Shown piece by piece: positions 1-64,000 of a stretch of 64,000 nt of DNA (the first letter of the stretch is position 1; every line of letters begins with the position of its first letter). The position numbers and the translations under genes are program-made. This DNA comes from Curtanaerobium respiraculi (GTDB lineage: Bacteria; Actinomycetota; Coriobacteriia; Coriobacteriales; Eggerthellaceae): contig NZ_JANIPD030000023.1 of assembly GCF_024609215.1 (NCBI RefSeq), forward strand, positions 1 through 64,000, given 5' to 3'. The notes beneath the pieces are model-generated. The model was not told where the DNA came from. It did no database searches and saw only the letters and a program-made list of their open reading frames with translations.

Positions 1-104
1 CGGCCTTCGAGCCGCAGAAGAAGGAGGGGCCTGCGCAATGGGGCGACGGGCTGGTCTGGTCGGAGCTCCACCACTCGGCCAAGTGGCGCACCGATTGGGA
101 TTAG
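1..104 (+). CDS. C-terminal end of an unidentified protein (partial)
   Basis: An open frame enters from the left edge and stops at the TAG at 102-104. It encodes about 33 residues that end in WSELHHSAKWRTDWD. The fragment is rich in Trp, His and charged residues, which looks like real coding sequence, but it is too short to name. The toxin-antitoxin operon starts about 160 bases downstream, and no clear terminator hairpin is visible between them. I do not recognise the family. Confidence 0.45.
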   Translation, partial: AFEPQKKEGPAQWGDGLVWSELHHSAKWRTDWD

Positions 105-190
105 CCATCAACACGTTTTGGCCTATAGCCCGAAAGTTACGGTAACCTCGCGATTGCGACCAATGTAGATATTCAGATGACTATTCGAAT

Positions 191-235
191 CAATGCTATA
201 TACGTAATGCAATAGTGATACAATGCATATACAAT
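191..235 (+). promoter_or_regulatory. Probable promoter/operator of the toxin-antitoxin operon
   Basis: Two near-identical direct repeats, CAATGCTATATAC (191-203) and CAATGCATATAC (221-232), lie in an AT-rich stretch just before the antitoxin gene. TACAAT hexamers at 219-224 and 230-235 could serve as -10 elements. RelB/DinJ antitoxins bind their own promoters through an N-terminal ribbon-helix-helix, so repeated sites here fit autoregulation. That role is inferred from position. Confidence 0.4.
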
Positions 236-262
236 TAAAGCAATTTTGGGAGGTGTATTCAA

Positions 263-550
263 TTGCCAAAGTCGGCGACTATAAACATGCGCGTGGATCC
301 TGCCGTTAAGTCTGATGCCGAGTCCATTTTCGCTAGCCTTGGAATGACGCTTACGGAGGCGATCAACGTCTTCCTGCACAAGTCTGTTATGGAGGGCGGT
401 CTACCCTTCGAGGTGCGTCAGCCCCGCTATAACGCCACAACTGAGACCGCTATGCGCGAGGCACGCGACATCATGGCAGGCAAGATCGAGGTGCCGGTTT
501 ACGACTCTGCGGCGGAGCTCTTTTCGGCTCTCGATGCCGAGGCGAAGTAG
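263..550 (+). CDS. RelB/DinJ family antitoxin
   Basis: This 95-residue protein begins with a ribbon-helix-helix segment (roughly residues 4-45, SATINMRVDPAVKSDAESIF onward) typical of RelB/DinJ antitoxins. These bind DNA as dimers and neutralise the toxin through the C-terminal half. The start is a TTG preceded by GGGAGGTG at 249-256. The stop codon directly abuts the ATG of the toxin gene, a gene order and spacing typical of dinJ-yafQ pairs. The upstream direct repeats probably hold the operator. Family assignment is firm; the exact subfamily is less so. Confidence 0.88.
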   Translation: MPKSATINMRVDPAVKSDAESIFASLGMTLTEAINVFLHKSVMEGGLPFEVRQPRYNATTETAMREARDIMAGKIEVPVYDSAAELFSALDAEAK

Positions 551-832
551 ATGGCTCTAAGGCTTGCGACCACTGCGCAGTTCAAGAAGGACTACAGGAG
601 AATAAAAAAGCGCGGATTCGACACATCGGAGCTTCAGGCGGTCATCGATGACCTTTGTGCGCAGAAAACGCTGTCTGAGGAGAAGCGCGACCATGCGCTC
701 GCGGGCAGCTATTCTGGCTTCCGCGAGTGCCATATTCGTCCTGATTGGCTCATTGTCTACGCAGTCGATGGGGAGAAGCTCATATTGACTGCATCTCGTA
801 CCGGTACGCACTCGGATCTCTTCATGAGGTAG
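551..832 (+). CDS. yafQ: YafQ/RelE family mRNA interferase toxin
   Basis: A 93-residue RelE-fold toxin expected to cut mRNA on the ribosome. Residues matching the E. coli YafQ active site are all present: His48, His61, Asp65-Trp66 (in HIRPDW), His87 and Phe91 (GTHSDLF). The length equals that of E. coli YafQ (92 residues). The ATG follows the antitoxin stop with no gap, so translation is probably coupled. With the catalytic set intact the toxin is likely active. The genes form a two-gene operon with a large non-coding stretch downstream. Confidence 0.88.
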   Translation: MALRLATTAQFKKDYRRIKKRGFDTSELQAVIDDLCAQKTLSEEKRDHALAGSYSGFRECHIRPDWLIVYAVDGEKLILTASRTGTHSDLFMR

Positions 833-1271
833 CTCTCGTCGGAGACAGTGAAGCGTCGGCATGCGTGCGAAGCAAGCCGACGAACATGCAATCAAGCTGA
901 TTAGATATACAATGAGTTTTTAGCACAGTTAAACGCGCTTATACGCAGCTGCTGACACGGAAGAGGCCACAAGTTTCCCACGGGACGAGATTCGCGTCGC
1001 AAATCTCGTAACGCCCACCATAATGTCGCAACTCGTAAAATCAGTTCTCGGGCTGCTTTGCCCCCCGTTGACAATCTTTTCAAAATATGGAGCGCACCTC
1101 CCTCGGAGACGAGGGGAAACGCCCCTAGACAAGCTCTTATCTGCGTCGATGCGAGCAATCAGTTCCATTTTCCATGACGGGGTTATTTTCAGGGCGAAGT
1201 TAACCGTTTGGAAAGAATTGCGTGCGAACATAGTCTGCGAAAATGGTACTCGATTGCAGGAGGCTGGTCGC
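833..1271 (+). other. Intergenic region with short repeats, no gene
   Basis: No convincing gene is present between yafQ and amtB. The frame that runs into amtB from further upstream has no family resemblance and no ribosome site. A perfect 8-base inverted repeat, ACGAGATT (985-992) and AATCTCGT (1002-1009), could form a hairpin. The sequence GTCGCAA(AT)CTCGTAA at 996-1011 recurs two bases shorter at 1025-1038. A TTGACA at 1068-1073 lacks a matching -10. The amtB promoter is probably in the last 100 bases, but I cannot place it. Confidence 0.35.
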
Positions 1272-2543
1272 ATGGACACTGCGCTTACCGCGTTCACACT
1301 GCTGAGCGCCGCCATGGTTCTCGTCATGACCCCGGGCATAGCCCTCTTCTACGGGGGGTTGAGCAGGAAGAAGAACGTCGGCAACACCATAGCCATGGTG
1401 CTGCTGTCGTTGGGGGTGGCGGGAGTCGTATGGGTCGCGTTCGGGTATTCTATTGCCTTCGACGGGTCCGACGGCGACCAAGGCGGTCTTGCCCGGCAGT
1501 TCGTTGGCGGCCTTTCACAGCTCATGCTCTCCGGGACCGATATGCTTGCGCAGGGAAGCATCGAAGACGGGCTCCCCGATATGGCGTTCTCGGTCTTCCA
1601 AGGAGCGTTCTGCATGATCACGGTGGGCATCATCGTTGGATCGGTATCCGGGCGCATCAAGTTCGGAGCGTTCGCTGCCTTCATAGCTGCATGGGTAGCG
1701 CTCGTGTACGGCCCGCTTGCGCATATGGTGTGGGGCGGCGGGCTCATAGGCGAGACCATAGGCGCCCTCGACTTCGCGGGAGGAGACGTGGTTCACATCT
1801 CGTCGGGAACAGCAGGCCTCGTGCTCGCTCTCCTCGCGGGAAAGAGGCGGGGTTACGGTAACGCCTCGTACCGCGCCCACAGCACCCCGCTCGTCGCCAT
1901 CGGCGCGGCTTTTCTCTGGTTCGGCTGGATGGGCTTCAACGGCGGTTCGGCCTTCTCTCTCGACGACGGGGTTGCCGCGCTTGCTATTTCCAATACGGTA
2001 GCGGCGTCATGCGCAGGCCTTTTGAGTTGGATGGTCTGCGACAAGGTGGTGACGGGGCATGTCACGCTTGTCGGTGCGTGCACGGGACTCGTCGCGGGAC
2101 TTGTGGCCATCACGCCAGCGGCAGGGTTCGTTACCGCGGGACCGGCTATGCTCATGGGAGCGGCGGTCTGCCCGGTGTGTTACTTCGCCATAGCGAAGCT
2201 GAAGCTGCGCCTTGGTTACGACGACGCACTTGATGCGTTCGGGCTGCATGGTGTGGGCGGCGTGTTCGGCGGGGTTATGACCGGTCTCTTCTGCGTTCCC
2301 GAGCTTTCCTGGACAGGGGAGGGCGGCCTGCTCTACACGGGCGATCCGAGCCTGCTGCTCGCTCAGTGCCTGGGTATACTGGTGACCGTAGCATTCGTCA
2401 TCGTCGCGACGTTGGCTATCGGCCTGGCCGTGCGCGCATGCTTCGGAGGCAGCCTGCGTGTGGATGGGCACGACGAGGGGCGCGGGCTCGACGTAACGGT
2501 GCACGGCGAGGACGCATATCCCGCATTTGACGGAATGGATTAG
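1272..2543 (+). CDS. amtB: Ammonium transporter Amt/MEP/Rh family
   Basis: A 423-residue integral membrane channel for ammonium uptake with about 11 membrane segments. The two pore histidines of the family are visible in VVHISSGTAG (near residue 175) and DAFGLHGVGG (near residue 325), together with the N-terminal GIALFYGGLSRKKN. The ATG at 1272 follows AGGAGG by about 8 bases; the frame is open further upstream, but that part shows no similarity. The P-II gene starts 16 bases after the stop, the standard amtB-glnK pair in which P-II plugs the channel when nitrogen is plentiful. Confidence 0.96.
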   Translation: MDTALTAFTLLSAAMVLVMTPGIALFYGGLSRKKNVGNTIAMVLLSLGVAGVVWVAFGYSIAFDGSDGDQGGLARQFVGGLSQLMLSGTDMLAQGSIEDGLPDMAFSVFQGAFCMITVGIIVGSVSGRIKFGAFAAFIAAWVALVYGPLAHMVWGGGLIGETIGALDFAGGDVVHISSGTAGLVLALLAGKRRGYGNASYRAHSTPLVAIGAAFLWFGWMGFNGGSAFSLDDGVAALAISNTVAASCAGLLSWMVCDKVVTGHVTLVGACTGLVAGLVAITPAAGFVTAGPAMLMGAAVCPVCYFAIAKLKLRLGYDDALDAFGLHGVGGVFGGVMTGLFCVPELSWTGEGGLLYTGDPSLLLAQCLGILVTVAFVIVATLAIGLAVRACFGGSLRVDGHDEGRGLDVTVHGEDAYPAFDGMD

Positions 2544-2559
2544 GAACAGAGGTGTGGGA

Positions 2560-2898
2560 ATGAAGAAGGTGCAGGCGATCATAAGGCCGGATTTCCTCGA
2601 GGACCTCGAGGAAAGGATCTCGGAATCGGATATCGGCGGCATGACGGTGAGCGCGGTGCATGGTTGCGGCAAGCAAAACGGCTGGAAGGAATACTACCGC
2701 GGAACGGAGATCGCGATGAACATGCAGCCGAAGCTCTGCTGCGAGTTCGTCGTTGAGGACAGCCTGGTCGAAGAGGCAATAGCGCTTATCGTGGAGGTTT
2801 GCCGCACGGGCGAGGTGGGGGACGGGAAAATCTTCGTCACCCCTGTTGAGCAGGTCGTGCGCATCCGCACCGGGGAGCGGGATTCGGCTGCGCTGTAG
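2560..2898 (+). CDS. glnK: P-II nitrogen regulatory protein (GlnK/GlnB)
   Basis: A 112-residue P-II signal protein that senses ATP/ADP and 2-oxoglutarate and gates AmtB. Conserved parts are the N-terminal strand MKKVQAIIRP, the T-loop (KEYYRGTEIA, residues 43-52), the B-loop (TGEVGDGKIFV) and the C-terminal VVRIRTGE. The residue that is uridylylated or adenylylated in many bacteria, Tyr51, is Ile here. Tyr46 is kept. The ATG at 2560 follows GAGGTGTGGG. It is encoded directly after amtB and almost certainly co-transcribed. Lack of Tyr51 suggests control by ligand binding alone. Confidence 0.95.
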   Translation: MKKVQAIIRPDFLEDLEERISESDIGGMTVSAVHGCGKQNGWKEYYRGTEIAMNMQPKLCCEFVVEDSLVEEAIALIVEVCRTGEVGDGKIFVTPVEQVVRIRTGERDSAAL

Positions 2899-3015
2899 CG
2901 CTGGGGGATCCGCCCATGACAGCGACCTCCCATCCGGTGCGCGTCGCGGGTAGGTGGGAAAGCCGTACGATATAGGAGCGACGGCTGAAGCCGGCAGGCA
3001 AGGGATCTATTCCCC

Positions 3016-4706
<1,691 letters not shown>

Positions 4707-4811
4707 TCGCCCCGCGGTTTCGTGCTCGTTACAATATCGCTCGAATCCGCATCCCGTCGTTCGGTCCGGACGGCGGGTTCCCCGTCGGCCTCCGGACGGA
4801 TCTGCGCTCCA

Positions 4812-4820
4812 TGGTACAAT
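4812..4820 (+). promoter_or_regulatory. Extended -10 promoter element for the lipoprotein gene
   Basis: TGGTACAAT is an extended -10 (TGn plus TACAAT) that would start transcription near 4827, 35 bases before the TTG start codon. No convincing -35 is visible, which is acceptable for extended -10 promoters. Confidence 0.45.
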
Positions 4821-4861
4821 CCCTAACTTGTACGGGGAGATGTCTGCAAGGGGGATATGAT

Positions 4862-5482
4862 TTGAACATCACTACACTCAAACGGGGGAGCGTTGCATTC
4901 GCCCTCGCCCTCGGCCTCATGCTTTGCTGTTCCGTCATCGCGGGTTGCAGCGGCCCTTCCGGCTCGGACGCTAAAGCCTATGTCCCCAAAGACATCCCGC
5001 TCGAGAACACCGTCGTTGAGACCGACGCAACGGCCCAGTTCGGCTCGCTCCGCATTCCCATCTCGTCGTCATGGCGGCATGAGGAAGCCGACAAGATGAA
5101 GGCGGATGCGGTCGAGCACTACCTGGTCGACGAGGATAAGGCGGTGCGCATCACGCTCACGCGCGTTCTGATCGACAACGCGCCGTCGCATGACGAGTAC
5201 GACAACTACGAGGCCATGGCGAAAACCATGCAGGACCTTTTCAGCACCCAAAACATCCAGGTTTCCCTGGAGGAATCGTCCGTCGCGGGACATGTGGCCG
5301 TCAAATGCCTGTTCGAGGGGGAGGGATACGAAAACATCATCTCCGAGAACCATCAGTACGTCTTCATGAACAGCGAGGGCCTCTATCAGATCACGTTCGG
5401 CAAATCCGCCGGCTCCGGCTACGATTTGAGCGTTTTGGAGAACGCGGTGATCCCCGCCATCGCCGAAGGATCGGCGCTCTAA
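4862..5482 (+). CDS. Predicted lipoprotein of unknown function
   Basis: A 206-residue exported protein. The N-terminus has a short basic region (TTLKRGS), a hydrophobic core and a lipobox VIAGC, so Cys is expected to be lipidated and the protein anchored outside the membrane. I place the start at the TTG at 4862, behind AAGGGGG, because the frame further upstream is not signal-peptide-like. The mature part (PISSSWRHEE..., then YQITFGKSAGSG near the end) resembles small lipoproteins of gut actinobacteria that measure as single beta-rich domains, but I cannot name a domain. It stands alone between pyrG and the symporter. Confidence 0.75.
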   Translation: MNITTLKRGSVAFALALGLMLCCSVIAGCSGPSGSDAKAYVPKDIPLENTVVETDATAQFGSLRIPISSSWRHEEADKMKADAVEHYLVDEDKAVRITLTRVLIDNAPSHDEYDNYEAMAKTMQDLFSTQNIQVSLEESSVAGHVAVKCLFEGEGYENIISENHQYVFMNSEGLYQITFGKSAGSGYDLSVLENAVIPAIAEGSAL

Positions 5483-5559
5483 CGACGGATCGGGCATCGT
5501 CAGGGGGCCGCGCTGTAGCCCGGTGCGGGGCGTGGCGCGTTCGGGGCGGCGGGCACCTC

Positions 5560-5581
5560 GGCGCTTTCGTCAGCGCCTTTT
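5560..5581 (+). terminator. Probable rho-independent terminator after the lipoprotein gene
   Basis: A perfect 6-bp stem, GGCGCT (5560-5565) with AGCGCC (5572-5577), encloses a 6-base loop and is followed by TTTT. The U tract is short, so the call is moderate. Confidence 0.5.
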
Positions 5582-5745
5582 CCGCTTTTCGCTCTTCCAC
5601 TTCGGGCAAATGAGGGCACCATGGCCCCGTTTAGGATAAAATAGCCTGCGTCTGCCGAAATCGGCATACGATTCTGCCGTGCGGGGAAAGCAGCTCGTCC
5701 TGCGCCCCCTCGCGTTTTAGCAACGCATCCCAGAAAGGCCCGAAG

Positions 5746-7170
5746 GTGTCTACCGAATCGAATAAGTTCAACCTCACCACCTGGATCCTCCTGTCGCTCG
5801 CCCTCGGCGTCGCCGCAGGGCTCGTCTGCAACGCCATGCTCCCGCGCGAGACCATGGCATACGACATCCTTATCGAAGGCGTCTGCTACGTCTTCGGGCA
5901 ATGGTTCGTGCGCATCATGCAGATGATGGTCATCCCCCTGGTGTTCTGCTCCATCGTCTGCGGCGCCGCCTCGATGAGCGATCCCAAGATGTTGGGCAAG
6001 GTCGGCATCGGCACCATCGCGATGTACCTGGTCACCACCGCGCTCGCCGTCGTCATCGCCATATTCTTGGCCCAGCTGTGCCAACCGGGCGTCGGGCTCG
6101 ACATGAGCAAGGTCGTCTCCCAAGCGCCCTCGGCGACTACCACCGACCAGACCATGCGCGACATGCTCGTGAACATCGTTCCGAAGAACATTTTCGCAAG
6201 CATGGCGTCGGGCGATATGCTGCCCATCATCTTCTTCGCATTGGTGCTGGGTTTCCTCCTGGGGCACTTGGGCAAGAAGGTCGGCACGGTCAACCGCTTC
6301 TTCGCGCAGTTCAACGCCATCATGATGAAGATGATAGGCTACTTCCTGCGCATCGCCCCCATCGGCATCTTCTGCCTCATCGCTCGCACGTTCTGCAACC
6401 TCGGCATCGAGGGCATCCTGCCCATGCTGAAGTTCATCGGCACCGTGTACCTAGGACTCGCGGTGCAGCTGCTGGTGGTGTACATGCTCATCCTCGTCAT
6501 CGGCGCGCGCTTGAACCCCCTGCGCTTCCTGCACAAGTTCTGGCCCGTCATGGTGTTCGCCTTCTCCACGAGCTCGTCGAACGCCACGATCCCCCTGAAC
6601 ATGGAAACGTTGAGTAAGAAGATCGGCGTGGACGAGCGCGTCACCAGCTTCACGATTCCGCTGGGCGCCACCATCAACATGGACGGCACGGCTATCATGC
6701 AGGGCGCCGCCGTCGTGTTCATCGCGCAGGCGTTCGGCATCGACCTTTCCACGACTGCCCTGCTCACGGTCATCGTCACGGCCGTCACCGCCTCCATCGG
6801 CACCGCGGGCGTACCGGGCGTGGGCACCATCATGCTGGCGATGGTCTTCAACTCCATCGGGCTGCCCGCCGAGGGCGTTGCCATGATCATGGGCATCGAT
6901 CGCATCCTCGACATGGGGCGCACCGCCATCAACATCACGGGCGACGCCGTCGTCACCACGGTGATGGGCAGCGCCGTGGGCATGCTCGACAAGAGCGTGT
7001 TCCATAACGCCGATTTCAGCGCGGTGAGCGTCGACGATCTCGACGAGCCCCTCGATCCCGTCGTGTACGACGATTACGCGGCGGAGGGGGACCCCGATGA
7101 GGTTCTGGAGCAGGGCGAGCCCGACCGCTTCGCCGACATCGACGAGCCCGTCGTTGCAAAGCGTCACTGA
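5746..7170 (+). CDS. Dicarboxylate/amino acid:cation symporter (DAACS family)
   Basis: A 474-residue membrane symporter that probably imports glutamate, aspartate or C4-dicarboxylates with Na+ or H+. Family signatures are present: the serine-rich hairpin STSSSNATIP, NMDGTA, the second hairpin tip ASIGTAGVPG, and RILDMGRTAINITGD. The Arg in MGRT corresponds to the residue that holds the acidic side chain in GltPh, which favours an acidic substrate. The start is GTG at 5746 behind AGAAAGG. An unusual tail of about 45 mostly acidic residues follows the last membrane segment. Its role is unknown. Substrate is not determined by sequence alone. Confidence 0.93.
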   Translation: MSTESNKFNLTTWILLSLALGVAAGLVCNAMLPRETMAYDILIEGVCYVFGQWFVRIMQMMVIPLVFCSIVCGAASMSDPKMLGKVGIGTIAMYLVTTALAVVIAIFLAQLCQPGVGLDMSKVVSQAPSATTTDQTMRDMLVNIVPKNIFASMASGDMLPIIFFALVLGFLLGHLGKKVGTVNRFFAQFNAIMMKMIGYFLRIAPIGIFCLIARTFCNLGIEGILPMLKFIGTVYLGLAVQLLVVYMLILVIGARLNPLRFLHKFWPVMVFAFSTSSSNATIPLNMETLSKKIGVDERVTSFTIPLGATINMDGTAIMQGAAVVFIAQAFGIDLSTTALLTVIVTAVTASIGTAGVPGVGTIMLAMVFNSIGLPAEGVAMIMGIDRILDMGRTAINITGDAVVTTVMGSAVGMLDKSVFHNADFSAVSVDDLDEPLDPVVYDDYAAEGDPDEVLEQGEPDRFADIDEPVVAKRH

Positions 7171-7197
7171 CCTGCAACTTTGAATCCGCCTCTCACC

Positions 7198-7206
7198 TGA
7201 TATGAT
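7198..7206 (+). promoter_or_regulatory. Extended -10 promoter element for the glutaredoxin gene
   Basis: TGATATGAT (TGn plus TATGAT) lies 34 bases before the ATG at 7241, with a weak TTTGAA 16 bases further upstream. The element is good; the -35 is poor. Confidence 0.42.
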
Positions 7207-7240
7207 GCGCGGCGACACAATTTGATCCGAAAGGAACGTT

Positions 7241-7573
7241 ATGGATAGCGTGAAGGATATACCCGGATTGACGCTTTACAAGGCCGCCTGGTGCCCCTAT
7301 TGCCACGAGGTGCTGTCGTTCATGGAGCAGGCGGGCATCCAAATCCCCGTGGTCGACATCGATGTCGACCATTCCGCCATCGACACCATCTACGCCGCAG
7401 CCGGAACCGACCAGGTTCCCTGCCTGATGATCGACGGCGAGCCGATGCTCGAGTCCGTCGACATCATCAAATACCTGGGGCAGCTGTTCGGCAAGGCGGA
7501 TGAGGCCCGGGCCTACATCGACGGGCAGGATATCGGCAGCGGCGGGTGCTCCGGAGGCGTCTGCTCGCTGTAG
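7241..7573 (+). CDS. Glutaredoxin-like protein with N-terminal thioredoxin-fold domain
   Basis: A 110-residue thioredoxin-fold protein. The redox motif is CPYC (Cys18, Cys21), as in glutaredoxins; TDQVPCLMIDG carries the cis-Pro of the fold. A C-terminal glycine-rich tail adds a second cysteine pair in GGCSGGVCSL (Cys103, Cys108), which is not part of the fold. Actinobacteria generally lack glutathione, so another thiol or a direct flavoprotein partner is likely. The gene is convergent with the thioredoxin-reductase-like gene 300 bases downstream. Ribosome site AAAGGAA precedes the ATG. Confidence 0.85.
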   Translation: MDSVKDIPGLTLYKAAWCPYCHEVLSFMEQAGIQIPVVDIDVDHSAIDTIYAAAGTDQVPCLMIDGEPMLESVDIIKYLGQLFGKADEARAYIDGQDIGSGGCSGGVCSL

Positions 7574-7875
7574 CCGCATTCCGATCGCAGCGCGGTTTCC
7601 GTCCTCCGTTCCGTATGGCCATGAAACGCTTCCGCGCGGCGGGAAGCATGCATCGATTTGCCGTGTACGAGGTCGAGGCAAATGCGGCATAGGGCAGCCA
7701 TCGGATCGCGCGGTGGTTTGCGCGCTTTGATCCCCACGAGGGCAACCATAGCGGCGATGCCCGGCCCCACCGCGATGCAACCGAGTGCCGAGACGGGGAG
7801 GAGACCCCCGGTTTTGAAATCGCCGGGGGCCTCCTCGGCCGAGACGCGTTGCATTGGAAAGAGCGGAGGGGGCGC
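7574..7875. other. Convergent intergenic region, hairpin only
   Basis: Between the glutaredoxin-like gene and the flavoprotein gene there is no gene I trust. A minus-strand frame (7854-7513) contains a hydrophobic stretch but has no ribosome site and overlaps the glutaredoxin gene end. A strong inverted repeat, CCCCCGG (7805-7811) with CCGGGGG (7823-7829), sits just past the flavoprotein stop and may help end transcription from either side, although neither strand has a T tract. Confidence 0.35.
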
Positions 7876-8784
7876 TTACTTCAAGCTCGCCGAAGCGTTG
7901 ATCGCGGCGATCGTGCCATCGGAAACGGCAGTCGATGCCTGCCGCACCTGCTTGGCGCGGATATCGCCCGCCGCGTACACGCCCGCGATGGTGGTTTCCA
8001 TCTTCTCGTTCACCGGGATGAAGCCGTCCTGCAGCCCCAGTGCTTCGAGACCCTGGGTGTTGGGCACCGTCCCCGCGTAGATGAATATGCCGCACCCGGG
8101 ATCGGCGATCGTCTCCTCGTCGCCGGTGTGCTCGTCGCGCAGCACGAGGCTTTCGACCTCATCCGCTCCGTCGACGGCGGCAAGGCGCGCATGCAGGCGG
8201 TATTCCACGTTGCCGAGTTGCGCCAGGCGGTCCTTGAATTCCGCGATGCAGCCGATCTGATCCTCCCAATGGATGATCGTGAGCTTCTTGGCGAAATCTG
8301 CCAGGTACAGCGCCTCTTTGATGGCGCCGTCAGCGCCACCGACCACATAGATGTTCTTGCCGCGGTAACGTTCCGCATCGCGCGGTGCGTTGAGGTCGAC
8401 GCCGTGGCCGGCCAGACGGTCTTCGTTGGGAACGTGCAGCTTGCGCGGCGCGCAACCTGCGGCGATGATGAGGCGTTTCCCCTCGTATGCGCCGGTATCG
8501 GCGATGACGCGTTTGATATCGCCCTCCATATCGACCGACTCAACCGTTCCGAATACGGTTTCGATGGTGGGGTAGCGGGTGAGCTGGTCGGACAGCTTTT
8601 CGGCGAAGGAGGCGCCGGTCTCATCGCCGTCGACCGAGGCGTAGTGCGTCACGGAGGAGACGTTGCCCACCAATCCGCCTACTTTGGATTTCTCGATCAG
8701 AAGGACCGTGCGCCCACGGCTTGCCGCGTATACGGCCGCGCTGACGCCCGCGGGACCCGCTCCGATGATGAGGATGTCGTACAT
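7876..8784 (-). CDS. Thioredoxin-reductase-like FAD/NAD(P) flavoprotein lacking the CxxC
   Basis: A 302-residue flavoprotein of the two-domain thioredoxin reductase fold. The FAD-binding GAGPAG is at residues 8-13, and the NAD(P) site reads VVGGADGAIKEA. In TrxB the region before it carries CATC; here the aligned segment reads VDLNAPRDA, so the redox disulfide is gone. The protein therefore cannot reduce thioredoxin by the usual route. It may be a ferredoxin/flavodoxin-NAD(P) reductase-like enzyme or use another acceptor. I start it at the ATG at 8784 (MYDILIIGAG), with AAGGGAG upstream. The longer open frame is not supported. Confidence 0.85.
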   Translation of the reverse strand: MYDILIIGAGPAGVSAAVYAASRGRTVLLIEKSKVGGLVGNVSSVTHYASVDGDETGASFAEKLSDQLTRYPTIETVFGTVESVDMEGDIKRVIADTGAYEGKRLIIAAGCAPRKLHVPNEDRLAGHGVDLNAPRDAERYRGKNIYVVGGADGAIKEALYLADFAKKLTIIHWEDQIGCIAEFKDRLAQLGNVEYRLHARLAAVDGADEVESLVLRDEHTGDEETIADPGCGIFIYAGTVPNTQGLEALGLQDGFIPVNEKMETTIAGVYAAGDIRAKQVRQASTAVSDGTIAAINASASLK

Positions 8785-8877
8785 TCGTTGCTCCCTTCGG
8801 TAAAGTGCATCATGCGTGAAAAGGGTAGGGGGACGCCGTGATGTTGTCAAAGGAAAAAGGGGAAACCTGCGCGGGAG

Positions 8878-8893
8878 TGCTATGTTACGTTCA
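8878..8893 (+). promoter_or_regulatory. Extended -10 placed for a leaderless start
   Basis: TGCTATGTT (8878-8886) is an extended -10 whose end lies 6 bases before the ATG at 8893. Transcription would begin at or beside the start codon. No ribosome site precedes this ATG. Confidence 0.4.
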
Positions 8894-9594
8894 TGCCGAG
8901 CTGGAACATACATATCCACCATGCCGAAGCGGTGCTCCGCGATCCGTCTTTGGGCGGGGAAGTGCGCGATCCGGATGCGTTCCTTTTGGGGAACTGCCTG
9001 CCCGATCTGTACGTCGGATACATGGTGCCCAACTGCTCGCACCTCATCCCGTACCGCATAACGCATTTCACCGAGCCGGGACCCCTCCCCGAGCCCCATT
9101 ACTGGGAGTTCTGGAATGAATACGCATTGCCTCCGATCGCCGAGCGGCGAAAAGCCGATGACTTGGTGCTGGGTGCATGGGCGCACCTCGCGGCCGACTT
9201 CGCCTACAACCATGCTTTCAACGAGTTCCTCGCACGGCGCGGAATGAAGCCGAGCGACGAGATCCGGATAAAGAAGCAGAACGATTACGATGCGTACGGC
9301 AAGCGCCTGGGCATCTCGTCCATTCCACAGGTTTCGCCGATGGTGCTGAGGGAATGCGCGGCGTTCCCCCAGTATCGGATCGACGAGCCCGATGTCCGCG
9401 CGATGGCGGACGTGATGGGCGGGATCGTAGAGGCGGCCGGTTCGATCGGGCCCGCGAGCGACCACGTGTACGCGTTTCTGACCGAAGAGCTTCTCGAGCA
9501 GTCGAGGGAAGCAGCCGAAGCGCTGATCGCACGCGGCCTTTTCGCTTTCTTCAACGGCGACATGGAGTCCCCGGGCGCACGCCCGCAAGGGTAA
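8893..9594 (+). CDS. Zinc-dependent phospholipase C-like protein
   Basis: A 233-residue soluble protein without a signal peptide. It opens with WNIHIHHAEAV and contains LLGNCLPDLYVGY and GAWAHLAADFAYNHAFN. This spread of His and Asp residues matches the metal-binding pattern of proteins annotated as zinc-dependent phospholipase C family. Their activity is mostly untested, and the absence of a secretion signal argues against a secreted lipase. The ATG has no ribosome site and may be read from a leaderless mRNA. No operon partner: it is divergent from the flavoprotein gene. Confidence 0.65.
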   Translation: MPSWNIHIHHAEAVLRDPSLGGEVRDPDAFLLGNCLPDLYVGYMVPNCSHLIPYRITHFTEPGPLPEPHYWEFWNEYALPPIAERRKADDLVLGAWAHLAADFAYNHAFNEFLARRGMKPSDEIRIKKQNDYDAYGKRLGISSIPQVSPMVLRECAAFPQYRIDEPDVRAMADVMGGIVEAAGSIGPASDHVYAFLTEELLEQSREAAEALIARGLFAFFNGDMESPGARPQG

Positions 9595-9722
9595 ACCTGC
9601 GCCTACCGACGTGCCTGATAGGGAGTTGGGCGCCCCGATCGAAAACATGCTGGCACGGCCCCTCGAACGCACATCCGGCTTTTCTTCCTCGCGCGTTCCG
9701 GCGAAGAGACTCGCAAACATGA

Positions 9723-9818
9723 TGCGGTAGCGAGCTCGTCGAGCGCAACGGCAAGTATGGCAGGTTCCTGGGTTGCAGCAACTATCCCGAATGCAGGTTC
9801 ACGTGCTATTTGCGGTAA
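9723..9818 (+). pseudogene. Remnant of a topoisomerase-type C4 zinc-ribbon gene
   Basis: The frame 9723-9818 encodes CGSELVERNGKYGRFLGC and then SNYPECRFTCYLR and a stop. This is an almost textbook C-terminal zinc ribbon of the kind found at the end of topoisomerase I and some helicases or nucleases (CPxCGxxLVxRxGKYGxFxGCSxYPxC). The first Cys-x-x-Cys half is cut: a TGA precedes the first retained Cys, and no start codon serves the frame. The rest of the 9595-9942 gap holds no other recognisable coding sequence. It is probably the scar of a deleted gene. Confidence 0.6.
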
Positions 9819-9889
9819 GAATGCCATCGCATCGCATTCGGCCGCTTACTTTCGCACCGTCTGCATCGAACGATGCTTTCCGCGAGATT

Positions 9890-9919
9890 AAGACATCGTC
9901 TTGCTACGAGTTGTATAAT
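9890..9919 (+). promoter_or_regulatory. Promoter of the Fic gene
   Basis: A perfect TATAAT at 9914-9919 follows a partial -35 (AAGACA, 9890-9895) with an 18-base spacer. AAGGAGGTG and the ATG at 9943 follow closely. Confidence 0.5.
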
Positions 9920-9942
9920 AAGTCGGAACAAGGAGGTGCCCC

Positions 9943-11223
9943 ATGGGGACTTTTCATAAGGCTTACTGGGCGAGCGAGGGTGCGGGACGCAGCCGCCGCG
10001 AGCGGCGGAGCGGCGAGTACGAGTACTACGTCCCAACGCCGCTTGCCGATTTAAGCGCGGCGCTGGAGGCGGACGTCGTGGGCGATGTCGCGAGGGCCGA
10101 GCGCGCCATCGCCGAGCTGAACGCCGGCGTGGCGGCGCTGCACAGCTCGGATGGCCTCGCTCGGCTGCTGCTGCGCGCCGAGGCCGTGTCATCGTCCCAT
10201 ATCGAAGGGTTGACCATCGGGACCCGCAGGCTGTTGCGCGCGGAGGCGAACCTCGGCGGAGGAGAGTTCAGGGGGGATGCTGCCGCGGCCGAGGTCGTGG
10301 GCAACATCCACGCGATGCAGGACGCGCTCGATACGGCGCTCGGCGGCGGCCCTGTGACCGTGGACACCATCCTGGGGATCCACCGCACGCTGCTCGCCGA
10401 CACGCGCATAGCCGACCTCGGCGGCGTCGTGCGCGACCGACAGAACTGGGTGGGCGGAAACTCCTACAACCCCCTGGAGGCCGACTATGTCCCGCCCGCG
10501 CCCGAGTCCGTCGGGGATCTGCTGGAGGACGTGGCGGCCTACTGCAACGACGAGCTGCCCTCACCTGTGCTGCAGGCGGCTCTCGTCCACGCGCAGTTCG
10601 AGACGATCCACCCGTTTATGGACGGCAATGGCAGGACCGGGCGCGCGTTGATCCACCTGGTCCTGAGAAAGCGGGGGCTGGCTCCGAACCTGGTGCCGCC
10701 GATATCGCTGGTGCTGGCGACGCATGCGAAGTCCTATGTCGACGGCCTCGCGGGCTTCCGCGGCGTCGACGGAGGGGGAGATGCCGCCGCGGAAGGCGTC
10801 AACGAGTGGGTTTCGTTTTTCGCGGGCTCGTGCGCTGAGGCGTGCGAAGAGGCGGCTAAGTTCGAGGAAGCGGCCGCGCACTTGCAGGATTCTTGGCGCG
10901 AGCGGCTGGGCTCGGTGAGGGCGAACTCGGCGCTGGATGTGCTTTTGCCCGAGCTGGTTGGCATGCCGCTCTTCACGGTGAAGTCTGCCGCAGCGGCCAC
11001 CGGGAGGTCGGTGAGCTCCATGAACGTCGCCGTGCAGCGCTGTCTGGATGCGGGCATCGCCAAGGCCGCCAAGAAGCAGAAGCGCAACCGGGCATTCGAG
11101 GTCCCCGAGGTAATCGACGAGTTCAACCTCTTCGAACGCAGGCTGGCAAGCCCCGTCGGCGACACCCGCGCCGCCAGACCCGTCCGGCCCGTTCCGGAGA
11201 ACCTGGCGAAGAAGAAAGGCTAA
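9943..11223 (+). CDS. Fic family protein (probable AMPylase)
   Basis: A 426-residue Fic protein. The catalytic motif HPFMDGNGRTGR starts near residue 223 and has every residue of HPFxDGNGRxxR, so it is likely able to transfer AMP to a target hydroxyl. An N-terminal SSSHIEG (residues 83-89) matches the inhibitory helix (S/T)xxxE(G/N) of class II Fic proteins, which keeps the enzyme off until released. An N-terminal Fic/DOC_N-like region precedes it, and a C-terminal winged-helix-like part (FTVKSAAAATGRSVSSMN) follows. Strong ribosome site AAGGAGGTG. It stands alone beside a gene remnant, in a spot that looks like an accessory insertion site. Confidence 0.92.
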   Translation: MGTFHKAYWASEGAGRSRRERRSGEYEYYVPTPLADLSAALEADVVGDVARAERAIAELNAGVAALHSSDGLARLLLRAEAVSSSHIEGLTIGTRRLLRAEANLGGGEFRGDAAAAEVVGNIHAMQDALDTALGGGPVTVDTILGIHRTLLADTRIADLGGVVRDRQNWVGGNSYNPLEADYVPPAPESVGDLLEDVAAYCNDELPSPVLQAALVHAQFETIHPFMDGNGRTGRALIHLVLRKRGLAPNLVPPISLVLATHAKSYVDGLAGFRGVDGGGDAAAEGVNEWVSFFAGSCAEACEEAAKFEEAAAHLQDSWRERLGSVRANSALDVLLPELVGMPLFTVKSAAAATGRSVSSMNVAVQRCLDAGIAKAAKKQKRNRAFEVPEVIDEFNLFERRLASPVGDTRAARPVRPVPENLAKKKG

Positions 11224-11426
11224 CGGCGGCATCGATGTAATCCGCATACCGAGATACGCGCAAAGATCTGCACAGACGGGAAAGGGCTTGCTATCGCATC
11301 GCATTTCTGCATGACGGATTGAGGCAAGTGAGATAATAAAGACCGAAAACGACCACGGAACCCTCGATCTCCAATCCGCATCAGGCGAATCCCTGATTGC
11401 AAGATAGGCAAAAGAAATGGCATGCG

Positions 11427-11438
11427 TTGGGGTACAAT
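11427..11438 (+). promoter_or_regulatory. gapA promoter -10 region
   Basis: TTGGGGTACAAT carries a TACAAT -10 at 11433-11438, 46 bases before the gapA ATG. The same 12 bases occur before galE (36358-36369). The rest of the 11224-11484 gap shows nothing else. Confidence 0.42.
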
Positions 11439-11484
11439 CAATCCGATGGATCAATACCATTGCTGAAAGTTCAGGAGGATTGAC

Positions 11485-12492
11485 ATGGCAGTAAAAGTTG
11501 CAATCAACGGGTTCGGCCGCATCGGCCGCCTCGCATTCCGCCAGATGTTCGACGCCGACGGATACGAAGTGGTCGCCATCAACGACCTCACCAAACCCGA
11601 GATGCTCGCCTATCTGTTGAAATACGACACCATGCACGGCCGCTACGACAAAACCGTGGAATCCACCGACGACAAGATGATCGTCGACGGCAAGGAGATC
11701 CCCATCTTCGCGGAACCCGATGCCGGCAAGCTCCCCTGGGGCGAGCTGAACGTCGATGTCGTCCTCGAATGCACGGGCTTCTACACCAAGAAGGATAAGG
11801 CGATGGCGCACATCGACGCCGGCGCCCGCAAGGTCGTCATCTCCGCCCCCGCGGGCAAGGACCTGCCGACGGTCGTCTTCAACGTGAACCACGGCATCCT
11901 AAAGCCCACCGACCAGATCATCTCCGCCGCGTCCTGCACCACCAACTGCCTGGCGCCTATGGCCAAGGCCCTCAACGACTTCGCGCCCATCCAGGCCGGC
12001 ATCATGCAGACCATCCACGCCTACACGGGCGACCAGATGCTGGTCGACGGCCCGCAGCGCAAGGGCAACCTGCGCCGCAGCCGCACCGCCGCCCTGAACA
12101 TCGTTCCCACCAGCTCCGGCGCAGCCAAGGCCATCGGCCTGGTCGTTCCCGAGCTCGACGGCAAGCTGATCGGCGCCGCCCAGCGCGTTCCCACGGCCAC
12201 CGGCTCCACCACGATACTGATCGCCACGGTCAAGGGTGCCGTCACCGCCGAAGAGGTGAACGCCGCCATGAAGGCCGCCGAGACCGAGTCCTTCGAGTAC
12301 AACACCGACCAGATCGTGTCCTCGGACATCGTCGACAGCACCGCCGGATCCATCTTCGACGCAACCCAGACGAGCTGCGTGCCCATGGACGACGGCAACA
12401 CGCTGGTGCAAGTCGTCGCCTGGTACGACAACGAGGCATCCTACACATACCAGATGGTCCGCACCATCAAGTACTTCTCGGAACTCGCGTAA
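11485..12492 (+). CDS. gapA: Glyceraldehyde-3-phosphate dehydrogenase, type I
   Basis: A 335-residue glycolytic enzyme that oxidises and phosphorylates glyceraldehyde 3-phosphate with NAD+. The nucleotide-binding INGFGRIGR starts the protein. The catalytic Cys (near residue 151) sits in [12 protein letters not shown], and [13 protein letters not shown] is near the C-terminus. Ribosome site AGGAGG precedes the ATG. The gene is followed at once by a strong terminator, so it is monocistronic here; pgk and tpiA are not adjacent. Codon use is strongly biased to C/G third positions, as expected for high expression. Confidence 0.98.
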
Positions 12493-12520
12493 CGCGATAC
12501 GCATTCCCTAGCGGTATGGA

Positions 12521-12551
12521 AGCCCGGCTCCCCAAGGAGTCGGGCTTTTTT
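12521..12551 (+). terminator. Rho-independent terminator of gapA
   Basis: An 11-bp stem (12521-12531 with 12536-12546, one G-U pair) closes a 4-base CCAA loop and runs into TTTTTT. It is a textbook terminator 29 bases past the gapA stop. Confidence 0.92.
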
Positions 12552-12663
12552 CCGTTGGCGGGAAGAGCGCATCCGTTCGCCCCAGATATAGGATTTCTTA
12601 ATAACCGCTCGCCGACTCAGATCAAAGGCGGCTGCCATCAGGCTGTTTTCACGCGGGCATATT

Positions 12664-12672
12664 TGATATTGT
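12664..12672 (+). promoter_or_regulatory. Candidate extended -10 for the ech operon
   Basis: TGATATTGT (TGn plus TATTGT) lies 55 bases before the first ech gene, after the gapA terminator. No clear -35 is present. It is the best candidate in this gap. Confidence 0.38.
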
Positions 12673-12727
12673 AGCCGGAGGCTCTGCAGGCCATTTTTTA
12701 TTGGGAGAGTTCAGGAAGGGGAAGCAC

Positions 12728-14659
12728 GTGAACGTGATTATGTTTTTGATCATCTTCCCGCTTGTCGCCGCGGCATTGCTGCTGTTCGTCAAGTCGGACG
12801 GTGGGCGCAACGCCATCGTGTACGCGTCTTCGGCCATCATCGCCGCCGCGACGCTGTTGCTGTGCGCGACGAATCTATCCACGGGACCGGTTTATTATCT
12901 CTCGAGTTCGGAAGCGGTGGACATCATCTGCACCGTGGTGGGTGTCGCGATCGCTGCCATCGTCGTCGGCTTCGCGGTCAAGTACAAGAACGTGTGGGCC
13001 GGGCTTCTGGCGATCGTCCAGGTTGTCGCCGCGCTCATCTTCGACCTCACCATAGCTCCGGGCGTGGAGGTCGCCTACTCCCTCTACCTCGACCAGCTTT
13101 CCCTCATACTTGCCTTCATCATCGGCATCGTGGGCACCGGCATCTGCGTGTACGCCCTGGGCTACATGAAGGATTTCCAAGACCATGAACCTGAAGGCGC
13201 GAAAGATCGCCGTCCCGTCTTCTTCGCCATCATGTTCCTGTTCCTGTCCGCCATGTACGTCATCGCGTTCAGCAATAACATGATCTGGCTGTTCACCGGC
13301 TGGGAAGTCACCACGGTCTGCTCGTTCCTGCTCATCGCTTACACGCGCACCGACGAGGCCATCCGCAATGCCTTCCGCCAGATCATCATGAACATCGCGG
13401 GCGGCATCGGATTCGTCTTCGCCCTGTATTATGCGGGCGGCGCCATGGGCACGCTCTCGTTCGCGGACTTCATCGCTATGGGCGTGATCAGCCCCATCCT
13501 CGTGATGTTCCCCGTCACCTGCCTCGCGTTCGCCGGGCTCACCAAGGCTGCCCAGATGCCGTTCCACACCTGGCTTCTGGGCGCCATGGTCGCACCAACT
13601 CCCACCAGCGCCTTGCTCCATAGCTCGACGATGGTGAAGGCGGGCGTCTTCCTGCTCATCAAGCTCGCGCCCGTGTTCGCGGTCTCCCTTGCCCCCTCCA
13701 TGATGGTCATCCTGGTCGGCGGCATCACGTTCTGCCTCGCCAGCTTCATGGCGATCAGCCAGAGCAACGCCAAGCGCGTGCTCGCCTATTCCACGATCGC
13801 CAACCTCGGCCTGATCGTCGCATGCGCCGGCGTCGGCACCGCGGAAGCCGTGTGGGCGGCCATCTTCCTGATGATCTTCCACGCGTTCGCGAAGAGCCTG
13901 CTCTTCCTGTGCGTCGGCACGGCCGAGCACCATATCGGCAGCCGCAACATCGAAGACATGGACCTCCTGTTCGACCGCATGCCCCGGCTGGCGCGTCTCA
14001 TGATGCTCGGCATCATGGCCATGTTCATCGCGCCGTTCGGCATGCTCGTCAGCAAGTGGGCCACGCTCGTGTCCCTGGTCGAGACGAATCAGGTCGCGTT
14101 CATCATCCTGCTCGCCTTCGGCAGCGCCGCCACCTTCTTCTTCTGGGCGAAGTGGTTGGGTAAGCTCGCCGGCATCGCGGGCAGCCCCGAGAACGTCGAA
14201 GGCACCATCCATGCAAGCGAGTGGATCTCGCTCGGCATCATGGCGGCGCTCATCGTGCTCGCCTGCGTGTTCATGCCCATCATCAGCGACGTCTGCGTCC
14301 TGCCGTATCTGAACGCCATCGCCATCTACGCGGGCGCCTGCAGCACGCTCGGCAACGACATACTCGCCATCACGAGCATACTATCCGCCGTCATCGTCAT
14401 CGTGCTCTTCTCCGGCCTCGGCCGCAAGAGCGGCGATGTCGGGCACACGAGCGTCTACCTTGCTGGCATAAGCATGGACAACGATGCGCGCGAATTCCGC
14501 AACGCGCTTACCGGCACGACCAAGGCGACCTTCCGCAACTGGTACATGGAGGGCGTATTCGGCGAGGCTAAATTAAGGCCCATCGGCGAGATTTCCTGTG
14601 CGGTGCTGATTGTCGTGTGCTTCATGCTGTCCGTTCCCGCGATCGCGGCGCTGTTCTAG
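12728..14659 (+). CDS. echA: Ech hydrogenase subunit A (NuoL-like ion-pumping membrane protein)
   Basis: A 643-residue polytopic membrane protein of the NuoL/MrpA/HyfB family with some 14-16 helices. It shows the conserved quinone-antiporter-like core (GWEVTTVCSFLLIAYTRTDE; GLTKAAQMPFHTWLLGAMVA; PTPTSALLHSSTMVKAGVF), where buried Lys and Glu residues move ions. It is expected to couple ferredoxin oxidation to ion translocation. I choose the GTG at 12728, with AGGAAGGGG upstream; the open frame begins slightly earlier. It is the first gene of the six-gene ech operon. Confidence 0.93.
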   Translation: MNVIMFLIIFPLVAAALLLFVKSDGGRNAIVYASSAIIAAATLLLCATNLSTGPVYYLSSSEAVDIICTVVGVAIAAIVVGFAVKYKNVWAGLLAIVQVVAALIFDLTIAPGVEVAYSLYLDQLSLILAFIIGIVGTGICVYALGYMKDFQDHEPEGAKDRRPVFFAIMFLFLSAMYVIAFSNNMIWLFTGWEVTTVCSFLLIAYTRTDEAIRNAFRQIIMNIAGGIGFVFALYYAGGAMGTLSFADFIAMGVISPILVMFPVTCLAFAGLTKAAQMPFHTWLLGAMVAPTPTSALLHSSTMVKAGVFLLIKLAPVFAVSLAPSMMVILVGGITFCLASFMAISQSNAKRVLAYSTIANLGLIVACAGVGTAEAVWAAIFLMIFHAFAKSLLFLCVGTAEHHIGSRNIEDMDLLFDRMPRLARLMMLGIMAMFIAPFGMLVSKWATLVSLVETNQVAFIILLAFGSAATFFFWAKWLGKLAGIAGSPENVEGTIHASEWISLGIMAALIVLACVFMPIISDVCVLPYLNAIAIYAGACSTLGNDILAITSILSAVIVIVLFSGLGRKSGDVGHTSVYLAGISMDNDAREFRNALTGTTKATFRNWYMEGVFGEAKLRPIGEISCAVLIVVCFMLSVPAIAALF

Positions 14660-14673
14660 AAAGGGGCGGAACC

Positions 14674-15549
14674 ATGGAAACTTTGATTACCACGATCATC
14701 GGTTCGATCATCTTCGCGATCGCCGCCCCGATCATAGGCTGCTTCCTCCAGGGGCTCGACCGCATCATCAGCGCGCGCATGCAGGGCCGCGTCGGCCCGA
14801 AGCTGCTGCAGCCCTATTGGGATGTGCGCAAGCTTCTGGGCAAGCAGCGCAAGAGCGTCAACACCGTCGAGGGGACGTACGTCACGTGGGCGCTCGTCTT
14901 CGCGATCATCGCCGGCGGTGTGTTCTTCAGCGGCGGGAACTTCCTGCTGTGCGTGTTCATCATCACGCTGGGCAGCCTGTTCTTCATCCTTGCCGCGTAC
15001 AGCACGCGCAGCCCCTACGCGGAGGTCGGCGCCGCCCGCGAGGCACTCCAGGTCATGAGCTATGAGCCGATGGTGCTTCTGGTGGGCGTGGCGATGTATG
15101 TGCTCGCCGGCACGTTCAACGTCGCAGGCCTGTTCAGCCAGCCCGAACCGCTGATCTGCTGGGGATGGGGAGTGCTCTTCGGCCTTATCTTCATCCTGAC
15201 CATCAAGCTGCGCAAGAGCCCCTTCGACCTGTCGGACAGCGGGCATCACGCCCATCAAGACATCGTGAAGGGCGTTACCACCGAGATGAGCGGCCCCACG
15301 CTCGCCAAGGTGGAGATCATGCACTGGTGCGAGAACGTGATGTTCCTCGGCTGGGTGGGCATGTTCTTCGTGTTCGCCGCCGGCTGGTCCATCCCCGTCG
15401 CCATCGTGTGCGTGCTCGCCGTATGGTTCCTGGAGATCTGGATCGACAACAACTTCGCGCGCGTGAAGTGGCAGGCGATGCTCAAATGGGCATGGGCGGT
15501 CGCGTTCATCGCGGGCGGCATCAACATCACCGTCCTGGCGTTCATCTAA
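14674..15549 (+). CDS. echB: Ech hydrogenase subunit B (NuoH-like membrane protein)
   Basis: A 291-residue membrane protein homologous to NuoH/HycD, which anchors the hydrogenase module and joins it to the ion pump. RIISARMQGRVGPKLLQPYW and SPYAEVGAAREALQVMSYEP are the conserved cytoplasmic loops, including the charged EVGAAREALQ region facing the small subunit. The ATG at 14674 is preceded by GAAAGGGG and lies 14 bases past the echA stop. About eight helices. The KSPFDLSDSGHHAHQDIVKG loop is characteristic of group 4 hydrogenases. Confidence 0.94.
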   Translation: METLITTIIGSIIFAIAAPIIGCFLQGLDRIISARMQGRVGPKLLQPYWDVRKLLGKQRKSVNTVEGTYVTWALVFAIIAGGVFFSGGNFLLCVFIITLGSLFFILAAYSTRSPYAEVGAAREALQVMSYEPMVLLVGVAMYVLAGTFNVAGLFSQPEPLICWGWGVLFGLIFILTIKLRKSPFDLSDSGHHAHQDIVKGVTTEMSGPTLAKVEIMHWCENVMFLGWVGMFFVFAAGWSIPVAIVCVLAVWFLEIWIDNNFARVKWQAMLKWAWAVAFIAGGINITVLAFI

Positions 15550-15561
15550 GGAGGGCCGAGA

Positions 15562-16065
15562 ATGTCTTTTGCAAGCAAATCGCCCTGGGTTATCCATTAC
15601 GACGCCAGCAGCTGCAACGGTTGCGACATCGAGGTGCTGGCCACACTGTGCCCCGGGTTCGACGCCGAGCGCTTCGGCGTGGTCAACACCGGCAACCCCA
15701 AGCATGCCGACATCTTCATGGTGACGGGCAGCGTGAACGAGCGGAACATCCATGTCATACGCGAGATCTACAGCCAGATGGTAGAACCGAAAGCCGTGAT
15801 AGCCTGCGGATGCTGCGCGTGCACCGGCGGTCTGTTCCACGACTGCTATAACGTGATCGGCGGCGTCGACAAGGCGATTCCCGTCGACGTCTACGCCCCC
15901 GGCTGCGCCGTCAGGCCCGAGGCGCTCATCGACGCCGTGGTCGAGGCGGTCGGCGTGCTGGACGAGAAGGCGGAGGCAATCGAGAACGGGACATACACGC
16001 CCGCGAAGCTTCCCGAGATCACGCGGGGAACGCCTATTGAAGAAGAAATCGAGAAGGGGGCATAG
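15562..16065 (+). CDS. echC: Ech hydrogenase small subunit C (NuoB-like, Fe-S)
   Basis: A 167-residue electron-transfer subunit homologous to NuoB. It holds the proximal [4Fe-4S] cluster through Cys18 and Cys21 (SSCNGCDIE), a Cys in CGCCACTGG and the Cys in YAPGC. It passes electrons between the ferredoxin-like subunit and the NiFe site. It has no signal peptide, fitting a cytoplasm-facing enzyme. Ribosome site AAGGAGGG. It lies 12 bases after echB and 3 bases before echD. Confidence 0.95.
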   Translation: MSFASKSPWVIHYDASSCNGCDIEVLATLCPGFDAERFGVVNTGNPKHADIFMVTGSVNERNIHVIREIYSQMVEPKAVIACGCCACTGGLFHDCYNVIGGVDKAIPVDVYAPGCAVRPEALIDAVVEAVGVLDEKAEAIENGTYTPAKLPEITRGTPIEEEIEKGA

Positions 16066-16068
16066 AGC

Positions 16069-16527
16069 ATGGGACTGACGCGCAAGTTCACCGACATCGA
16101 ACTTCCAGCCCTGCGCGATCTTGCACAGGAGAAGTATGATACCGGCTGGCGTGCGGTGCAGACGCATTGCGTCAACGCCGACTCCGGCATCGATTTGGTC
16201 TACACGTTCGAGAAGGACGGGGTCTACGACAACTACCGCATCCGCGGCGTCCAGAAGGGAACGCCGGTTTCCTCGCTGCAGGATCTGGATCTCGCCCTGT
16301 TCCCGTTCGAGAACGAGGCGCACGACCTGTTCGGCGTCAACATGACGGGCATGGTCCTCGACTTCCAGGGCGGGTTCTACGACCTGGCAGAGAAGGAGCC
16401 GATGACCGTGATCACGCCGGAATTGAAGGAACGCCGCGAAAAGGCGGCGAAGGCCGCCAAGCTCAAGGCCGAGCGTGCGGCTGCCGCTGCGGCCAAGAAG
16501 GCCGCCCAGGAAGGGAAGGGGGAGTAG
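16069..16527 (+). CDS. echD: Ech hydrogenase subunit D (NuoC-like) with Lys/Ala-rich tail
   Basis: A 152-residue subunit whose first 115 residues match the NuoC/EchD scaffold (LFPFENEAHDLFGVNMTG is the conserved core). It supports assembly of the hydrogenase module. The last 35 residues (from ELKERREKAAKAAKLK) form a highly charged Lys/Ala/Glu tail likely to be a single helix, beyond the usual domain. EchF carries a similar tail. Start ATG at 16069, three bases after the echC stop, using GAAGGGGG inside echC as ribosome site. Confidence 0.92.
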   Translation: MGLTRKFTDIELPALRDLAQEKYDTGWRAVQTHCVNADSGIDLVYTFEKDGVYDNYRIRGVQKGTPVSSLQDLDLALFPFENEAHDLFGVNMTGMVLDFQGGFYDLAEKEPMTVITPELKERREKAAKAAKLKAERAAAAAAKKAAQEGKGE

Positions 16528-16528
16528 C

Positions 16529-17617
16529 ATGGCCCAGAAGACGATCATCCCCTTCGGCCCGCAGCATCCCGTTCTGCCCGAGCCGCTGCATCTCGATTTG
16601 GTGGTCGAGGATGAAACGGTCATCGAGGCGATCCCTCAAATCGGATTCATCCACCGCGGCCTCGAGCGCCTCACCCAGGTGCGGGATTACAATCAGTTCA
16701 TCTACGTCGCAGAGCGCATTTGCGGCATCTGCGCCTTCGGGCACAGCATGGGTTACGCCGAGACGGTCGAGAACCTTTTGGGGGTCGAGATCCCTAAACG
16801 CGCGGAATACCTGCGCGTCATACTGCACGAGCTCTCACGCATCCATTCACATGTGCTGTGGATGGGCCTCGCCGCCGACGGATTCGGCTTCGAAAGTTTG
16901 TTCATGCACTGCTGGCGCCTGCGCGAGCGCGTCCTGGACTGCTTCGAGATGATGACCGGCGGCCGCGTGATCTTCTCGAGCGTCCTGGTCGGCGGCATGG
17001 TCAAGGACCAGGATGCCGACACGCTCTCGCACCTCGTCTCCACGCTCGAGGGCATCAGGCACGATTACACCGAGATCTGCAACTCGTTCCTGAAGGACAA
17101 GAGCGTTCTCAACCGTCTCGTCGGCATCGGCGTGGTGAGCACCGAAGACGCCAAGAAGTACGGCATGGTGGGCCCCTTCGCCCGCGGGTCCAACGTCAAC
17201 AACGACGTGCGCAGGCTCGGCAACGGCGGGTATAAGTACCTTGCCGACTTCCAGCCCATCCTCGATGACAACTGCGATTGCTACGCGCGCGTCAAGGTCC
17301 GCGCCCTGGAGGTGCTTCAGTCGATCGACATCATCGAGGAGATGATCAAGGGCATCCCCGAGGGACCGGTTTCCATTCCCGTGAACGGGGCTCCCGCCGA
17401 GGGCTCCATGGCGTGCAGCGCGCTCGAGCAACCTCGCGGCGAGGTGTACTACTACGCGCAGGGAAACGGGACGAAATACCTCGAGCGCATGCGTATACGC
17501 ACGCCCACCAGCATCAACCTCGCCGGAATGGCGACGGCGCTGGCAGGTTGCGACTTAGCCGACGTCAACATGATCGTGCTGACCATCGACCCCTGCATCA
17601 GCTGCACGGAAAGGTAG
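16529..17617 (+). CDS. echE: Ech hydrogenase large subunit E ([NiFe] catalytic)
   Basis: A 362-residue catalytic subunit. Both NiFe-binding motifs are complete: Cys65 and Cys68 in RICGIC and Cys356 and Cys359 in DPCISC. This shows a true hydrogenase and not a complex I subunit (NuoD lacks these). It should make or use H2 with ferredoxin as partner. The protein ends exactly at DPCISCTER, so there is no C-terminal peptide for a maturation protease. The ATG at 16529 overlaps the end of echD by context (GGGGGAGTAGC before it). Hyp maturation genes are not in this window. Confidence 0.96.
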   Translation: MAQKTIIPFGPQHPVLPEPLHLDLVVEDETVIEAIPQIGFIHRGLERLTQVRDYNQFIYVAERICGICAFGHSMGYAETVENLLGVEIPKRAEYLRVILHELSRIHSHVLWMGLAADGFGFESLFMHCWRLRERVLDCFEMMTGGRVIFSSVLVGGMVKDQDADTLSHLVSTLEGIRHDYTEICNSFLKDKSVLNRLVGIGVVSTEDAKKYGMVGPFARGSNVNNDVRRLGNGGYKYLADFQPILDDNCDCYARVKVRALEVLQSIDIIEEMIKGIPEGPVSIPVNGAPAEGSMACSALEQPRGEVYYYAQGNGTKYLERMRIRTPTSINLAGMATALAGCDLADVNMIVLTIDPCISCTER

Positions 17618-17623
17618 GCGCAC

Positions 17624-18055
17624 ATGGGAACCAAGCTGGGAAAGATGACGCTCCGCTCCCTGTTCGGCAAGCCGGAGACTGTACGGTATCCTTTTGAAAC
17701 TAAGCCCATGCCCGAAGGCCTGAAGGGCCACATCGAAAACGATATGGAGCAATGCATCCTGTGCGGCATGTGCGAACGCACCTGCCCGGCGAATGCGATT
17801 ACGGTCGATAGGGCGGCGAAGACATGGTCGATCAACCGTTTCCGCTGCGTGCAGTGCAAAAGCTGCACGCGCGCATGCCCGAAGAAGTGCCTGACGATGA
17901 GGCCCGAATACCAGAAGCCGGCGCGCCATATCAACATAGAGACGCTTGACAAGCCGGAGGAATCCGAAGAGGAGAAGGCGGCCAAGGAAGCAGCCAAGAA
18001 GGCGAAAGTTGAAGCGGCTATGAAAGCGAAGGCCGAAAAAGAGGCCAACGCGTAG
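17624..18055 (+). CDS. echF: Ech hydrogenase subunit F (2x[4Fe-4S] ferredoxin-like)
   Basis: A 143-residue NuoI-like subunit. Two ferredoxin motifs, CILCGMCERTC (Cys44-54) and CVQCKSCTRAC (Cys75-85), bind two [4Fe-4S] clusters and form the entry point for electrons from soluble ferredoxin. The last 38 residues are a Lys/Ala/Glu-rich tail like that of EchD. The gene is 6 bases after echE and is the last of the operon; a hairpin follows. No extra electron-input subunits (such as formate dehydrogenase or CO dehydrogenase) lie beside it. Confidence 0.95.
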   Translation: MGTKLGKMTLRSLFGKPETVRYPFETKPMPEGLKGHIENDMEQCILCGMCERTCPANAITVDRAAKTWSINRFRCVQCKSCTRACPKKCLTMRPEYQKPARHINIETLDKPEESEEEKAAKEAAKKAKVEAAMKAKAEKEANA

Positions 18056-18070
18056 TTCAAATTCGGCATT

Positions 18071-18079
18071 TGCTACAAT
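18071..18079 (+). promoter_or_regulatory. Extended -10 promoter element before the phosphatidyltransferase gene
   Basis: TGCTACAAT is an extended -10 just past the echF stop. It would start transcription near 18086, at the base of the hairpin that follows. Confidence 0.42.
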
Positions 18080-18083
18080 TGCA

Positions 18084-18120
18084 GGTCGGGTAGCGGGCAA
18101 CCGCTCCCGGCCTTTGCTTA
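18084..18120 (+). terminator. Hairpin with GCAA loop: ech terminator or leader structure
   Basis: A 12-bp stem (18084-18096 with 18101-18112, one bulged T at 18091) is capped by a GCAA tetraloop and followed by TTTGCTTATT. Shape and position fit a terminator of the ech operon, but the T tract is interrupted. It could equally be a 5' leader structure for the next gene. Confidence 0.5.
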
Positions 18121-18145
18121 TTCGCATGCGAGAGAAGGGGAATGC

Positions 18146-18799
18146 GTGGCGCGCCAGATCGAACAGCACGCCGGAACGCCGGATGATCCGCTGACACGCG
18201 TCTTCACCGTGTCCAACGCGATCACGTTCGCGAGGCTTTGCATGATCCCCGCTTTCTTCGTCGAGCTTGTCGGCGGCAACAACGTCGCCGCTTGCGTGCT
18301 GTTCGCCCTTGCGGCGGGCACCGACTGGTTCGATGGGCAGATCGCCCGTCGAACGAACACGGTGAGCGTCCTCGGGCGCATGCTGGACCCCTGCGTGGAC
18401 CGGCTGCTCATGATCTTCGGCGTCATCGGCGTGTTCATCGTCGGGAGGATCCCCCTGTGGATCATACTCCTCGTCCTCATCCGCGACATCGGCATGATCG
18501 CGGGATACTCCTACCTTCTCAAGCGATGGGGCATCCGCATCGACGTGATATACCCCGGCAAGGTGTGCACCACGTTGTTTTTCATCGGGTTCGCAGCCCT
18601 GCTGCTCAACTTCCCGCCCCTTGTCGGCCTCGGGTTGACCGACCTCTCCTGGCTTCCCGGCTTTAACGGCGAAATCTATTCATGGGGCATTTGGTTCATA
18701 TACGCCGGCCTCGTGCTGTGCGTCTACACGACCGGATACTACATCCGAACGGCGCTCGCGCGGCTCGATGACGCGCGCAACGGGTCGGAAAGGCGGTAG
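18146..18799 (+). CDS. CDP-alcohol phosphatidyltransferase family protein
   Basis: A 217-residue membrane enzyme of phospholipid synthesis. The catalytic pattern DGx2ARx8Gx3Dx3D is complete in FDGQIARRTNTVSVLGRMLD followed by PCVD (near residues 63-85). It has about six membrane helices. It is one of two such enzymes in the window; the other is the pgsA-cinA fusion. The acceptor alcohol cannot be read from the sequence: glycerol phosphate (PgsA) or phosphatidylglycerol (cardiolipin synthesis) are both possible. The start is GTG at 18146 behind AGAAGGGG. Its stop is one base before the VanW gene start, so the pair is probably co-transcribed. Confidence 0.85.
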   Translation: MARQIEQHAGTPDDPLTRVFTVSNAITFARLCMIPAFFVELVGGNNVAACVLFALAAGTDWFDGQIARRTNTVSVLGRMLDPCVDRLLMIFGVIGVFIVGRIPLWIILLVLIRDIGMIAGYSYLLKRWGIRIDVIYPGKVCTTLFFIGFAALLLNFPPLVGLGLTDLSWLPGFNGEIYSWGIWFIYAGLVLCVYTTGYYIRTALARLDDARNGSERR

Positions 18800-18800
18800 C

Positions 18801-21221
18801 ATGCCTCCATCTTCATCTGCGAACAATGGGGCACGCCGTGCACGTCCGACCGTGAAGAAAGCCGACAAGGACGCCGCGAAGAGGGCGGCAGCGAACGCTT
18901 CGCCCCATCTGTCCTCCGCATCGTCGAGACGGGAACGGTCCCGCACGTCCAACGCCGAGCGTGGGACAGCGGGCAATCCCAAACGCCTCGCCGTCCCGAA
19001 GCGCATGAGAGCGCGTCCCGGCGAAGAGCCGGCGACCGCGCCGAGGCGGAGGCAATCGGCGAAGAGCCCGCTTCCGGTCGCCACCGCGCCCATGCGGAAG
19101 GAACGCGTCGCCGGCGGCCGCGTGCGCATCGATGCGCGGGGAAGCCAGCCATCCGCTCCCGATAGGCGTACGCGTGCCGGGCGCAACTCCCACCGTAGCG
19201 CAATCGGAGCCAACGCGCAGGTCCGAACATACGGGAAGGGGATCGGCACTCCCCAGACCATCGGGCCTAGCCCGCGCTACACGCCTATCGGAACCACGTA
19301 CAGCAATCGCAAAGGCACCAGCTTCCCGCAGCGAATCCTCGATTACGTCAAGGGGTTCTTCGAAGCCTGCTACCGCCACGCCCCCCGCGCGACGATCGGC
19401 GTGGCCGCCGGCATCCTCATCGTCCTATGCGCCAACATCGCCTATGGCATCGACGGCATCAACAGCGCCGACAAGATCATGCCCGGCGTCAGCGTGAGCG
19501 GCGTCGACGTTTCGGGGATGACGCAAGAAGAGGCCGTCACCGCCGTGTCATCCAAATACGAGCCGCTCCTGGGCAAGGATGCCGTGCACATCTACGCAAG
19601 CGACGACTACCGCCTCGCGCAGGCGAAGAACACGGGCACGACCGACCAGGCCTCCGTGGCGGAAAACAGCTCCAACACGGTCGTATGGGATGCCACGTCC
19701 GACTCCCTGCAGGCGACCATCGACTACTACGGGCTGGCGCGCTCCGCCTACGATCAAGGACGCGGAGGCGTGCTCGACAGGCTTTTCCTGAACTTCGGAG
19801 GACGGAACCTCGACGTCGGGGTCGAGCTGAACGGCGAAGCGGTCAACAACCTCGCCTTGCAGATCGACGCGACGCTGGGAGAGGCCTCCCAGGAGTTCGG
19901 CATATCCATCGATGGAGGCGCCGCGCAGGTGACCGAGGGCCACGACGGGAACATGGTGGACCGCGTGTGGCTCACCGACCAGATCTCCCGTATGCTCCTG
20001 CAGGAGAGCGACGACCCGCGCGGCTTCACCGCGGTGGTGCAGTACACCCCCGTCCGCATCGACCGAAAGGCCGCGCAAGCCACCGCCGACGCGGTGAACG
20101 CGGCGCTCGCGCACGGAGCGGTCCTTTCATGCAACGGGCAAACGCTTTCCATCAGCGGGGAGGACCTCGGGTCCCTTGTCGGCACGACGGTGGCGCCGAT
20201 CGGGAACGGCTCGTACCGCCTCGACCCCTATCTCGACGAGGAGGGGGTCAAGAAGACCGTGCTCAAGTTCGTGACCTCCACCACGGAGGAGGCTCCCAAC
20301 GCATCGGTGGGGTTCTACAAAGCGGATGATGGGACCATCATGGTGCGGCCGGCGAACATAGGCCTCATGCCCCAATCGTCGGAGGCGGCGTCGAACTTGG
20401 ACCGCCAGCTCTTCGATTCGTACCGCAATACGGGGAAGGCCGCCGATTTCTCCGAAGCCCCCACGGTCGAGGTGTCCATGACAGAGGCTCCCAGCACCAT
20501 GACCTTCGACGATGCTGTCTCGTACGGCGTGGTCACGGTGATACAGTCGTTCACCACCGAGTACACGGCTAACCGCGAGGCTCGCAACACCAACATCCAC
20601 CTGGCCGCGGACTTGCTGAACAACTCCATCGTCCCGGCAGACGGCGGCGTGTGGAGCTTCAACGACATCGCAGGCGAATGCAATGCCGAGAAGGGGTTCA
20701 TGGCGGCGGGATCGGTCGTCGGCGGCCAGCATACCGACGAGATCGGCGGCGGGATCTGCCAGGTGGCCACCACGGTGTTCAACGCCGTCTTTTTGGCCGG
20801 CTACCCCGTCAAGGAGCGGCACAACCATTCCATCTACATCTCGGCGTACCCCGCCGGCCGCGACGCCGCGATTTCGTGGACGTCGCCCGATTTGAAATGG
20901 ACGAACGACACGCCGAGCGACGTGCTCGTGCGCATGGACTACGATGACACCACGGTCACCTGCACGCTCTACGGCATCGACCCGGATTACAAGGTCGAAT
21001 ACCAGACGGGCGATTGGGAGGAAGGCGAGGACTTCAAGACGGTGTACGAGACGGACGATTCCCTCGCCACCGGCGTGCAGGTCCTTGCGCAGAACGGCAC
21101 CAAAGGCCGCCACATCACCGTCACCAGGACGGTGAAGGACGCCGCCAGAACCGTTCGCGGCGAGGACACGTTCACCTCGAACTACGTCGCGCAGAACAGG
21201 ATCATCAAAGTAGGCGCCTAA
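18801..21221 (+). CDS. VanW family envelope protein with basic N-terminal extension
   Basis: An 806-residue membrane-anchored protein. Residues 1-195 are rich in Arg, Ser, Pro and Lys and look disordered and cytoplasmic. One membrane helix (about 197-217, GVAAGILIVLCANIAYG) follows, then peptidoglycan-binding-type repeats (MPGVSVSGVDVSGMTQEEAV), a VanW domain at about 613-745 (WSFNDIAGECNAEKGF; IGGGICQVATTVFNAV) and a G5-like C-terminal domain. VanW proteins are cell-wall associated, but their reaction is not established. Next to a D,D-carboxypeptidase gene it probably acts on peptidoglycan. Start ATG 18801, one base after the previous stop. Confidence 0.87.
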   Translation: MPPSSSANNGARRARPTVKKADKDAAKRAAANASPHLSSASSRRERSRTSNAERGTAGNPKRLAVPKRMRARPGEEPATAPRRRQSAKSPLPVATAPMRKERVAGGRVRIDARGSQPSAPDRRTRAGRNSHRSAIGANAQVRTYGKGIGTPQTIGPSPRYTPIGTTYSNRKGTSFPQRILDYVKGFFEACYRHAPRATIGVAAGILIVLCANIAYGIDGINSADKIMPGVSVSGVDVSGMTQEEAVTAVSSKYEPLLGKDAVHIYASDDYRLAQAKNTGTTDQASVAENSSNTVVWDATSDSLQATIDYYGLARSAYDQGRGGVLDRLFLNFGGRNLDVGVELNGEAVNNLALQIDATLGEASQEFGISIDGGAAQVTEGHDGNMVDRVWLTDQISRMLLQESDDPRGFTAVVQYTPVRIDRKAAQATADAVNAALAHGAVLSCNGQTLSISGEDLGSLVGTTVAPIGNGSYRLDPYLDEEGVKKTVLKFVTSTTEEAPNASVGFYKADDGTIMVRPANIGLMPQSSEAASNLDRQLFDSYRNTGKAADFSEAPTVEVSMTEAPSTMTFDDAVSYGVVTVIQSFTTEYTANREARNTNIHLAADLLNNSIVPADGGVWSFNDIAGECNAEKGFMAAGSVVGGQHTDEIGGGICQVATTVFNAVFLAGYPVKERHNHSIYISAYPAGRDAAISWTSPDLKWTNDTPSDVLVRMDYDDTTVTCTLYGIDPDYKVEYQTGDWEEGEDFKTVYETDDSLATGVQVLAQNGTKGRHITVTRTVKDAARTVRGEDTFTSNYVAQNRIIKVGA

Positions 21222-21230
21222 GGAGGCCCC

Positions 21231-22586
21231 ATGCACGCACGAACCGGATACGCCACATGGATCGCGCTCGCGGCCGCCCTCGCATGCGCGCTGGCGCTTG
21301 CCCTTCCGCAGGCGGGCTACGCCAACGTGCGGAAGAGCGACACGGTGTACGGCAGCACGGTCGAGCAGCGGGGGCTGGCATCGTCCCAATGCCCCGACGT
21401 CTCCGCCGAGCGAGCCATCGTTCTCGGCTCGGACGGCACGGTGTATTTCGAGCGAAACGCCGATGACGAATGCCATATCGCCAGCATCACCAAGGTCATG
21501 ACGGCGATCGTCGCCTGCGAGAACGCCCCCCTCGACGCCACGGTCACCGTCAGCGCGAACGCGGCGGGCGTCGGCGAATCGACCGCGTCGCTCAGGAAGG
21601 GTGACACGATGACGCTCGGGGAGGCGCTGAAGGCGCTGCTCTGGCCGTCGGGCAACGACGCGGCCATCGCCATCGCCGAATCCGTCGGGGGGAGCCTGCT
21701 GCAGTCCGAGGGACGGGATCCCTCGGATGCCGCGGCCTGTTTGGACCGCTTCGTCGAGGCCATGAACGAGCAGGCCTCGAAGATCGGCATGACCGGCACG
21801 GTGTTCAGCAACCCGCACGGGCTGGATACCGATGCCTTCGGCAACGAGCAGATGCACTCCAGCGCGCGCGATGTGGCAACCATGTCGGCATATGCCATGA
21901 ACGTCGATGCCATCCGCTCCATCACCAGCGTCGACGGGGGAACCTGCACGGTCAATCGTGACGGCGGGGAGGCGAAGCTCGAGCTGATGAGCACCGACGA
22001 GCTGCTGGGCGCGGTCGATGGCGCCCAAGGCGTGAAGACCGGGTTCACCGACAGCGCCGGCTACTGCTTCGCCGGATCGTGCGAGCGCGACGGCGAGCGG
22101 ATCATCGCGGTGTCGTTGGGCTGCGCCGCCGCCTCGCAGCGATTCACCGACTGCAAGAACCTCTGGGAATGGACGTTTGCGCACCGCATCTCCTATCCGC
22201 TCGCCCATGCCTCCACGAACCAGAACGGCAAACCGGTCGTCGCCTACGTCAGCTGCACCGCCTGGCCCGACTCCTCCGTGGCCGCCACGCTTGCGAACCC
22301 CGACGAGGCGATCACGGTGTTCGACCTGGGCGGCAACGTCAGCGAGCAGGCCAGCTTCAAGGAGCCCGAGGGCGGTGTCAAGCAGGGCGACGATCTGGGG
22401 GAGCTCACGTTCTACCAGCGAAACAGGGTGGTCGCCACGGCGACGCTCGTCGCGGCGGAGGACAAGCCCGCGCCGAATCCGCTGGAGGGCATCGGCATAT
22501 GGTGGCAGCGGCTCTTCGGCGGAGCCGCTCCGGGCGAAAGCTACCTGGCGAACGACACGCCGCTCATCTACGACAAAGCCGCGTAA
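21231..22586 (+). CDS. dacA: D-alanyl-D-alanine carboxypeptidase (PBP5-type, S11 family)
   Basis: A 451-residue exported serine peptidase that trims the terminal D-Ala from peptidoglycan stem peptides. An N-terminal signal peptide (WIALAAALACALALALPQAGYA) precedes the catalytic domain. All three active-site motifs are present: SITK (Ser85, Lys88), SGN (140-142) and KTG (Lys269). A beta-rich C-terminal region follows. No clear membrane anchor is seen at the end, although a short hydrophobic/amphipathic segment (GIGIWWQRLFGG) might attach it. Ribosome site AAGGAGG, 9 bases after the VanW stop region. Confidence 0.94.
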   Translation: MHARTGYATWIALAAALACALALALPQAGYANVRKSDTVYGSTVEQRGLASSQCPDVSAERAIVLGSDGTVYFERNADDECHIASITKVMTAIVACENAPLDATVTVSANAAGVGESTASLRKGDTMTLGEALKALLWPSGNDAAIAIAESVGGSLLQSEGRDPSDAAACLDRFVEAMNEQASKIGMTGTVFSNPHGLDTDAFGNEQMHSSARDVATMSAYAMNVDAIRSITSVDGGTCTVNRDGGEAKLELMSTDELLGAVDGAQGVKTGFTDSAGYCFAGSCERDGERIIAVSLGCAAASQRFTDCKNLWEWTFAHRISYPLAHASTNQNGKPVVAYVSCTAWPDSSVAATLANPDEAITVFDLGGNVSEQASFKEPEGGVKQGDDLGELTFYQRNRVVATATLVAAEDKPAPNPLEGIGIWWQRLFGGAAPGESYLANDTPLIYDKAA

Positions 22587-22630
22587 CGGGTTTGTCCCGC
22601 CCCTTGGGGCCGATTTCAGATTGTTAGAGT

Positions 22631-22648
22631 AAGATTGTTCGAAATCTT
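22631..22648 (+). promoter_or_regulatory. Palindrome before the FHA gene
   Basis: AAGATTGTTCGAAATCTT has perfect 6-base arms around a 6-base centre, 20 bases before the FHA start codon. It could be an operator or a small leader hairpin. Function is not shown. Confidence 0.3.
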
Positions 22649-22667
22649 GCAGAGGTGAGGATGAAGT

Positions 22668-23105
22668 ATGGATAAATGCCCTGTTTGCAACGGGCCCTTG
22701 CAGCCGACCGACACCGTATGCCCCGCATGCGGCTTCAAGCTCGCCGGCGCCACCGAGGAGTTCAAGCCGATCGATCTCGCCGAGGACGAGACCGCGGCTG
22801 CGGCCGACAAGCGCACGCCCGGCACGCTCACCGTCGTGCGCGGGCCGGCCCAGATCAACACCGTCTATTCGCTCGAGAACCGCGAGATGAGCGTCGGCCG
22901 GTCGCCCCAGTGCGACATCTTCCTCAACGACATGACGGTTTCCCGAGAGCATGCGGTCGTCCAACCGGTGGGAACGGAATACGCCATCCGCGATGCCGAT
23001 AGCTTCAACGGCGTATGGATCAACAACGAGAACATCGCGCAAGCGGTCATGAAAGACGGCGACCTGGTGCAGATAGGCGCCTTCATCCTCGCATACCAGC
23101 GTTAG
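22668..23105 (+). CDS. FHA-domain protein with N-terminal zinc ribbon
   Basis: A 145-residue cytoplasmic protein. Residues 4-23 form a small zinc ribbon (CPVC and CPAC). An acidic linker leads to an FHA domain (about residues 50-145) with the phosphothreonine-binding features VGRSPQCDIFLND, SREHAVV and NGVWINN. FHA domains read phosphothreonine made by Ser/Thr kinases such as PknB. The kinase is not in this window. The position after VanW and DacA suggests a link to envelope or division control, but that is inference. Ribosome site GAGGTGAGG is 7 bases before the ATG. Confidence 0.87.
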   Translation: MDKCPVCNGPLQPTDTVCPACGFKLAGATEEFKPIDLAEDETAAAADKRTPGTLTVVRGPAQINTVYSLENREMSVGRSPQCDIFLNDMTVSREHAVVQPVGTEYAIRDADSFNGVWINNENIAQAVMKDGDLVQIGAFILAYQR

Positions 23106-23159
23106 CAGACGACGGGCGGGCGCCGTTTCCCAGCGCCTGCGCAAGAGAGAAGGAATTCC

Positions 23160-24911
23160 ATGGAGCTATTGAGCGGCAATGAGGCCATTGCCCAAGGAGC
23201 ATGGGAGGCGGGCGCCCACATCGGCGTCGGCTACCCCGGCACCCCCTCCACCGAGACGATGGAGGCGTTCGCGGCGAAGGCGGACGTCTATGCGGAATGG
23301 TGCAACAACGAGAAAGTCGCCATCGAAGTCGGGTTCGGCGCCAGCGCCGGCGGCGCCCGCGTGCTGGCGACCATGAAGCACGTCGGCGTCAACGTCGGCG
23401 CCGATCCCCTGTTCGCGGGCGCCCACACGGGCGTGGGCGGCGGATTCGTCATCCTCGCGGCAGACGACCCCGGCATGCACAGCAGCCAGGACGAGCAGGA
23501 TTCGCGGTTCTACGCGCAGGCTGCGCGCGTGCCCGTCTTCGAACCCTCCGACTCCGCCGAGGCGCGTGCGTTCACGAAGGCCGCCTTCGACCTCTCCGAG
23601 AAATTCGACATCCCCTTCCTCATCCGCAGCACGGTCCGCATCAGCCATGCGAAATCGCCAGTCGAGGTGGGGGAGCGGGAAACCCGTCCCATCAAGCCCT
23701 ACGAGAAGGACGCGGCCAAATGGGTCACGCTGCCCGCCTACGCCAGGGGACGGCGTGCCGATCTGGACCGCAGGCAGGATGCGCTCGCCGCATGGGCCGA
23801 GTTCTGCGATTACAACGCGGCGGAGATGAGGGATGCGCGCATGGGCGTCATAACCGCGGGCGCATGCTACCAGTACGTCCGCGATGCGCTGCCCGAGGCG
23901 AGCGTTCTGAAGCTCGGCATCACCTGGCCCCTGCCATCCGATCTCATCCGCGATTTCGCGCGGAAGGTCGATCTGCTCTACGTGGTCGAGGAAGCGTCGA
24001 CCTACCTGTCGACCCAGGTCAAGGCGACGGGTGTCGTGGTATCCGAGCCGCCCGCGGCTCCGCTTCCGCGCGCAGGCGAGCTTTCCCCGGCGCGCATCGC
24101 CGCATCTTTCGGATTGGGACTGCCCGAGGCCCTCGACCCAGTCGACGACATCCCCGCCCGTCCGCCCGCACTGTGCGCGGGATGCCCGCACCGCCTGGTG
24201 TTCAAGGAGCTCGCCCGGGCGAAGTGCATCGTCACCGGCGACATCGGCTGCTACACGCTCGGGGCGCTGCCGCCCCTGTCCGCCATGGACACCTGCCTGT
24301 GCATGGGTGGGAGCGTATCGATGGCGCATGGATTCGAGCTCGCCTTGGCGGCGCAGGAGCATCGGCCCGTCATCGCCGTCATCGGCGACAGCACGTTCGC
24401 GCATTCCGGCTATTCGAGCCTCCTGAACACCGCCTACAACCGCGGGGCGGGCACCATCTGCATCCTCGACAACCGCACGACCGGCATGACCGGCCACCAG
24501 GGCAACCCGTTCAACGGGATCACGCTTCAGGGCCGACCCAGTCGCGAGCTCGGGCTCGAGGGCATGGTGCGCGCTCTGGGGATCGACGACATCCAGACGG
24601 TCGACCCCAACGATATGACGGCTGTCCGCGCCGCCATCAGGGAAGCGACCGGAAGGACCGACGAGCTTTCCGTCATCGTCTTCCGCGCTCCCTGCGCGCT
24701 CTTGAAGAAGGAATTCATCCGCCAGGCACCCTATGCGGTCAACGATAGCTGCCGTGCATGCGGCGCGTGCACGCAGCTCGGATGCCCCGCCATCGCCCGT
24801 AACGAGGACGGCACGGCGAGCATCGATGGCGAGCAGTGCGTCGGCTGCGGCCAGTGCGCCGCCTACTGCGCCTTCGGGTGCATCACGCAAGGGGAAGGGG
24901 CGCTTCGATGA
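23160..24911 (+). CDS. iorA: Indolepyruvate ferredoxin oxidoreductase, alpha subunit
   Basis: A 583-residue thiamine-pyrophosphate enzyme that oxidatively decarboxylates aryl pyruvates (from Trp, Phe, Tyr) to acyl-CoA and reduces ferredoxin. The N-terminal pyrimidine-binding part has GYPGTPSTE. The TPP-binding part has GDIGCYTLG, MGGSVSMAHG and GDSTFAHSG (about residues 360-425). The C-terminus carries two [4Fe-4S] motifs (CRACGACTQLGC; CVGCGQCAAYC). Its stop overlaps the iorB start (ATGA). Reduced ferredoxin made here is a natural electron source for the Ech hydrogenase encoded 5 kb upstream. Confidence 0.96.
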   Translation: MELLSGNEAIAQGAWEAGAHIGVGYPGTPSTETMEAFAAKADVYAEWCNNEKVAIEVGFGASAGGARVLATMKHVGVNVGADPLFAGAHTGVGGGFVILAADDPGMHSSQDEQDSRFYAQAARVPVFEPSDSAEARAFTKAAFDLSEKFDIPFLIRSTVRISHAKSPVEVGERETRPIKPYEKDAAKWVTLPAYARGRRADLDRRQDALAAWAEFCDYNAAEMRDARMGVITAGACYQYVRDALPEASVLKLGITWPLPSDLIRDFARKVDLLYVVEEASTYLSTQVKATGVVVSEPPAAPLPRAGELSPARIAASFGLGLPEALDPVDDIPARPPALCAGCPHRLVFKELARAKCIVTGDIGCYTLGALPPLSAMDTCLCMGGSVSMAHGFELALAAQEHRPVIAVIGDSTFAHSGYSSLLNTAYNRGAGTICILDNRTTGMTGHQGNPFNGITLQGRPSRELGLEGMVRALGIDDIQTVDPNDMTAVRAAIREATGRTDELSVIVFRAPCALLKKEFIRQAPYAVNDSCRACGACTQLGCPAIARNEDGTASIDGEQCVGCGQCAAYCAFGCITQGEGALR

Positions 24912-25513
24912 GCGATGCGAACGTCTACAGCGATGGTTCGACCACGGTATTGCTGGCCGGCGTCGGCGGGCAGGGGACCATCCTCGCAGCCGACCTTCTG
25001 GCGAAGACGGCCATCGCCAACGGGCTTTCCGTCAAGCTGTCCGAGATCCACGGGATGTCCCAGCGCGGAGGCTCCGTGACGACCGTCGTCCGCCTGGGCA
25101 AGACGGTGAACAGCATGGTCTGCGGCGCGGGGAGCGCCGATTACCTGCTCTCGTTCGAGACCACCGAGGCCCTGCGCAACCTACCCTATCTGAAACGCGG
25201 TGGCTTGCTCCTGGTGAACGACGCGAGCATCAAACCGCTGCCCGTTCTCACGGGGAAGGACAACATGCCGAAGCATGCGCGCGAGCGCCTGCTGGACGTT
25301 GGAGCCACGTTGGTTCCAGCCCGCAGGCTCGCGTGCCAGGCCGGCAGCGTAAAGTGCGCGAACGTCGTCCTTTTGGGCGCGTTGGCCGCGGGGATGCCCT
25401 TCGCCCAAGAGAGCTGGGAGGGCCAGATCAGGCTGCGTGTCCCCCCGAAAACCATCGACATGAACATCGAGGCCTTCCGTCTGGGGATGGAAGCCGTTCA
25501 ACATGCCGAATAG
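24908..25513 (+). CDS. iorB: Indolepyruvate ferredoxin oxidoreductase, beta subunit
   Basis: A 201-residue gamma-type 2-oxoacid oxidoreductase subunit. LLAGVGGQGTILAADLLA and SEIHGMSQRGGSV are the family hallmarks. It pairs with IorA to form the active enzyme. The ATG at 24908 overlaps the iorA stop, indicating translational coupling; the open frame extends upstream but only inside iorA. Its 3' end overlaps the start of gluQ by 11 bases. Length is typical for IorB. Confidence 0.95.
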   Translation: MSDANVYSDGSTTVLLAGVGGQGTILAADLLAKTAIANGLSVKLSEIHGMSQRGGSVTTVVRLGKTVNSMVCGAGSADYLLSFETTEALRNLPYLKRGGLLLVNDASIKPLPVLTGKDNMPKHARERLLDVGATLVPARRLACQAGSVKCANVVLLGALAAGMPFAQESWEGQIRLRVPPKTIDMNIEAFRLGMEAVQHAE

Positions 25514-26480
25514 CGATCCGGGCGGCAGCGTCCGGCCATCGAGCCAGGAGGCGCTCGTCGGCCGGTACGCGCCTTCGCCCACGGGGAGGATCCACGCGGG
25601 GAACATCTTCGCTTCGCTGGTCGCCTTCATAGTCGCCCGGCGGAGCGGAGGGCACATGGCCATGCGCATCGAGGACCTCGATCCCGACCGGAGCAAGCAG
25701 GCCTACATCGATGCCATCTTCCGCGATTACGAGCTTCTCGGGCTGGAATGGGAAGGCGAGGCAGTTTACCAAAGCAAGCGGCGCGAGGCATACGAGGACG
25801 CCTTCCGGCGCATCCGGGCCGGGCACCGCGTCTACGAGTGCTTCTGCACGCGCGCGGACATCCACGCCGCCAGCGCGCCGCATCGGGGGGAGAAGGCCGT
25901 CTACCCCGGCACCTGCCGCGCTCTGACAGCTGAGCAGCGCAGATTGCGAATCGAAGGCGGGCGGAGGCCCGCCTGGCGCCTCGAAGTTCCTCCGGTGCGC
26001 ATAGGCCTCGTCGACGGGCTCCAAGGCGCCTACGGGCAGTGGCTCGACCGCGATTGCGGCGACTTCATCATCAAGCGCAACGACGGGGCGTTCGCCTACC
26101 AGCTCGCCGTGGTGGTGGACGACGCCGCCCAGGGGGTCACCTCGGTTGTGCGCGGGGTCGACCTGCTTCCCAGCACGCCCCAGCAGATCTTCCTGCAACG
26201 CTGCCTGGGACTCGTCACGCCCGCCTACGCGCACGTGCCCCTGCTCGTTGCGAAGCGGGACCGCCGCCTCTCGAAGCGCGACCGGGATGCGGGCATGGAG
26301 GAGCTTCTGGGCCGGTATAAGACCGCGGAAGGCATCCTCGGGCATATCGCCTACCGTGCGGGGCTGATATCCGATGACGCTCCGACCAGCGCGGAAGAGC
26401 TCGTCTCGTGCGCCCGCCTCGACGCGCTCGCCGGCAAGATCCAAATCCCCTGGAACGGCGCGGCGCACGAGCGGGATTAG
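25503..26480 (+). CDS. gluQ: Glutamyl-Q tRNA(Asp) synthetase
   Basis: A 325-residue paralogue of glutamyl-tRNA synthetase lacking the anticodon-binding domain. It attaches glutamate to queuosine in tRNA(Asp). It shows the HIGH-type GRIHAGN (about residues 28-34), the KMSKS-type RLSKRD, and the zinc ligands YECFCTRAD and YPGTC typical of YadB/GluQ. The short length rules out a full GltX. It overlaps iorB by 11 bases, so it is probably translated from the same mRNA, although the functions are unrelated. It is convergent with menA, with a 4-base overlap of the two ends. Confidence 0.93.
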   Translation: MPNSDPGGSVRPSSQEALVGRYAPSPTGRIHAGNIFASLVAFIVARRSGGHMAMRIEDLDPDRSKQAYIDAIFRDYELLGLEWEGEAVYQSKRREAYEDAFRRIRAGHRVYECFCTRADIHAASAPHRGEKAVYPGTCRALTAEQRRLRIEGGRRPAWRLEVPPVRIGLVDGLQGAYGQWLDRDCGDFIIKRNDGAFAYQLAVVVDDAAQGVTSVVRGVDLLPSTPQQIFLQRCLGLVTPAYAHVPLLVAKRDRRLSKRDRDAGMEELLGRYKTAEGILGHIAYRAGLISDDAPTSAEELVSCARLDALAGKIQIPWNGAAHERD

Positions 26481-27421
26481 ATCGCCGCGCAGAAGATCGC
26501 CGCAGCGTAAAACGCCCCGAGCGCCACGTTAAGGCTCGTGCACTGGCCGAACGCGGCCCCGCGCGTGCGGGGGACGAGCGGGTTGGCAAGCAACGCGCGC
26601 CCGAGCGGATGGACCGCGAGCAGCATGAAGGGCAGCACCACCCACCCCTTGGTGAAGAACAGCAGCACGATGGCGCAGATGGAGAGCACCCATGCGTAGA
26701 CCGCGCCATGGTAGGCGGCCACCGTGCGCTCATGGCCGAGCAGCACCGGCAGGGTCCGGCGATTCGCCTCGATATCCTTTTCGATGTCGCACCCGTTGTT
26801 GGTCATCATGATCAGCCCGATCCCCAAAATCAACGGGAGCGACCACACGAGCACGAGGGGGTCGAACCGCAGCGTGAGCACCTGATAGCTTGCCAGCGTG
26901 ATCAACCCGCCCATGGTGATGCCGCTCACCAGCTCGCCGATGGGGAGATATGAGATGGGCGTCCGCCCTCCCGAGTACAGGAACACGATGAGGACACCCA
27001 CGCAGGCGATTGCGAGCGGGATCCATCCCGCCAGGACGATGCAGTAGATTCCCAGGGAGAACGCGCAGGCGATGAGGATGATCGCGTAGGCGAGCGCGTG
27101 CCGCGGATCCACGTTGTTGTACACCAGCACGGCATCCGTCGGATCGTCCTGGTTCTCCGCCGTGTCCGTGCCCTTGACGTAGTCGAAGTAGTCGTTGATC
27201 GTGTTCACCGCGCTCTGGAACAGCACGCTGATGGCAAGCAGGATGCACACGGTCAACCCGCTGAGGGCGCCCGCCATCGCCGCCGCGTCGGTCGCAAAGG
27301 CGAGCGCCACCGCTGTGAGGACGGGGAAGATGGAGGCGGGCCAGGTATGCGGGGCGGCGAGCTCCACCATCATCTTCGGAGTCAATCGCCCGTAATCGCT
27401 CGATTGTCGTGCCATGCTCAT
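26477..27421 (-). CDS. menA: 1,4-dihydroxy-2-naphthoate prenyltransferase (UbiA family)
   Basis: A 314-residue membrane enzyme that attaches the polyprenyl tail during menaquinone synthesis. The two Asp-rich motifs that bind prenyl diphosphate through Mg2+ are NDYFDYVKGTD and NNGCDIEKD, the arrangement of MenA proteins. It has about nine helices. The ATG at 27421 overlaps the stop of the upstream lipase gene (ATGA), so the two are co-translated. Other men genes are absent here. UbiA homologues with other prenyl acceptors exist; MenA is the best fit. Confidence 0.9.
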   Translation of the reverse strand: MSMARQSSDYGRLTPKMMVELAAPHTWPASIFPVLTAVALAFATDAAAMAGALSGLTVCILLAISVLFQSAVNTINDYFDYVKGTDTAENQDDPTDAVLVYNNVDPRHALAYAIILIACAFSLGIYCIVLAGWIPLAIACVGVLIVFLYSGGRTPISYLPIGELVSGITMGGLITLASYQVLTLRFDPLVLVWSLPLILGIGLIMMTNNGCDIEKDIEANRRTLPVLLGHERTVAAYHGAVYAWVLSICAIVLLFFTKGWVVLPFMLLAVHPLGRALLANPLVPRTRGAAFGQCTSLNVALGAFYAAAIFCAAI

Positions 27422-28575
27422 TCAGCTTCTTCCCTCTGCTCCGCTTTTCCGGGCAGGCGCGGCGGCCCGGGAAGCTTCTCGCGCGCCTTCCCCCATGCAT
27501 TGTTGCGCAATATGCCGAAGGCATCGCCGAGCATGCCGAACATGGCCTGCCGGGTGGTGGCATCGGTCTTCGCAGCCTCCTCGAAGATCGTCTTCACGTA
27601 CGAGAAGGTGTCCTCGTTCACTTCGCTCCACGAGTGGATTCCCGCCGATCGGAGCACGTCGAACACGTTGTCGACGAAATACTCGCGCTTCTCGGGTGGA
27701 TAGCTGTACGCCCACTTGGTGAGCGTGCCCCCGATGACGACGGCGTTGGACGACAGCTCGTGCGCATCGACGAAATCGTCGCCTTCGATCGTCCAGTTCA
27801 GCGGCGCATGCTGATCCATCAGCGCCCCGCGAGCCTTGACCACGCGATAGTCCGCGCGCCTTTCCATGAGCATGCCGAAGATGCTGCTCTCCGGAACCGT
27901 CTTGTGCAGCCGGTTGCGGTAGTCGATGGTGCCCATGCGCGGCGCGACGTCGGTGCAGAAGCTGGGGCCGTCGTGGTTGTACACGCGCGCGACCTTCTTA
28001 TACGCCTGCGGGTTGCAGGTGATCGCCGCGTATTCGGCAAGGTTCCCACCCTTGCTGTGCCCGCCGACGTAGATCATGGGGATGGTGAGCCGCGCGAGCC
28101 GTTCGACATAGGCGCGCGCCGCCACCTGCCCTGGCGTGCCCTCCATGAACGACAGGTTGAAATCCTCCTTCCAACCGGCAAGGGAGTTGTCGGTTCCCCG
28201 GAACGCGGCGTACGCGCAACCGTCGGGGAAGAAGAAGGTGATCGCCTCGAACTGCTTCTCCATCGCATCGGAGAACTCGTCGATGTAGTATGAGACCTGC
28301 AGGGACATGAAGCGCGGCGATTGGAGCAGGGCGGCGAGGAACCCCCGTCCGTCGTAATTCTTAAGCCAGCCCGATCCGATGAGGGCGGGGTAGGGGATGC
28401 CGCAGATCGCCTGCGCGAGGGGGACGAGCCGTTCGCTTTGCCCCGCGCCAAGCATTCCCTCTTCGAAATGGAAATAGGATATCGTCGAGAGGACGAGGCT
28501 GTCCACGCCGGAGAAGGGGGCGTCGTCAAACGACGCGGTCTGGCGTTCGAGGTATTCGATCAACGTGCCCTGCAT
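27418..28575 (-). CDS. Mbeg1-like (DUF2974) alpha/beta hydrolase
   Basis: A 385-residue predicted lipase-like hydrolase. The nucleophile elbow is GGHSKGG (near residue 170), with FRGTDNS upstream, as in the Mbeg1/DUF2974 family of class 3-type lipases. The His/Asp partners are not certain. It has no signal peptide. The ATG at 28575 lies 5 bases past the stop of the secreted-protein gene, with no clear ribosome site, so coupled translation is likely. The longer frame upstream lies inside the neighbour gene and is not coding. The 3' end overlaps menA. Substrate unknown. Confidence 0.8.
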   Translation of the reverse strand: MQGTLIEYLERQTASFDDAPFSGVDSLVLSTISYFHFEEGMLGAGQSERLVPLAQAICGIPYPALIGSGWLKNYDGRGFLAALLQSPRFMSLQVSYYIDEFSDAMEKQFEAITFFFPDGCAYAAFRGTDNSLAGWKEDFNLSFMEGTPGQVAARAYVERLARLTIPMIYVGGHSKGGNLAEYAAITCNPQAYKKVARVYNHDGPSFCTDVAPRMGTIDYRNRLHKTVPESSIFGMLMERRADYRVVKARGALMDQHAPLNWTIEGDDFVDAHELSSNAVVIGGTLTKWAYSYPPEKREYFVDNVFDVLRSAGIHSWSEVNEDTFSYVKTIFEEAAKTDATTRQAMFGMLGDAFGILRNNAWGKAREKLPGPPRLPGKAEQREEAE

Positions 28576-28580
28576 GGCAG

Positions 28581-29615
28581 CTACAGGAATCGATAGCTGA
28601 CGGTGCGCAGGCCCCAGTGGTCGCACGACGAATACCCGAACGCGCCGAATACCCCGGGCTGCAAATCGAGCGAGCGCAAGCCGCCTCCCATGCTGCCGCA
28701 GTCGTTGACCACTGCGATCACCGTCTGCCCGCCATAGCGGATCTCGACCAGCTTTCCGAAGAAGCTGCGATAATTCGGCCAGCTCATGGGAACGGCCACG
28801 CCCATGGTGCCGTCGGTGCACAGGGCGCCCGTCGCCGTGGTGCCCGGATTGGGGGTGCTCGGATCGGTGGAACCCCCGTAGGCGGAGGCGATGCCGGTAT
28901 ACCAGCCCGTCGCGTTCGCCTCGCCGGCCTCGATATCCTCGACGGTCACGACACCCTGCATCGAGCTGCCGATCGAAGCGTTCAGCGCCTCGAGTGCGGC
29001 AAGGCGGGCGGCCTCTTCCGCCTGCGCATCGGACAGGGCGGCGCTCGCCTGATCGACGATCGCCTGGGCCTCCGCCTGGGCGGCCTGCAACTCGCGCAGC
29101 TTCTGCTGCTGCGCGTCGCGCTGCGCATCGAGCTCGGCGAGGAGGGCCCGGAACTCCTCCGACCGGCGCTTTTGATCTTCCACCTGGTCGGAATAGAATT
29201 GCATGAGGTATTGGCAGTAATCGAGCGATTGGACGAGGTCCTCGACGGAGTCAGATTCGACGATCATGGCCAGAAGGAGCGAGAAGTCGCCCGAGCGGTA
29301 CCTCGCCGCCGCCGTGCGGGCCAGGCTCTCGCGGCCCTGGACGACCAGCTCCTGCGCTTGGGCCGCCTGCTGCGCGGTCGAGTCTATCTGCATCTGCATG
29401 CGCTCGTATTCCGCGTTGGCGGCGTCGTAGGCGTCGACGGCCGATTGCATCTTCGCCTCGGCATCGTCGAGGCTCGCCTGCGCCTCCTCGACAGACAGGG
29501 CGGAAGCGGGGCAGGGGGAAGCGGCAACCCACGCCAAGGCGCATGCCGCGAGCGCGAAACCGAGCGCGAAACCGCGCGCCCGTATTCGGATTTCCGTTGA
29601 TTCCTCAGAAAACAT
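28581..29615 (-). CDS. Secreted coiled-coil protein with C-terminal RlpA-like (double-psi barrel) domain
   Basis: A 344-residue exported protein. A signal peptide (about residues 12-36, ending in ASPCPASA) is followed by a long coiled coil (about 40-230) resembling those of CwlO/PcsB-type hydrolases, then a linker and a double-psi beta-barrel/3D-type domain: TGIASAYGGS, VEIRYGGQTVIAVVNDCG, LDLQPGVFGAFGY. Barrels with conserved Asp occur in RlpA and resuscitation-promoting-factor partners that act on peptidoglycan. Enzymatic activity is not proven. The ATG at 29615 has no ribosome site and sits 7 bases from a -10, so the mRNA is probably leaderless. Confidence 0.82.
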   Translation of the reverse strand: MFSEESTEIRIRARGFALGFALAACALAWVAASPCPASALSVEEAQASLDDAEAKMQSAVDAYDAANAEYERMQMQIDSTAQQAAQAQELVVQGRESLARTAAARYRSGDFSLLLAMIVESDSVEDLVQSLDYCQYLMQFYSDQVEDQKRRSEEFRALLAELDAQRDAQQQKLRELQAAQAEAQAIVDQASAALSDAQAEEAARLAALEALNASIGSSMQGVVTVEDIEAGEANATGWYTGIASAYGGSTDPSTPNPGTTATGALCTDGTMGVAVPMSWPNYRSFFGKLVEIRYGGQTVIAVVNDCGSMGGGLRSLDLQPGVFGAFGYSSCDHWGLRTVSYRFL

Positions 29616-29651
29616 GACGACTAGTTTACCGGAGCGGGGCCGCAAGGGCAA
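29615..29651 (-). promoter_or_regulatory. Promoter for a leaderless mRNA of the secreted protein gene
   Basis: On the minus strand TTGCCC (29651-29646) and TAAACT (29628-29623) are separated by 17 bases. The -10 ends 7 bases before the ATG at 29615, which would place the first transcribed base at the start codon. Confidence 0.45.
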
Positions 29652-29762
29652 CTTTTGCCAAGACATCCACGCAGGCCCGCAACCGCCTCCATGTTCCGGC
29701 AGGGTCGGGAAGGATCCCCTGCGCGGCTTCGGATGACCGGAAAACGGAAATAAATACCCCAC

Positions 29763-29810
29763 TTGAGAATAAACTGGTGTTAGGATTATTGCCATATGCG
29801 AATATTATCT
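29763..29810 (+). promoter_or_regulatory. Promoter and candidate operator of the ABC/nitrogenase-like operon
   Basis: TTAGGA (29780-29785) and TATTAT (29803-29808) are 17 bases apart and form a plausible promoter. A 26-base imperfect palindrome (29784-29809) with arms GATTAT and ATTATC covers the spacer and the -10. It resembles in style the operators of metal-responsive repressors, but the match to a defined Fur or DtxR site is poor. TTGAGA at 29763-29768 may be a second -35. Confidence 0.42.
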
Positions 29811-29880
29811 CGCAGGGGTAGCAGGATCCGTCTCATACGGCCCAGAGCCCTGTATGCGGAACCAATCGTAAGGAGGAACC

Positions 29881-30972
29881 ATGAGATTTGGAAAACTACG
29901 GGAAGGGGCGAGGATACGCAGGGCGGCGATTCCGTTCGTGTTCGCCTGTGCCCTGATTCTGGGCTGCGCGGTCGCGGCAGGGTGCTCTTCGCAGGCGGAG
30001 ACGAATCGGTCTAGCGGCGGGAGAGCGAACGAAACCGCCGCCCAGAACGACGCTTTCCCCACAACGATCACGGATGCGGGCGGGCGTTCCGTCACCATAC
30101 AAGAGCAACCCGAATCCATCCTCACCGTGTATGGGCTGAAATACGTCCTGGCCCTCGGCCTGGGCGATAAGGTAGTCAACCAGAGCAAGGGCGCGTTCGA
30201 ACTCGCCGTGGCACCCAACATGGCAGATGGCGTTCCTTTCGGAAAAGATCAGATGAACGCGGAGACCATCGCGCAATTGGAACCCGATATATTCATCCAT
30301 AAGGCGCATGCGGACGAGATGTACGATGCTCTCGACAAACTTGGGATCGCGGGCCTGGGCATCCAGATGGAAACCCCGGACGAGGTGGTTGCCACCACCG
30401 AGCTCTTGGGCAAGGCCCTGGGCGTCGAGGACCGTGCGGACATGCTGTGCGACTACTATGAGAACCTAATGGGCAAGGGCGCCGATCTCACGAAGGGCAT
30501 TCCCGATAACCAGCGTCCTACCGCCATCCTCATGGGGAACACCATCGGGAAGGTCGCGAACGGGTCCATGCTCCAGTCCATCATGATAGAAAAGGCAGGC
30601 GGCAACAACCTGGCAAAGGATATCGAGAGCAAGGAGACCTGGCCCACCGTGGGCACGGAGCAGATCTTCGAATGGAATCCCGATTACATCTTCATCATGA
30701 ACTCCACAGCCCGCGACTACGATGCGCAGTCCCTTTTGGAAGATCCCGCATGGCAGAACATCAAGGCCGTCCAGAACGGCAATGTGTACGTGGTCCCAAG
30801 CGATATCGATTCCTGGGAGTACCCCTCACTGGAAAGCGCGCTGGGAACCCTGTGGATGACCCACATCATGTTCCCGGACAAACTGGGAGATGCCGAATTC
30901 GAGGCAGCTGTCGACGACTTCTATCAGACCGTCTACAACGTGAGCTTCACTCGCGAGCAGCTGAACTACTAA
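29881..30972 (+). CDS. ABC transporter substrate-binding lipoprotein (FepB/BtuF-type)
   Basis: A 363-residue lipoprotein with a basic N-terminus, hydrophobic core and lipobox AVAAGCSS. The body is a periplasmic-binding-protein type 2 fold of the iron-chelate/cobalamin/heme class: TITDAGGRSVTI, LEPDIFIHKAHADEMYD, NPDYIFIMNS. It should present a metal chelate or tetrapyrrole to the permease encoded next. The ligand is not deducible. GTAAGGAGGAACC precedes the ATG. It is the first gene of a run that includes nitrogenase-like proteins, which points to a ligand connected with their reaction. Confidence 0.9.
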   Translation: MRFGKLREGARIRRAAIPFVFACALILGCAVAAGCSSQAETNRSSGGRANETAAQNDAFPTTITDAGGRSVTIQEQPESILTVYGLKYVLALGLGDKVVNQSKGAFELAVAPNMADGVPFGKDQMNAETIAQLEPDIFIHKAHADEMYDALDKLGIAGLGIQMETPDEVVATTELLGKALGVEDRADMLCDYYENLMGKGADLTKGIPDNQRPTAILMGNTIGKVANGSMLQSIMIEKAGGNNLAKDIESKETWPTVGTEQIFEWNPDYIFIMNSTARDYDAQSLLEDPAWQNIKAVQNGNVYVVPSDIDSWEYPSLESALGTLWMTHIMFPDKLGDAEFEAAVDDFYQTVYNVSFTREQLNY

Positions 30973-31056
30973 ACGCCCGCATCCAGCAGGCAAAAGCATG
31001 AGGAAGATGCTGGGAGCCGGCACGCTTTCGGCATCCGGCCTCGCCAAGGGGATTCA

Positions 31057-32106
31057 TTGGACTCTTTCGATATCCGATCGAGCCGGCGCGTTAAGAACGC
31101 GCCGGCATGGTTCGCTTTTTTAGGCGTGTTGCTCGGGCTGGTATGCCTGGCCGGGCTTTGCGTTGGACAATACAGGATAGACCCGGGGCAATGCGTATCG
31201 ATCCTGCTCTCGTCGATCGTACCCGGCATCGAACGAGATTGGTCCCGCGTGAGCGAGGAAGTCGTCTGGTACCTGCGCATGCCCCGGATCCTCGCGGCCG
31301 CCCTGGTGGGCGCCTCCCTCTCCATGGCGGGCGCATGCTTCCAAGGTGTGTTCCAAAACCCTCTGGTGTCGCCCGACCTTCTAGGCGTATCGTCCGGGTC
31401 CTGCGTCGGTGCCGCGCTGGCGATCCTTCTGGGACTGGGCGCCGCGGGCATCCAGGGATTTGCATTCGCCATGGGGGTTGCCACGGTGGCGCTCACGCTG
31501 CTGATCCCGCGACTTCTGAAGAACGACACCAACATAATGCTGGTGCTGTCCGGCATCATCGTGGGCGGGCTCATGGGATCCGTCATGGGATTTATCAAGT
31601 ACGTTGCCGATCCCGAATCGGAGTTGGCAACCATCACGTACTGGCAGATGGGCAGCTTCGCCTACATCACGCCGGGGGACCTCCTGAGCATCCTTCCCGC
31701 TCTGGCCGTGGGATTCGCGGGACTGTTCGTGCTCGCGTGGCAGATCGACCTGATGAGCCTCGGCGAGAGGGAAGCACGCATATTGGGGGTGAACGTGCGG
31801 CCCATCAGGAGGCTCGCGATCCTCTGCGCCACGCTCCTCACAGCGGGATCGGTCTGCATCTCGGGGACTATCGGATGGGTCGGCTTGGTGGTCCCGCATT
31901 TCGCACGCGGGTTCGTGGGACCGAACAACCGGGTGCTTTTGCCCTCGTCGGCCTGCCTGGGAGCCATCTTCCTGGTGATCGTGGATACCTGTGCTCGCAC
32001 CATCACCACCACGGAGCTTCCCATCAGCGTCATCACGGGCCTGATAGGCGCTCCCTTCTACGTCTTCCTCCTATACAAGCAGAAGACGAGGATGGACGCT
32101 CGATGA
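31057..32106 (+). CDS. FecCD-family ABC transporter permease
   Basis: A 349-residue membrane protein with about ten helices, of the BtuC/FecCD family. YLRMPRILAAALVGASLSMAGACFQG and GWVGLVVPHFARGFVG are family signatures; the latter part contacts the ATPase. The start is the TTG at 31057 behind AAGGGG. It overlaps the ATPase gene by 4 bases (ATGA). The importer therefore has one permease gene and probably works as a homodimer. Confidence 0.93.
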   Translation: MDSFDIRSSRRVKNAPAWFAFLGVLLGLVCLAGLCVGQYRIDPGQCVSILLSSIVPGIERDWSRVSEEVVWYLRMPRILAAALVGASLSMAGACFQGVFQNPLVSPDLLGVSSGSCVGAALAILLGLGAAGIQGFAFAMGVATVALTLLIPRLLKNDTNIMLVLSGIIVGGLMGSVMGFIKYVADPESELATITYWQMGSFAYITPGDLLSILPALAVGFAGLFVLAWQIDLMSLGEREARILGVNVRPIRRLAILCATLLTAGSVCISGTIGWVGLVVPHFARGFVGPNNRVLLPSSACLGAIFLVIVDTCARTITTTELPISVITGLIGAPFYVFLLYKQKTRMDAR

Positions 32107-32882
32107 TCTACTCCGTCCATGGCATCACGCTTGCCTATCCGAGGATGCCCCCGGTGGTGAGGGAGGCGAGTTTCGAGCTTGATGCAGGCGATATCCTCAC
32201 CATCCTGGGACCAAACGGAGCAGGAAAATCGACGTTGCTCAACGGCTTGATGGGATTGCACGAGTTGGATGGGGGACGTATAGAGGTGGGTGGAAAGGAC
32301 CTGGGATCGCTCTCGCCGAAGGAGCTCGCCCGCAGCGTTGCCTACGTGCAGCAGCACCAAGCGCCGGTATTCGCGTTCTCGGTAGGGGACTTCGTGGCGA
32401 TGGGGCGCGCTCCGCATCTAAGCGTGTACGGCAAGCCGAGGAGACGAGATAGGGAGGCGGTGGAGGCGGCGGTGCGCGCCATGGACTTGGATGGCCTTGT
32501 CGATCGCCCGTGCACCGACATCTCCGGCGGGCAGCGCCAGCAGGCCGCCATAGCCCGTGCGCTTGCCCAGCAGCCGAAGGCCATCCTCCTCGACGAGCCG
32601 ACGGCGCATCTGGATTTCGGGAACCAGATCAAGATCGTTCGCCTGGTGCGGCATCTTTCCAAGATGGGTTACGCCGTCATCATGACCACGCACGACCCGA
32701 ACCAGGCAATCATGCTGCGCGGGCGGGTCGCCATATTGGACACGGCCGGCACATTGACCGTGGGATCGGTCCAAGAACTCATGGAGGAGCGGGCGCTGTG
32801 CGACCTGTACCGCACGGATCTGAAGCTCGCCTATGTGGAATCTGTCGAACGGGACGCCGTCCTGGCGGTCACTCCGGATTGA
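32103..32882 (+). CDS. ABC transporter ATPase (FecE/BtuD-type)
   Basis: A 259-residue ATP-binding subunit of the importer. It has Walker A GPNGAGKST (about residues 35-43), the Q-loop in YVQQHQAP, the signature SGGQRQQ, Walker B AILLDEPTAHLD and the switch His in TTHDPNQA. The ATG at 32103 is coupled to the permease stop. The nitrogenase-like iron protein gene follows after 65 bases with its own ribosome site, with no terminator in between. Confidence 0.95.
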   Translation: MIYSVHGITLAYPRMPPVVREASFELDAGDILTILGPNGAGKSTLLNGLMGLHELDGGRIEVGGKDLGSLSPKELARSVAYVQQHQAPVFAFSVGDFVAMGRAPHLSVYGKPRRRDREAVEAAVRAMDLDGLVDRPCTDISGGQRQQAAIARALAQQPKAILLDEPTAHLDFGNQIKIVRLVRHLSKMGYAVIMTTHDPNQAIMLRGRVAILDTAGTLTVGSVQELMEERALCDLYRTDLKLAYVESVERDAVLAVTPD

Positions 32883-32947
32883 CGGAGGCTGCTGTTATTC
32901 GGCGGCGCCGCAGCATTTCGCATTCATTACGAGAAAGAGGGAAGCCA

Positions 32948-33709
32948 ATGGTGAAGATAGCCATATACGGGAAGGGCGGTATCGGCAAGTCGACCACCGC
33001 ATCCAACATTGCAGTGGCGCTCGCCGAACGCGGGCTGAGGATCATGCAGATTGGCTGCGACCCCAAGGCCGATTCCACGAGGTTCCTAACGGGCGGGGCA
33101 TCCATCCCCACGGTGCTCGATCGCATGAGGGAGGATCCGGACTCGATGGAACTCGATGATATCATGGCAACCGGCTACGCGGGCGTGATGTGCGTGGAGG
33201 CTGGAGGGCCAACCCCGGGTATCGGATGCGCCGGACGGGGCATCATCACGGCATTCGAGAAGCTCGCGGAACTGGACGCCTACGAGATCGGCCATCCGGA
33301 CGTGATCCTCTACGATGTGCTGGGGGATGTCGTCTGCGGCGGATTCGCCATGCCATTGAGGAAGGACTACGCGGACGAGGTGTTTGTCGTGACTTCCGGA
33401 GAGAAGATGGCGCTCTATGCGGCTGCCAACATCATGCTCGCGTTGAAGAATTTCAAGACCCGTGGGTACGCCGAGCTGGGAGGGCTGGTTCTCAACGAGA
33501 GGAATGTCGCCCGCGAGCGCGAGCTGGTGGAGGAGCTCGCCTGCGAGGAAGGCACATCCGTTGTGGGCTCGATCCCCCGCGCTCCCGAGGTGCAGGCGTC
33601 CGAGGACAGGGGGCAGACCGTCATGCAGTCATTCCCGCAGAGCGCGATAGCCGGACGATATCGCACGCTTGCCGAACGCATGCTCGAGGCCTGCGGGGTC
33701 CCGGCATGA
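32948..33709 (+). CDS. NifH/BchL-like iron protein (nitrogenase-like ATPase)
   Basis: A 253-residue ATP-dependent electron donor of the nitrogenase iron protein superfamily. It has the P-loop YGKGGIGKST at residues 7-16. The two Cys that hold the intersubunit [4Fe-4S] cluster are Cys94 (GIGCAGRG) and Cys130 (DVVCGGFAMP), matching Cys97 and Cys132 of Azotobacter NifH. It should hydrolyse ATP to deliver low-potential electrons to the two component 1-like proteins encoded next. Its stop overlaps the next start (ATGA). It is shorter than true NifH (about 290), and no nifB, nifE or nifN is present. Confidence 0.93.
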   Translation: MVKIAIYGKGGIGKSTTASNIAVALAERGLRIMQIGCDPKADSTRFLTGGASIPTVLDRMREDPDSMELDDIMATGYAGVMCVEAGGPTPGIGCAGRGIITAFEKLAELDAYEIGHPDVILYDVLGDVVCGGFAMPLRKDYADEVFVVTSGEKMALYAAANIMLALKNFKTRGYAELGGLVLNERNVARERELVEELACEEGTSVVGSIPRAPEVQASEDRGQTVMQSFPQSAIAGRYRTLAERMLEACGVPA

Positions 33710-35001
33710 GGGGAACGTGCTTCGCATGCTCCCCAGGAAGCAAGCCGGACGGGCGGAGCGGCCTGGAAAGCACGCTGTCCTACCGCATCCCCGAGGCACC
33801 GCGCAAGCGCACCCTGTTGCATATCCCGGAAAGCCATACCCTGTTCACGGGACCGTCCTCCTGCATGCGACGCCATTCCCTGGCAGCGAGGCAGTACGGG
33901 AACATCGAGAATATATCCTGCCTGTGCATCACGCAGGCCGACGTCATCTCCGGGAACTACGAGGACCTGATCGTGGAGGCGGCGGGCGAGCTCCTGGAAA
34001 CCCTGCGCCGCAGACCGCGCATCATATTTATCGACCTCTTCTGCATCGATGATTTCCTGGGCACAGATGACGAATCCCTTGCAGGCGCCTTGGCTGCCGC
34101 CTATCCGGATACCCGGTTCGCCGTGGAGCACATCCACCCGGTGGCATTGAACGAGAAGGTCTCCATGGGCGAGGTCGACCATTTCAACCTGTACTCGTTC
34201 GTGGACCCCGTCCCGCCCGACGAGCACGATGGCGGTGTGAACGTGCTGGGGGCCTTCGTCCCCTTCAACCCGCGGAGCGAATTCTTCCGCGTGCTGGAGC
34301 AGATGGAGGCGGGTCCCGTGCGCTATCTGCATGCTTGCAGCACGTTCGGCGAGTATCAGGATATGGGGAAAAGCTCGCTTGCCTTGGTTGCGCGCGCCCT
34401 GGGGCGCACCGCAGCCGAGGACATGCGAGACCGGTTGGGCATCCCCTTCATGTCCTTCCCGGCTTGCTACGATTGCGACCAGGTGGGAGCAGACTACAAG
34501 CGCATGGCTCAGCTTCTCGGGAAGCCTGAACCCGATTTATCGGAGTGGGATCGCCGCGCGCGCTCCGCCGTGAAACAGACGGTCGAGGTTCTGGGCGACG
34601 TGCCCCTTGCCGTGGACTGCGAGGGATCCTTGGTTCCCCATTCGCTCGCCCGGGCTCTTCTGGATTACGGTTTCAACGTGAGATGGCTCTTCCGCTCCAA
34701 GCACCTTTTCGACACAGACGCGGACGATAGGGAAGTGTTGGCAGCGCGATACCCAGACCTTTCGATAGCTCGCGTTGACGATGCTCGTCTCCACGTGGAC
34801 GCCATGGTAGGCGGGCGGGACATCCGCCGCCGGAAAGATGTTCTGGCGATAGGGAGGAGCGCGGCATGCATACTGGGTACGCCCTATTACATCGATATGT
34901 GGCACGATGAGGGCTTCACCGGCTACCACGGCATCTGCGAGCTCATGCGCCTGATGCGTGGGCAGCGCGCCCGCATGGAGGGGAAGGAGGCAGCGCTATG
35001 A
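33706..35001 (+). CDS. Nitrogenase component 1-like protein (NifD/BchN-like), first subunit
   Basis: A 431-residue protein of the nitrogenase component 1 type oxidoreductase superfamily, probably the catalytic or substrate-binding partner of the NifH-like protein. Candidate cluster ligands are Cys5 and Cys8 at the N-terminus, Cys53 in FTGPSSCMRRH (the position of the GPxxC ligand in NifD), Cys72 and Cys74, and later Cys211, Cys254 and Cys257. The pattern differs from NifD, BchN and BchB that I know. Start ATG 33706 overlaps the NifH-like stop. Function is unknown; a reductase acting on an imported compound is the simplest idea. Confidence 0.88.
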   Translation: MRGTCFACSPGSKPDGRSGLESTLSYRIPEAPRKRTLLHIPESHTLFTGPSSCMRRHSLAARQYGNIENISCLCITQADVISGNYEDLIVEAAGELLETLRRRPRIIFIDLFCIDDFLGTDDESLAGALAAAYPDTRFAVEHIHPVALNEKVSMGEVDHFNLYSFVDPVPPDEHDGGVNVLGAFVPFNPRSEFFRVLEQMEAGPVRYLHACSTFGEYQDMGKSSLALVARALGRTAAEDMRDRLGIPFMSFPACYDCDQVGADYKRMAQLLGKPEPDLSEWDRRARSAVKQTVEVLGDVPLAVDCEGSLVPHSLARALLDYGFNVRWLFRSKHLFDTDADDREVLAARYPDLSIARVDDARLHVDAMVGGRDIRRRKDVLAIGRSAACILGTPYYIDMWHDEGFTGYHGICELMRLMRGQRARMEGKEAAL

Positions 35002-36224
35002 ACGGGCTCCTGCATTACCTTCCGCCCTTCGCCAGCGACTACTCGGGTGTTGCCTCCGCGTTGCACGGCATGGGGAGCATGACGATTCTGTGCGATGCGG
35101 GATGCTGCACGGACCAGTACATCTTCTACGATGAGCCCCGGTGGGCCGAGCAGCAGGAACCAGTGTTCTCCACCACGCTCCGAACGGTGGATGCGGTTTT
35201 GGGCTGCGACGCCGGAATCGTAGAGCGGTGTGTCGCCATGGTCGGATCCCTGAACGTGCGTCCCGCATTCATCGCGCTGATCGCCACGCCGGTTCCCGCC
35301 ATTGTGGGCATGGACGCTCGCGGTGTGGCCTGTGAAATCGAGAGTGCGCTGGGCATCCCCGCCCTCGGGTTCGACACGACGGGGTTCCGATTCTACGACT
35401 GGGGGATCGAGGCGGTGCCGCGCGCCCTCGTGGACCGCTTCGGACCCGAAGCTCCCGCCGTGGCTTCACGGGAAGTGATCGTGAACCTCTTGGGGGCGAC
35501 GCCGTTGGATTTCGGAGACGTGGGGATGCTTGAACGCACGACCGATGCCCTGGCCTTGCACGGCATCCGCGTGAACGTCTGCCTGCCGGGAGCGGGCGGT
35601 ACGGATCGGATATCCCATATCGCCGATGCGCATGCGAACCTGGCGCTCACGGCATCGGGTGTGGGGATAGCCCGCATGCTGGAGCGGCGGTACGGTACGC
35701 CCTACGCGATTGGGTGCCCTTACGGACCGGTTGGCGGTGACATCGTCGCCGCCCTTGCGGATGCGATTCGCTCCGTCGCCTGCGGCGAGCAACCCAGCGG
35801 GTTCGCACCGCTGCACCCCTCCACAGGACGCAAGCTGCAAGGGCATGACGGCGGTCCGTATCCACCCGATGGAGAGAGCGCAGCCATGCCCGTAGGCGCG
35901 AACGAGCGCGTTTTGGTCATCGGGGACCAGGTGATGGCGCAAAGCGCGCGAGCAGACTACGCGGCGCGACACCCCGAGGCGCGAATCGCCGTGGCGAGTC
36001 CCTTCGGATGGCGGAAGGAGCTCGCGGCTCCCGGGGATTTCCACTTCAAGGGCGAGCAGGACCTAATTGACGAGGCCAAGGCATTCGGCCCCCAGACGGT
36101 GGTCGCCGACCCGCTCTACGGGTTTTTGGCAGATACGCTCGACGGCTGCACGCTTATCCCAAAGGTCCATCCGGCGATCTCCGGAAAGCTCCACTGGAAG
36201 GATGCGCGCAACCCCATCACCTGA
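34998..36224 (+). CDS. Nitrogenase component 1-like protein (NifK/BchB-like), second subunit
   Basis: A 408-residue partner of the preceding gene, same superfamily. The N-terminus reads LPPFASDYSGVASALHGMGS, and DAGCCTDQYIFYDEPRW holds Cys36 and Cys37 where cluster ligands are expected. Further Cys are at 32, 70, 78 and 112. GAGGTDRISHIADAHANL and IGCPYGPVGGD resemble cofactor-pocket regions of the family. ATG 34998 overlaps the previous stop. Together the three genes form an H-D-K set without cofactor-biosynthesis genes, which argues against dinitrogen fixation. Confidence 0.88.
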   Translation: MNGLLHYLPPFASDYSGVASALHGMGSMTILCDAGCCTDQYIFYDEPRWAEQQEPVFSTTLRTVDAVLGCDAGIVERCVAMVGSLNVRPAFIALIATPVPAIVGMDARGVACEIESALGIPALGFDTTGFRFYDWGIEAVPRALVDRFGPEAPAVASREVIVNLLGATPLDFGDVGMLERTTDALALHGIRVNVCLPGAGGTDRISHIADAHANLALTASGVGIARMLERRYGTPYAIGCPYGPVGGDIVAALADAIRSVACGEQPSGFAPLHPSTGRKLQGHDGGPYPPDGESAAMPVGANERVLVIGDQVMAQSARADYAARHPEARIAVASPFGWRKELAAPGDFHFKGEQDLIDEAKAFGPQTVVADPLYGFLADTLDGCTLIPKVHPAISGKLHWKDARNPIT

Positions 36225-36336
36225 TACGCCGAGCAAGGCGCCGGGCGAGAGCCACGACCTCTGGTTCTTGGTCGCGTGCTCCGCCGTCGCCCTGCTGGCC
36301 GCCTGGGCCGCCATGCGACGAGGGGAGTTCTTCTAG
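36202..36336 (+). CDS. Possible 44-residue single-span membrane protein
   Basis: A short frame overlapping the end of the NifK-like gene by 23 bases. It encodes a Pro/Ser-rich start and one hydrophobic helix (LWFLVACSAVALLAAWAAM) followed by RRGEFF. The helix with a basic end is what a small membrane protein or a sorting-signal tail looks like. GGAAGG is almost adjacent to the ATG, which is too close for a normal ribosome site. It could be a real last gene of the operon or a chance frame. Confidence 0.3.
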   Translation: MRATPSPDTPSKAPGESHDLWFLVACSAVALLAAWAAMRRGEFF

Positions 36337-36357
36337 CCGCCGTCCGATGTGATGGGC

Positions 36358-36369
36358 TTGGGGTACAAT
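36358..36369 (+). promoter_or_regulatory. galE promoter -10 region
   Basis: TTGGGGTACAAT, identical over 12 bases to the element before gapA, ends 34 bases before the galE ATG. No distinct -35 is visible. Confidence 0.45.
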
Positions 36370-36403
36370 GGATTCGCTTTCCCACCATCGCAAAGGAGAC
36401 CGT

Positions 36404-37426
36404 ATGCAAACCATCCTCGTCAGCGGCGGAACGGGCTTCATCGGAAGCCATACCTGCGTCGAGTTGATCAAAGCCGGCTACGATGTCGTCGTGTTCGACA
36501 ACCTGAGCAATTCGAAGGAGGAGTCCCTCAACCGCGTGCAGCGGATCACCGGCGTCAAGCCCCGTTTCTACCGGGCGGACATGCTCGACCGCGACGCGCT
36601 GGAGAGCATCTTCGAAGCGGAGCCGGACATCTCGGCCGTCATCCATTTCGCCGGGCTCAAAGCGGTGGGCGAGAGCGTGCAGAAGCCCTGGGAGTACTAC
36701 CAGAACAACATCGAGGGCACCCTGGTGCTGGTGGACGTCATGCGTCGCCACGGCGTGAAATCCATCGTGTTCAGCAGCTCCGCCACCGTGTACGGCGACC
36801 CGGCCTTCGTGCCCATCACCGAGGAATGCCCCCTGGGCAACCCCACCAACCCCTACGGCCAGACGAAGAAGATGCTCGAGCAGATCCTCACCGACCTCAA
36901 CGTGGCGGATCCCGAGTGGAACGTTTCCCTGCTGCGCTACTTCAATCCCATCGGCGCGCACGAGAGCGGTCTGATGGGCGAGGACCCCAACGGCATCCCC
37001 AACAACCTCATGCCCTACATCACGCAGGTGGCCCTGGGCAAGCTGCCGCGGCTGGGCGTGTTCGGCGACGATTACGACACCCCCGACGGCACCGGCGTGC
37101 GCGACTACATCCACGTCGTCGATCTCGCGCGAGGCCACGTGAAGACGCTGCAGGCGACCGACGGGAAGCCGGGCGTGCACATCTGGAACCTGGGCACCGG
37201 GGTCGGCTACAGCGTGCTCGACGTGGTGCGCGCGTTCACGGAGGCGACGGGCGTCGAAGTGCCCTACGAGATCAAGCCCCGGCGCGCGGGCGACATCGCG
37301 CAATGCTACGCCAGCGCCGGCAAAGCCGCGCGCGACCTAGGCTGGAAGGCGGAATTCGACCTGCGCGACATGTGCCGCGACAGCTGGAGGTGGCAGAAGG
37401 GCAATCCGAACGGATACGATAACTGA
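36404..37426 (+). CDS. galE: UDP-glucose 4-epimerase
   Basis: A 340-residue NAD-dependent epimerase that interconverts UDP-glucose and UDP-galactose for envelope polysaccharides and galactose use. GGTGFIGSHT binds NAD. Catalytic residues are in SSSATVYGDP and NPYGQTKKMLEQ (Tyr-x-x-x-Lys). RYFNPIGAHESG and RDYIHVVDLARGH are GalE-specific. The ATG at 36404 follows AAAGGAGA; the upstream ATG in the same frame overlaps the promoter and is rejected. It is followed by phosphoglucomutase, which supplies the sugar phosphate precursor. Confidence 0.97.
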   Translation: MQTILVSGGTGFIGSHTCVELIKAGYDVVVFDNLSNSKEESLNRVQRITGVKPRFYRADMLDRDALESIFEAEPDISAVIHFAGLKAVGESVQKPWEYYQNNIEGTLVLVDVMRRHGVKSIVFSSSATVYGDPAFVPITEECPLGNPTNPYGQTKKMLEQILTDLNVADPEWNVSLLRYFNPIGAHESGLMGEDPNGIPNNLMPYITQVALGKLPRLGVFGDDYDTPDGTGVRDYIHVVDLARGHVKTLQATDGKPGVHIWNLGTGVGYSVLDVVRAFTEATGVEVPYEIKPRRAGDIAQCYASAGKAARDLGWKAEFDLRDMCRDSWRWQKGNPNGYDN

Positions 37427-37483
37427 CGGCCGAGGAGCCGGGCGGCGGATACGCCCGGCGCTCCCTCGGGGAAAAGGGGACCG

Positions 37484-39160
37484 ATGGACATCAAGCAAGA
37501 ATTCCAACGCTGGCTCGCGTCGGCCGAGGATCCGGAGATCATCGACGAGCTGCATGCCATGGAAGGGGACGACCGGGCGATCGAGGATGCGTTCTTCCAG
37601 GAGCTCGCCTTCGGCACGGCGGGGCTGCGCGGCGTGCTCGGCGCGGGCACGAACCGCATGAACGTCTACACGGTGGGGAAGGCAACCCAGGGGCTCGCGG
37701 ACTACCTGACGGCCCATTTCGCGGAGCCGACGGTGGCGATCGCACGCGACAGCCGCAACAAGGGCGAGCTCTTCGTGCGGGTGACCGCGGCAATCCTCGC
37801 CGCCAACGGGGTGAAATGCCACCTGTTCCCCCGCATCGAGCCCGTGCCCGCGCTGTCCTTCGCGGTACGCGACCTGGGCACCACGGCGGGCATCGTCATG
37901 ACGGCGAGCCACAACCCCGCCGAGTACAACGGCTACAAGGTCTACGGGGCAGACGGCTGCCAGATCGCAAGCGAGGCCGCGGATGATATCTCCGCGGCGA
38001 TCGATGATGTCGACGCCTTCGCCGATGTCAAGACGGGCGATTTCGACGCCTTCGTCGAAGCCGGGACGATCGATTGGATCGACGATGGCGTGCTCGACCG
38101 CTTCCTCGATGCGGAGCTCGCCGCCAGCATGGCCGACCCCGATGCCGCGGACGTGTCGTTGAGGCTCGTGTACACGCCCCTCAACGGTTCCGGGCTCGAG
38201 TTGAACACGCGCATGTTCGAGCGCATCGGCGTCACGGACGTGACCATCGTTCCCGAGCAGAGGGATCCGGACGGCGATTTCCCCACCTGCCCGTACCCCA
38301 ACCCCGAGATCCGCGAGGCCATGCAGAAGGGGATCGAGTGCTGCGAGCGCGTCCATCCCGACCTGTTGCTGGCGACCGATCCCGATGCCGACCGCTGCGG
38401 CATCGCCGTCAAGGACGGGGACGACTACACGCTGCTCACGGGCAACGAGGTGGGAATCCTCATGCTCGACTACATCTGCAAGATGCACGAGAAGCGCGGC
38501 GACATGCCGGCCGACCCCGTCGCGGTCAGCACGATCGTCTCGACCATGATGATCGACGCCATCGCCGAGCGGTACGGGGTCGCCATCCGGCGCACGCTCA
38601 CCGGGTTCAAATACATAGGCGGCGTCATCAGCGAGCTCGTCGACGCGGGGCATCCCGAGCGCTACCTGCTCGGCTTCGAGGAGAGCTACGGGTACTTGGG
38701 CGCCACCCACGTGCGGGACAAGGATTCCATCAGCGCGAGCCTGCTCATCTGCCAGATGGCGCAACATTGCAAGCTGCACGGCATGAATCTCGCCGATGCG
38801 ATCCGCGCCCTCTACGAGGAATACGGATACTATCGCAACAAGACGGTGACGCTCGCGTTCCCCGGGGCGCAGGGCTCCGCCAAGATGGCCTCGATCATGC
38901 AGTCCTTGCGCGACGAGCCGCTTCGCGAGATCGCGGGGCGCCCCGTGCTCGAATCCATCGATTACGCCCCCGGCTACAACGGGCTGCCCTCCGCCGACGT
39001 CATCGAATTCCGCTTGCCCGACAGCAACAAGGTCATATTCCGTCCGAGCGGAACCGAGCCGAAGATCAAAGCGTACCTCTTCGGCAGGGGGGCCACGGAG
39101 GAAGCCGCGGATGCGGTGGTCGCGGACCTCGAAACCGCCGCGCGCGAAGTGCTCTCATAA
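37484..39160 (+). CDS. pgcA: Phosphoglucomutase/phosphomannomutase (PgcA type)
   Basis: A 558-residue alpha-D-phosphohexomutase that interconverts glucose 6-phosphate and glucose 1-phosphate. The phosphoserine loop is TASHNP (about residue 146), the metal loop DPDADRCG, the sugar-binding loop GFEESYGY and the phosphate-binding loop RPSGTEPKIK. The length fits the long PgcA/PGM2-type enzymes. Linked to galE it completes the route from glucose 6-phosphate toward UDP-sugars, except for GalU, which is not here. Confidence 0.95.
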   Translation: MDIKQEFQRWLASAEDPEIIDELHAMEGDDRAIEDAFFQELAFGTAGLRGVLGAGTNRMNVYTVGKATQGLADYLTAHFAEPTVAIARDSRNKGELFVRVTAAILAANGVKCHLFPRIEPVPALSFAVRDLGTTAGIVMTASHNPAEYNGYKVYGADGCQIASEAADDISAAIDDVDAFADVKTGDFDAFVEAGTIDWIDDGVLDRFLDAELAASMADPDAADVSLRLVYTPLNGSGLELNTRMFERIGVTDVTIVPEQRDPDGDFPTCPYPNPEIREAMQKGIECCERVHPDLLLATDPDADRCGIAVKDGDDYTLLTGNEVGILMLDYICKMHEKRGDMPADPVAVSTIVSTMMIDAIAERYGVAIRRTLTGFKYIGGVISELVDAGHPERYLLGFEESYGYLGATHVRDKDSISASLLICQMAQHCKLHGMNLADAIRALYEEYGYYRNKTVTLAFPGAQGSAKMASIMQSLRDEPLREIAGRPVLESIDYAPGYNGLPSADVIEFRLPDSNKVIFRPSGTEPKIKAYLFGRGATEEAADAVVADLETAAREVLS

Positions 39161-39173
39161 GGCGGCCCGATCG

Positions 39174-40166
39174 ATGGCGCTCAAAGACGGCATCCGCGCC
39201 CGTTTGCTCCAGGGGAGCCGGGCGGGCGCGGGCGATTGGCTATCCGGGGAAGACCTATCGCGCGAATTCGGGGTGAGCCGCACGGCGGTGTGGAAGGCGG
39301 TCGAGGGCATCCGCTCCGAGGGGTTCGCCGTCGAATCGTCCCGGAACAGGGGATACCGCCTTGCAGCCGACCAGGACGCGCTGACCGAGGAGGGCATTCT
39401 TGGCAATCTTCTCGAATATAGTACGGATGTTCACCTTTCGGTCGAGAAGCGAACGGGGAGCACGAATGCCGACGCGAAGATGCTCGCGGAAGCTGGCGCC
39501 CCCGAGCTCACGTGCCTCGTCGCTGGGGAGCAGACCGCCGGAAGAGGGCGTCGCGGACGGCCGTTCTTCTCGCTAGGGGATACCGGCGTCTACCTGAGCA
39601 TCGTGCTGCGGCCGCACTGGTCGTTGGACCGGGCCGCCCTGATCACCGGGGCCGCCGCGGTCGCCGTCTGCCGCGCGCTCGATCCGATGGCATCCGGGGA
39701 ACCCCGCATCAAGTGGGTGAACGATATCTATATCGCCGGGCGGAAGGTCTGCGGCATCCTCACCGAGGGGTCCGCCGACCTCGAGACCGGAGGGCTGGCC
39801 TATGCCGTCGTGGGCATCGGCGTGAACGTCTACGAGCCCGACGGGGGCTTCCCGGAGGAGATCTCCCGCAGGGCGGGCGCCGTGCTGACGCGGAAGCGCC
39901 AAGGTATGCGCGATGCGATCGCCGCTCGCATCATACGGGAGTTCATCGGGATCTACCGGGATGCCGCTTGGCCGGGGTTCATCGGCGAATATCGAAGCCG
40001 ATCGTTCTTGCTGGGGGAATCAGTCGAGGTGGTCGGCGGTTCGCATGATGGGGAAACCGTGAGCGTCATCGGGATCGACGATGCCCTGGGACTCCGCGTC
40101 CGCTTGCCCGACGGGTCTTCCGCCGTGCTTCGCTCCGGGGAAGTGTCGCTCCGTTTGGAGGGATAG
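39174..40166 (+). CDS. birA: Bifunctional biotin-protein ligase / biotin operon repressor
   Basis: A 330-residue protein. An N-terminal winged helix (about residues 20-65, LSREFGVSRTAVWKAVEGI) precedes the ligase domain with TAGRGRRGRPF (biotinyl-AMP binding), KWVNDIYI and VGIGVNV, and the C-terminal SH3-like domain ends the protein. With the DNA-binding domain present, it can both attach biotin to carboxylases and repress biotin genes. No obvious BirA operator is seen in this window. ATG 39174 lies 13 bases after the mutase stop. Confidence 0.95.
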   Translation: MALKDGIRARLLQGSRAGAGDWLSGEDLSREFGVSRTAVWKAVEGIRSEGFAVESSRNRGYRLAADQDALTEEGILGNLLEYSTDVHLSVEKRTGSTNADAKMLAEAGAPELTCLVAGEQTAGRGRRGRPFFSLGDTGVYLSIVLRPHWSLDRAALITGAAAVAVCRALDPMASGEPRIKWVNDIYIAGRKVCGILTEGSADLETGGLAYAVVGIGVNVYEPDGGFPEEISRRAGAVLTRKRQGMRDAIAARIIREFIGIYRDAAWPGFIGEYRSRSFLLGESVEVVGGSHDGETVSVIGIDDALGLRVRLPDGSSAVLRSGEVSLRLEG

Positions 40167-40180
40167 GGCCTCCCTTTCCT
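40157..40180 (+). terminator. Weak terminator at the end of birA
   Basis: GGAGG (40157-40161) pairs with CCTCC (40169-40173), with the birA stop in the loop, and a pyrimidine-rich tail (CTTTCCTTCTTTGCCTTTT) follows. The stem is short. Confidence 0.35.
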
Positions 40181-40194
40181 TCTTTGCCTTTTGG

Positions 40195-40222
40195 TTTACA
40201 TAATATATATTATCAATAATAT
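40195..40222 (+). promoter_or_regulatory. AT-rich promoter with palindrome between birA and dut
   Basis: TTTACA (40195-40200) and TAATAT (40217-40222) are 16 bases apart. The region contains a perfect 14-base palindrome, ATAATATATATTAT (40200-40213), and a direct repeat of TAATATATAT (40201-40210 and 40217-40226). It is the most AT-rich stretch nearby and points into a region without a gene. Confidence 0.4.
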
Positions 40223-40228
40223 ATATGC

Positions 40229-40389
40229 GGGATACCAGGAAGCTTCGATGGCCACGACTCCGGGGCTTCAAGCCCTTTCGAGGGCGTCGCCGCATCCGGA
40301 CCTGCGATGTCCCGGGCTCTCCAAGGCCCCATATCCCGCAAGCCCGCTAAAGCATCGGGAATGCAAGTACCCCCGATGCTCGCAATTTT
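40229..40389 (+). ncRNA. Candidate structured small RNA
   Basis: A transcript from the promoter at 40195-40222 would start near 40229. The first bases, GCGGGATA (40227-40234), are exactly complementary to TATCCCGC at 40332-40339, which would close a structure of about 110 bases. Inside it GCCCT-TTCG-AGGGC (40272-40285) is a stable UUCG-capped hairpin, and CCGGAC (40296-40301) can pair with GTCCCGG (40309-40315) with one bulge. A 9-bp hairpin and T-rich tail end it before dut. No known RNA family is recognised, and expression is not shown. Confidence 0.35.
40351..40389 (+). terminator. Hairpin between the small RNA candidate and dut
   Basis: AGCATCGGG (40351-40359) pairs perfectly with CCCGATGCT (40372-40380). 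T-rich sequence (AATTTTGCTATTTT) follows after four bases. It may also end dut transcription from the other strand, although the T tract there is weak. Confidence 0.42.
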
Positions 40390-40398
40390 GCTATTTTG

Positions 40399-40839
40399 CT
40401 ATTTGGTGCCGCTCGAGCCGAACCCGCTGGTTCCGCGCTCCGTCTCATCCAGTTGGGCGCATTCGACGAGGCGGACGTTCTCGACCTTCATGATCACCAG
40501 CTGCGCGATGCGGTCGCCAGGGCTGATTTCTATGGGATTTTCAGCATCGAGGTTGATGAGGATGCACTTCAGCTCGCCACGATAGCCGCTATCGACGAGG
40601 CCTGGAGCGTTCACCAGCGATAGCCCCCGCTTGATGGCGGAGCCGCTTCGAGGAAGGACGAAGCCGGCATATCCTTCGGGGATCGCCACGGCCAAGCCGG
40701 TTGCGACGGCGGCGCGCTCGAAGGGCCCGAGCGTGACCGACTCTATCGAACGCAGATCGATGCCCGCATCGCCCTGGTAAGCGGTTGCGGGAAGCTGTGC
40801 ACGCTCGTCGAGCTTCTTAACTGGCATATCAAGGGACAT
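40399..40839 (-). CDS. dut: dUTP diphosphatase
   Basis: A 146-residue trimeric dUTPase that removes dUTP and makes dUMP for thymidylate synthesis. All five motifs are visible: DAGIDLRS, PRSGSAIKRG, GLVDSGYRGEL, PGDRIAQLV and the C-terminal RGTSGFGSSG arm that closes over the active site. ATG 40839 follows TAAGGAGT. It lies 50 bases downstream of nrdR on the same strand, a sensible pairing of nucleotide-metabolism genes. Confidence 0.96.
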   Translation of the reverse strand: MSLDMPVKKLDERAQLPATAYQGDAGIDLRSIESVTLGPFERAAVATGLAVAIPEGYAGFVLPRSGSAIKRGLSLVNAPGLVDSGYRGELKCILINLDAENPIEISPGDRIAQLVIMKVENVRLVECAQLDETERGTSGFGSSGTK

Positions 40840-40889
40840 AGGGAGTACTCCTTAGATGCATGCGAATGTATGAAGTTAGGTCTTCCTAC

Positions 40890-41333
40890 TTAAAGACCCT
40901 GTATCGCCTGGTTGAACTCTTCCACGGTTTGGAAGTCTTTATAGACGCTTGCGAAGCGGATATAGGCGACATCGTCGAGATGCTTCAGGCGCTCGAGGAC
41001 CATGTCCCCCAAATCCTTCGACCGAACCTGGGCGAACCCCTTGTTGCGAAGCTCGGTTTCCAAGTCGTCGACGAGGCCGTCGATCTGATCGGGCGTGATA
41101 CGCCGCTTCGCGCAGGCGATGTACAGGCCCCGGAGGATCTTGTCGCGGTGATACACCTCGGAGGTCCCATCCGACTTGAGAACAACCAAGGGATTCTCCC
41201 CCAGCCGCTCGTACGTGGTGAAACGCCGGCCGCAATTCAGGCATTCGCGGCGGCGCCGGATGGTCGACCCATCTTCCGAAGGACGGGAATCAACGACTTT
41301 GGAGTCGGTCTCCCCACATGAAGGACAACGCAT
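40890..41333 (-). CDS. nrdR: Transcriptional repressor of ribonucleotide reductase
   Basis: A 147-residue repressor. An N-terminal zinc ribbon (CPSC at 3-6, CLNCG at 31-35) binds DNA at NrdR boxes, and an ATP-cone domain (about 49-139, VLKSDGTSEVYHRDKILRG) senses ATP/dATP. Its targets are nrd genes, which are not in this window. GAGAGGATAG precedes the ATG. The 234-base gap upstream holds an imperfect hairpin (GGCAACC 41529-41535 with GGTTGCC 41551-41557) and nothing else clear. Confidence 0.96.
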   Translation of the reverse strand: MRCPSCGETDSKVVDSRPSEDGSTIRRRRECLNCGRRFTTYERLGENPLVVLKSDGTSEVYHRDKILRGLYIACAKRRITPDQIDGLVDDLETELRNKGFAQVRSKDLGDMVLERLKHLDDVAYIRFASVYKDFQTVEEFNQAIQGL

Positions 41334-41568
41334 ACTCTATCCTCTCTCACTCGATGGAAAAAGAGTACCACACTTGCGCCAGCTGTCGGCAACGGCCCGC
41401 CTTTCAGCACGGACTCAACGCCTTGCGATCCCCTCCGGGCGGGAGTCCGTGGAACGTAAGGCAGGCCGAGGTTGGAAATCGATGGAAGCGCGTGCGCCCA
41501 AACGCAGCATCGGGCGCACGCAAGGGATGGCAACCGGAAAACGCAGCCAGGGTTGCCCGGAGAAAACG

Positions 41569-41898
41569 TTATGATCCTATGATGATGGCGGCAAGCCCCA
41601 TGATGGAGTACACCGATCCGGCGGCCGCGAGCTTCCATGCCGGGACGCCACGGGAGGCCTTTTCGCCTTCAAGCGACCCGGAACGCATATCGCCGGCCAT
41701 CTGTGACCGCTCGTATGCCGCTGCAAGCCGATGCATGAAGCGTTTCAGACCCCGCGCCTCGGATGCGCGAACGCCACCCGCTTGGATCAGGGCGTCCTGG
41801 AAGCTGATAATGCGCTCGTTTTCGTTGCCGTATCGAGAACAACCAGGCTTCAAAGCGGACGTTCCCTCGATGAGCGCACCGAAATCGCTGTCCTTCAT
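41569..41898 (-). CDS. LexA-controlled small membrane protein (candidate SOS division inhibitor)
   Basis: A 109-residue protein with a soluble N-terminal part (ERIISFQDALIQAGGVRASE, then basic residues 50-66) and one C-terminal membrane helix (about 87-108, AWKLAAAGSVYSIMGLAAII). AAGGAGG is 7 bases before the ATG at 41898. It is divergent from lexA and shares an upstream region with three LexA boxes, so SOS induction is expected. In Bacillus (yneA) and Corynebacterium (divS) the gene divergent from lexA encodes an SOS cell-division inhibitor. This protein resembles neither in sequence as far as I can see. The function is inferred from position and topology only. Confidence 0.7.
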   Translation of the reverse strand: MKDSDFGALIEGTSALKPGCSRYGNENERIISFQDALIQAGGVRASEARGLKRFMHRLAAAYERSQMAGDMRSGSLEGEKASRGVPAWKLAAAGSVYSIMGLAAIIIGS

Positions 41899-41920
41899 TT
41901 TTGCCTCCTTGCCCTTGTTT

Positions 41921-41991
41921 AGAACTTTTGTTCGTGTATACTGTAAAGCGAACATAAGTTCTTGTCAACGACTTTCTCAAACATTTGTTCG
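41921..41991. promoter_or_regulatory. Three LexA (SOS) boxes between lexA and its divergent neighbour
   Basis: Three sites fit the Gram-positive SOS box CGAACRNRYGTTYG with small deviations: AGAACTTTTGTTCG (41921-41934), CGAACATAAGTTCT (41949-41962) and CAAACATTTGTTCG (41978-41991). The last ends 16 bases before the lexA GTG. Their centres are about 28-29 bases apart, close to three helical turns, so bound dimers would lie on one face of the DNA. Confidence 0.88.
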
Positions 41992-42007
41992 TATGAAAGG
42001 AAGCGCT

Positions 42008-42643
42008 GTGGCAAAGCCGATCACCAAACGCCAGCAGGCGGTGCTTGACTGCATTACGGAATTCATCGAGGAAAAGGGCTACGGTCCCACCGTGCGCGAG
42101 GTCTGCGAAAATCTCGGCCTCTCCTCCCCTTCCACGGTCCATGTTCACCTCAAGGCGCTCGAGGAGAAGGGGCTCATCAATCGCGACCCCTTGAAATCCC
42201 GTTCGATCACGCTCTCGTGCCCTTCATCCCCCATCACGCACGATGGCATCGCGTTCTCGTACGGGAACGTGGTCGACCTCCCCTTGGTCGGCGACGTGGC
42301 GGCGGGGGTGCCCTTGCTCGCGGAGGAGAACATCACCGAAACGATCTCGCTTCCCACGGAGATCGTGGGCAATTCCGCATCCTTCCTGCTTTCCGTGCAT
42401 GGCGACAGCATGGTCGAGGCGGGCATCAACAGCGGAGATTACGTCGTCGTGCGCGAGCAGCAAACCGCAGAGAACGGCGACATCGTCGTCGCGCTCATCG
42501 ACGATGGGGCGACTGTGAAGCGCTTCTATCGTGAAAAGGACCACATCAGGCTGCAACCCGAGAATTCCTCGATGGACCCCATCCTCGTGCGGGATTGCTC
42601 CATCGTCGGCAAGGTGGTCGCGCTCTTCCGAAGGATACGCTAG
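42008..42643 (+). CDS. lexA: LexA repressor
   Basis: A 211-residue SOS repressor. A winged helix (about residues 1-65, PTVREVCENLGLSSPSTVH) binds SOS boxes. The self-cleavage site Ala99-Gly100 (GDVAAGVP), the nucleophile Ser134 (HGDSMVEAG) and the general base Lys171 (GATVKRF) are all present, so RecA-triggered autocleavage is expected. I start at GTG 42008, five bases after AAAGGAAG; the ATG at 41993 lies beside the third LexA box with no ribosome site. The three boxes upstream indicate autorepression. Confidence 0.96.
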   Translation: MAKPITKRQQAVLDCITEFIEEKGYGPTVREVCENLGLSSPSTVHVHLKALEEKGLINRDPLKSRSITLSCPSSPITHDGIAFSYGNVVDLPLVGDVAAGVPLLAEENITETISLPTEIVGNSASFLLSVHGDSMVEAGINSGDYVVVREQQTAENGDIVVALIDDGATVKRFYREKDHIRLQPENSSMDPILVRDCSIVGKVVALFRRIR

Positions 42644-42663
42644 AAGCCCTCCAGGCGTCGCGG

Positions 42664-43962
42664 CTACCCCGACACCGCGAACGGCTCGAACGCCGTTTTC
42701 ATCCGCTTGCTCACGCGCAGCGTCATGCGCGTGCCATCTGGCGCATACTCCTCGTCGATGATGAGGCAGCGCTCGTGGGCCAGCGAGACGATGTCCCCCC
42801 GGGAATACGGTATGGACAGATGGAGCACCTCGTCCTGCGCCGAGGCGACGCGCACGATCCGTTCGACGAGATCCTCCACGCCCTCCCCGGTGGCAGCGGA
42901 AACGAGCAGTGCGCTCCCATATCGTCCCGCCAGGGCCTCCCGCTCCCCATCTGAGAGCATGTCGCATTTATTGAACACGAGGATACGGCTTATCTCCTGC
43001 GCGCCGATTTCTTGGAGCACGTCCTCCACGGCGACCATCTGCCGCTCGAAAGCGGATGCTGACGCGTCAACCACATGCAGTATGATATCCGCCTCGCGGA
43101 TCTCGTCGAGCGTGCTCTTGAACGATTCGACCAAGGTGGTCGGGAGCTTCTGGATGAATCCGACGGTATCCGTCAGCGTGATCTCGCGCCCTTCGGGCAA
43201 GGTGAACCTCCGCGTCGTCGAATCGAGCGTAGCGAACAGCTTGTCGTAGCTGAGCACATGGGCGTCGGTAAGACGGTTGAGCAGGCTCGATTTCCCCGCA
43301 TTCGTGTAGCCGGCAAGGGCGACGCGCAGCATGCCGCTCGCCCTCCTGCTGCTCCGTTGCACATCGCGGTTCTTCTCCAGTTCGGCGAGCTCGCGCTCGA
43401 TGCGCATGATTCGCTTCCGGACGATGCGGCGGTCAACCTCAAGCTGGCTCTCTCCCTCGCCGAAGCGGCTCCCCACTCCCCCGCCCATGCGGTTGCTGGC
43501 GAGGTGCGCCCACATGCCCCGGAGGCGGGGCAGCAGATACTTGTTCTGCGCGAGCCGCACCTGCAAGCGGCCCTCTTTCGTCGTCGCGTGCAGGGCGAAG
43601 ATATCGAGGATCAGCGCAGTCCGATCGATAACCTTCACCTCGGACCCGACGATCTTCTCGAGATTCGATTGCTGCGAGGGGGTCAACTCATCGTCGAAAA
43701 TCACCACATCGGCATTGAAGGAGCGGCACATCCGCGCGATCTCGGCCGCCTTGCCGGAGCCGACGAACGTCTTGGGATGCGGGGCGTCAAGGCGCTGAAG
43801 GGTCCGGGCGACCGGTTCGCTTCCCGCCGTCTCGGCGAGGCGGCCGAGTTCCGCAAGCGTCTCATCCGCATCCCATTCAGCCCCGGGGCGGTCGATCCCC
43901 ACGAGTATGGCGCGTTCCGCATGCCGCGCCGTTTCGAAGAGGGGGAAACGTCCGCGGTTCAT
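42664..43962 (-). CDS. hflX: GTPase HflX
   Basis: A 432-residue ribosome-associated GTPase that splits stalled 70S ribosomes. The N-terminal HflX domain (residues 1-190; LDAPHPKTFVGSGKAAEI) is followed by a helical linker and the G domain with GYTNAGKSS, DTVGFIQKLP and NKCD. Its ATG overlaps the miaA stop (ATGA). The order miaB-miaA-hflX is common. The 3' end faces lexA with a 20-base gap. Confidence 0.96.
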   Translation of the reverse strand: MNRGRFPLFETARHAERAILVGIDRPGAEWDADETLAELGRLAETAGSEPVARTLQRLDAPHPKTFVGSGKAAEIARMCRSFNADVVIFDDELTPSQQSNLEKIVGSEVKVIDRTALILDIFALHATTKEGRLQVRLAQNKYLLPRLRGMWAHLASNRMGGGVGSRFGEGESQLEVDRRIVRKRIMRIERELAELEKNRDVQRSSRRASGMLRVALAGYTNAGKSSLLNRLTDAHVLSYDKLFATLDSTTRRFTLPEGREITLTDTVGFIQKLPTTLVESFKSTLDEIREADIILHVVDASASAFERQMVAVEDVLQEIGAQEISRILVFNKCDMLSDGEREALAGRYGSALLVSAATGEGVEDLVERIVRVASAQDEVLHLSIPYSRGDIVSLAHERCLIIDEEYAPDGTRMTLRVSKRMKTAFEPFAVSG

Positions 43963-44888
43963 GCGAGGATCGCCTCCGACTCGGCGGTGAGCCGCGTCAG
44001 GTCGAATTCATCGGCATCCAGCCAGTGAATCCGCTTGTCCTTGCGGAACCAGGTGCGCTGTCGTTTCGCATACTGCCGCGTGGCTACGACGATGCGTTCA
44101 ACCGCCTCGTCCATGGAGACGGCGCCATCGAGCGCGGCGACGATTTCCTTGTAGCCGATCGCCTGGCTCGAGGTCAATGCGCCCCGCAATCCCCGGGAAA
44201 GCAATGTACGGACTTCGTCGACAAGTCCGTTGTCGACCATGCCCGCCACCCGGCGCTCGATGCGTCCCGCAAGCACGGAGGGCGTTACGCTCAAACCGAT
44301 GAAAACCGCGGGATAGAGTTGGGGGATGCTCCTCAGCTGTTCGCGCTGGCGCGCGTACGATGTTCCCTCGTGCAGCAGCTCGAAAGCGCGGATGACGCGC
44401 TTGACGTCGTTCTCGTGGATGATCTGCGCCGATGCGGGGTCGATGCGGAGAAGCTCCTCCCACACGGCATGGGCGCCCTCGCTGTCGATTCGGGCCATGT
44501 ATTCGTCGCGCACGGCATTGCCCGTCTGCTCCCCTGCGGGGAACCGGTAATCATCCACGACCGCGCGAACGTAGAACCCGGTGCCGCCGCACAGGATGCA
44601 CTGGCCGCCTTGCGCGTCGATGAACCGGATGACCTCCCGGCCGTACGCCTGGAACAAGGCGGCCGAATAGGGCTGACCGGGGTCCGCGATGTCAAGGCCG
44701 AAATAGGGGACGGTCCGCTCATGGGGCGGTATCTTGCCCGTGCCGATATCCATACCCCGGTAGATCTGCATGCTGTCCGCGGAGAGCACGGCGGCGCCGC
44801 GCCGTTCGGCCAATGCCTGCGCGAGCTCCGTTTTGCCCGCCGCGGTCGGCCCTACGACCACGATAAGGTCATGTGCGAGCCTATGCAA
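43959..44888 (-). CDS. miaA: tRNA dimethylallyltransferase
   Basis: A 309-residue enzyme that prenylates A37 of tRNAs reading UNN codons. The P-loop GPTAAGKTELA is near residue 15, followed by SADSMQIYRGMDIGTGK, GGTGFYVRA and QAIGYKEI, with TRQYAKRQRTWFRKD near the end. I start it at the TTG at 44888, which overlaps the miaB end and has AAGGG upstream; a longer frame has no support. MiaB, encoded just upstream, acts on the product of MiaA, so the two form one modification pathway. Confidence 0.93.
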   Translation of the reverse strand: MHRLAHDLIVVVGPTAAGKTELAQALAERRGAAVLSADSMQIYRGMDIGTGKIPPHERTVPYFGLDIADPGQPYSAALFQAYGREVIRFIDAQGGQCILCGGTGFYVRAVVDDYRFPAGEQTGNAVRDEYMARIDSEGAHAVWEELLRIDPASAQIIHENDVKRVIRAFELLHEGTSYARQREQLRSIPQLYPAVFIGLSVTPSVLAGRIERRVAGMVDNGLVDEVRTLLSRGLRGALTSSQAIGYKEIVAALDGAVSMDEAVERIVVATRQYAKRQRTWFRKDKRIHWLDADEFDLTRLTAESEAILA

Positions 44889-46224
44889 TTGAACCCTTGA
44901 GGTACCAGCGGCGCGCTTCGGTGATCGAGGCGTCCACGATAGTCCCCGCATAGTCGCCGATCGCGCCATCGCCGGGAACGTCCACGAGCACCGTTTGGTT
45001 CTTCGGGCTCTTGCCCGACATCAATCCCCTTCCCCGCTTGCTCTCGCCCTCGATCAGGACGGGCAGCGTGAGCCCCACATCCGACTGGTTCACGTCGTAG
45101 GCGGAATCCTGCACAAGGTCAACCAGCCGCTGGAATCGCTCCTGCACCACCTCGTGCGGGGCATCGTCGGGCATCTCGGCCGCGGGCGTGCCCGCGCGCT
45201 TGCTGTATATGAACGTGAACACCTGGCTGTAGCCCACGCGTTCGACCAGGTCGTACGTTGCCTGGAAATCCTTCTCGGACTCTCCCGGAAAGCCCACGAT
45301 GATATCGGTGGACAGCGCGATTCCGGGCCGGATGCGGCGGAGCTTCTCTATGAGGCCAAGATACTGCTCGACCGTGTAGTTTCGGTTCATCTTGGTCAGG
45401 ATGCGATTCGACCCGGACTGCACCGGAAGATGCAGCGCGGGCATGAGGTTGGGCAGGGTTGCGAAGCGTTCGATGACCCCGTCGGTCAAATCCTTCGGAT
45501 GGCTGGTGGCGAACCTGATGCGCTCGACGCCCGATGCCGAGACCGCATCGAGGACATCGTCGAAGCGCGGGCGGCCGTACAGATCGCGTCCGTACGAGTT
45601 CACGTTTTGCCCAAGGAGCGTGATCTCCTTCACGCCGTGGACAACATACTCGCGCGCCGACTGCGCTATCTCCTCGATCGGGCGGCTGATCTCCCTGCCG
45701 CGCACGTAGGGGACGATGCAGTACGTGCAGAAGTTGTTGCAGCCGACGGTGATGGGGAGCCATGCAGCCCAGGGGTGCTCGCGATCCTCGGGCAGCTCAT
45801 CGTGGAATTCGGCCCTGCCGTCGATGATGGACGCGCGCTGCGACCCGGATTCGATCGCATCTTGCAGCAGGCGCGGGAGATCCTCCATATTGTGCGTGCC
45901 GAACACGACATCGACGTTGGGCAGCGCGTCGAAGAGCCCATCCCCATCGCGCTGGCCGATGCAGCCGCCGATGGCGACGAATCGCTTGCCGTACGGGCTC
46001 GACGGGCGAACGGGCAGGTTTTTCATGGAGCGTACCTGGCCGAGCAGGCGCTCATCCGCACGCTCCCGCACGCAGCAGGTCATATAGATGGCGAAGTCGG
46101 CATCGTCGAGCGAATCGACGGGAACCGATCCGAGCGATTCGAGCAGGCCGGCGATACGCTCGCTATCGTGCTTGTTCATCTGGCACCCGAATGTGGTGAC
46201 GAAGAAGGTTGAATTGTCGAACAT
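44881..46224 (-). CDS. miaB: tRNA-2-methylthio-N6-dimethylallyladenosine synthase
   Basis: A 447-residue radical SAM methylthiotransferase that adds the methylthio group to isopentenyl-A37 in tRNA. The N-terminal UPF0004 domain carries Cys in TFGCQMNKHDSE, YMTCCVRE and GGCIGQ. The radical SAM cluster motif is CNNFCTYC (about residues 163-170). A TRAM domain ends the protein. MiaA is encoded directly downstream with an 8-base overlap. Confidence 0.96.
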   Translation of the reverse strand: MFDNSTFFVTTFGCQMNKHDSERIAGLLESLGSVPVDSLDDADFAIYMTCCVRERADERLLGQVRSMKNLPVRPSSPYGKRFVAIGGCIGQRDGDGLFDALPNVDVVFGTHNMEDLPRLLQDAIESGSQRASIIDGRAEFHDELPEDREHPWAAWLPITVGCNNFCTYCIVPYVRGREISRPIEEIAQSAREYVVHGVKEITLLGQNVNSYGRDLYGRPRFDDVLDAVSASGVERIRFATSHPKDLTDGVIERFATLPNLMPALHLPVQSGSNRILTKMNRNYTVEQYLGLIEKLRRIRPGIALSTDIIVGFPGESEKDFQATYDLVERVGYSQVFTFIYSKRAGTPAAEMPDDAPHEVVQERFQRLVDLVQDSAYDVNQSDVGLTLPVLIEGESKRGRGLMSGKSPKNQTVLVDVPGDGAIGDYAGTIVDASITEARRWYLKGSIA

Positions 46225-46251
46225 AGGGTCCTGAAATCTCGACAGCTCGCC

Positions 46252-46569
46252 CTAGAGCGAGGAAACGGAAAGCTCCACCGAATGGGATAGCACGCGGAAC
46301 CGGATAGCCGTGCGGTACTCGCCGTCGATGACGATATCGGCGAAATTGGGGATGCAGGCGACCTCGATGCCCACGGGGGAAAGGAACCCCCGCGCTATGG
46401 CGATGGCCTTCACCGCTTGGTTGACCGCGCCGGCGCCAACCGCCTGCAGTTCCACCTCGGTCCCATCTTTGATCATTCCGGCGATTGCTCCGGCGACCGA
46501 TGCCGAAGATGATTTAGACGAGACCTTGAGGAAACCGGGCTGGCTCTGCGTCTCGATTGGTGCTGACAA
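46252..46569 (-). CDS. spoVS: Stage V sporulation protein S (SpoVS) family
   Basis: A 105-residue Alba-like protein. FLKVSSKSSSASVAGAIAG and GAGAVNQAVKAIAIARGFL are the SpoVS signature. In Bacillus SpoVS affects spore coat and septation, but the family is widespread in non-sporulating bacteria, where its role is unknown; Alba-like folds often bind nucleic acid. It sits between a GHKL ATPase gene and miaB, downstream of RNase Y, a setting tied to RNA metabolism. The N-terminus has a short extra tail (SAPIETQSQPG). Confidence 0.92.
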   Translation of the reverse strand: MSAPIETQSQPGFLKVSSKSSSASVAGAIAGMIKDGTEVELQAVGAGAVNQAVKAIAIARGFLSPVGIEVACIPNFADIVIDGEYRTAIRFRVLSHSVELSVSSL

Positions 46570-46642
46570 GGGGCAATCCTTTTAACTCGTGCATTTGATA
46601 CGGCAAATATGCTGCGTGTACGTTGACGCGGGGAGTATTCTA

Positions 46643-47761
46643 TCACGGTTCCGGCACGACGGGTATCGTCACATGTATCGCCCCTCCACGAACGACCGTG
46701 GATATCTGCACGTTGGGCGCGAGGTAATACGCTCGCGCTATAGGATCGAAGGCGCGCAGGACCCCCTCCGCAAGCGCGCGCTTCTCATCCTCGGACAGAT
46801 GCAGCGCACCGGTGGGACCCGATGGGGGAACGATGCCGCCTGTGCCCTCCTTCGATGAACGGCCGTTCAGCGCGGAATCAGTCCCGGTTGCGGGAGAATC
46901 CAGGACAGCAACCTCTTCCGAAAGCGGGATCAACGGGGAAATCGACCCGTCCATGATGCGGCGCGCGCTACGGGGGGATAGCTCGAGTCCGATGCCATGG
47001 GCGATTTCCGCGAAGTCCTCGGGAGAGGAGGCAACGGCCAACCGCTTGCACAGGGGAAGGGCGGAGGTGTCGTCGCAGAAGGCGATAGCGGAATTCGAAA
47101 GGGCGGTTTTGCCGTATTCCCACAACGTGGCGGCGATGTCGACGGGCGAGCCCAGGTACAGCGCGACTTGATCACGGTCGATGAAGGCGAACTCGGCAGC
47201 GGTCCGCACGATGTTCTTCGGACCGCGCGCGACGATGGTCCCCCGCTCCGTCCGCGCGAACACGGGACGGGAGCTCTGATCAGCCTTCTCGGGAAGCGAG
47301 GAGGTGTCGGTTTCCACGACGATCGACGTGCCGCCCCCCTCGAGGCTGTCCGACACGTAGGCGCGCTCGGAGTTCTGGGCGATCGCATACAGCGCCATCC
47401 CCCGTCCATGGATGCCCCACGCGTCCATATGGACGGAGTCGAGCTTGCTCGTGACGCGCGCTTCGAAGATGCGCCCCCACATGCGTCGCGGAACGCCGGA
47501 GCCGTCGTCTATGAAGGCGAACCGGCGGGCGGTCCCCTCGCGAGATGTCGCGACGAAGATGGAACGCGCGCCCGCATCACGCGCGTTCCTCAACATCTCG
47601 ATGACGATATCCTCGGAGCTGCGCACGTCGTGCTTCGCCTGACGGCGCTCGGCCTCGGCGCTCCGCAAACGGACGAAGCCGCCCCCGAAGTCGTTTTCGA
47701 CCCGGAGATGGCTATCGCCCGAAACATCTTCGATGAATTGAACGAGACGATCGTCCGCCAT
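46643..47761 (-). CDS. GHKL (Hsp90/MutL/GyrB-type) ATPase of unknown function
   Basis: A 372-residue soluble protein. The first 200 residues form a GHKL ATP-binding domain with the N-box EMLRNARDAGA, the G1 box FIDDGSGVP, the G2-like GIHGRGMALYAI and GGTSIVVE. The second half (about 200-372) contains no domain I recognise. There is no kinase dimerisation domain or receiver, so it is not a sensor kinase. It lies between rny and spoVS on the same strand with a 15-base gap to rny. A role with RNase Y or SpoVS is possible but unproven. Confidence 0.8.
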   Translation of the reverse strand: MADDRLVQFIEDVSGDSHLRVENDFGGGFVRLRSAEAERRQAKHDVRSSEDIVIEMLRNARDAGARSIFVATSREGTARRFAFIDDGSGVPRRMWGRIFEARVTSKLDSVHMDAWGIHGRGMALYAIAQNSERAYVSDSLEGGGTSIVVETDTSSLPEKADQSSRPVFARTERGTIVARGPKNIVRTAAEFAFIDRDQVALYLGSPVDIAATLWEYGKTALSNSAIAFCDDTSALPLCKRLAVASSPEDFAEIAHGIGLELSPRSARRIMDGSISPLIPLSEEVAVLDSPATGTDSALNGRSSKEGTGGIVPPSGPTGALHLSEDEKRALAEGVLRAFDPIARAYYLAPNVQISTVVRGGAIHVTIPVVPEP

Positions 47762-47776
47762 GCGTACGACCTCGTT

Positions 47777-49360
47777 TTACTTGGCTATGCCGATGGCGCG
47801 GCTCTCGCGGATGACGACGACCTTCACCTGCCCGGGGTACTGGAGGGTGTTCTCGATCTCCTCCGCGATATCGTGGGCGAGGACCGTCGTCGCAGCCTCG
47901 TCGACTTCCTCGGGCTGGACCATGACGCGGATCTCGCGGCCGGCCTGAATCGCGTACGTGCGTTCCACGCCCTTATGGGAGCTGGCGATTTCCTCGAGCT
48001 TCTCGAGTCGCTTGACGTAGGCGTCGAGCGTTTCTTTGCGGGCGCCGGGGCGCGCGGCGGAAACGGCATCGGCGGCCTGCACGATGACGTCGAGCACGCT
48101 GTTGGGATCGACATCGTTATGATGCGCCTCTATCGCGTGCACGATGGCTTCCGACTCGCCGAAGCGGCGGGCCAGATCCGCGCCGATGACGGCGTGGCTC
48201 CCGTCGACCTCGCGGTCGACGGCCTTCCCGATATCGTGCAGCAAGCCCGCGCGTTTCGCCGTGATGGGGTCGAGTCCGAGCTCGGAGGCGATCACACCTG
48301 ACAGGTAGGCGACCTCGAGCGAGTGGTTGAGCACGTTTTGACCGTAGCTCGTACGGTACAGGAGCCGCCCGAGCGTATGCGTGAGTTCGGGATGGAGGTC
48401 ATGCATGCCGGTATCGAAGGCGGCTTGCTCCCCCGCCTCCTCGATCTTCTGGTTGACGAGCTTTTCCGCCTTCTTGTACATCTCCTCGATGCGGGCGGGA
48501 TGGATGCGGCCGTCGGCGATGAGGTTCTCCATGGTGACGCGTCCGATCTCGCGGCGCACCGGATCGAAGCAGCTGATGGTGACGCTCTCCGGCGTGTCGT
48601 CGATGATCAGATTCGTACCCGTGAGCTGCTCGAACGAGCGGATGTTGCGGCCCTCGCGGCCGATGATGCGGCCTTTGAGGTCATCGGACGGGATATGGAT
48701 GGAAGACACCGTGATCTCAGCGGTGAAATCGGCAGCGATGCGCTGAATCGCGAGCGAAAGGATCTCGCGCGAGGTCTTCTCCGCCTCCGCCTTGGTGCGG
48801 GCTTCGGATTCGCGGATGATTGTCGCGCTCTCATGCGTGACCTCGTCTTTGAGATTGTCGAGCAGCTCGGTTTTCGCCTCATCGGAGGTCATCCCGGCGA
48901 CCTTCTCGAGCTGACGGTTGATCTCGAGGTGCTCTTCCTCGACTTCGTCGCGGCGGCGCTTGAGCTGGCGCTCGCTCTCCTGCAGGTCGCGGTTCCTCTT
49001 ATCCACCTGCCCCTGCATGCTGGAAAGCTGATGCTCGCGGGCATCGAGGGAATCGCTGCGCTTGTCCAAGGATTTCTCCCGCTTGTCAAGGCGCTCCTCC
49101 GACGAACGCACCTCCCTCAGGCGGTCCTTCTTCTCGGATTCGATCTCCTGGCGAAGCCGCAACGCCTCGTCTTTGGCCTCGACCTCGGCTTCCTTGCGCA
49201 GCGTATCGGCCTGCTTGCGTGCGTCGTCCATGAGCGCCTGAGCTTCGCGCTCGCGCTGCTGCTGGCGCGTTTTGCCCGTATGGCGAATGATCGCGAAACC
49301 CACGGCGGCGCCGATAACCAGGCCGATGGCCAACCATATGAATGCGGCAAATTCGAACAT
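47777..49360 (-). CDS. rny: Ribonuclease Y
   Basis: A 527-residue membrane-anchored endoribonuclease that starts mRNA decay. It has an N-terminal helix ([21 protein letters not shown]), a long coiled coil (about 30-200), a KH domain ([20 protein letters not shown]) and an HD domain with HDIGKAVD near residue 375. The ATG at 49360 follows GGGGTGAG; an ATG six codons upstream has no ribosome site. It is separated from recX by a terminator, so it starts its own transcript. Confidence 0.96.
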
Positions 49361-49391
49361 CTGCTCACCCCTATTCATCTGTGTGAAGGCA

Positions 49392-49419
49392 TAAAAAATG
49401 CCACTGGCTCCAATGGCAT
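49392..49419 (-). terminator. Rho-independent terminator after recA-recX
   Basis: On the minus strand ATGCCATT pairs with AGTGGCAT (one G-U) around GGAGCC and runs into TTTTTT. It ends transcription from recA-recX before rny. A second hairpin, CAGGTGC (49425-49431) with GCACCTG (49436-49442) around GGGG, precedes it. The remainder of the 49443-49605 gap shows nothing. Confidence 0.85.
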
Positions 49420-49605
49420 GAGACCAGGTGCGGGGGCACCTGTTGTTCTATACGGATATGGTATATGCAAACGCCGGTGAAGGCGTGTTCTCACGCTCCT
49501 CTATATTACGTGTTGAGCAGCATGTTTTGATTCGGAACATGAAATTTATCAGAAAAAGATCAACGGCAAGGCGACTGAGGCGGCTAGGATGAGCAGGCAG
49601 GGCGA

Positions 49606-50193
49606 CTATCGGCTGCCTTCCATCCACTTCCGCACCGCCGAAGAGCAGACAGCCGCCGGATACCCCCGTGCGACCAGCTTTCGGTAGGCGGAACCCCACG
49701 CATCCTTGGCACGGGGAGGATGGGCGTCCAAAAAGGCGATCGCGCGCTCCGTCTGAGCCGCGTCGGCGAAGCTTTCTCCGCCGAGCAGCCGGTTGACGAT
49801 ATCGTCCGCTATGCCGTATCGGCGCTTCAAGTCGGTGGCGATCGATCGCGATCCCTTCCCCGCGGAAAGCCTCCCCCGGATGAAGGATTCGGCGAATCGC
49901 TCGTCGTCGATCAAACCGCATCCGATCGCCCGGTCGATCGCCGCCCGGGCATCCACGTCGGCATACCCCTCCTTCGAAAGGCGTTGGGCCACCTCGGATG
50001 CAGACCGTTCCCGCTGCGAGCACAGGCGCACCACCTTGGAGAACGCCGGCTGGCTCGGCTGCCCGCCGCCGGGCGGCGACCCCCTCCGGCCCGTCCTCGA
50101 AACGCCCTCGTCGGGGACGAACGACCCGACGGCGCGCCCAAACGAGGACGAGCCGGCACCGGGGGCCGGAAACGACTCGCGGTAGGATACCAT
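49606..50193 (-). CDS. recX: Regulatory protein RecX
   Basis: A 195-residue helical-repeat protein that inhibits RecA filament growth. After a Gly/Ser/Pro-rich N-terminal stretch of about 45 residues, the three-helix repeats are seen: RERSASEVAQRLSKEGY, IDDERFAESFIRGRL, GKGSRSIATDLKRRYGI. It lies 11 bases downstream of recA on the same transcript, the standard arrangement. The low-complexity N-terminus is longer than in many RecX proteins, so the true start could be further in. Confidence 0.9.
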   Translation of the reverse strand: MVSYRESFPAPGAGSSSFGRAVGSFVPDEGVSRTGRRGSPPGGGQPSQPAFSKVVRLCSQRERSASEVAQRLSKEGYADVDARAAIDRAIGCGLIDDERFAESFIRGRLSAGKGSRSIATDLKRRYGIADDIVNRLLGGESFADAAQTERAIAFLDAHPPRAKDAWGSAYRKLVARGYPAAVCSSAVRKWMEGSR

Positions 50194-50204
50194 GGCGAAG
50201 CCGC

Positions 50205-51260
50205 CTACTTGTGCTTTCCCGGCTTCGGGGCGGGCGTCGGCGTCGAATCGCTGGCAGAGGGGTCCTGGAAGGGGATATCGTATTCCTCCCGCACCTTTTT
50301 CTCAATCTCCTCGCGCAAATCGGGGTTCTCGCGCAGGGTGCGTTTTGCCGCCTCCCTGCCCTGCCCCAGACGCTCCTCGCCGTAGGTGTACCAGGCACCG
50401 CTCTTCTTGGCAACGCCGCATTCGACCGCCATATCGATGATGCATCCCTCCTTCGAGATGCCCTCGCCGTACATGAGGTCGAACTCGGCTTGGCGGAACG
50501 GGGCGGCGACCTTGTTCTTGACGACCTTCGCCCTCACGCGATTGCCCACCGTCTCGCCGTTGAGCTTGACGTAATCGCACCGGCGCACATCGATGCGCAC
50601 GCTGCTGAAGAACTTGAGCGCGCGGCCGCCGGTCGTCGTCTCCGGATTGCCGAACATGACGCCGATCTTCTCGCGCAGCTGGTTGATGAATATGCAGGTG
50701 GTGTTCGACCTTGAGAGCGATCCGGCGAGCTTGCGAAGGGCCTGGCTCATCAGGCGCGCCTGCAAGCCGACGGAGGTGTCCCCGATCTCGCCTTCGATCT
50801 CGGCGCGGGGCACCAAGGCGGCAACGGAGTCGATGACGACGCAGTCGATAGCTCCGCTGCGCACGAGCATGTCGCAGATCTCGAGCGCCTGCTCGCCCGT
50901 GTCGGGCTGGCTGATGAGGACGTCGTCGATGTCCACCCCCAAGCGGGCGGCGTACACCGGGTCGAGGGCATGCTCCGCATCGATGAAGGCGACGATGCCG
51001 CCGAGCGCCTGGGCCTCGGCGAGCACGTGCAGGGCGAGCGTGGTCTTGCCGGACGATTCGGGGCCGTAGATCTCGACGATGCGCCCGCGCGGCAGGCCCC
51101 CGATGCCCAAAGCGGCATCCAGGGAAAGCGCGCCAGTGGGGATTACGCCGATCTCCAAATGGCCGCCGTCCTCCCCCAGCTTCATGATGGCACCTTTGCC
51201 GAACTTCTGCTCGATCTGGTCGGTCGTAAGTTTGATCAGCTTGTCTTTATCCTGGGGCAT
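50205..51260 (-). CDS. recA: Recombinase RecA
   Basis: A 351-residue recombinase that forms filaments on single-stranded DNA, drives strand exchange and triggers LexA cleavage. Walker A is GPESSGKTT (about residue 67), with the [21 protein letters not shown]2-region motif and a Ser/Pro/Lys-rich C-terminal tail. Its promoter carries a LexA box inside the -35/-10 spacer. RecX follows on the same mRNA. Confidence 0.98.
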
Positions 51261-51295
51261 CTGCGCACCTGACCCTTCGTGTATTGGATAGAATG

Positions 51296-51324
51296 ATTAT
51301 CACGAACATCTGTTTGCCTGTCAA
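51296..51324 (-). promoter_or_regulatory. recA promoter with embedded LexA box
   Basis: On the minus strand a perfect TTGACA (51324-51319) and GATAAT (51301-51296) are separated by exactly 17 bases. The spacer contains CGAACATCTGTTTG (plus-strand 51303-51316), matching the SOS box CGAACRNRYGTTYG at 13 of 14 positions. LexA bound here would block RNA polymerase. Confidence 0.93.
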
Positions 51325-51360
51325 GAAAAGAATGCGGTTCCATCTTAGGGAACCGCATTC
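51324..51360 (-). terminator. Rho-independent terminator after the pgsA-cinA fusion gene
   Basis: A perfect 12-bp stem (51330-51341 with 51349-51360) with a 7-base loop is followed on the minus strand by TTTTCTT. The T tract runs straight into the recA -35 box. The rest of the 51361-51543 gap contains nothing clear. Confidence 0.85.
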
Positions 51361-51543
51361 ATCGCGCTATCCCCGCGATCTTCATCAGCGGAATCCCGCA
51401 TCCAGTGGCGAGAATGCCGCGCGCCGCCCTGGAAAGGGGCGGCACCCCGGCGGACAGAGCGTCGCGCGAGACGACGCCAAGAGGACCCGCATCGGCACTC
51501 CCCTGCCGGGCCGGCGAAGCCCGATCCCGCAAGCCGGGGCGCG

Positions 51544-52689
51544 CTAACTCTGCCGCAACTCCTCGAGAAGCATCTCCAAGGCGCGGTTGACGGTTTGGGT
51601 CCGCACCTGCTCACGGCCCCCCGCGAAATGGTTAAGTTCCGCATGGGAGCCTCCGGGGCCGCTTACCCCGATCCAGACCGTCCCGACCGGCTTCCCCGGA
51701 ACCGCGCCCCCCGGTCCGGCGATTCCCGTGGCGGACACGGCGATATCGGCATGCGTCACGGCACGGGACCCTTCGGCCATCGCGCACGCGGTCTCCTCGC
51801 TCACGGCGCCGACGGTGTCGAGGACATGCTGGGGAACCCCCAAGACGTCGCGTTTCACCTCGTTCGCGTAGCTGATGACCCCGCCGACGACCGCCGAAGA
51901 CGAGCCTGCCGCGTGCGTGAGCGCGGCGCCGATGCGGCCGCCCGTGCAGCTTTCCGCCGTGGAGACCGTCTTCCCCCGAGCCGTGCCCTCTTGCACGACC
52001 CGGGAGGCCAGATCGTAGGTGCGCTGATGAGCGGAATCGCGGTCGGCGGGCGAGGTGTCTTCTCCGAACCCGAGGACGTGCGACGCCTTCGAGAAGTAAT
52101 CGAGCATCGAGATGATCGTGAGCGCCAGCGCCACGATCATGACGGCCCAGCTGAAGAGGTACAGCGCGATATAGGCGTCATCGCCCATATTGACGACGAG
52201 CTGGCTGTCCTTGACGATGAACAGCACGATCGCGATGATCTGAGAGACCGTCTTGGCTTTTCCGTACCAGCTTGCGGCGATGACGACGCTCTTGCTTGCC
52301 GCCACCATGCGCAGCCCCGAGATGATGAACTCGCGCGCGAGGATGATGAGCGCCACCCACGAGGGCAGAGGCCCCAGCTGAACGAGGGCGAGCAGCGCCG
52401 CCGCCACGAGTATCTTGTCGGCGAGCGGGTCCATGAACTTCCCGAGGTCGGTCACCTCGCCTCTGCTGCGCGCGAGGTGCCCGTCGATCGAATCGGTGAA
52501 AGCGATGCCGATGAACACCGCGGCGGCAACCCACGGCTTCCAATAGTCCGCCTCGATCCACAGCGGGAACCAATCCGGCCAAGGACTGATGATGGCAACC
52601 ACGAAAACCGGTATGAGCATGATGCGGAGCAGCGTCACCTTGTTCGCGGCGGTCCAGATCTTCTCGCTCGGCTCCCCTTCGGGCCTCAT
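51544..52689 (-). CDS. pgsA-cinA: Fusion of phosphatidylglycerophosphate synthase (PgsA) and CinA C-terminal amidase
   Basis: A 381-residue two-domain protein. Residues 1-205 are a CDP-alcohol phosphatidyltransferase with about five helices and the complete motif DGHLARSRGEVTDLGKFMDP. Residues 225-381 are a CinA C-terminal (nicotinamide-nucleotide amidase, PncC-like) domain with TAESCTGGRIGAALT, GVISYANEVKRDVLGV, SATGIAGPGGA and GKPVGTVWIG. Elsewhere pgsA and cinA are often neighbouring separate genes; here no stop divides them. One enzyme makes phosphatidylglycerol phosphate, the other deamidates NMN. ATG 52689 overlaps the rimO stop. Confidence 0.92.
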   Translation of the reverse strand: MRPEGEPSEKIWTAANKVTLLRIMLIPVFVVAIISPWPDWFPLWIEADYWKPWVAAAVFIGIAFTDSIDGHLARSRGEVTDLGKFMDPLADKILVAAALLALVQLGPLPSWVALIILAREFIISGLRMVAASKSVVIAASWYGKAKTVSQIIAIVLFIVKDSQLVVNMGDDAYIALYLFSWAVMIVALALTIISMLDYFSKASHVLGFGEDTSPADRDSAHQRTYDLASRVVQEGTARGKTVSTAESCTGGRIGAALTHAAGSSSAVVGGVISYANEVKRDVLGVPQHVLDTVGAVSEETACAMAEGSRAVTHADIAVSATGIAGPGGAVPGKPVGTVWIGVSGPGGSHAELNHFAGGREQVRTQTVNRALEMLLEELRQS

Positions 52690-53984
52690 TCGACCTCACC
52701 CTCCATCTCGTACAGAAGGGTATCCGTGATACGCGCGCGCACGATCGTCCCCGGCTCCCCGCCGTCAAGATAGGTTACCCCGTCCACGTCGGGGGCTTGG
52801 CATTCGGCCCGCCCGTACAGCCGGCCATCCTCATCATGCCCGAGGACGAGGACGTCCATATCCTGGCCAATGCGCCTCTCCATCCGAAGCCGGGAGATCG
52901 CATCGGCGCGATCGCGGAGCTCCTGGGCGCGGCGCTCCCTGGTATCCTGGTCGATTTGACCGGGAAGCTCCGCGGCGCGCGTGCCCTCCTCCTGCGAGTA
53001 TGGAAACACACCCACGTAATCGAAGTCGATTTCATCGGCAAACGCGCGCAACCGATCGAAATCTTCGTCAGTCTCGCCTGGGAACCCCGTGATGAACGTG
53101 GTCCTGAGCGTGATGCCCGGAACGCGCTCGCGCACGCGCTCGACGAGCCGGACGTACGATTCGAACGAACCGGACCGGTTCATGGCGCGCAGGATATCCT
53201 CCTGGCAATGCTGGAAGGGGATGTCCAGATACGCGCAGATGTTCCCGCGCCGGCTCATGGCATCGAGAAGCTCGTCGGTGACCCCTTCGGGCTGCAGGTA
53301 CATCACGCGGAACCGGGTGGACGGATATTCCTCCGCCAAACCGTCCATGAGCTGCGCCAAGGTGGAAGGCTCATCGAAATCCTCCCCCCAGCGCCCGGTG
53401 TCCTGGGCGATGAGGACGATTTCCCTCGCGCCGCCGTCCACGGCGGCCGCCACGTCCCCCCGGATGCGGTCCCGGGTGAAGCTATGGTAGCGCCCCCTGA
53501 TGTAGGGGATGGCGCAATACGAGCAGAACCGGTCGCATCCGTCGGATATCTTGACATAGGCGCTTGGTTTGATCGAGGGCTCCCCCTTCCGCCCGCGCCC
53601 AACCGCGCGAGATGGGAAGAGGGAATCGAGCACCGCGGCGATATCGTCCTCCCTGCCGCAGGGGACGAACGTCTTGACCTCGTCCAGCGATTCCGCCAGA
53701 TCGTCCCCGTAGCGCGCGGGCATGCACCCCGCGATGACGACCGTGGCATTCCCCGCCGCCACCTTGGGCAGCTCGCAGGCATCGAAAATCGCCTGGAGGC
53801 TCTCCTCGGTGGCAGCCTGGATGAAGGAGCACGTGTTGACGATGACCGCGTCGGCTTGCGCGGGATCTTCGCACATGCGGTACCCGGCGGCATCCAGCCG
53901 CTCGGACATGCGTGCGGAATCGACTTCGTTCTTCGCGCATCCCATCGTCACGATGGAGACGCTCACCTCGTTACGCTGTGGCAA
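52686..53984 (-). CDS. rimO: Ribosomal protein S12 methylthiotransferase
   Basis: A 432-residue radical SAM enzyme that methylthiolates an Asp of ribosomal protein S12. The UPF0004 domain has Cys in MGCAKNEVDS, NTCSFIQ and AGCMPARY. The SAM cluster motif is CDRFCSYC (about 150-157), and a TRAM domain ends the protein. MGCAKNxVDS distinguishes RimO from MiaB, which is encoded 8 kb away. The start is taken as the TTG at 53984; a GTG six codons later is an alternative, and neither has a strong ribosome site. Confidence 0.94.
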   Translation of the reverse strand: MPQRNEVSVSIVTMGCAKNEVDSARMSERLDAAGYRMCEDPAQADAVIVNTCSFIQAATEESLQAIFDACELPKVAAGNATVVIAGCMPARYGDDLAESLDEVKTFVPCGREDDIAAVLDSLFPSRAVGRGRKGEPSIKPSAYVKISDGCDRFCSYCAIPYIRGRYHSFTRDRIRGDVAAAVDGGAREIVLIAQDTGRWGEDFDEPSTLAQLMDGLAEEYPSTRFRVMYLQPEGVTDELLDAMSRRGNICAYLDIPFQHCQEDILRAMNRSGSFESYVRLVERVRERVPGITLRTTFITGFPGETDEDFDRLRAFADEIDFDYVGVFPYSQEEGTRAAELPGQIDQDTRERRAQELRDRADAISRLRMERRIGQDMDVLVLGHDEDGRLYGRAECQAPDVDGVTYLDGGEPGTIVRARITDTLLYEMEGEVE

Positions 53985-54003
53985 AACGCTACCCGCCTGC
54001 GAT

Positions 54004-54501
54004 CTAGCGGTAGTTGACGAACTGAAGCGGTTGGCCGTAATCGTTCTCGCGGACGAAGGCGATCACCTCTTGCAGCGTATCGCGCGAGGCGCTGCTCACT
54101 CGCAGCTTGTCGCCCTCGATAGTCACCTTCGCCTTGAATTTACGGCCCTTGATGTCCTTGTTGATCTTCCCGGCCAGGTCACGCTCGATGCCCTCCACGA
54201 TCGACGCGCGACGGCGCACCGTGCCGCCGGAAGCCGCCTCGGGGGCGCTCCAGGCGATCGCGGCGAGGTCGATGCCCCTTCTCACCAGCTTGCTCGAGAG
54301 GATATCGACCACCTGGCCCGCGACGAAGTCGCTCGGGGCCTGCACGGTAAGCGCATGCCCCGCCTTGTCGAGGGTTATCGTCGAACCCGAATCCTTCAGG
54401 TCGTACCGGGCCTTCAGCTCCTTCGATGCCTGGTTGAAGGCGTTCTCGACTTCCTGCATATCAACCGTCGAAACGATGTCGAAGCTTGACTCTTTCGCCA
54501 T
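54004..54501 (-). CDS. yajQ: YajQ family nucleotide-binding protein
   Basis: A 165-residue UPF0234 protein. SSFDIVSTVDMQEVENAFNQ at the start and DKLRVSSASRDTLQEVI near the end are family hallmarks. YajQ proteins bind nucleotides (cyclic di-GMP in Xanthomonas and others), though the role here is unknown. AAGGAGAC precedes the ATG. It begins a transcript after a strong terminator and is followed by rimO after 19 bases. Confidence 0.94.
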   Translation of the reverse strand: MAKESSFDIVSTVDMQEVENAFNQASKELKARYDLKDSGSTITLDKAGHALTVQAPSDFVAGQVVDILSSKLVRRGIDLAAIAWSAPEAASGGTVRRRASIVEGIERDLAGKINKDIKGRKFKAKVTIEGDKLRVSSASRDTLQEVIAFVRENDYGQPLQFVNYR

Positions 54502-54551
54502 GTCTCCTTCTTTCTCGCCTCCCGCCGCCGCTGCGGTCAGCTCATAGTAGC

Positions 54552-54586
54552 AAACCGCGCATGCTCCGGCGGGGCATGCGCGGTTT
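54552..54586 (-). terminator. Strong hairpin after the rodZ-like gene
   Basis: A perfect 13-bp stem (54552-54564 with 54574-54586) with a 9-base loop lies 22 bases past the end of the rodZ-like gene. The T tract on the minus strand is short (GGTTTGCT), but stem strength and position support termination. Confidence 0.65.
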
Positions 54587-54608
54587 CGCCTCGAAAAATG
54601 CCCTGGCC

Positions 54609-55775
54609 CTACCGCGCGGAACTCGATGGGGTATCGGACGGGGCCGAAGCGCTGGTCGATGATGATTTCGCCGACGAGGCATTCGAGGAACCCGACGACG
54701 TGGACACGCCGTTATCCGCCTGCCACTGCTTCAGGATATCGCTGAACTCGTAGGTGTTCTTCACGATGCCATTCGAATTCTCCTCGAGCTCCTGCTGTTT
54801 CCCGTTGATGGTGAGCGTCACGCCCTCGGTGCCGACAGAGACGAATTGGAACGAATCGGTGAACGTGTAGGAGTAGGATTGGGGGCCCTTCACCGTATCG
54901 GCAACCTGCACCTCGCCGTTGACGTACAGCTCGAGGTACACAGACGTGCCGCTGGCCACCTCGACCTTCGCCTCGCCCTCGGTGGGGGCCGCGGCGGCGG
55001 TCGACGAGGCCGCGGATGCACCCGCGGCCGCGGAGGAATCCGAAAGGCCCGTGACGGGCAGCGTGGATACGGCCGACGTGCCCGGTGAGGATTTACCGCC
55101 GAACAGGAGCACGCTGACCAGGATCACGATGACGAGGATAACCGCCGCCGCGATGATGAACGGGAGCTTCGACGACCCTTGGCCCAGTGTGCCGCGGGCA
55201 CCCGAGCCTCCGCCGATGCGCTGATCGAGGAACGACGATGAGGGCAGCACGCTCCCGCGCGAATCGCGCGTGCGGCTGTCGGGATAGACGTAGTTGCTGC
55301 CCCCGTGGTTGTAGCCGCGGGACCGCTGCATGCTTTCGAGCCCTTCGGTCGTGTAGGCGCTTCCCCTGCCGGTCCTCCTCCTGCGGTCGGAAGGGGGTTG
55401 CGATGCGCGGCGCCCCTCGGGGGAGGAAAGGCGGCTCGTGGTCCCCCGCCGGGGGAACCGGGTGTTCTCGGGCGCTTCCGACATGTCGAAGCCGGTCGAG
55501 CGGCGCCGCGACGACGAGATGCCGTTCTCATAGCGCGAGAGCTCGGAAAGGTACATGCCCGTTATCTCGGTCGGGTTGAGGCCAAGATACCGCGCATAGC
55601 CCGTGATCATGTTGCGCGTGTACCCGCGCGGGGGCATGGCGGCGAAATTGCCCGCTTCGATGGCGCGCAGGATGTCGGGGCGGATGCGCAGGCGCCGAGC
55701 GGTCGCATTCAGGTCGAGCCCTTTGCGCTCACGAGTCTGGCGAAGGATCTCGCCGAAGCCCATCTCGTCCATCAT
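54609..55775 (-). CDS. RodZ-like helix-turn-helix membrane protein
   Basis: A 388-residue protein with the RodZ layout: a cytoplasmic HTH domain (about residues 5-80; GEILRQTRERKGLDLNATAR and GYTRNMITGYARYLGL), a long basic Ser/Arg-rich linker (about 90-205), one membrane helix (LPFIIAAAVILVIVILVSVLLF), an Ala/Ser-rich spacer and an outer beta domain (DUF4115-like, VYLELYVNGEVQVADTVKG). RodZ ties MreB to the cell wall machinery in rods; an MreB gene is not in view. The ATG at 55775 overlaps the ftsK stop. Confidence 0.85.
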   Translation of the reverse strand: MMDEMGFGEILRQTRERKGLDLNATARRLRIRPDILRAIEAGNFAAMPPRGYTRNMITGYARYLGLNPTEITGMYLSELSRYENGISSSRRRSTGFDMSEAPENTRFPRRGTTSRLSSPEGRRASQPPSDRRRRTGRGSAYTTEGLESMQRSRGYNHGGSNYVYPDSRTRDSRGSVLPSSSFLDQRIGGGSGARGTLGQGSSKLPFIIAAAVILVIVILVSVLLFGGKSSPGTSAVSTLPVTGLSDSSAAAGASAASSTAAAAPTEGEAKVEVASGTSVYLELYVNGEVQVADTVKGPQSYSYTFTDSFQFVSVGTEGVTLTINGKQQELEENSNGIVKNTYEFSDILKQWQADNGVSTSSGSSNASSAKSSSTSASAPSDTPSSSAR

Positions 55776-58231
55776 CACTCCTTGCCGCTATCGTTCGCTT
55801 CGAAAGCCTTGAGGGTTTCGAGCTCCATCGTGTCGACCAGCACCTCGCGCGGCTTGCTGCCGTTCGGCGGGCCGACGACGCCCTTGTCCTCCAGCATGTC
55901 CATTATACGCCCTGCACGAGAATAGCCAACTTTCAAACGGCGCTGGATATTCGACGTGGAGCCGAGGCCGCTGCTGACCACGATCTCGGCCGCCTCCCAG
56001 ATCAGCGGATCGTCGGCGGTGGACGACCCCCCGCTGCCGTCGGGGGCGGTATCCCCCACCGACATGACGTTGGTCTGCAAGATCTCCTGATGGTAGTCGG
56101 GTTCGCCCTGCTCCTTCAGATGGGCTACGACAGCGTTGATCTCGTCCTCGGTGACCAGGCATCCCTGCAGGCGCTGAGGCTTGGGGTATTCGGGTTTCGA
56201 AAGCAGCATGTCCCCCCAACCGATCAGGTTCTCGGCGCCGGGGGTGTCCAGGATAACGCGGGAGTCGATGCCGCTCGCCACGTTGAAGGCGATGCGGTTG
56301 GTGATGTTCGCCTTGATAAGACCCGTGACGACGTTGGTGCTCGGGCGTTGGGTGGCGACGATCATGTGGATGCCGGCGGCGCGCGCGAGCTGGGCCAGGC
56401 GGCTGATGGAGAACTCGACCTCCTTGCCCACGTTCATCATCAGGTCGGCGAGCTCGTCGATGATGATGACGATATAGGGGAGCTCCTCGGCCTCGTCGTC
56501 GCCGATCCGCATGCCCGCCTGCGCCTTGGCGTTGTACTGCCCGATGTTGCGGGCGCCCACCTTGGCGAAGACCTTCAGGCGCCGCTCCATCTCGGCCACG
56601 GCCCACGAGAGCGCGCTTGCCGCCTCCTTGCATTCCGTGACCACGGGAACGTACAGGTGCGGGATGCCATTGTAGGGCGTGAATTCCACGCGCTTCGGGT
56701 CGACCATGATGAATCGCACCTCCGCAGGGGTCGCGCGCATGAGAATGCTCATGATCATGCCGTTTATGGAAACCGACTTACCCGAACCCGTGGTGCCGCC
56801 GATGAGGAGGTGGGGCATCTTAGCCAGGTCGGAGACGATCGGGTTCCCCTCGACATCCTCGCCGATGGCCACCTGCAGCGGACCCTTGCCCGCGGCGGGA
56901 AGCACGTCGGAGAGCAGCACGCTGCGCCGCTTCACGTTCGGCACTTCGATGCCGACGTAGTTGGTGCCGGGGATGGGGCTGAAGATGCGCACGCCCTGGC
57001 TCGCCATCGCCAGCGCGATGTCGTCGGTGAGGTTGGACACCTTGCTCACGCGCACCCCGCTCGGCAGCGACACCTTGAACAGGGTCACCGTCGGGCCGGC
57101 AGCCCAGTCGACGACCGTCGCCTCGACGCCGAAATCGGCGAGCGTCTCCTGCAACAGCATCGCGGTGTCCCGCAGCGTCTCCTGCGACTCCGCGCTCGCT
57201 GACTCCTTGGTGGCCTGCGTGAGCAGCTCCATCGGCGGCAGGACGAAATCCTCGGAGGGGCGGGGTGAGGGGGCTTGGGCGGCGGGTTGCCTCTTGGCCT
57301 TCCCCTGCGCCGCATCCGCTTTCCCCTTGCGGCCCAGCTTCCGCGTGAGCTGGCCGGAATCGGAGGATTTCGCGGCGCCGCGCGCTTGCTGCGCCCGGTT
57401 CCCCGCGGCTTCTGCGGAGAATTCCTCCGTGCCCGCCTCGGAGGGGTCCCCGGGCATGCGGGGCAGCACCGCGGTGCGCACGGGACGCAGCGTCCCATCG
57501 CGCTTGCCGCCGAACCGTTTGCGCGGAATCGAGCCCCTCCCCGCCGATACGGGCTTGAACGCCGGCGCGGGCATGACCGACAGCGCCTCCTCCTGAGCGC
57601 GGGCCTGGTCTTTCATCTCCCGCCGCTTCGAGCGCACCTTCTCGACGACGGCGCTGATGGAAAAGCCGATGATGATGAACGAGACGACGATGAGCCCCGC
57701 CACGATGACCGTGCTCACCGGCTGGCCGAACAGGGTGAGGAGCGCCCAGGAGATGCCCGCCCCCACGTAGCCGCCCTGGTGGACGAGGTTGTCCTGCACG
57801 AAGAGGAACTGGAGGCTGTTCTGCCCCACGAGCGGCGTCGCGAGCCCCAGAAGCACGATGATGCAGACGAACAGCAGCAGCAGCCCCACCGCGACCCTGC
57901 CGCTGATGCTGGCCCCCTCCTTGCGGTAGAACAGGCTCGCCGCGATCAGGATGAGGATGAACGGGAGGATGTAGCACCCGAGACCGAGTCCCAGGTGCAG
58001 GCCGGTGGACAGAACGCCGGTCACGATCCCATCCTGCGGCATGCTCGCCATGATGAACAGGGCGATCGCGAGCACCGCGCAGCACACGCCCCCGATGTCC
58101 CGACGCGATTTCTCGTCGAGGAGGCCGGGGGGTTGCTGCTGGACCTGGGCGCGCCGCGCGGCCGCCTTCTGCGCAGGCGACGGCGCTTTCGATTTTCTAT
58201 TCTGCGCGTTGCTTGAATTCGCGCGAGCCAC
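55775..58231 (-). CDS. ftsK: DNA translocase FtsK/SpoIIIE
   Basis: An 818-residue DNA pump that clears chromosomes from the division septum. Four to five N-terminal membrane helices (about 45-190) are followed by a charged linker, the motor domain with GTTGSGKSVSIN (about residue 480) and ILDTPGAENLIGWGDMLL, and a C-terminal gamma winged helix (STSNIQRRLKVGYSRAGRIM) that reads KOPS/SRS-type sites. The start is GTG at 58231 behind TAAGGAGC. The linker is moderate in length, closer to SpoIIIE than to E. coli FtsK. Confidence 0.96.
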   Translation of the reverse strand: MARANSSNAQNRKSKAPSPAQKAAARRAQVQQQPPGLLDEKSRRDIGGVCCAVLAIALFIMASMPQDGIVTGVLSTGLHLGLGLGCYILPFILILIAASLFYRKEGASISGRVAVGLLLLFVCIIVLLGLATPLVGQNSLQFLFVQDNLVHQGGYVGAGISWALLTLFGQPVSTVIVAGLIVVSFIIIGFSISAVVEKVRSKRREMKDQARAQEEALSVMPAPAFKPVSAGRGSIPRKRFGGKRDGTLRPVRTAVLPRMPGDPSEAGTEEFSAEAAGNRAQQARGAAKSSDSGQLTRKLGRKGKADAAQGKAKRQPAAQAPSPRPSEDFVLPPMELLTQATKESASAESQETLRDTAMLLQETLADFGVEATVVDWAAGPTVTLFKVSLPSGVRVSKVSNLTDDIALAMASQGVRIFSPIPGTNYVGIEVPNVKRRSVLLSDVLPAAGKGPLQVAIGEDVEGNPIVSDLAKMPHLLIGGTTGSGKSVSINGMIMSILMRATPAEVRFIMVDPKRVEFTPYNGIPHLYVPVVTECKEAASALSWAVAEMERRLKVFAKVGARNIGQYNAKAQAGMRIGDDEAEELPYIVIIIDELADLMMNVGKEVEFSISRLAQLARAAGIHMIVATQRPSTNVVTGLIKANITNRIAFNVASGIDSRVILDTPGAENLIGWGDMLLSKPEYPKPQRLQGCLVTEDEINAVVAHLKEQGEPDYHQEILQTNVMSVGDTAPDGSGGSSTADDPLIWEAAEIVVSSGLGSTSNIQRRLKVGYSRAGRIMDMLEDKGVVGPPNGSKPREVLVDTMELETLKAFEANDSGKE

Positions 58232-58308
58232 ATGCGCTCCTTAATACTGCGGTTGAACTGCGTTTGGCCTTCGATCGGCGACGACGGGCGCCGCCGCCCT
58301 ATTGTAGT

Positions 58309-60150
58309 CTAGATTTCGATAAGGTTCACGATCACCATGGGCCGTTGCTTGATGCGCTCCCATAGGACCTGCTGCAGCGCTTGGCGGCACGCTTTCTCGA
58401 CCTCGCGGCGTTTCGCGTGGCCCTCGAGCGACCTGCGCAGCGCACGCTGCACGGCGGACTGCGCATCCTCGATGAGATAGGGGTCCTCGCCGCCGGCGAT
58501 GCCGCGCATCTGCACCTCCACCTTGCCGACGGGTTTCCGGTCGCCCGCCGTGATAGCGCAGGCGATGGATGCGACGCCCATCTCCACGAGCATGCTGCGC
58601 TCGTTGAGGACGTCCTGGCTCGTATCGCCCACCGAAAGGCCGTCCACGAACACCACGCCGCTTTCGACCGCCTCGCCCCTGCGGGCACCTCGGGCATCGA
58701 GCTCGAGCGTGTCGCCGTTGTCCATGATGAAGATATTATCGCGGTTGACGCCGACCGCCTCGGCCAGCCGCGCGTGCGCCCTCAGGTGCGCGGCCTCGCC
58801 GTGGACGGGCATGAACGCCTTGGGCTTCACGATGGATAGGATCAGCTTGAGCTCCTCCTGCCCCGCATGGCCGGACACGTGCACGGGCGCGCGCTTCTTG
58901 TCGTACACGTCCGCGCCGACTTTGGCGAGCAGGTTGATGACGCGCGTGACCGCCTTCTCGTTGCCTGGAACCGGGGTCGCGCTGATGATGACGGTGTCGC
59001 CGCGATCCAATTCGATCGTCTTATGCTCCCCCGCCGCGATGCGCGCGAGGGCGCTCAACGGCTCGCCCTGGGATCCGGTGCACATGATCACGACCTGCTC
59101 GGGCGGAAGGCCCTTCAGATCGTAGGCGTCGATGATATCCTGGTCGCCGATATGCAGGTATCCGAGCTTGCGGGCGATGTCGGTGTTCTGAACCATCGAC
59201 CGCCCCGTCACGACCACCTTGCGGCCGTTGGCCACCGCCGCATCGCAGATCTGCTGCATGCGGTGGATATGGCTCGCGAAGCTTGCGATGATCACGCGCC
59301 CCTTCGCCTGGGAGATGATCTTGTTGAGCGCCACGCCCACGGTCGCCTCGCTGGGCGTGAAGACGGGCACCGTCGCGTTGGTCGAGTCGCTCATCAGCAA
59401 GTCCACGCCGATGCGGCTGAATCGGGAAAGCGCCCCGAAGTCGGTGGTCACGCCGTCGATGGGGGTCTGGTCCAGCTTGAAGTCGCCCGTATGCAGCACG
59501 TTAGCCGCCGGGGTTTGGAAGAACACGCCGACCGCCCCGGGGATGCTGTGGTTGACCGCGAAGAAATCGCAGGTGAAGCACCCCAGTTTGATCCGCTGGC
59601 CGGGCTTGATCTCGATCAATTTGGCGTTCTTGATGCGATGCTCCGCGAATTTGCCCTCGATCAGCCCCAGCGTCATCTTCGTGCCGTAGATGGGAACCGG
59701 GCGGTCGAGGTCCCTCATCAGGTACGGAAGGCTTCCGGTGTGGTCCTCGTGGCCGTGGGTGATCACGATGCCGCGCAGCTTGTCGGCATGCTCGAGCACA
59801 TAGGTGTAATCGGGGAGGATGAGGTCGATGCCGGGATGATCGTCATCGGGGAACATCAGGCCCGCATCGTCGAGCACCAAATCGCCGTCGCATTCGAGGA
59901 CGGTCATGTTCTTGCCGATCGCATCCAAGCCGCCCAGCGGGATGACCCGCAGCTGGCTCTTCGGGTTCTTGTCGGGGGAAAGCACCGAGCGCTTCCTCTG
60001 GCCCTGGGCGGACCCCTTCGCAGGCGCGCCGCCCTCCGCGGGCTTTCGGGAAAGCTGCGGCCGCTCGCGCTCGATGTCGGCATGCTTGAACGAGCGCGAC
60101 GGACGGCGCTTGCGGTGCCCCTGCTGGGGCTGGTTATTCACTTGTTCCAA
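58309..60150 (-). CDS. rnj: Ribonuclease J
   Basis: A 613-residue metallo-beta-lactamase/beta-CASP nuclease with 5'-to-3' exo- and endonuclease activity in mRNA decay and rRNA maturation. The metal motif THGHEDHTG is near residue 132, and VHVSGHAGQEELKL and PVHGEAAHLRAHA follow. The first 65 residues are a basic, disordered extension (HRKRRPSRSF...), common in actinobacterial RNase J. I place the start at the TTG at 60150 (AAAAGGAA six bases upstream), 16 bases past the dapA stop; the longer frame lies inside dapA. Confidence 0.95.
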   Translation of the reverse strand: MEQVNNQPQQGHRKRRPSRSFKHADIERERPQLSRKPAEGGAPAKGSAQGQRKRSVLSPDKNPKSQLRVIPLGGLDAIGKNMTVLECDGDLVLDDAGLMFPDDDHPGIDLILPDYTYVLEHADKLRGIVITHGHEDHTGSLPYLMRDLDRPVPIYGTKMTLGLIEGKFAEHRIKNAKLIEIKPGQRIKLGCFTCDFFAVNHSIPGAVGVFFQTPAANVLHTGDFKLDQTPIDGVTTDFGALSRFSRIGVDLLMSDSTNATVPVFTPSEATVGVALNKIISQAKGRVIIASFASHIHRMQQICDAAVANGRKVVVTGRSMVQNTDIARKLGYLHIGDQDIIDAYDLKGLPPEQVVIMCTGSQGEPLSALARIAAGEHKTIELDRGDTVIISATPVPGNEKAVTRVINLLAKVGADVYDKKRAPVHVSGHAGQEELKLILSIVKPKAFMPVHGEAAHLRAHARLAEAVGVNRDNIFIMDNGDTLELDARGARRGEAVESGVVFVDGLSVGDTSQDVLNERSMLVEMGVASIACAITAGDRKPVGKVEVQMRGIAGGEDPYLIEDAQSAVQRALRRSLEGHAKRREVEKACRQALQQVLWERIKQRPMVIVNLIEI

Positions 60151-60166
60151 TATACGTTCCTTTTCG

Positions 60167-61069
60167 CTAGTCGAGCACCCCGACCTCGCGCATGATCGCG
60201 GCGAGCGCCTCGGTTTGCTCGAATGTCGCGTCGACAAGCGGAAGCCTCAGGCCGCCGACGGAGAAGCCCTGCAGGTTGAGCGCCTGCTTGACCAGGATGG
60301 GGTTCGCCGTGGCGAACAGCCCCTTCATCAGCGGAAGGATCGCCTCGTGCGCGGCGCGCGCCTCGTCCCACCGGCCAGCGGCTGCGTTATCGACTATCTT
60401 CTTCATTTCAGCGGGCGCGCAGTTGCCGGTCGTGCTTATGACGCCCGCCCCGCCCCGCTTCATCACTTCGTATGTGAGGCTGTCGTCGCCCGAGTAGACG
60501 GCGAAGCCCTCGGGCGCACCGTCGCAGATCCGCGCGATCTGGTCAAGGTCGCCGGAAGCCTCCTTCACGGCGGCGATGTTCTCGCAATCGCGCGCCAGGC
60601 GCAGCGTCGTCTCCGCAGTCATGTTCACGCCGCACCGGCCGGGGATGTTGTACATCACGATCGGCAGGTCCACCGCCTCGGCAATGGCCCGGAAATGGCG
60701 GTACAGCCCCTCCTGGGGAGGCTTATTGTAGAACGGGACGACGGCCATCAGCCCGTCCACCCCGGTCTGGGCGGCCTTACGGGCGAACGCGATGGAATCG
60801 GCCGTGCAGTTGGTGCCGACGTTCGCGATGACGGGCACGCCGCCCTTCTGATCGGCCGCCATGGCCTCGAACACCGCGAGCTTGTCCTCCGGGGAGACCG
60901 TCGGGCCCTCGCCCGTGGTGCCGAACACCAGCAGGGAGTCGCTGCCGCCCTCGACCAGGCGCCGCCCCAAGGCCACCGCTTGCTTCACATCCACATTGCC
61001 CGCCTCATCGAAGGGCGTGACCATAGCCGGAATCATCCGGCCGAAGGGAAGGGTTGATTCGTTTGCCAT
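60167..61069 (-). CDS. dapA: 4-hydroxy-tetrahydrodipicolinate synthase
   Basis: A 300-residue aldolase that condenses pyruvate and aspartate semialdehyde, the first committed step to diaminopimelate and lysine. The Schiff-base Lys is in AAVKEASG, the catalytic Tyr in MYNIPGRCG, with FGTTGEGPT and YNKPPQEGLYRHF as further signatures. The ATG at 61069 follows GAGGAGAC. A perfect 8-bp hairpin (61094-61101 with 61108-61115) lies in the leader between dapB and dapA. The order dapB-dapA-rnj is usual in Actinobacteria. Confidence 0.96.
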   Translation of the reverse strand: MANESTLPFGRMIPAMVTPFDEAGNVDVKQAVALGRRLVEGGSDSLLVFGTTGEGPTVSPEDKLAVFEAMAADQKGGVPVIANVGTNCTADSIAFARKAAQTGVDGLMAVVPFYNKPPQEGLYRHFRAIAEAVDLPIVMYNIPGRCGVNMTAETTLRLARDCENIAAVKEASGDLDQIARICDGAPEGFAVYSGDDSLTYEVMKRGGAGVISTTGNCAPAEMKKIVDNAAAGRWDEARAAHEAILPLMKGLFATANPILVKQALNLQGFSVGGLRLPLVDATFEQTEALAAIMREVGVLD

Positions 61070-61146
61070 GAGAGTCTCCTCGATACAATCGGCGATCGGC
61101 CGCGCCGGGCCGATCAACAGTATGACACGTTATCGCGCGCGGGCGC

Positions 61147-61911
61147 CTAATCCAAGAAATTCTCCAAGCCGACCACCAGGCCCTCGCACGCCCCCACCTT
61201 GCGGATGCCCAGCAGCACGCCCGGCATATAGCTCTGCGTGTCCCAACTGTTATGGGTGATCGTAAGCGTCTGGCCCATGCCGCCGAAGATCACTTCTTGC
61301 TGGGCGGAGAACCCGTTGCTGCGCACGGAATGCACGGGAACGCCGTCCACGAGCGCGCCGCGGGCGCCCCCGCATCCCTCGATCTCGGTTTCCCTTCCCG
61401 GCGCGGAGCTCTCGAAATCGCGCGCGGAGGCGATCATGCGTGCCGTGCGCACGGCGGTGCCGCTCGGGGCGTCCTTCTTGCGCGCATGGTGGAACTCGAT
61501 GACCTCCGCTTCCGGGAAATACGGCGCGGCCGCCTGGGCGAACCGCATCATCAGCACCGCGCCGATGGTGAAGTTGGGCGCGAAGAACAGCGCCGTCCCC
61601 TCCGGCGCCAGGTCGGCAAGCTCCTGGAGCTTCTCCCTCTCGAGCCCCGTCGTCCCGATGACGCAGTCGATCCCGGCGGGCAGCGCGGCGCGGATATCCC
61701 CTTCCACCGCGGACGGCTGGGTGAAATCGACGAGCACGTCGAACGAGGCCTCGCGGACGGCCTCCGCAACGCTTGCGAACACGGGGAATCCGCCCATGTG
61801 CCCGTGGGGGTCGATTCCGCACACGAGGCGCATGTCATCGGCGGCCTGAACCGCCGCCGCGGTCGCCTTGCCCATCCTGCCGGCGCACCCGGCAACTGCC
61901 ACATCGATCAT
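61147..61911 (-). CDS. dapB: 4-hydroxy-tetrahydrodipicolinate reductase
   Basis: A 254-residue NAD(P)H-dependent reductase, the next step after DapA. The nucleotide-binding GCAGRMGKA opens the protein. The catalytic His-Lys region is EFHHARKKDAPSGTA. The start at 61911 (MIDVAVAGC) has GTGGAGAG upstream; in-frame ATGs 7 and 14 codons earlier are alternatives. It begins the dapB-dapA-rnj run and is divergent from the radical SAM gene. Confidence 0.95.
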   Translation of the reverse strand: MIDVAVAGCAGRMGKATAAAVQAADDMRLVCGIDPHGHMGGFPVFASVAEAVREASFDVLVDFTQPSAVEGDIRAALPAGIDCVIGTTGLEREKLQELADLAPEGTALFFAPNFTIGAVLMMRFAQAAAPYFPEAEVIEFHHARKKDAPSGTAVRTARMIASARDFESSAPGRETEIEGCGGARGALVDGVPVHSVRSNGFSAQQEVIFGGMGQTLTITHNSWDTQSYMPGVLLGIRKVGACEGLVVGLENFLD

Positions 61912-62071
61912 CGCGCTCTCCACCTTCCGCATCGCTGCTTCGCCGCCCCGCATGGAGTCGCAACACGCGGCCCCTTTACACTTACAAACGCGGGTTTCTG
62001 CCTATTTTCGCGAATTCGCGCAATGCATACGATGAATTGGACAAAATCACTAGAAAGAGGAGTCATCGCCA

Positions 62072-63433
62072 ATGGGTATCAGCAATTCGGTGAAGAGCTA
62101 CGGGCTTTCCAAGCTCTTCGATTACGTGGAGAAAGAGCCCGCCCACAACATGGGCAAAGTGATGGAATTCATCGACAAGATCACGCCGGGGGATGTCATG
62201 GCCACCCAGCGCGCCGCCGCGCGCCGCGTCACCGCCGACCCCGGCAACGTGTGGAACGGCATGATCTGCGACCTGTTCCGGGACATCGACCCCTTCGTGC
62301 TGAAGCAGGCGTTCCAGAACTTCGTCATCAACGGCAGCCTGAACGGCTGGGCCCAGCAGGAGAAGATGCGCAAGCAGTACGGCTGCAACATCCCCTGGGC
62401 GATCCTCCTCGACCCCACGAGCGCCTGCAATCTGCATTGCACGGGCTGCTGGGCGGCGGAGTACGGCAACAAGCTGAACCTGACCTTCGACGAAATCGAC
62501 AGCATCATCGAGCAGGGCAAGGAGCTGGGCTGCTACATCTACATCTACACGGGCGGCGAGCCGCTGGTCCGCAAGAAGGACCTGATCGCACTCGCGAACA
62601 AGCACAACGACTGCGAGTTCCTCTGCTTCACCAACGCCACGCTCATCGATGACGATTTCTGCAAGGAGATGCTGCGCGTGGGCAACTTCATGCCCATCCC
62701 CAGCGTCGAGGGCTTCGAGGCCAGCACCGACTTCCGCCGTGGCGAGGGCACCTACGAGAAGGTGACCAACGCCATGAAGCTGATGAGGAAGTACAATCTG
62801 GCGTACGGCGTCAGCTGCTGCTACACCAGCAAGAACGTTGACGTCATCGGCAGCGAGGAGTACTTCGACTGGATGATCGGCATGGGCGTCAAATTCGCCT
62901 GGTTCTTCAGCTACATGCCCGTGGGCGCCGGAGCCGACACGTCGCTGATCACGCGGGCCGACCAACGCGAGTGGATGTACAACCAGGTCCGCAAGTTCCG
63001 CAAGTCCAAGCCCATCTTCACGCTCGACTTTATGGACGACGGAGAGTACGTGGGCGGCTGCATCGCCGGCGGCAGGCGCTACCTGCACATCAACGCCAAC
63101 GGCGACATGGACCCATGCGTGTTCATCCACTACAGCGACACCAACATCCGCGAGCACACCCTGCTCGAGGGCCTGCAGCGCCCCATGTTCATGGCCTATC
63201 ACGACAACCAGCCCTTCAACGAGAACATGCTGCGCCCCTGCCCCGTGCTGGACAACCCGGGCCGCCTGACGCAGATGGTGGAGGACACCGGCGCCCACAG
63301 CACCGAGGTCCTCGTGCCCGAGGACGTGCGCGACTATTCCGCGCGCACGGTCGAGGCGGCCAAGGAATGGAAGCCGCGCGCCGACCGTCTGTGGGCGAGC
63401 AAGTACCACAACCCGGCATTGCTGGTGAAGTAA
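62072..63433 (+). CDS. Radical SAM protein of unknown substrate
   Basis: A 453-residue radical SAM enzyme. The cluster motif CNLHCTGCW lies near residues 119-127 after an N-terminal extension of about 110 residues. YTGGEPLVRK (SAM-binding GGE) and IPSVEGFEASTDFRRGEGTY follow. Cys residues in GGCIAGG, MDPCVF and RPCPVLDN suggest an auxiliary Fe-S region similar to SPASM/twitch proteins. Such proteins are frequent in anaerobic Firmicutes and Actinobacteria as stand-alone genes, with no known reaction. GAGGAG precedes the ATG, and a strong terminator follows, so it is monocistronic. Confidence 0.87.
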   Translation: MGISNSVKSYGLSKLFDYVEKEPAHNMGKVMEFIDKITPGDVMATQRAAARRVTADPGNVWNGMICDLFRDIDPFVLKQAFQNFVINGSLNGWAQQEKMRKQYGCNIPWAILLDPTSACNLHCTGCWAAEYGNKLNLTFDEIDSIIEQGKELGCYIYIYTGGEPLVRKKDLIALANKHNDCEFLCFTNATLIDDDFCKEMLRVGNFMPIPSVEGFEASTDFRRGEGTYEKVTNAMKLMRKYNLAYGVSCCYTSKNVDVIGSEEYFDWMIGMGVKFAWFFSYMPVGAGADTSLITRADQREWMYNQVRKFRKSKPIFTLDFMDDGEYVGGCIAGGRRYLHINANGDMDPCVFIHYSDTNIREHTLLEGLQRPMFMAYHDNQPFNENMLRPCPVLDNPGRLTQMVEDTGAHSTEVLVPEDVRDYSARTVEAAKEWKPRADRLWASKYHNPALLVK

Positions 63434-63456
63434 CCGACGGCGGCAAAGGCATGCGA

Positions 63457-63488
63457 AGAGGGCTCGGATCGCTCCGAGCCCTCTTTTT
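63457..63488 (+). terminator. Rho-independent terminator after the radical SAM gene
   Basis: A perfect 12-bp stem (63457-63468 with 63473-63484), a TCGC loop and TTTTT. It is the strongest terminator in the window, 23 bases past the stop codon. Confidence 0.95.
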
Positions 63489-63560
63489 ACCAGGGTTCCC
63501 TACTCTTGGATTTCGTACAGAAAGCGGAAAGACTCTCAATCCCGCTTGCCCCATCTCCCA

Positions 63561-63597
63561 TTGCCAAAACATCACCATATCTGGTAATATTTTGGCA
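63561..63597 (+). promoter_or_regulatory. Promoter/operator for a leaderless antitoxin gene
   Basis: TTGCCA (63561-63566) and TAATAT (63585-63590) are 18 bases apart, and the -10 ends 6 bases before the ATG. The promoter lies between perfect inverted arms TGCCAAAA (63562-63569) and TTTTGGCA (63590-63597), with an inner repeat ACCA...TGGT. AbiEi-type antitoxins are known to repress their own promoters at inverted repeats. Confidence 0.6.
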
Positions 63598-64000
63598 TGA
63601 CGCATTACGAGACCATATACGAGACGGCAGCCGACAACTACGGCATCGTAACCGCTGCGCAGGCAAGGGGCATGGGCATCTCCTACAAGGAAATGAACGC
63701 ACTCGCTTCGCGCGGCATGATCGAGCGCCGCGGACACGGCGTTTACAAGCTCACGCACTGGGTGCCCACCCCCAACGACCACTACGCCGAGGCGGTGGCG
63801 CTCGTGGGCCCGGGCGCGTACCTGTGGGGCGACGCCGTGCTCGCTATGCACGGGCTCGCATTCGTGAACCCACGTTCGCTCACGATCGCGAGCCCCAGGC
63901 GCGTGCGCCGGGAGCTGCCGCCTTGGGTAAGGGTCGTTCCCGGCGTGGACGGCGAGGCGGTTTCTTACGAGGGCATCCCCAGCCAAAGCATCCCCGACGC
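63597..64000 (+). CDS. AbiEi-type antitoxin / transcriptional regulator (partial)
   Basis: The first 134 residues of a protein that runs off the right edge. The N-terminal winged helix (YETAADNYGIVTAAQARGMG, then EMNALASRGMIERRGHGVYKL) is typical of type IV toxin-antitoxin antitoxins such as AbiEi, followed by the start of the C-terminal domain (AEAVALVGPGAYLWGDAVL, the LW-DAV-HGL pattern). A nucleotidyltransferase toxin (AbiEii) would be expected just beyond the window. The ATG has no ribosome site and is preceded by a -10, so translation from a leaderless mRNA is likely. Confidence 0.85.
   Translation, partial: MTHYETIYETAADNYGIVTAAQARGMGISYKEMNALASRGMIERRGHGVYKLTHWVPTPNDHYAEAVALVGPGAYLWGDAVLAMHGLAFVNPRSLTIASPRRVRRELPPWVRVVPGVDGEAVSYEGIPSQSIPD

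Follow-up and report, generated by a model that had tools for sequence, protein, structure and literature searches.

A nitrogenase-like H-D-K cluster encoded with a FecBCD-type importer, and a probable molybdenum link among its relatives

Known functions of nitrogenase-like proteins lie in the chemistry of nitrogen, chlorophyll, F430 and sulfur. BchLNB (DPOR) and BchXYZ (COR) are ATP-driven reductases, as are MarHDK and IsrHDK, which act on small molecules and share the H-D-K gene order with the locus described here. BtuCD-type importers carry B12 and heme, and we take MolBCA of Haemophilus influenzae to be a molybdate/tungstate importer. According to the accessible part of PMC12552129, DPOR and CfbCD are members with [4Fe-4S] clusters only that act on tetrapyrroles, NifEN is a site of molybdenum insertion, and Mar contains a six-cysteine P-cluster together with an [Fe8S9C] cluster. 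Isr needs a radical SAM partner, as stated in the accessible part of PMC11423573.

The six-gene cluster and its cysteine pattern

The window, which is the whole 64-kb stretch of DNA analyzed here, carries six plus-strand genes at 29881-36224 (all ORF coordinates include stop codons). All six ORFs are open, and the Pfam match of each exceeds the curated cut-off, which bears out the receptor, permease, ATPase, H, D and K genes of the original prediction. The first gene (29881-30972, 363 aa) encodes a lipoprotein substrate-binding protein (SBP) of the FecB/BtuF/MolA importer type (Peripla_BP_2, E = 4.8e-24). After 84 bases comes a FecCD-type permease (31057-32106, 349 aa, TTG start; FecCD, E = 1.9e-85), followed by the importer ABC ATPase (32103-32882, 259 aa; ABC_tran). 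A gap of 65 bases then leads to component H, a NifH-like ATPase (32948-33709, 253 aa; Fer4_NifH, E = 6.3e-94), and to the component-1 proteins D (33706-35001, 431 aa; Oxidored_nitro, E = 3.1e-22) and K (34998-36224, 408 aa; Oxidored_nitro, E = 2.7e-23). The three ATGA overlaps that had been claimed (permease/ATPase, H/D and D/K) are present. No Rfam family reached its gathering score in the window.

The last three proteins belong to the nitrogenase superfamily, since they combine a Fer4_NifH ATPase bearing two cluster cysteines with component 1 (PF00148). Both of those cysteines, predicted as Cys94 and Cys130 of H, are conserved in all 14 of the H proteins that were aligned. Among NCBIfam models H is closest to CfbC (333.2 bits) and then NifH (328.9 bits), with both scores below the models' cut-offs, and its best solved sequence is NifH 1cp2. 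The D and K profiles both find NifE as their best solved match.

Cys53 and Cys113 of D occur in 86/86 D proteins and align with the NifD positions that we take to be Cys88 and Cys154; CfbD also carries a cysteine at each of these sites. Cys37 of K occurs in 89/89 K proteins and aligns with a NifK/NifN cysteine and with the aspartate of BchB, which provides a point of likeness to DPOR. The neighboring Cys36 is present in 14 of the 15 K rows of a subclade that includes the window (L041 has Gly) and in none of the 74 rows elsewhere. The position of NifD Cys275, a ligand of the FeMo-cofactor, is cysteine in only one of 86 D proteins, and where nitrogenase has six P-cluster cysteines the invariant ones are two in D and one in K. 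This component-1 pattern differs from that of NifDK, as had been predicted. The three conserved cysteines suggest one simple cluster in D-K, not a P-cluster or FeMo-cofactor.

Trees were built from 39 D and 39 K rows picked for breadth from 86 and 89, with Bch and CfbD reference labels assigned by NCBIfam. The D rows form one clade (97) and the K rows another (99), neither containing BchN, BchB, BchY or BchZ; the nitrogenase, BchNB/YZ and CfbD references all branch outside both. H-D-K thus falls outside those clades of known reaction that were included, and the placement that would have refuted the original prediction did not arise here. One locus with a masked stretch (L036) was left out of the D, K and H trees, and L029, L032, L033, L035, L037 and L038 were omitted as duplicates of named contigs.

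These features set the locus apart from each described system. CfbCD has a single component-1 gene, whereas D and K are separate here, and most loci have an importer nearby, with links to MoeA and the molybdenum cofactor (Moco) riboswitch in the subclade. The D of the window, outside the BchLNB and BchXYZ clades along with K, has only two conserved cysteines, whereas BchN supplies three. NifEN, which serves with NifH as the FeMo-cofactor scaffold, differs in that the window's genome lacks NifB and its H-D-K proteins combine three conserved cysteines and no FeMo-cofactor ligand with an importer in the operon. Judged by published ligands and the absence of NifB, neither the Mar P-cluster cysteines nor a NifB-type cofactor is found, and the operon has no six-cysteine P-cluster and no radical SAM partner of the Isr kind. 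The original prediction had noted that the window lacks nifB, nifE and nifN, and this extends to the whole genome: it has no match to NifB (TIGR01290), and its only PF00148 matches are two D-K pairs, so there is no NifE or NifN.

Conservation and likeness of the importer

Relatives were collected with the K alignment, and the best 80 of 91 were kept. All three importer genes are present in 65 of 80 loci retrieved from relatives, which span many phyla, and in 57/63 loci of at least 12.5 kb and 53/57 of at least 14 kb. The median gap between K and the permease is 1.3 kb among the 80, and within the window's own family an importer lies near H-D-K in 12 of 13 relatives' loci. The window's genome has ten FecCD matches (nine over the cut-off) in 2.5 Mb, two of which sit in two H-D-K clusters; the second of these is a distant H-D-K and importer set at about C1:138.4-144.9k. 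The importer is beside H-D-K more often than chance would place it, and the link proposed from gene order is real and widely conserved; the second refuting outcome named with the original prediction, ABC genes never kept next to H-D-K, was thus not observed either. A protein scan of genome contigs with D alone gave 19 pattern matches, no relative among them. When genome sets of 295, 392 and 394 were searched with the D profile, the only hit above 500 bits beyond those already known was G336 (L221). Seven other loci (L222-L228) include six with all three importer genes and none with MoeA. A few clades outside the subclade keep transporters of other kinds.

The importer resembles MolBCA in sequence. 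The permease is closest to HI1471 (2nq2), presumably MolB, at 226.7 bits, with the next solved sequence at 165.5, and the best solved sequences for the SBP are 4hn9 and 4ovk, followed by HI_1472 (3psa). One unrelated FecCD permease, also from this genome, scored higher with FhuB (163.0) than with HI1471 (144.2). The closeness to HI1471 is not peculiar to the window's subclade: L074, outside it, scores higher still, which weakens this likeness as proof of molybdenum import. The window's importer also differs from MolBCA in being encoded together with a putative reductase.

A subclade with molybdenum cofactor partners

The subclade, of which Ellagibacter isourolithinifaciens is a member, was defined by placement in a 15-row K clade together with the K Cys36-Cys37 pair, and the window has both marks. 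Its K falls in a four-row clade (SH-aLRT 99) with L047, L048 and L049, inside the 15-row clade (98), and the H and D trees agree with the K tree on the subclade. The K of L041 lies inside the K clade, whereas its D sits on a long branch and does not join the D subclade; this locus is near TOBE and HTH-PBP_like genes.

A divergent, H-D-K-type gene for MoeA (molybdopterin molybdenum-transferase) is found in 14 of 16 subclade loci versus 1 of 70 other named loci (L121), and apart from that MoeA no recurrent molybdenum gene was found outside the subclade. At L050:3483-5906, K and MoeA are fused in an 807-aa reading frame without an internal stop; this one example comes from a metagenome-assembled genome. 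Of 13 linked MoeA proteins compared, all have DTGDDF and 11 have VPGPxxA, where the canonical MoeA of the window's genome reads MTGAPL and LPGNPAA; we take the changed motifs to belong to the active site. The linked proteins form a divergent group in a tree that left out three duplicate rows and the L054 MoeA, which has a split reading frame. In 21 of the 22 genomes searched they stand beside a further high-scoring MoeA (at least 137 bits).

The Moco riboswitch RF01055 precedes importer or H-D-K genes in four of six clostridial subclade loci (L047, L050, L056 and L188/L054), and the search found only two RF01055 per genome there. At gathering score it is absent from the other two clostridial loci, L048 and L221, and from 30 scanned loci of other clades. 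Tungsten, which is harder to reduce than molybdenum, was considered in its place. It became the less likely metal once each of the four riboswitches linked to the operon proved to have, in our own reading, a P3-like stem, which marks the Moco rather than the Tuco type in the accessible part of PMC2408646.

The window's own operon lacks MoeA, and none lies on its contig. Its genome encodes two unlinked MoeA proteins, and none of the linked group was found there. The second of these, on C7, was tried as the missing partner (E = 9.1e-64 to a linked MoeA) and was dropped after the tree placed it in a different MoeA clade. RF01055 was not found in the window or its genome, with 119 of 130 candidates scored; this is weakly informative because eight other actinobacterial subclade genomes searched also gave no match. 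Taken together, a link to molybdenum or tungsten is very probable for the subclade. For the window it is probable, and it comes from the relatives, since neither RF01055 nor a linked-group MoeA was found in its own genome.

Possible functions of the unit

The original prediction was of an ATP-driven reductase acting on an imported metal chelate, tetrapyrrole or other small molecule. A reductase for an imported substrate is still the simplest reading. In the subclade the linked MoeA genes, the one K-MoeA fusion and the Moco riboswitch point to molybdenum, and a tetrapyrrole, heme, corrinoid or F430 substrate finds little backing. We give about even chances to a reductase that prepares an imported form of molybdenum for its insertion into molybdopterin, as judged from sequence comparison.

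In outline, the six genes would form an import-and-reduce unit made of a BtuCD/MolBC-type importer and a two-component ATP-driven reductase. The importer may bring in molybdenum as an oxyanion, a thiomolybdate or a chelate, as the subclade suggests. H would be a [4Fe-4S] ATPase that supplies D-K with low-potential electrons. A single [4Fe-4S] cluster is predicted between D and K, with D-Cys53, D-Cys113 and K-Cys37 as ligands; the fourth ligand may be a non-cysteine residue or, in the subclade, K-Cys36. D-K, with no sign of a FeMo-cofactor, would reduce the imported species, or a chelate or pterin holding molybdenum, although reduction of the imported species as the exact step is somewhat doubtful. 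The product may pass to a MoeA-type insertase and so to the molybdenum cofactor, a handover suggested by the K-MoeA adjacency and fusion; for the window, only the two unlinked MoeA proteins of its genome could fill the insertase role. In several clostridia the Moco riboswitch lies ahead of the unit, so a shortage of cofactor probably triggers its production. MoeA uses molybdate without prior reduction, which counts against the need for a reductase.

Alternatively, H-D-K may act on the cofactor itself, reducing the pterin or the MoeA-bound metal in a reductive metal insertion, while the role of the importer would be limited to bringing in molybdate or tungstate. The K-MoeA fusion and adjacency, the changed motifs of the linked MoeA and the further MoeA copy in most genomes all fit this unlikely reading. 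Other clades, however, keep the importer with H-D-K and almost never MoeA, so the importer-reductase link is the broader of the two.

The unit could also belong to a large set of reductases, each specific for an imported organic compound such as a sulfur compound or a nucleoside, with the transporter fitting the substrate of each clade. H-D-K is paired with a Bmp nucleoside-type importer, a PfkB kinase and two ADP-ribosylglycohydrolases at L105, and with SBP_bac_5-type importers at L061-L063. We consider this improbable, as these are 4 of 80 loci, outside the window's subclade, and metal-handling genes (MoeA, a CobW/HypB-like GTPase and HypF) recur in several clades.

Reduction of an imported tetrapyrrole or corrinoid, as by DPOR, COR and CfbCD, with the MoeA link secondary, seems improbable too. 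It would suit the CfbC score of H, the [4Fe-4S]-only relatives and the B12 and heme cargo of BtuCD-type importers, and there are scattered hints in a TonB receptor near L077, a gene for a RACo-like corrinoid activator near L054 and DUF4430 domains beside L039. Against it, the subclade carries the Moco riboswitch and MoeA, no scanned locus, the window included, has a cobalamin riboswitch, and no tetrapyrrole enzyme appears among the recurrent neighbor clusters identified, which are part of those listed. Lastly, a nitrogenase or Mar/Isr-type reductase with a NifB-derived cofactor, favored by superfamily membership, is scarcely credible and already contradicted by the missing NifB, the near absence of cysteine at the Cys275 position and three conserved cluster cysteines against six in MarDK (PMC12552129).

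Returning to molybdenum processing, we tentatively propose a new nitrogenase branch in Moco assembly, in which an importer-fed, ATP-driven reductase would hand a reduced molybdenum species straight to a MoeA dedicated to it. Metal-supply reductases may then make up the wider family, with a CobW/HypB-like GTPase and HypF as partners elsewhere. Molybdenum supply, if true, would add a new function to the nitrogenase family and would raise the question of why molybdenum requires ATP-driven electrons. The receptor, H-D-K, MoeA and the riboswitch are testable partners.

Our literature search, with most subscription papers outside its coverage, found no open-access paper joining nitrogenase-like proteins with FecCD, MoeA, Eggerthella, or the molybdenum cofactor plus a riboswitch. 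The papers matching both Moco riboswitches and nitrogenase were PMC2408646 and PMC13390414. The accessible part of the former names no nitrogenase gene; because its reference list includes a nitrogenase structure and FhuD, genes of this sort downstream of Moco RNAs may already appear in its supplement. The H-D-K set occurs widely among anaerobes, those of the gut included, so its nifH-like genes may contribute to the pseudo-nifH signal reported in the accessible part of PMC8597730.

Conservation of the importer with H-D-K

Three of the six + strand genes at 29881-36224 encode an importer: lipoprotein receptor (SBP), FecCD permease and ABC ATPase. The other three encode H, which is NifH-like, and the component-1 proteins D and K. 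All six proteins score above the curated Pfam cut-offs, and ATGA overlaps join permease to ATPase, H to D and D to K. The genome (2.5 Mb, 44 contigs) has 10 FecCD matches, 9 of them over the cut-off, and a search of it for NifB found none.

When 138 genomes of the window's family were searched, 14 had D matches, including the window's own. Stretches of up to 18 kb were fetched for the 13 relatives' loci. In twelve, one stretch contains H-D-K plus the complete importer, with varying gene order and with broken frames in two (a split permease in L031, a masked stretch in L036). The thirteenth, L041, has only D and K.

We then extended the comparison by scanning one genome per species with the K alignment, which gave 91 relatives. 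The best 80 of these come from Bacillota, Spirochaetota, Actinomycetota, Pseudomonadota, Chloroflexota, Synergistota, SAR324 and Eiseniibacteriota, with one methanogenic archaeon. Gene presence was scored with profiles across each fetched stretch. Among these best 80, H, D and K occur together in 75 loci and all three importer genes in 65. At loci of at least 14 kb, H-D-K is present in 57/57 and the complete importer in 53/57; at loci of at least 12.5 kb, the complete importer is present in 57/63. The gap from K to the permease has a median of 1.3 kb and a maximum of 5.9 kb. The FecCD permease is absent from 12 of the 80 fetched loci: that of L054 lies on a separate contig (L188), four loci are on short contigs (L057, L066, L125, L126), and L051 has none within 13.9 kb. 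Of the other six, L061-L063 have an SBP_bac_5-type importer in its place, L105 has a Bmp-type importer and a PfkB kinase, and L111 and L112 adjoin HypF (Pfam check made on L126 only).

The original prediction was of an ATP-driven reductase acting on an imported small molecule. Its import-plus-reduction idea stands, with importer and H-D-K kept together across phyla; the sequences point to a putative ATP-driven reductase with a simple cluster site.

Cluster site and place in the nitrogenase superfamily

D Cys53 and Cys113 are found in all 86 aligned D proteins, and K Cys37 in all 89 aligned K proteins. The two D cysteines align with residues that we take to be NifD Cys88 and Cys154, and CfbD has the same two. 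K Cys37 aligns with the NifK/NifN cysteine, which BchB replaces by Asp; the second position is Pro in the K rows printed. At the NifD Cys275 position, one of 86 D proteins has Cys. MarDK has six P-cluster cysteines, according to PMC12552129. Taken together, these patterns make the unit look like one of the simple [4Fe-4S] members: three conserved cysteines would serve the D-K cluster, itself predicted to be [4Fe-4S].

Reference proteins were drawn from relatives' genomes. Rhodoplanes supplied NifDKEN, BchN, BchB, BchY and BchZ; a Chloroflexi genome, a nitrogenase set; and Methanoplasma, CfbD and other sets. Bch and CfbD labels follow NCBIfam, and Nif labels were assigned solely by gene order and Pfam score. 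In a component-1 tree of 99 rows built with these references, one branch (SH-aLRT 97) sets off all 39 D rows and another (SH-aLRT 99) all 39 K rows, in each case without any named reference. The D rows are joined by L163, an unnamed Methanoplasma set (SH-aLRT 96), and K groups weakly with BchN and CfbD (SH-aLRT 81). We are unsure of the deep joins because the branches are long. L163 also combines H-D-K with FecCD-type permeases. An in-frame TAG in its D gene may encode pyrrolysine or stem from a sequencing error.

A subclade with a probable link to molybdenum

The window's K sits in a 4-row clade (SH-aLRT 99) with K of L047 (Lachnospiraceae), L048 (Alkalibaculum) and L049 (Coriobacteriales). 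This clade is nested in a 15-row K clade (SH-aLRT 98) that also holds L030, L031, L034, L050, L054, L056, L058, L064, L109, L124 and L041. The same rows, where H is present, form one set in the H tree (SH-aLRT 96), and nine of them group in the D tree (SH-aLRT 100), with D of L041 outside on a long branch. Cys36 of K, beside the invariant cysteine, is present in 14 of the 15 rows, the window's included (L041 has Gly); outside the clade, the position is Gly in 74/74. L221 (genome G336) was placed in the subclade by its D-profile score (566 bits) and L036 by likeness to L034, neither by the K tree. L041, whose K belongs to the subclade, has no H or importer; nearby genes encode a protein with two TOBE domains and an HTH-PBP_like regulator.

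A MoeA-type gene is present in 14 of 16 subclade loci (ten named loci plus L030, L031, L034, L036, L221 and the window; L041 excluded). It is missing from the window and from L049, whose contig is 6.6 kb long. L121 is the sole carrier in the remaining 70 named loci, a set that includes short ones. All 22 genomes searched encode MoeA, and 21 have a MoeA of at least 137 bits besides any linked copy; the best in G151 scores 102 bits. The linked proteins form one group in the MoeA tree (88), which also takes in MoeA of L121 and an Alkalibaculum copy (L259). Linked copies carry the motifs DTGDDF (13/13) and VPGPxxA (11/13) in place of the MTGAPL and LPGNPAA of the genome's canonical copy. K adjoins MoeA in L029/L064, L030, L034 and L054. 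In L050, the two are fused into 807 residues with no internal stop (Oxidored_nitro, 62-262; MoeA_N, MoCF_biosynth and MoeA_C, 418-800), a single case from a metagenome-assembled genome. DUF364/DUF4213 genes, annotated as putative heavy-metal chelation, occur in three subclade genomes (L033/L058, L034, L036). Downstream of MoeA, two subclade genomes (L029/L064, L030) have a radical SAM gene. A RACo-like (corrinoid protein activator) gene lies a short way downstream of K-MoeA (L054:2753-4234).

The Moco riboswitch RF01055 was found at subclade loci of four genomes. It lies 127 bases upstream of MoeA-permease-ATPase-SBP-H-D-K in L056, about 50-90 bases upstream of H-D-K/MoeA-permease-ATPase-SBP in L050, and upstream of permease-ATPase-SBP-H-D in L188, which we infer to form one operon with K-MoeA of L054 from the same genome. 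In L047 it precedes methyltransferase-permease-ATPase-SBP, divergent from MoeA-H-D-K. Each of these genomes yielded two RF01055 (at most 119 candidates scored in each). The rough chance of the four placements is 2e-14, assuming random positions and with the count limited to the four genomes that yielded RF01055. RNAs with a P3 stem are assigned to Moco and those without to Tuco, according to PMC2408646. Alignments read by eye give all four operon-linked RNAs a P3-like stem and the L185 and L189 RNAs none.

Scans of L048 and of L221 (the latter counted as clostridial, being drawn from the order of L056's genome) found no RF01055 at the locus. L048's genome has five elsewhere, one of them (L189) before another FecCD-type importer with a methyltransferase; this P3-lacking Moco/Tuco element is without H-D-K. 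RF01055 was not found in nine actinobacterial subclade genomes, including the window's, with at most 119 candidates scored in each (119 of 130-154 in four of them). It was also found in 0 of 30 scanned loci of other clades; 18 of the 30 come from the remaining 70 named loci, and of the final seven, two seem to duplicate contigs counted before. Other riboswitches in the scans were not recurrent directly before the unit: THF in two other-clade loci (L085:5314-5413, L225:17763-17859), SAM in L222, FMN in L074 and lysine in L056.

The window is without linked MoeA or riboswitch, yet it belongs to the subclade and has its cysteine signature. Its genome encodes two MoeA proteins, both on other contigs, and makes use of molybdenum, as seen from a xanthine-dehydrogenase-family protein with both Mo-cofactor domains, adjoining YqeC. 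The contig C7 MoeA was considered as the linked type and rejected, the tree placing it in a different clade. This divergent MoeA, the Mo hydroxylase and YqeC lie near one another (L044:9131-17935).

Among solved proteins, the window's permease is closest to HI1471 of Haemophilus influenzae (226.7 bits; next 165.5). HI1471 is also best for L056 (207.2 versus 155.7) and for L074, outside the subclade (245.1 versus 181.5). For one unrelated FecCD permease encoded in the window's genome, FhuB is the better match. This closeness agrees with Mo or W import, short of proof.

Proposed function and other clades

With moderate confidence, we narrow the substrate class for the subclade to molybdenum. The importer would bring in a molybdenum species, H-D-K would reduce it or its carrier, and MoeA would accept the product. 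A reductase might be needed to break down thiomolybdate or a chelate; alternatively, what is inserted may be the reduced metal.

The open literature searched contained no nitrogenase-like proteins paired with FecCD, MoeA, or molybdenum cofactor and riboswitch. Moco riboswitch and nitrogenase do occur together in two papers, one of them PMC2408646. H-D-K with its importer is a real and widely conserved system, one that within that literature is undescribed. An earlier sighting in the PMC2408646 supplement is possible, because its reference list includes a nitrogenase structure and FhuD, on both of which the main text, in the part available, is silent.

Some neighbors in other clades are also metal-handling genes, which suits a broader metal-supply theme, a much weaker suggestion. 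A CobW/HypB-like GTPase cluster lies near H-D-K in 10 loci (L098, L106, L114-L116, L118-L120, L122, L123), and HypF-like genes adjoin it in four (L111, L112, L125, L126), one member of each being Pfam-checked. A single theme is opposed by the nucleoside-type neighbors of L105 and the RACo-like gene of L054. The CobW/HypB-like loci mostly hold an SBP_bac_6-type protein, seemingly without a signal peptide, and both that were checked (L098, L120) have an extra ABC ATPase. L111 also holds HydF and a radical SAM protein, and L112 has two H-D-K sets. In L105, the PfkB kinase lies between H and D, and two ADP-ribosylglycohydrolases are present.

The window's genome carries a second H-D-K set of another clade with its own importer (G000:C1:138390-144855, equal to L009:6391-12856), ordered SBP-H-D-K-permease-ATPase on a contig without MoeA. 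A third type in the family, SBP-permease-ATPase-D-K-H, lies beside a protein of ~1840 aa in L039 and L040; that of L039 has DUF4430 domains, and MacB and HlyD genes are also present there.
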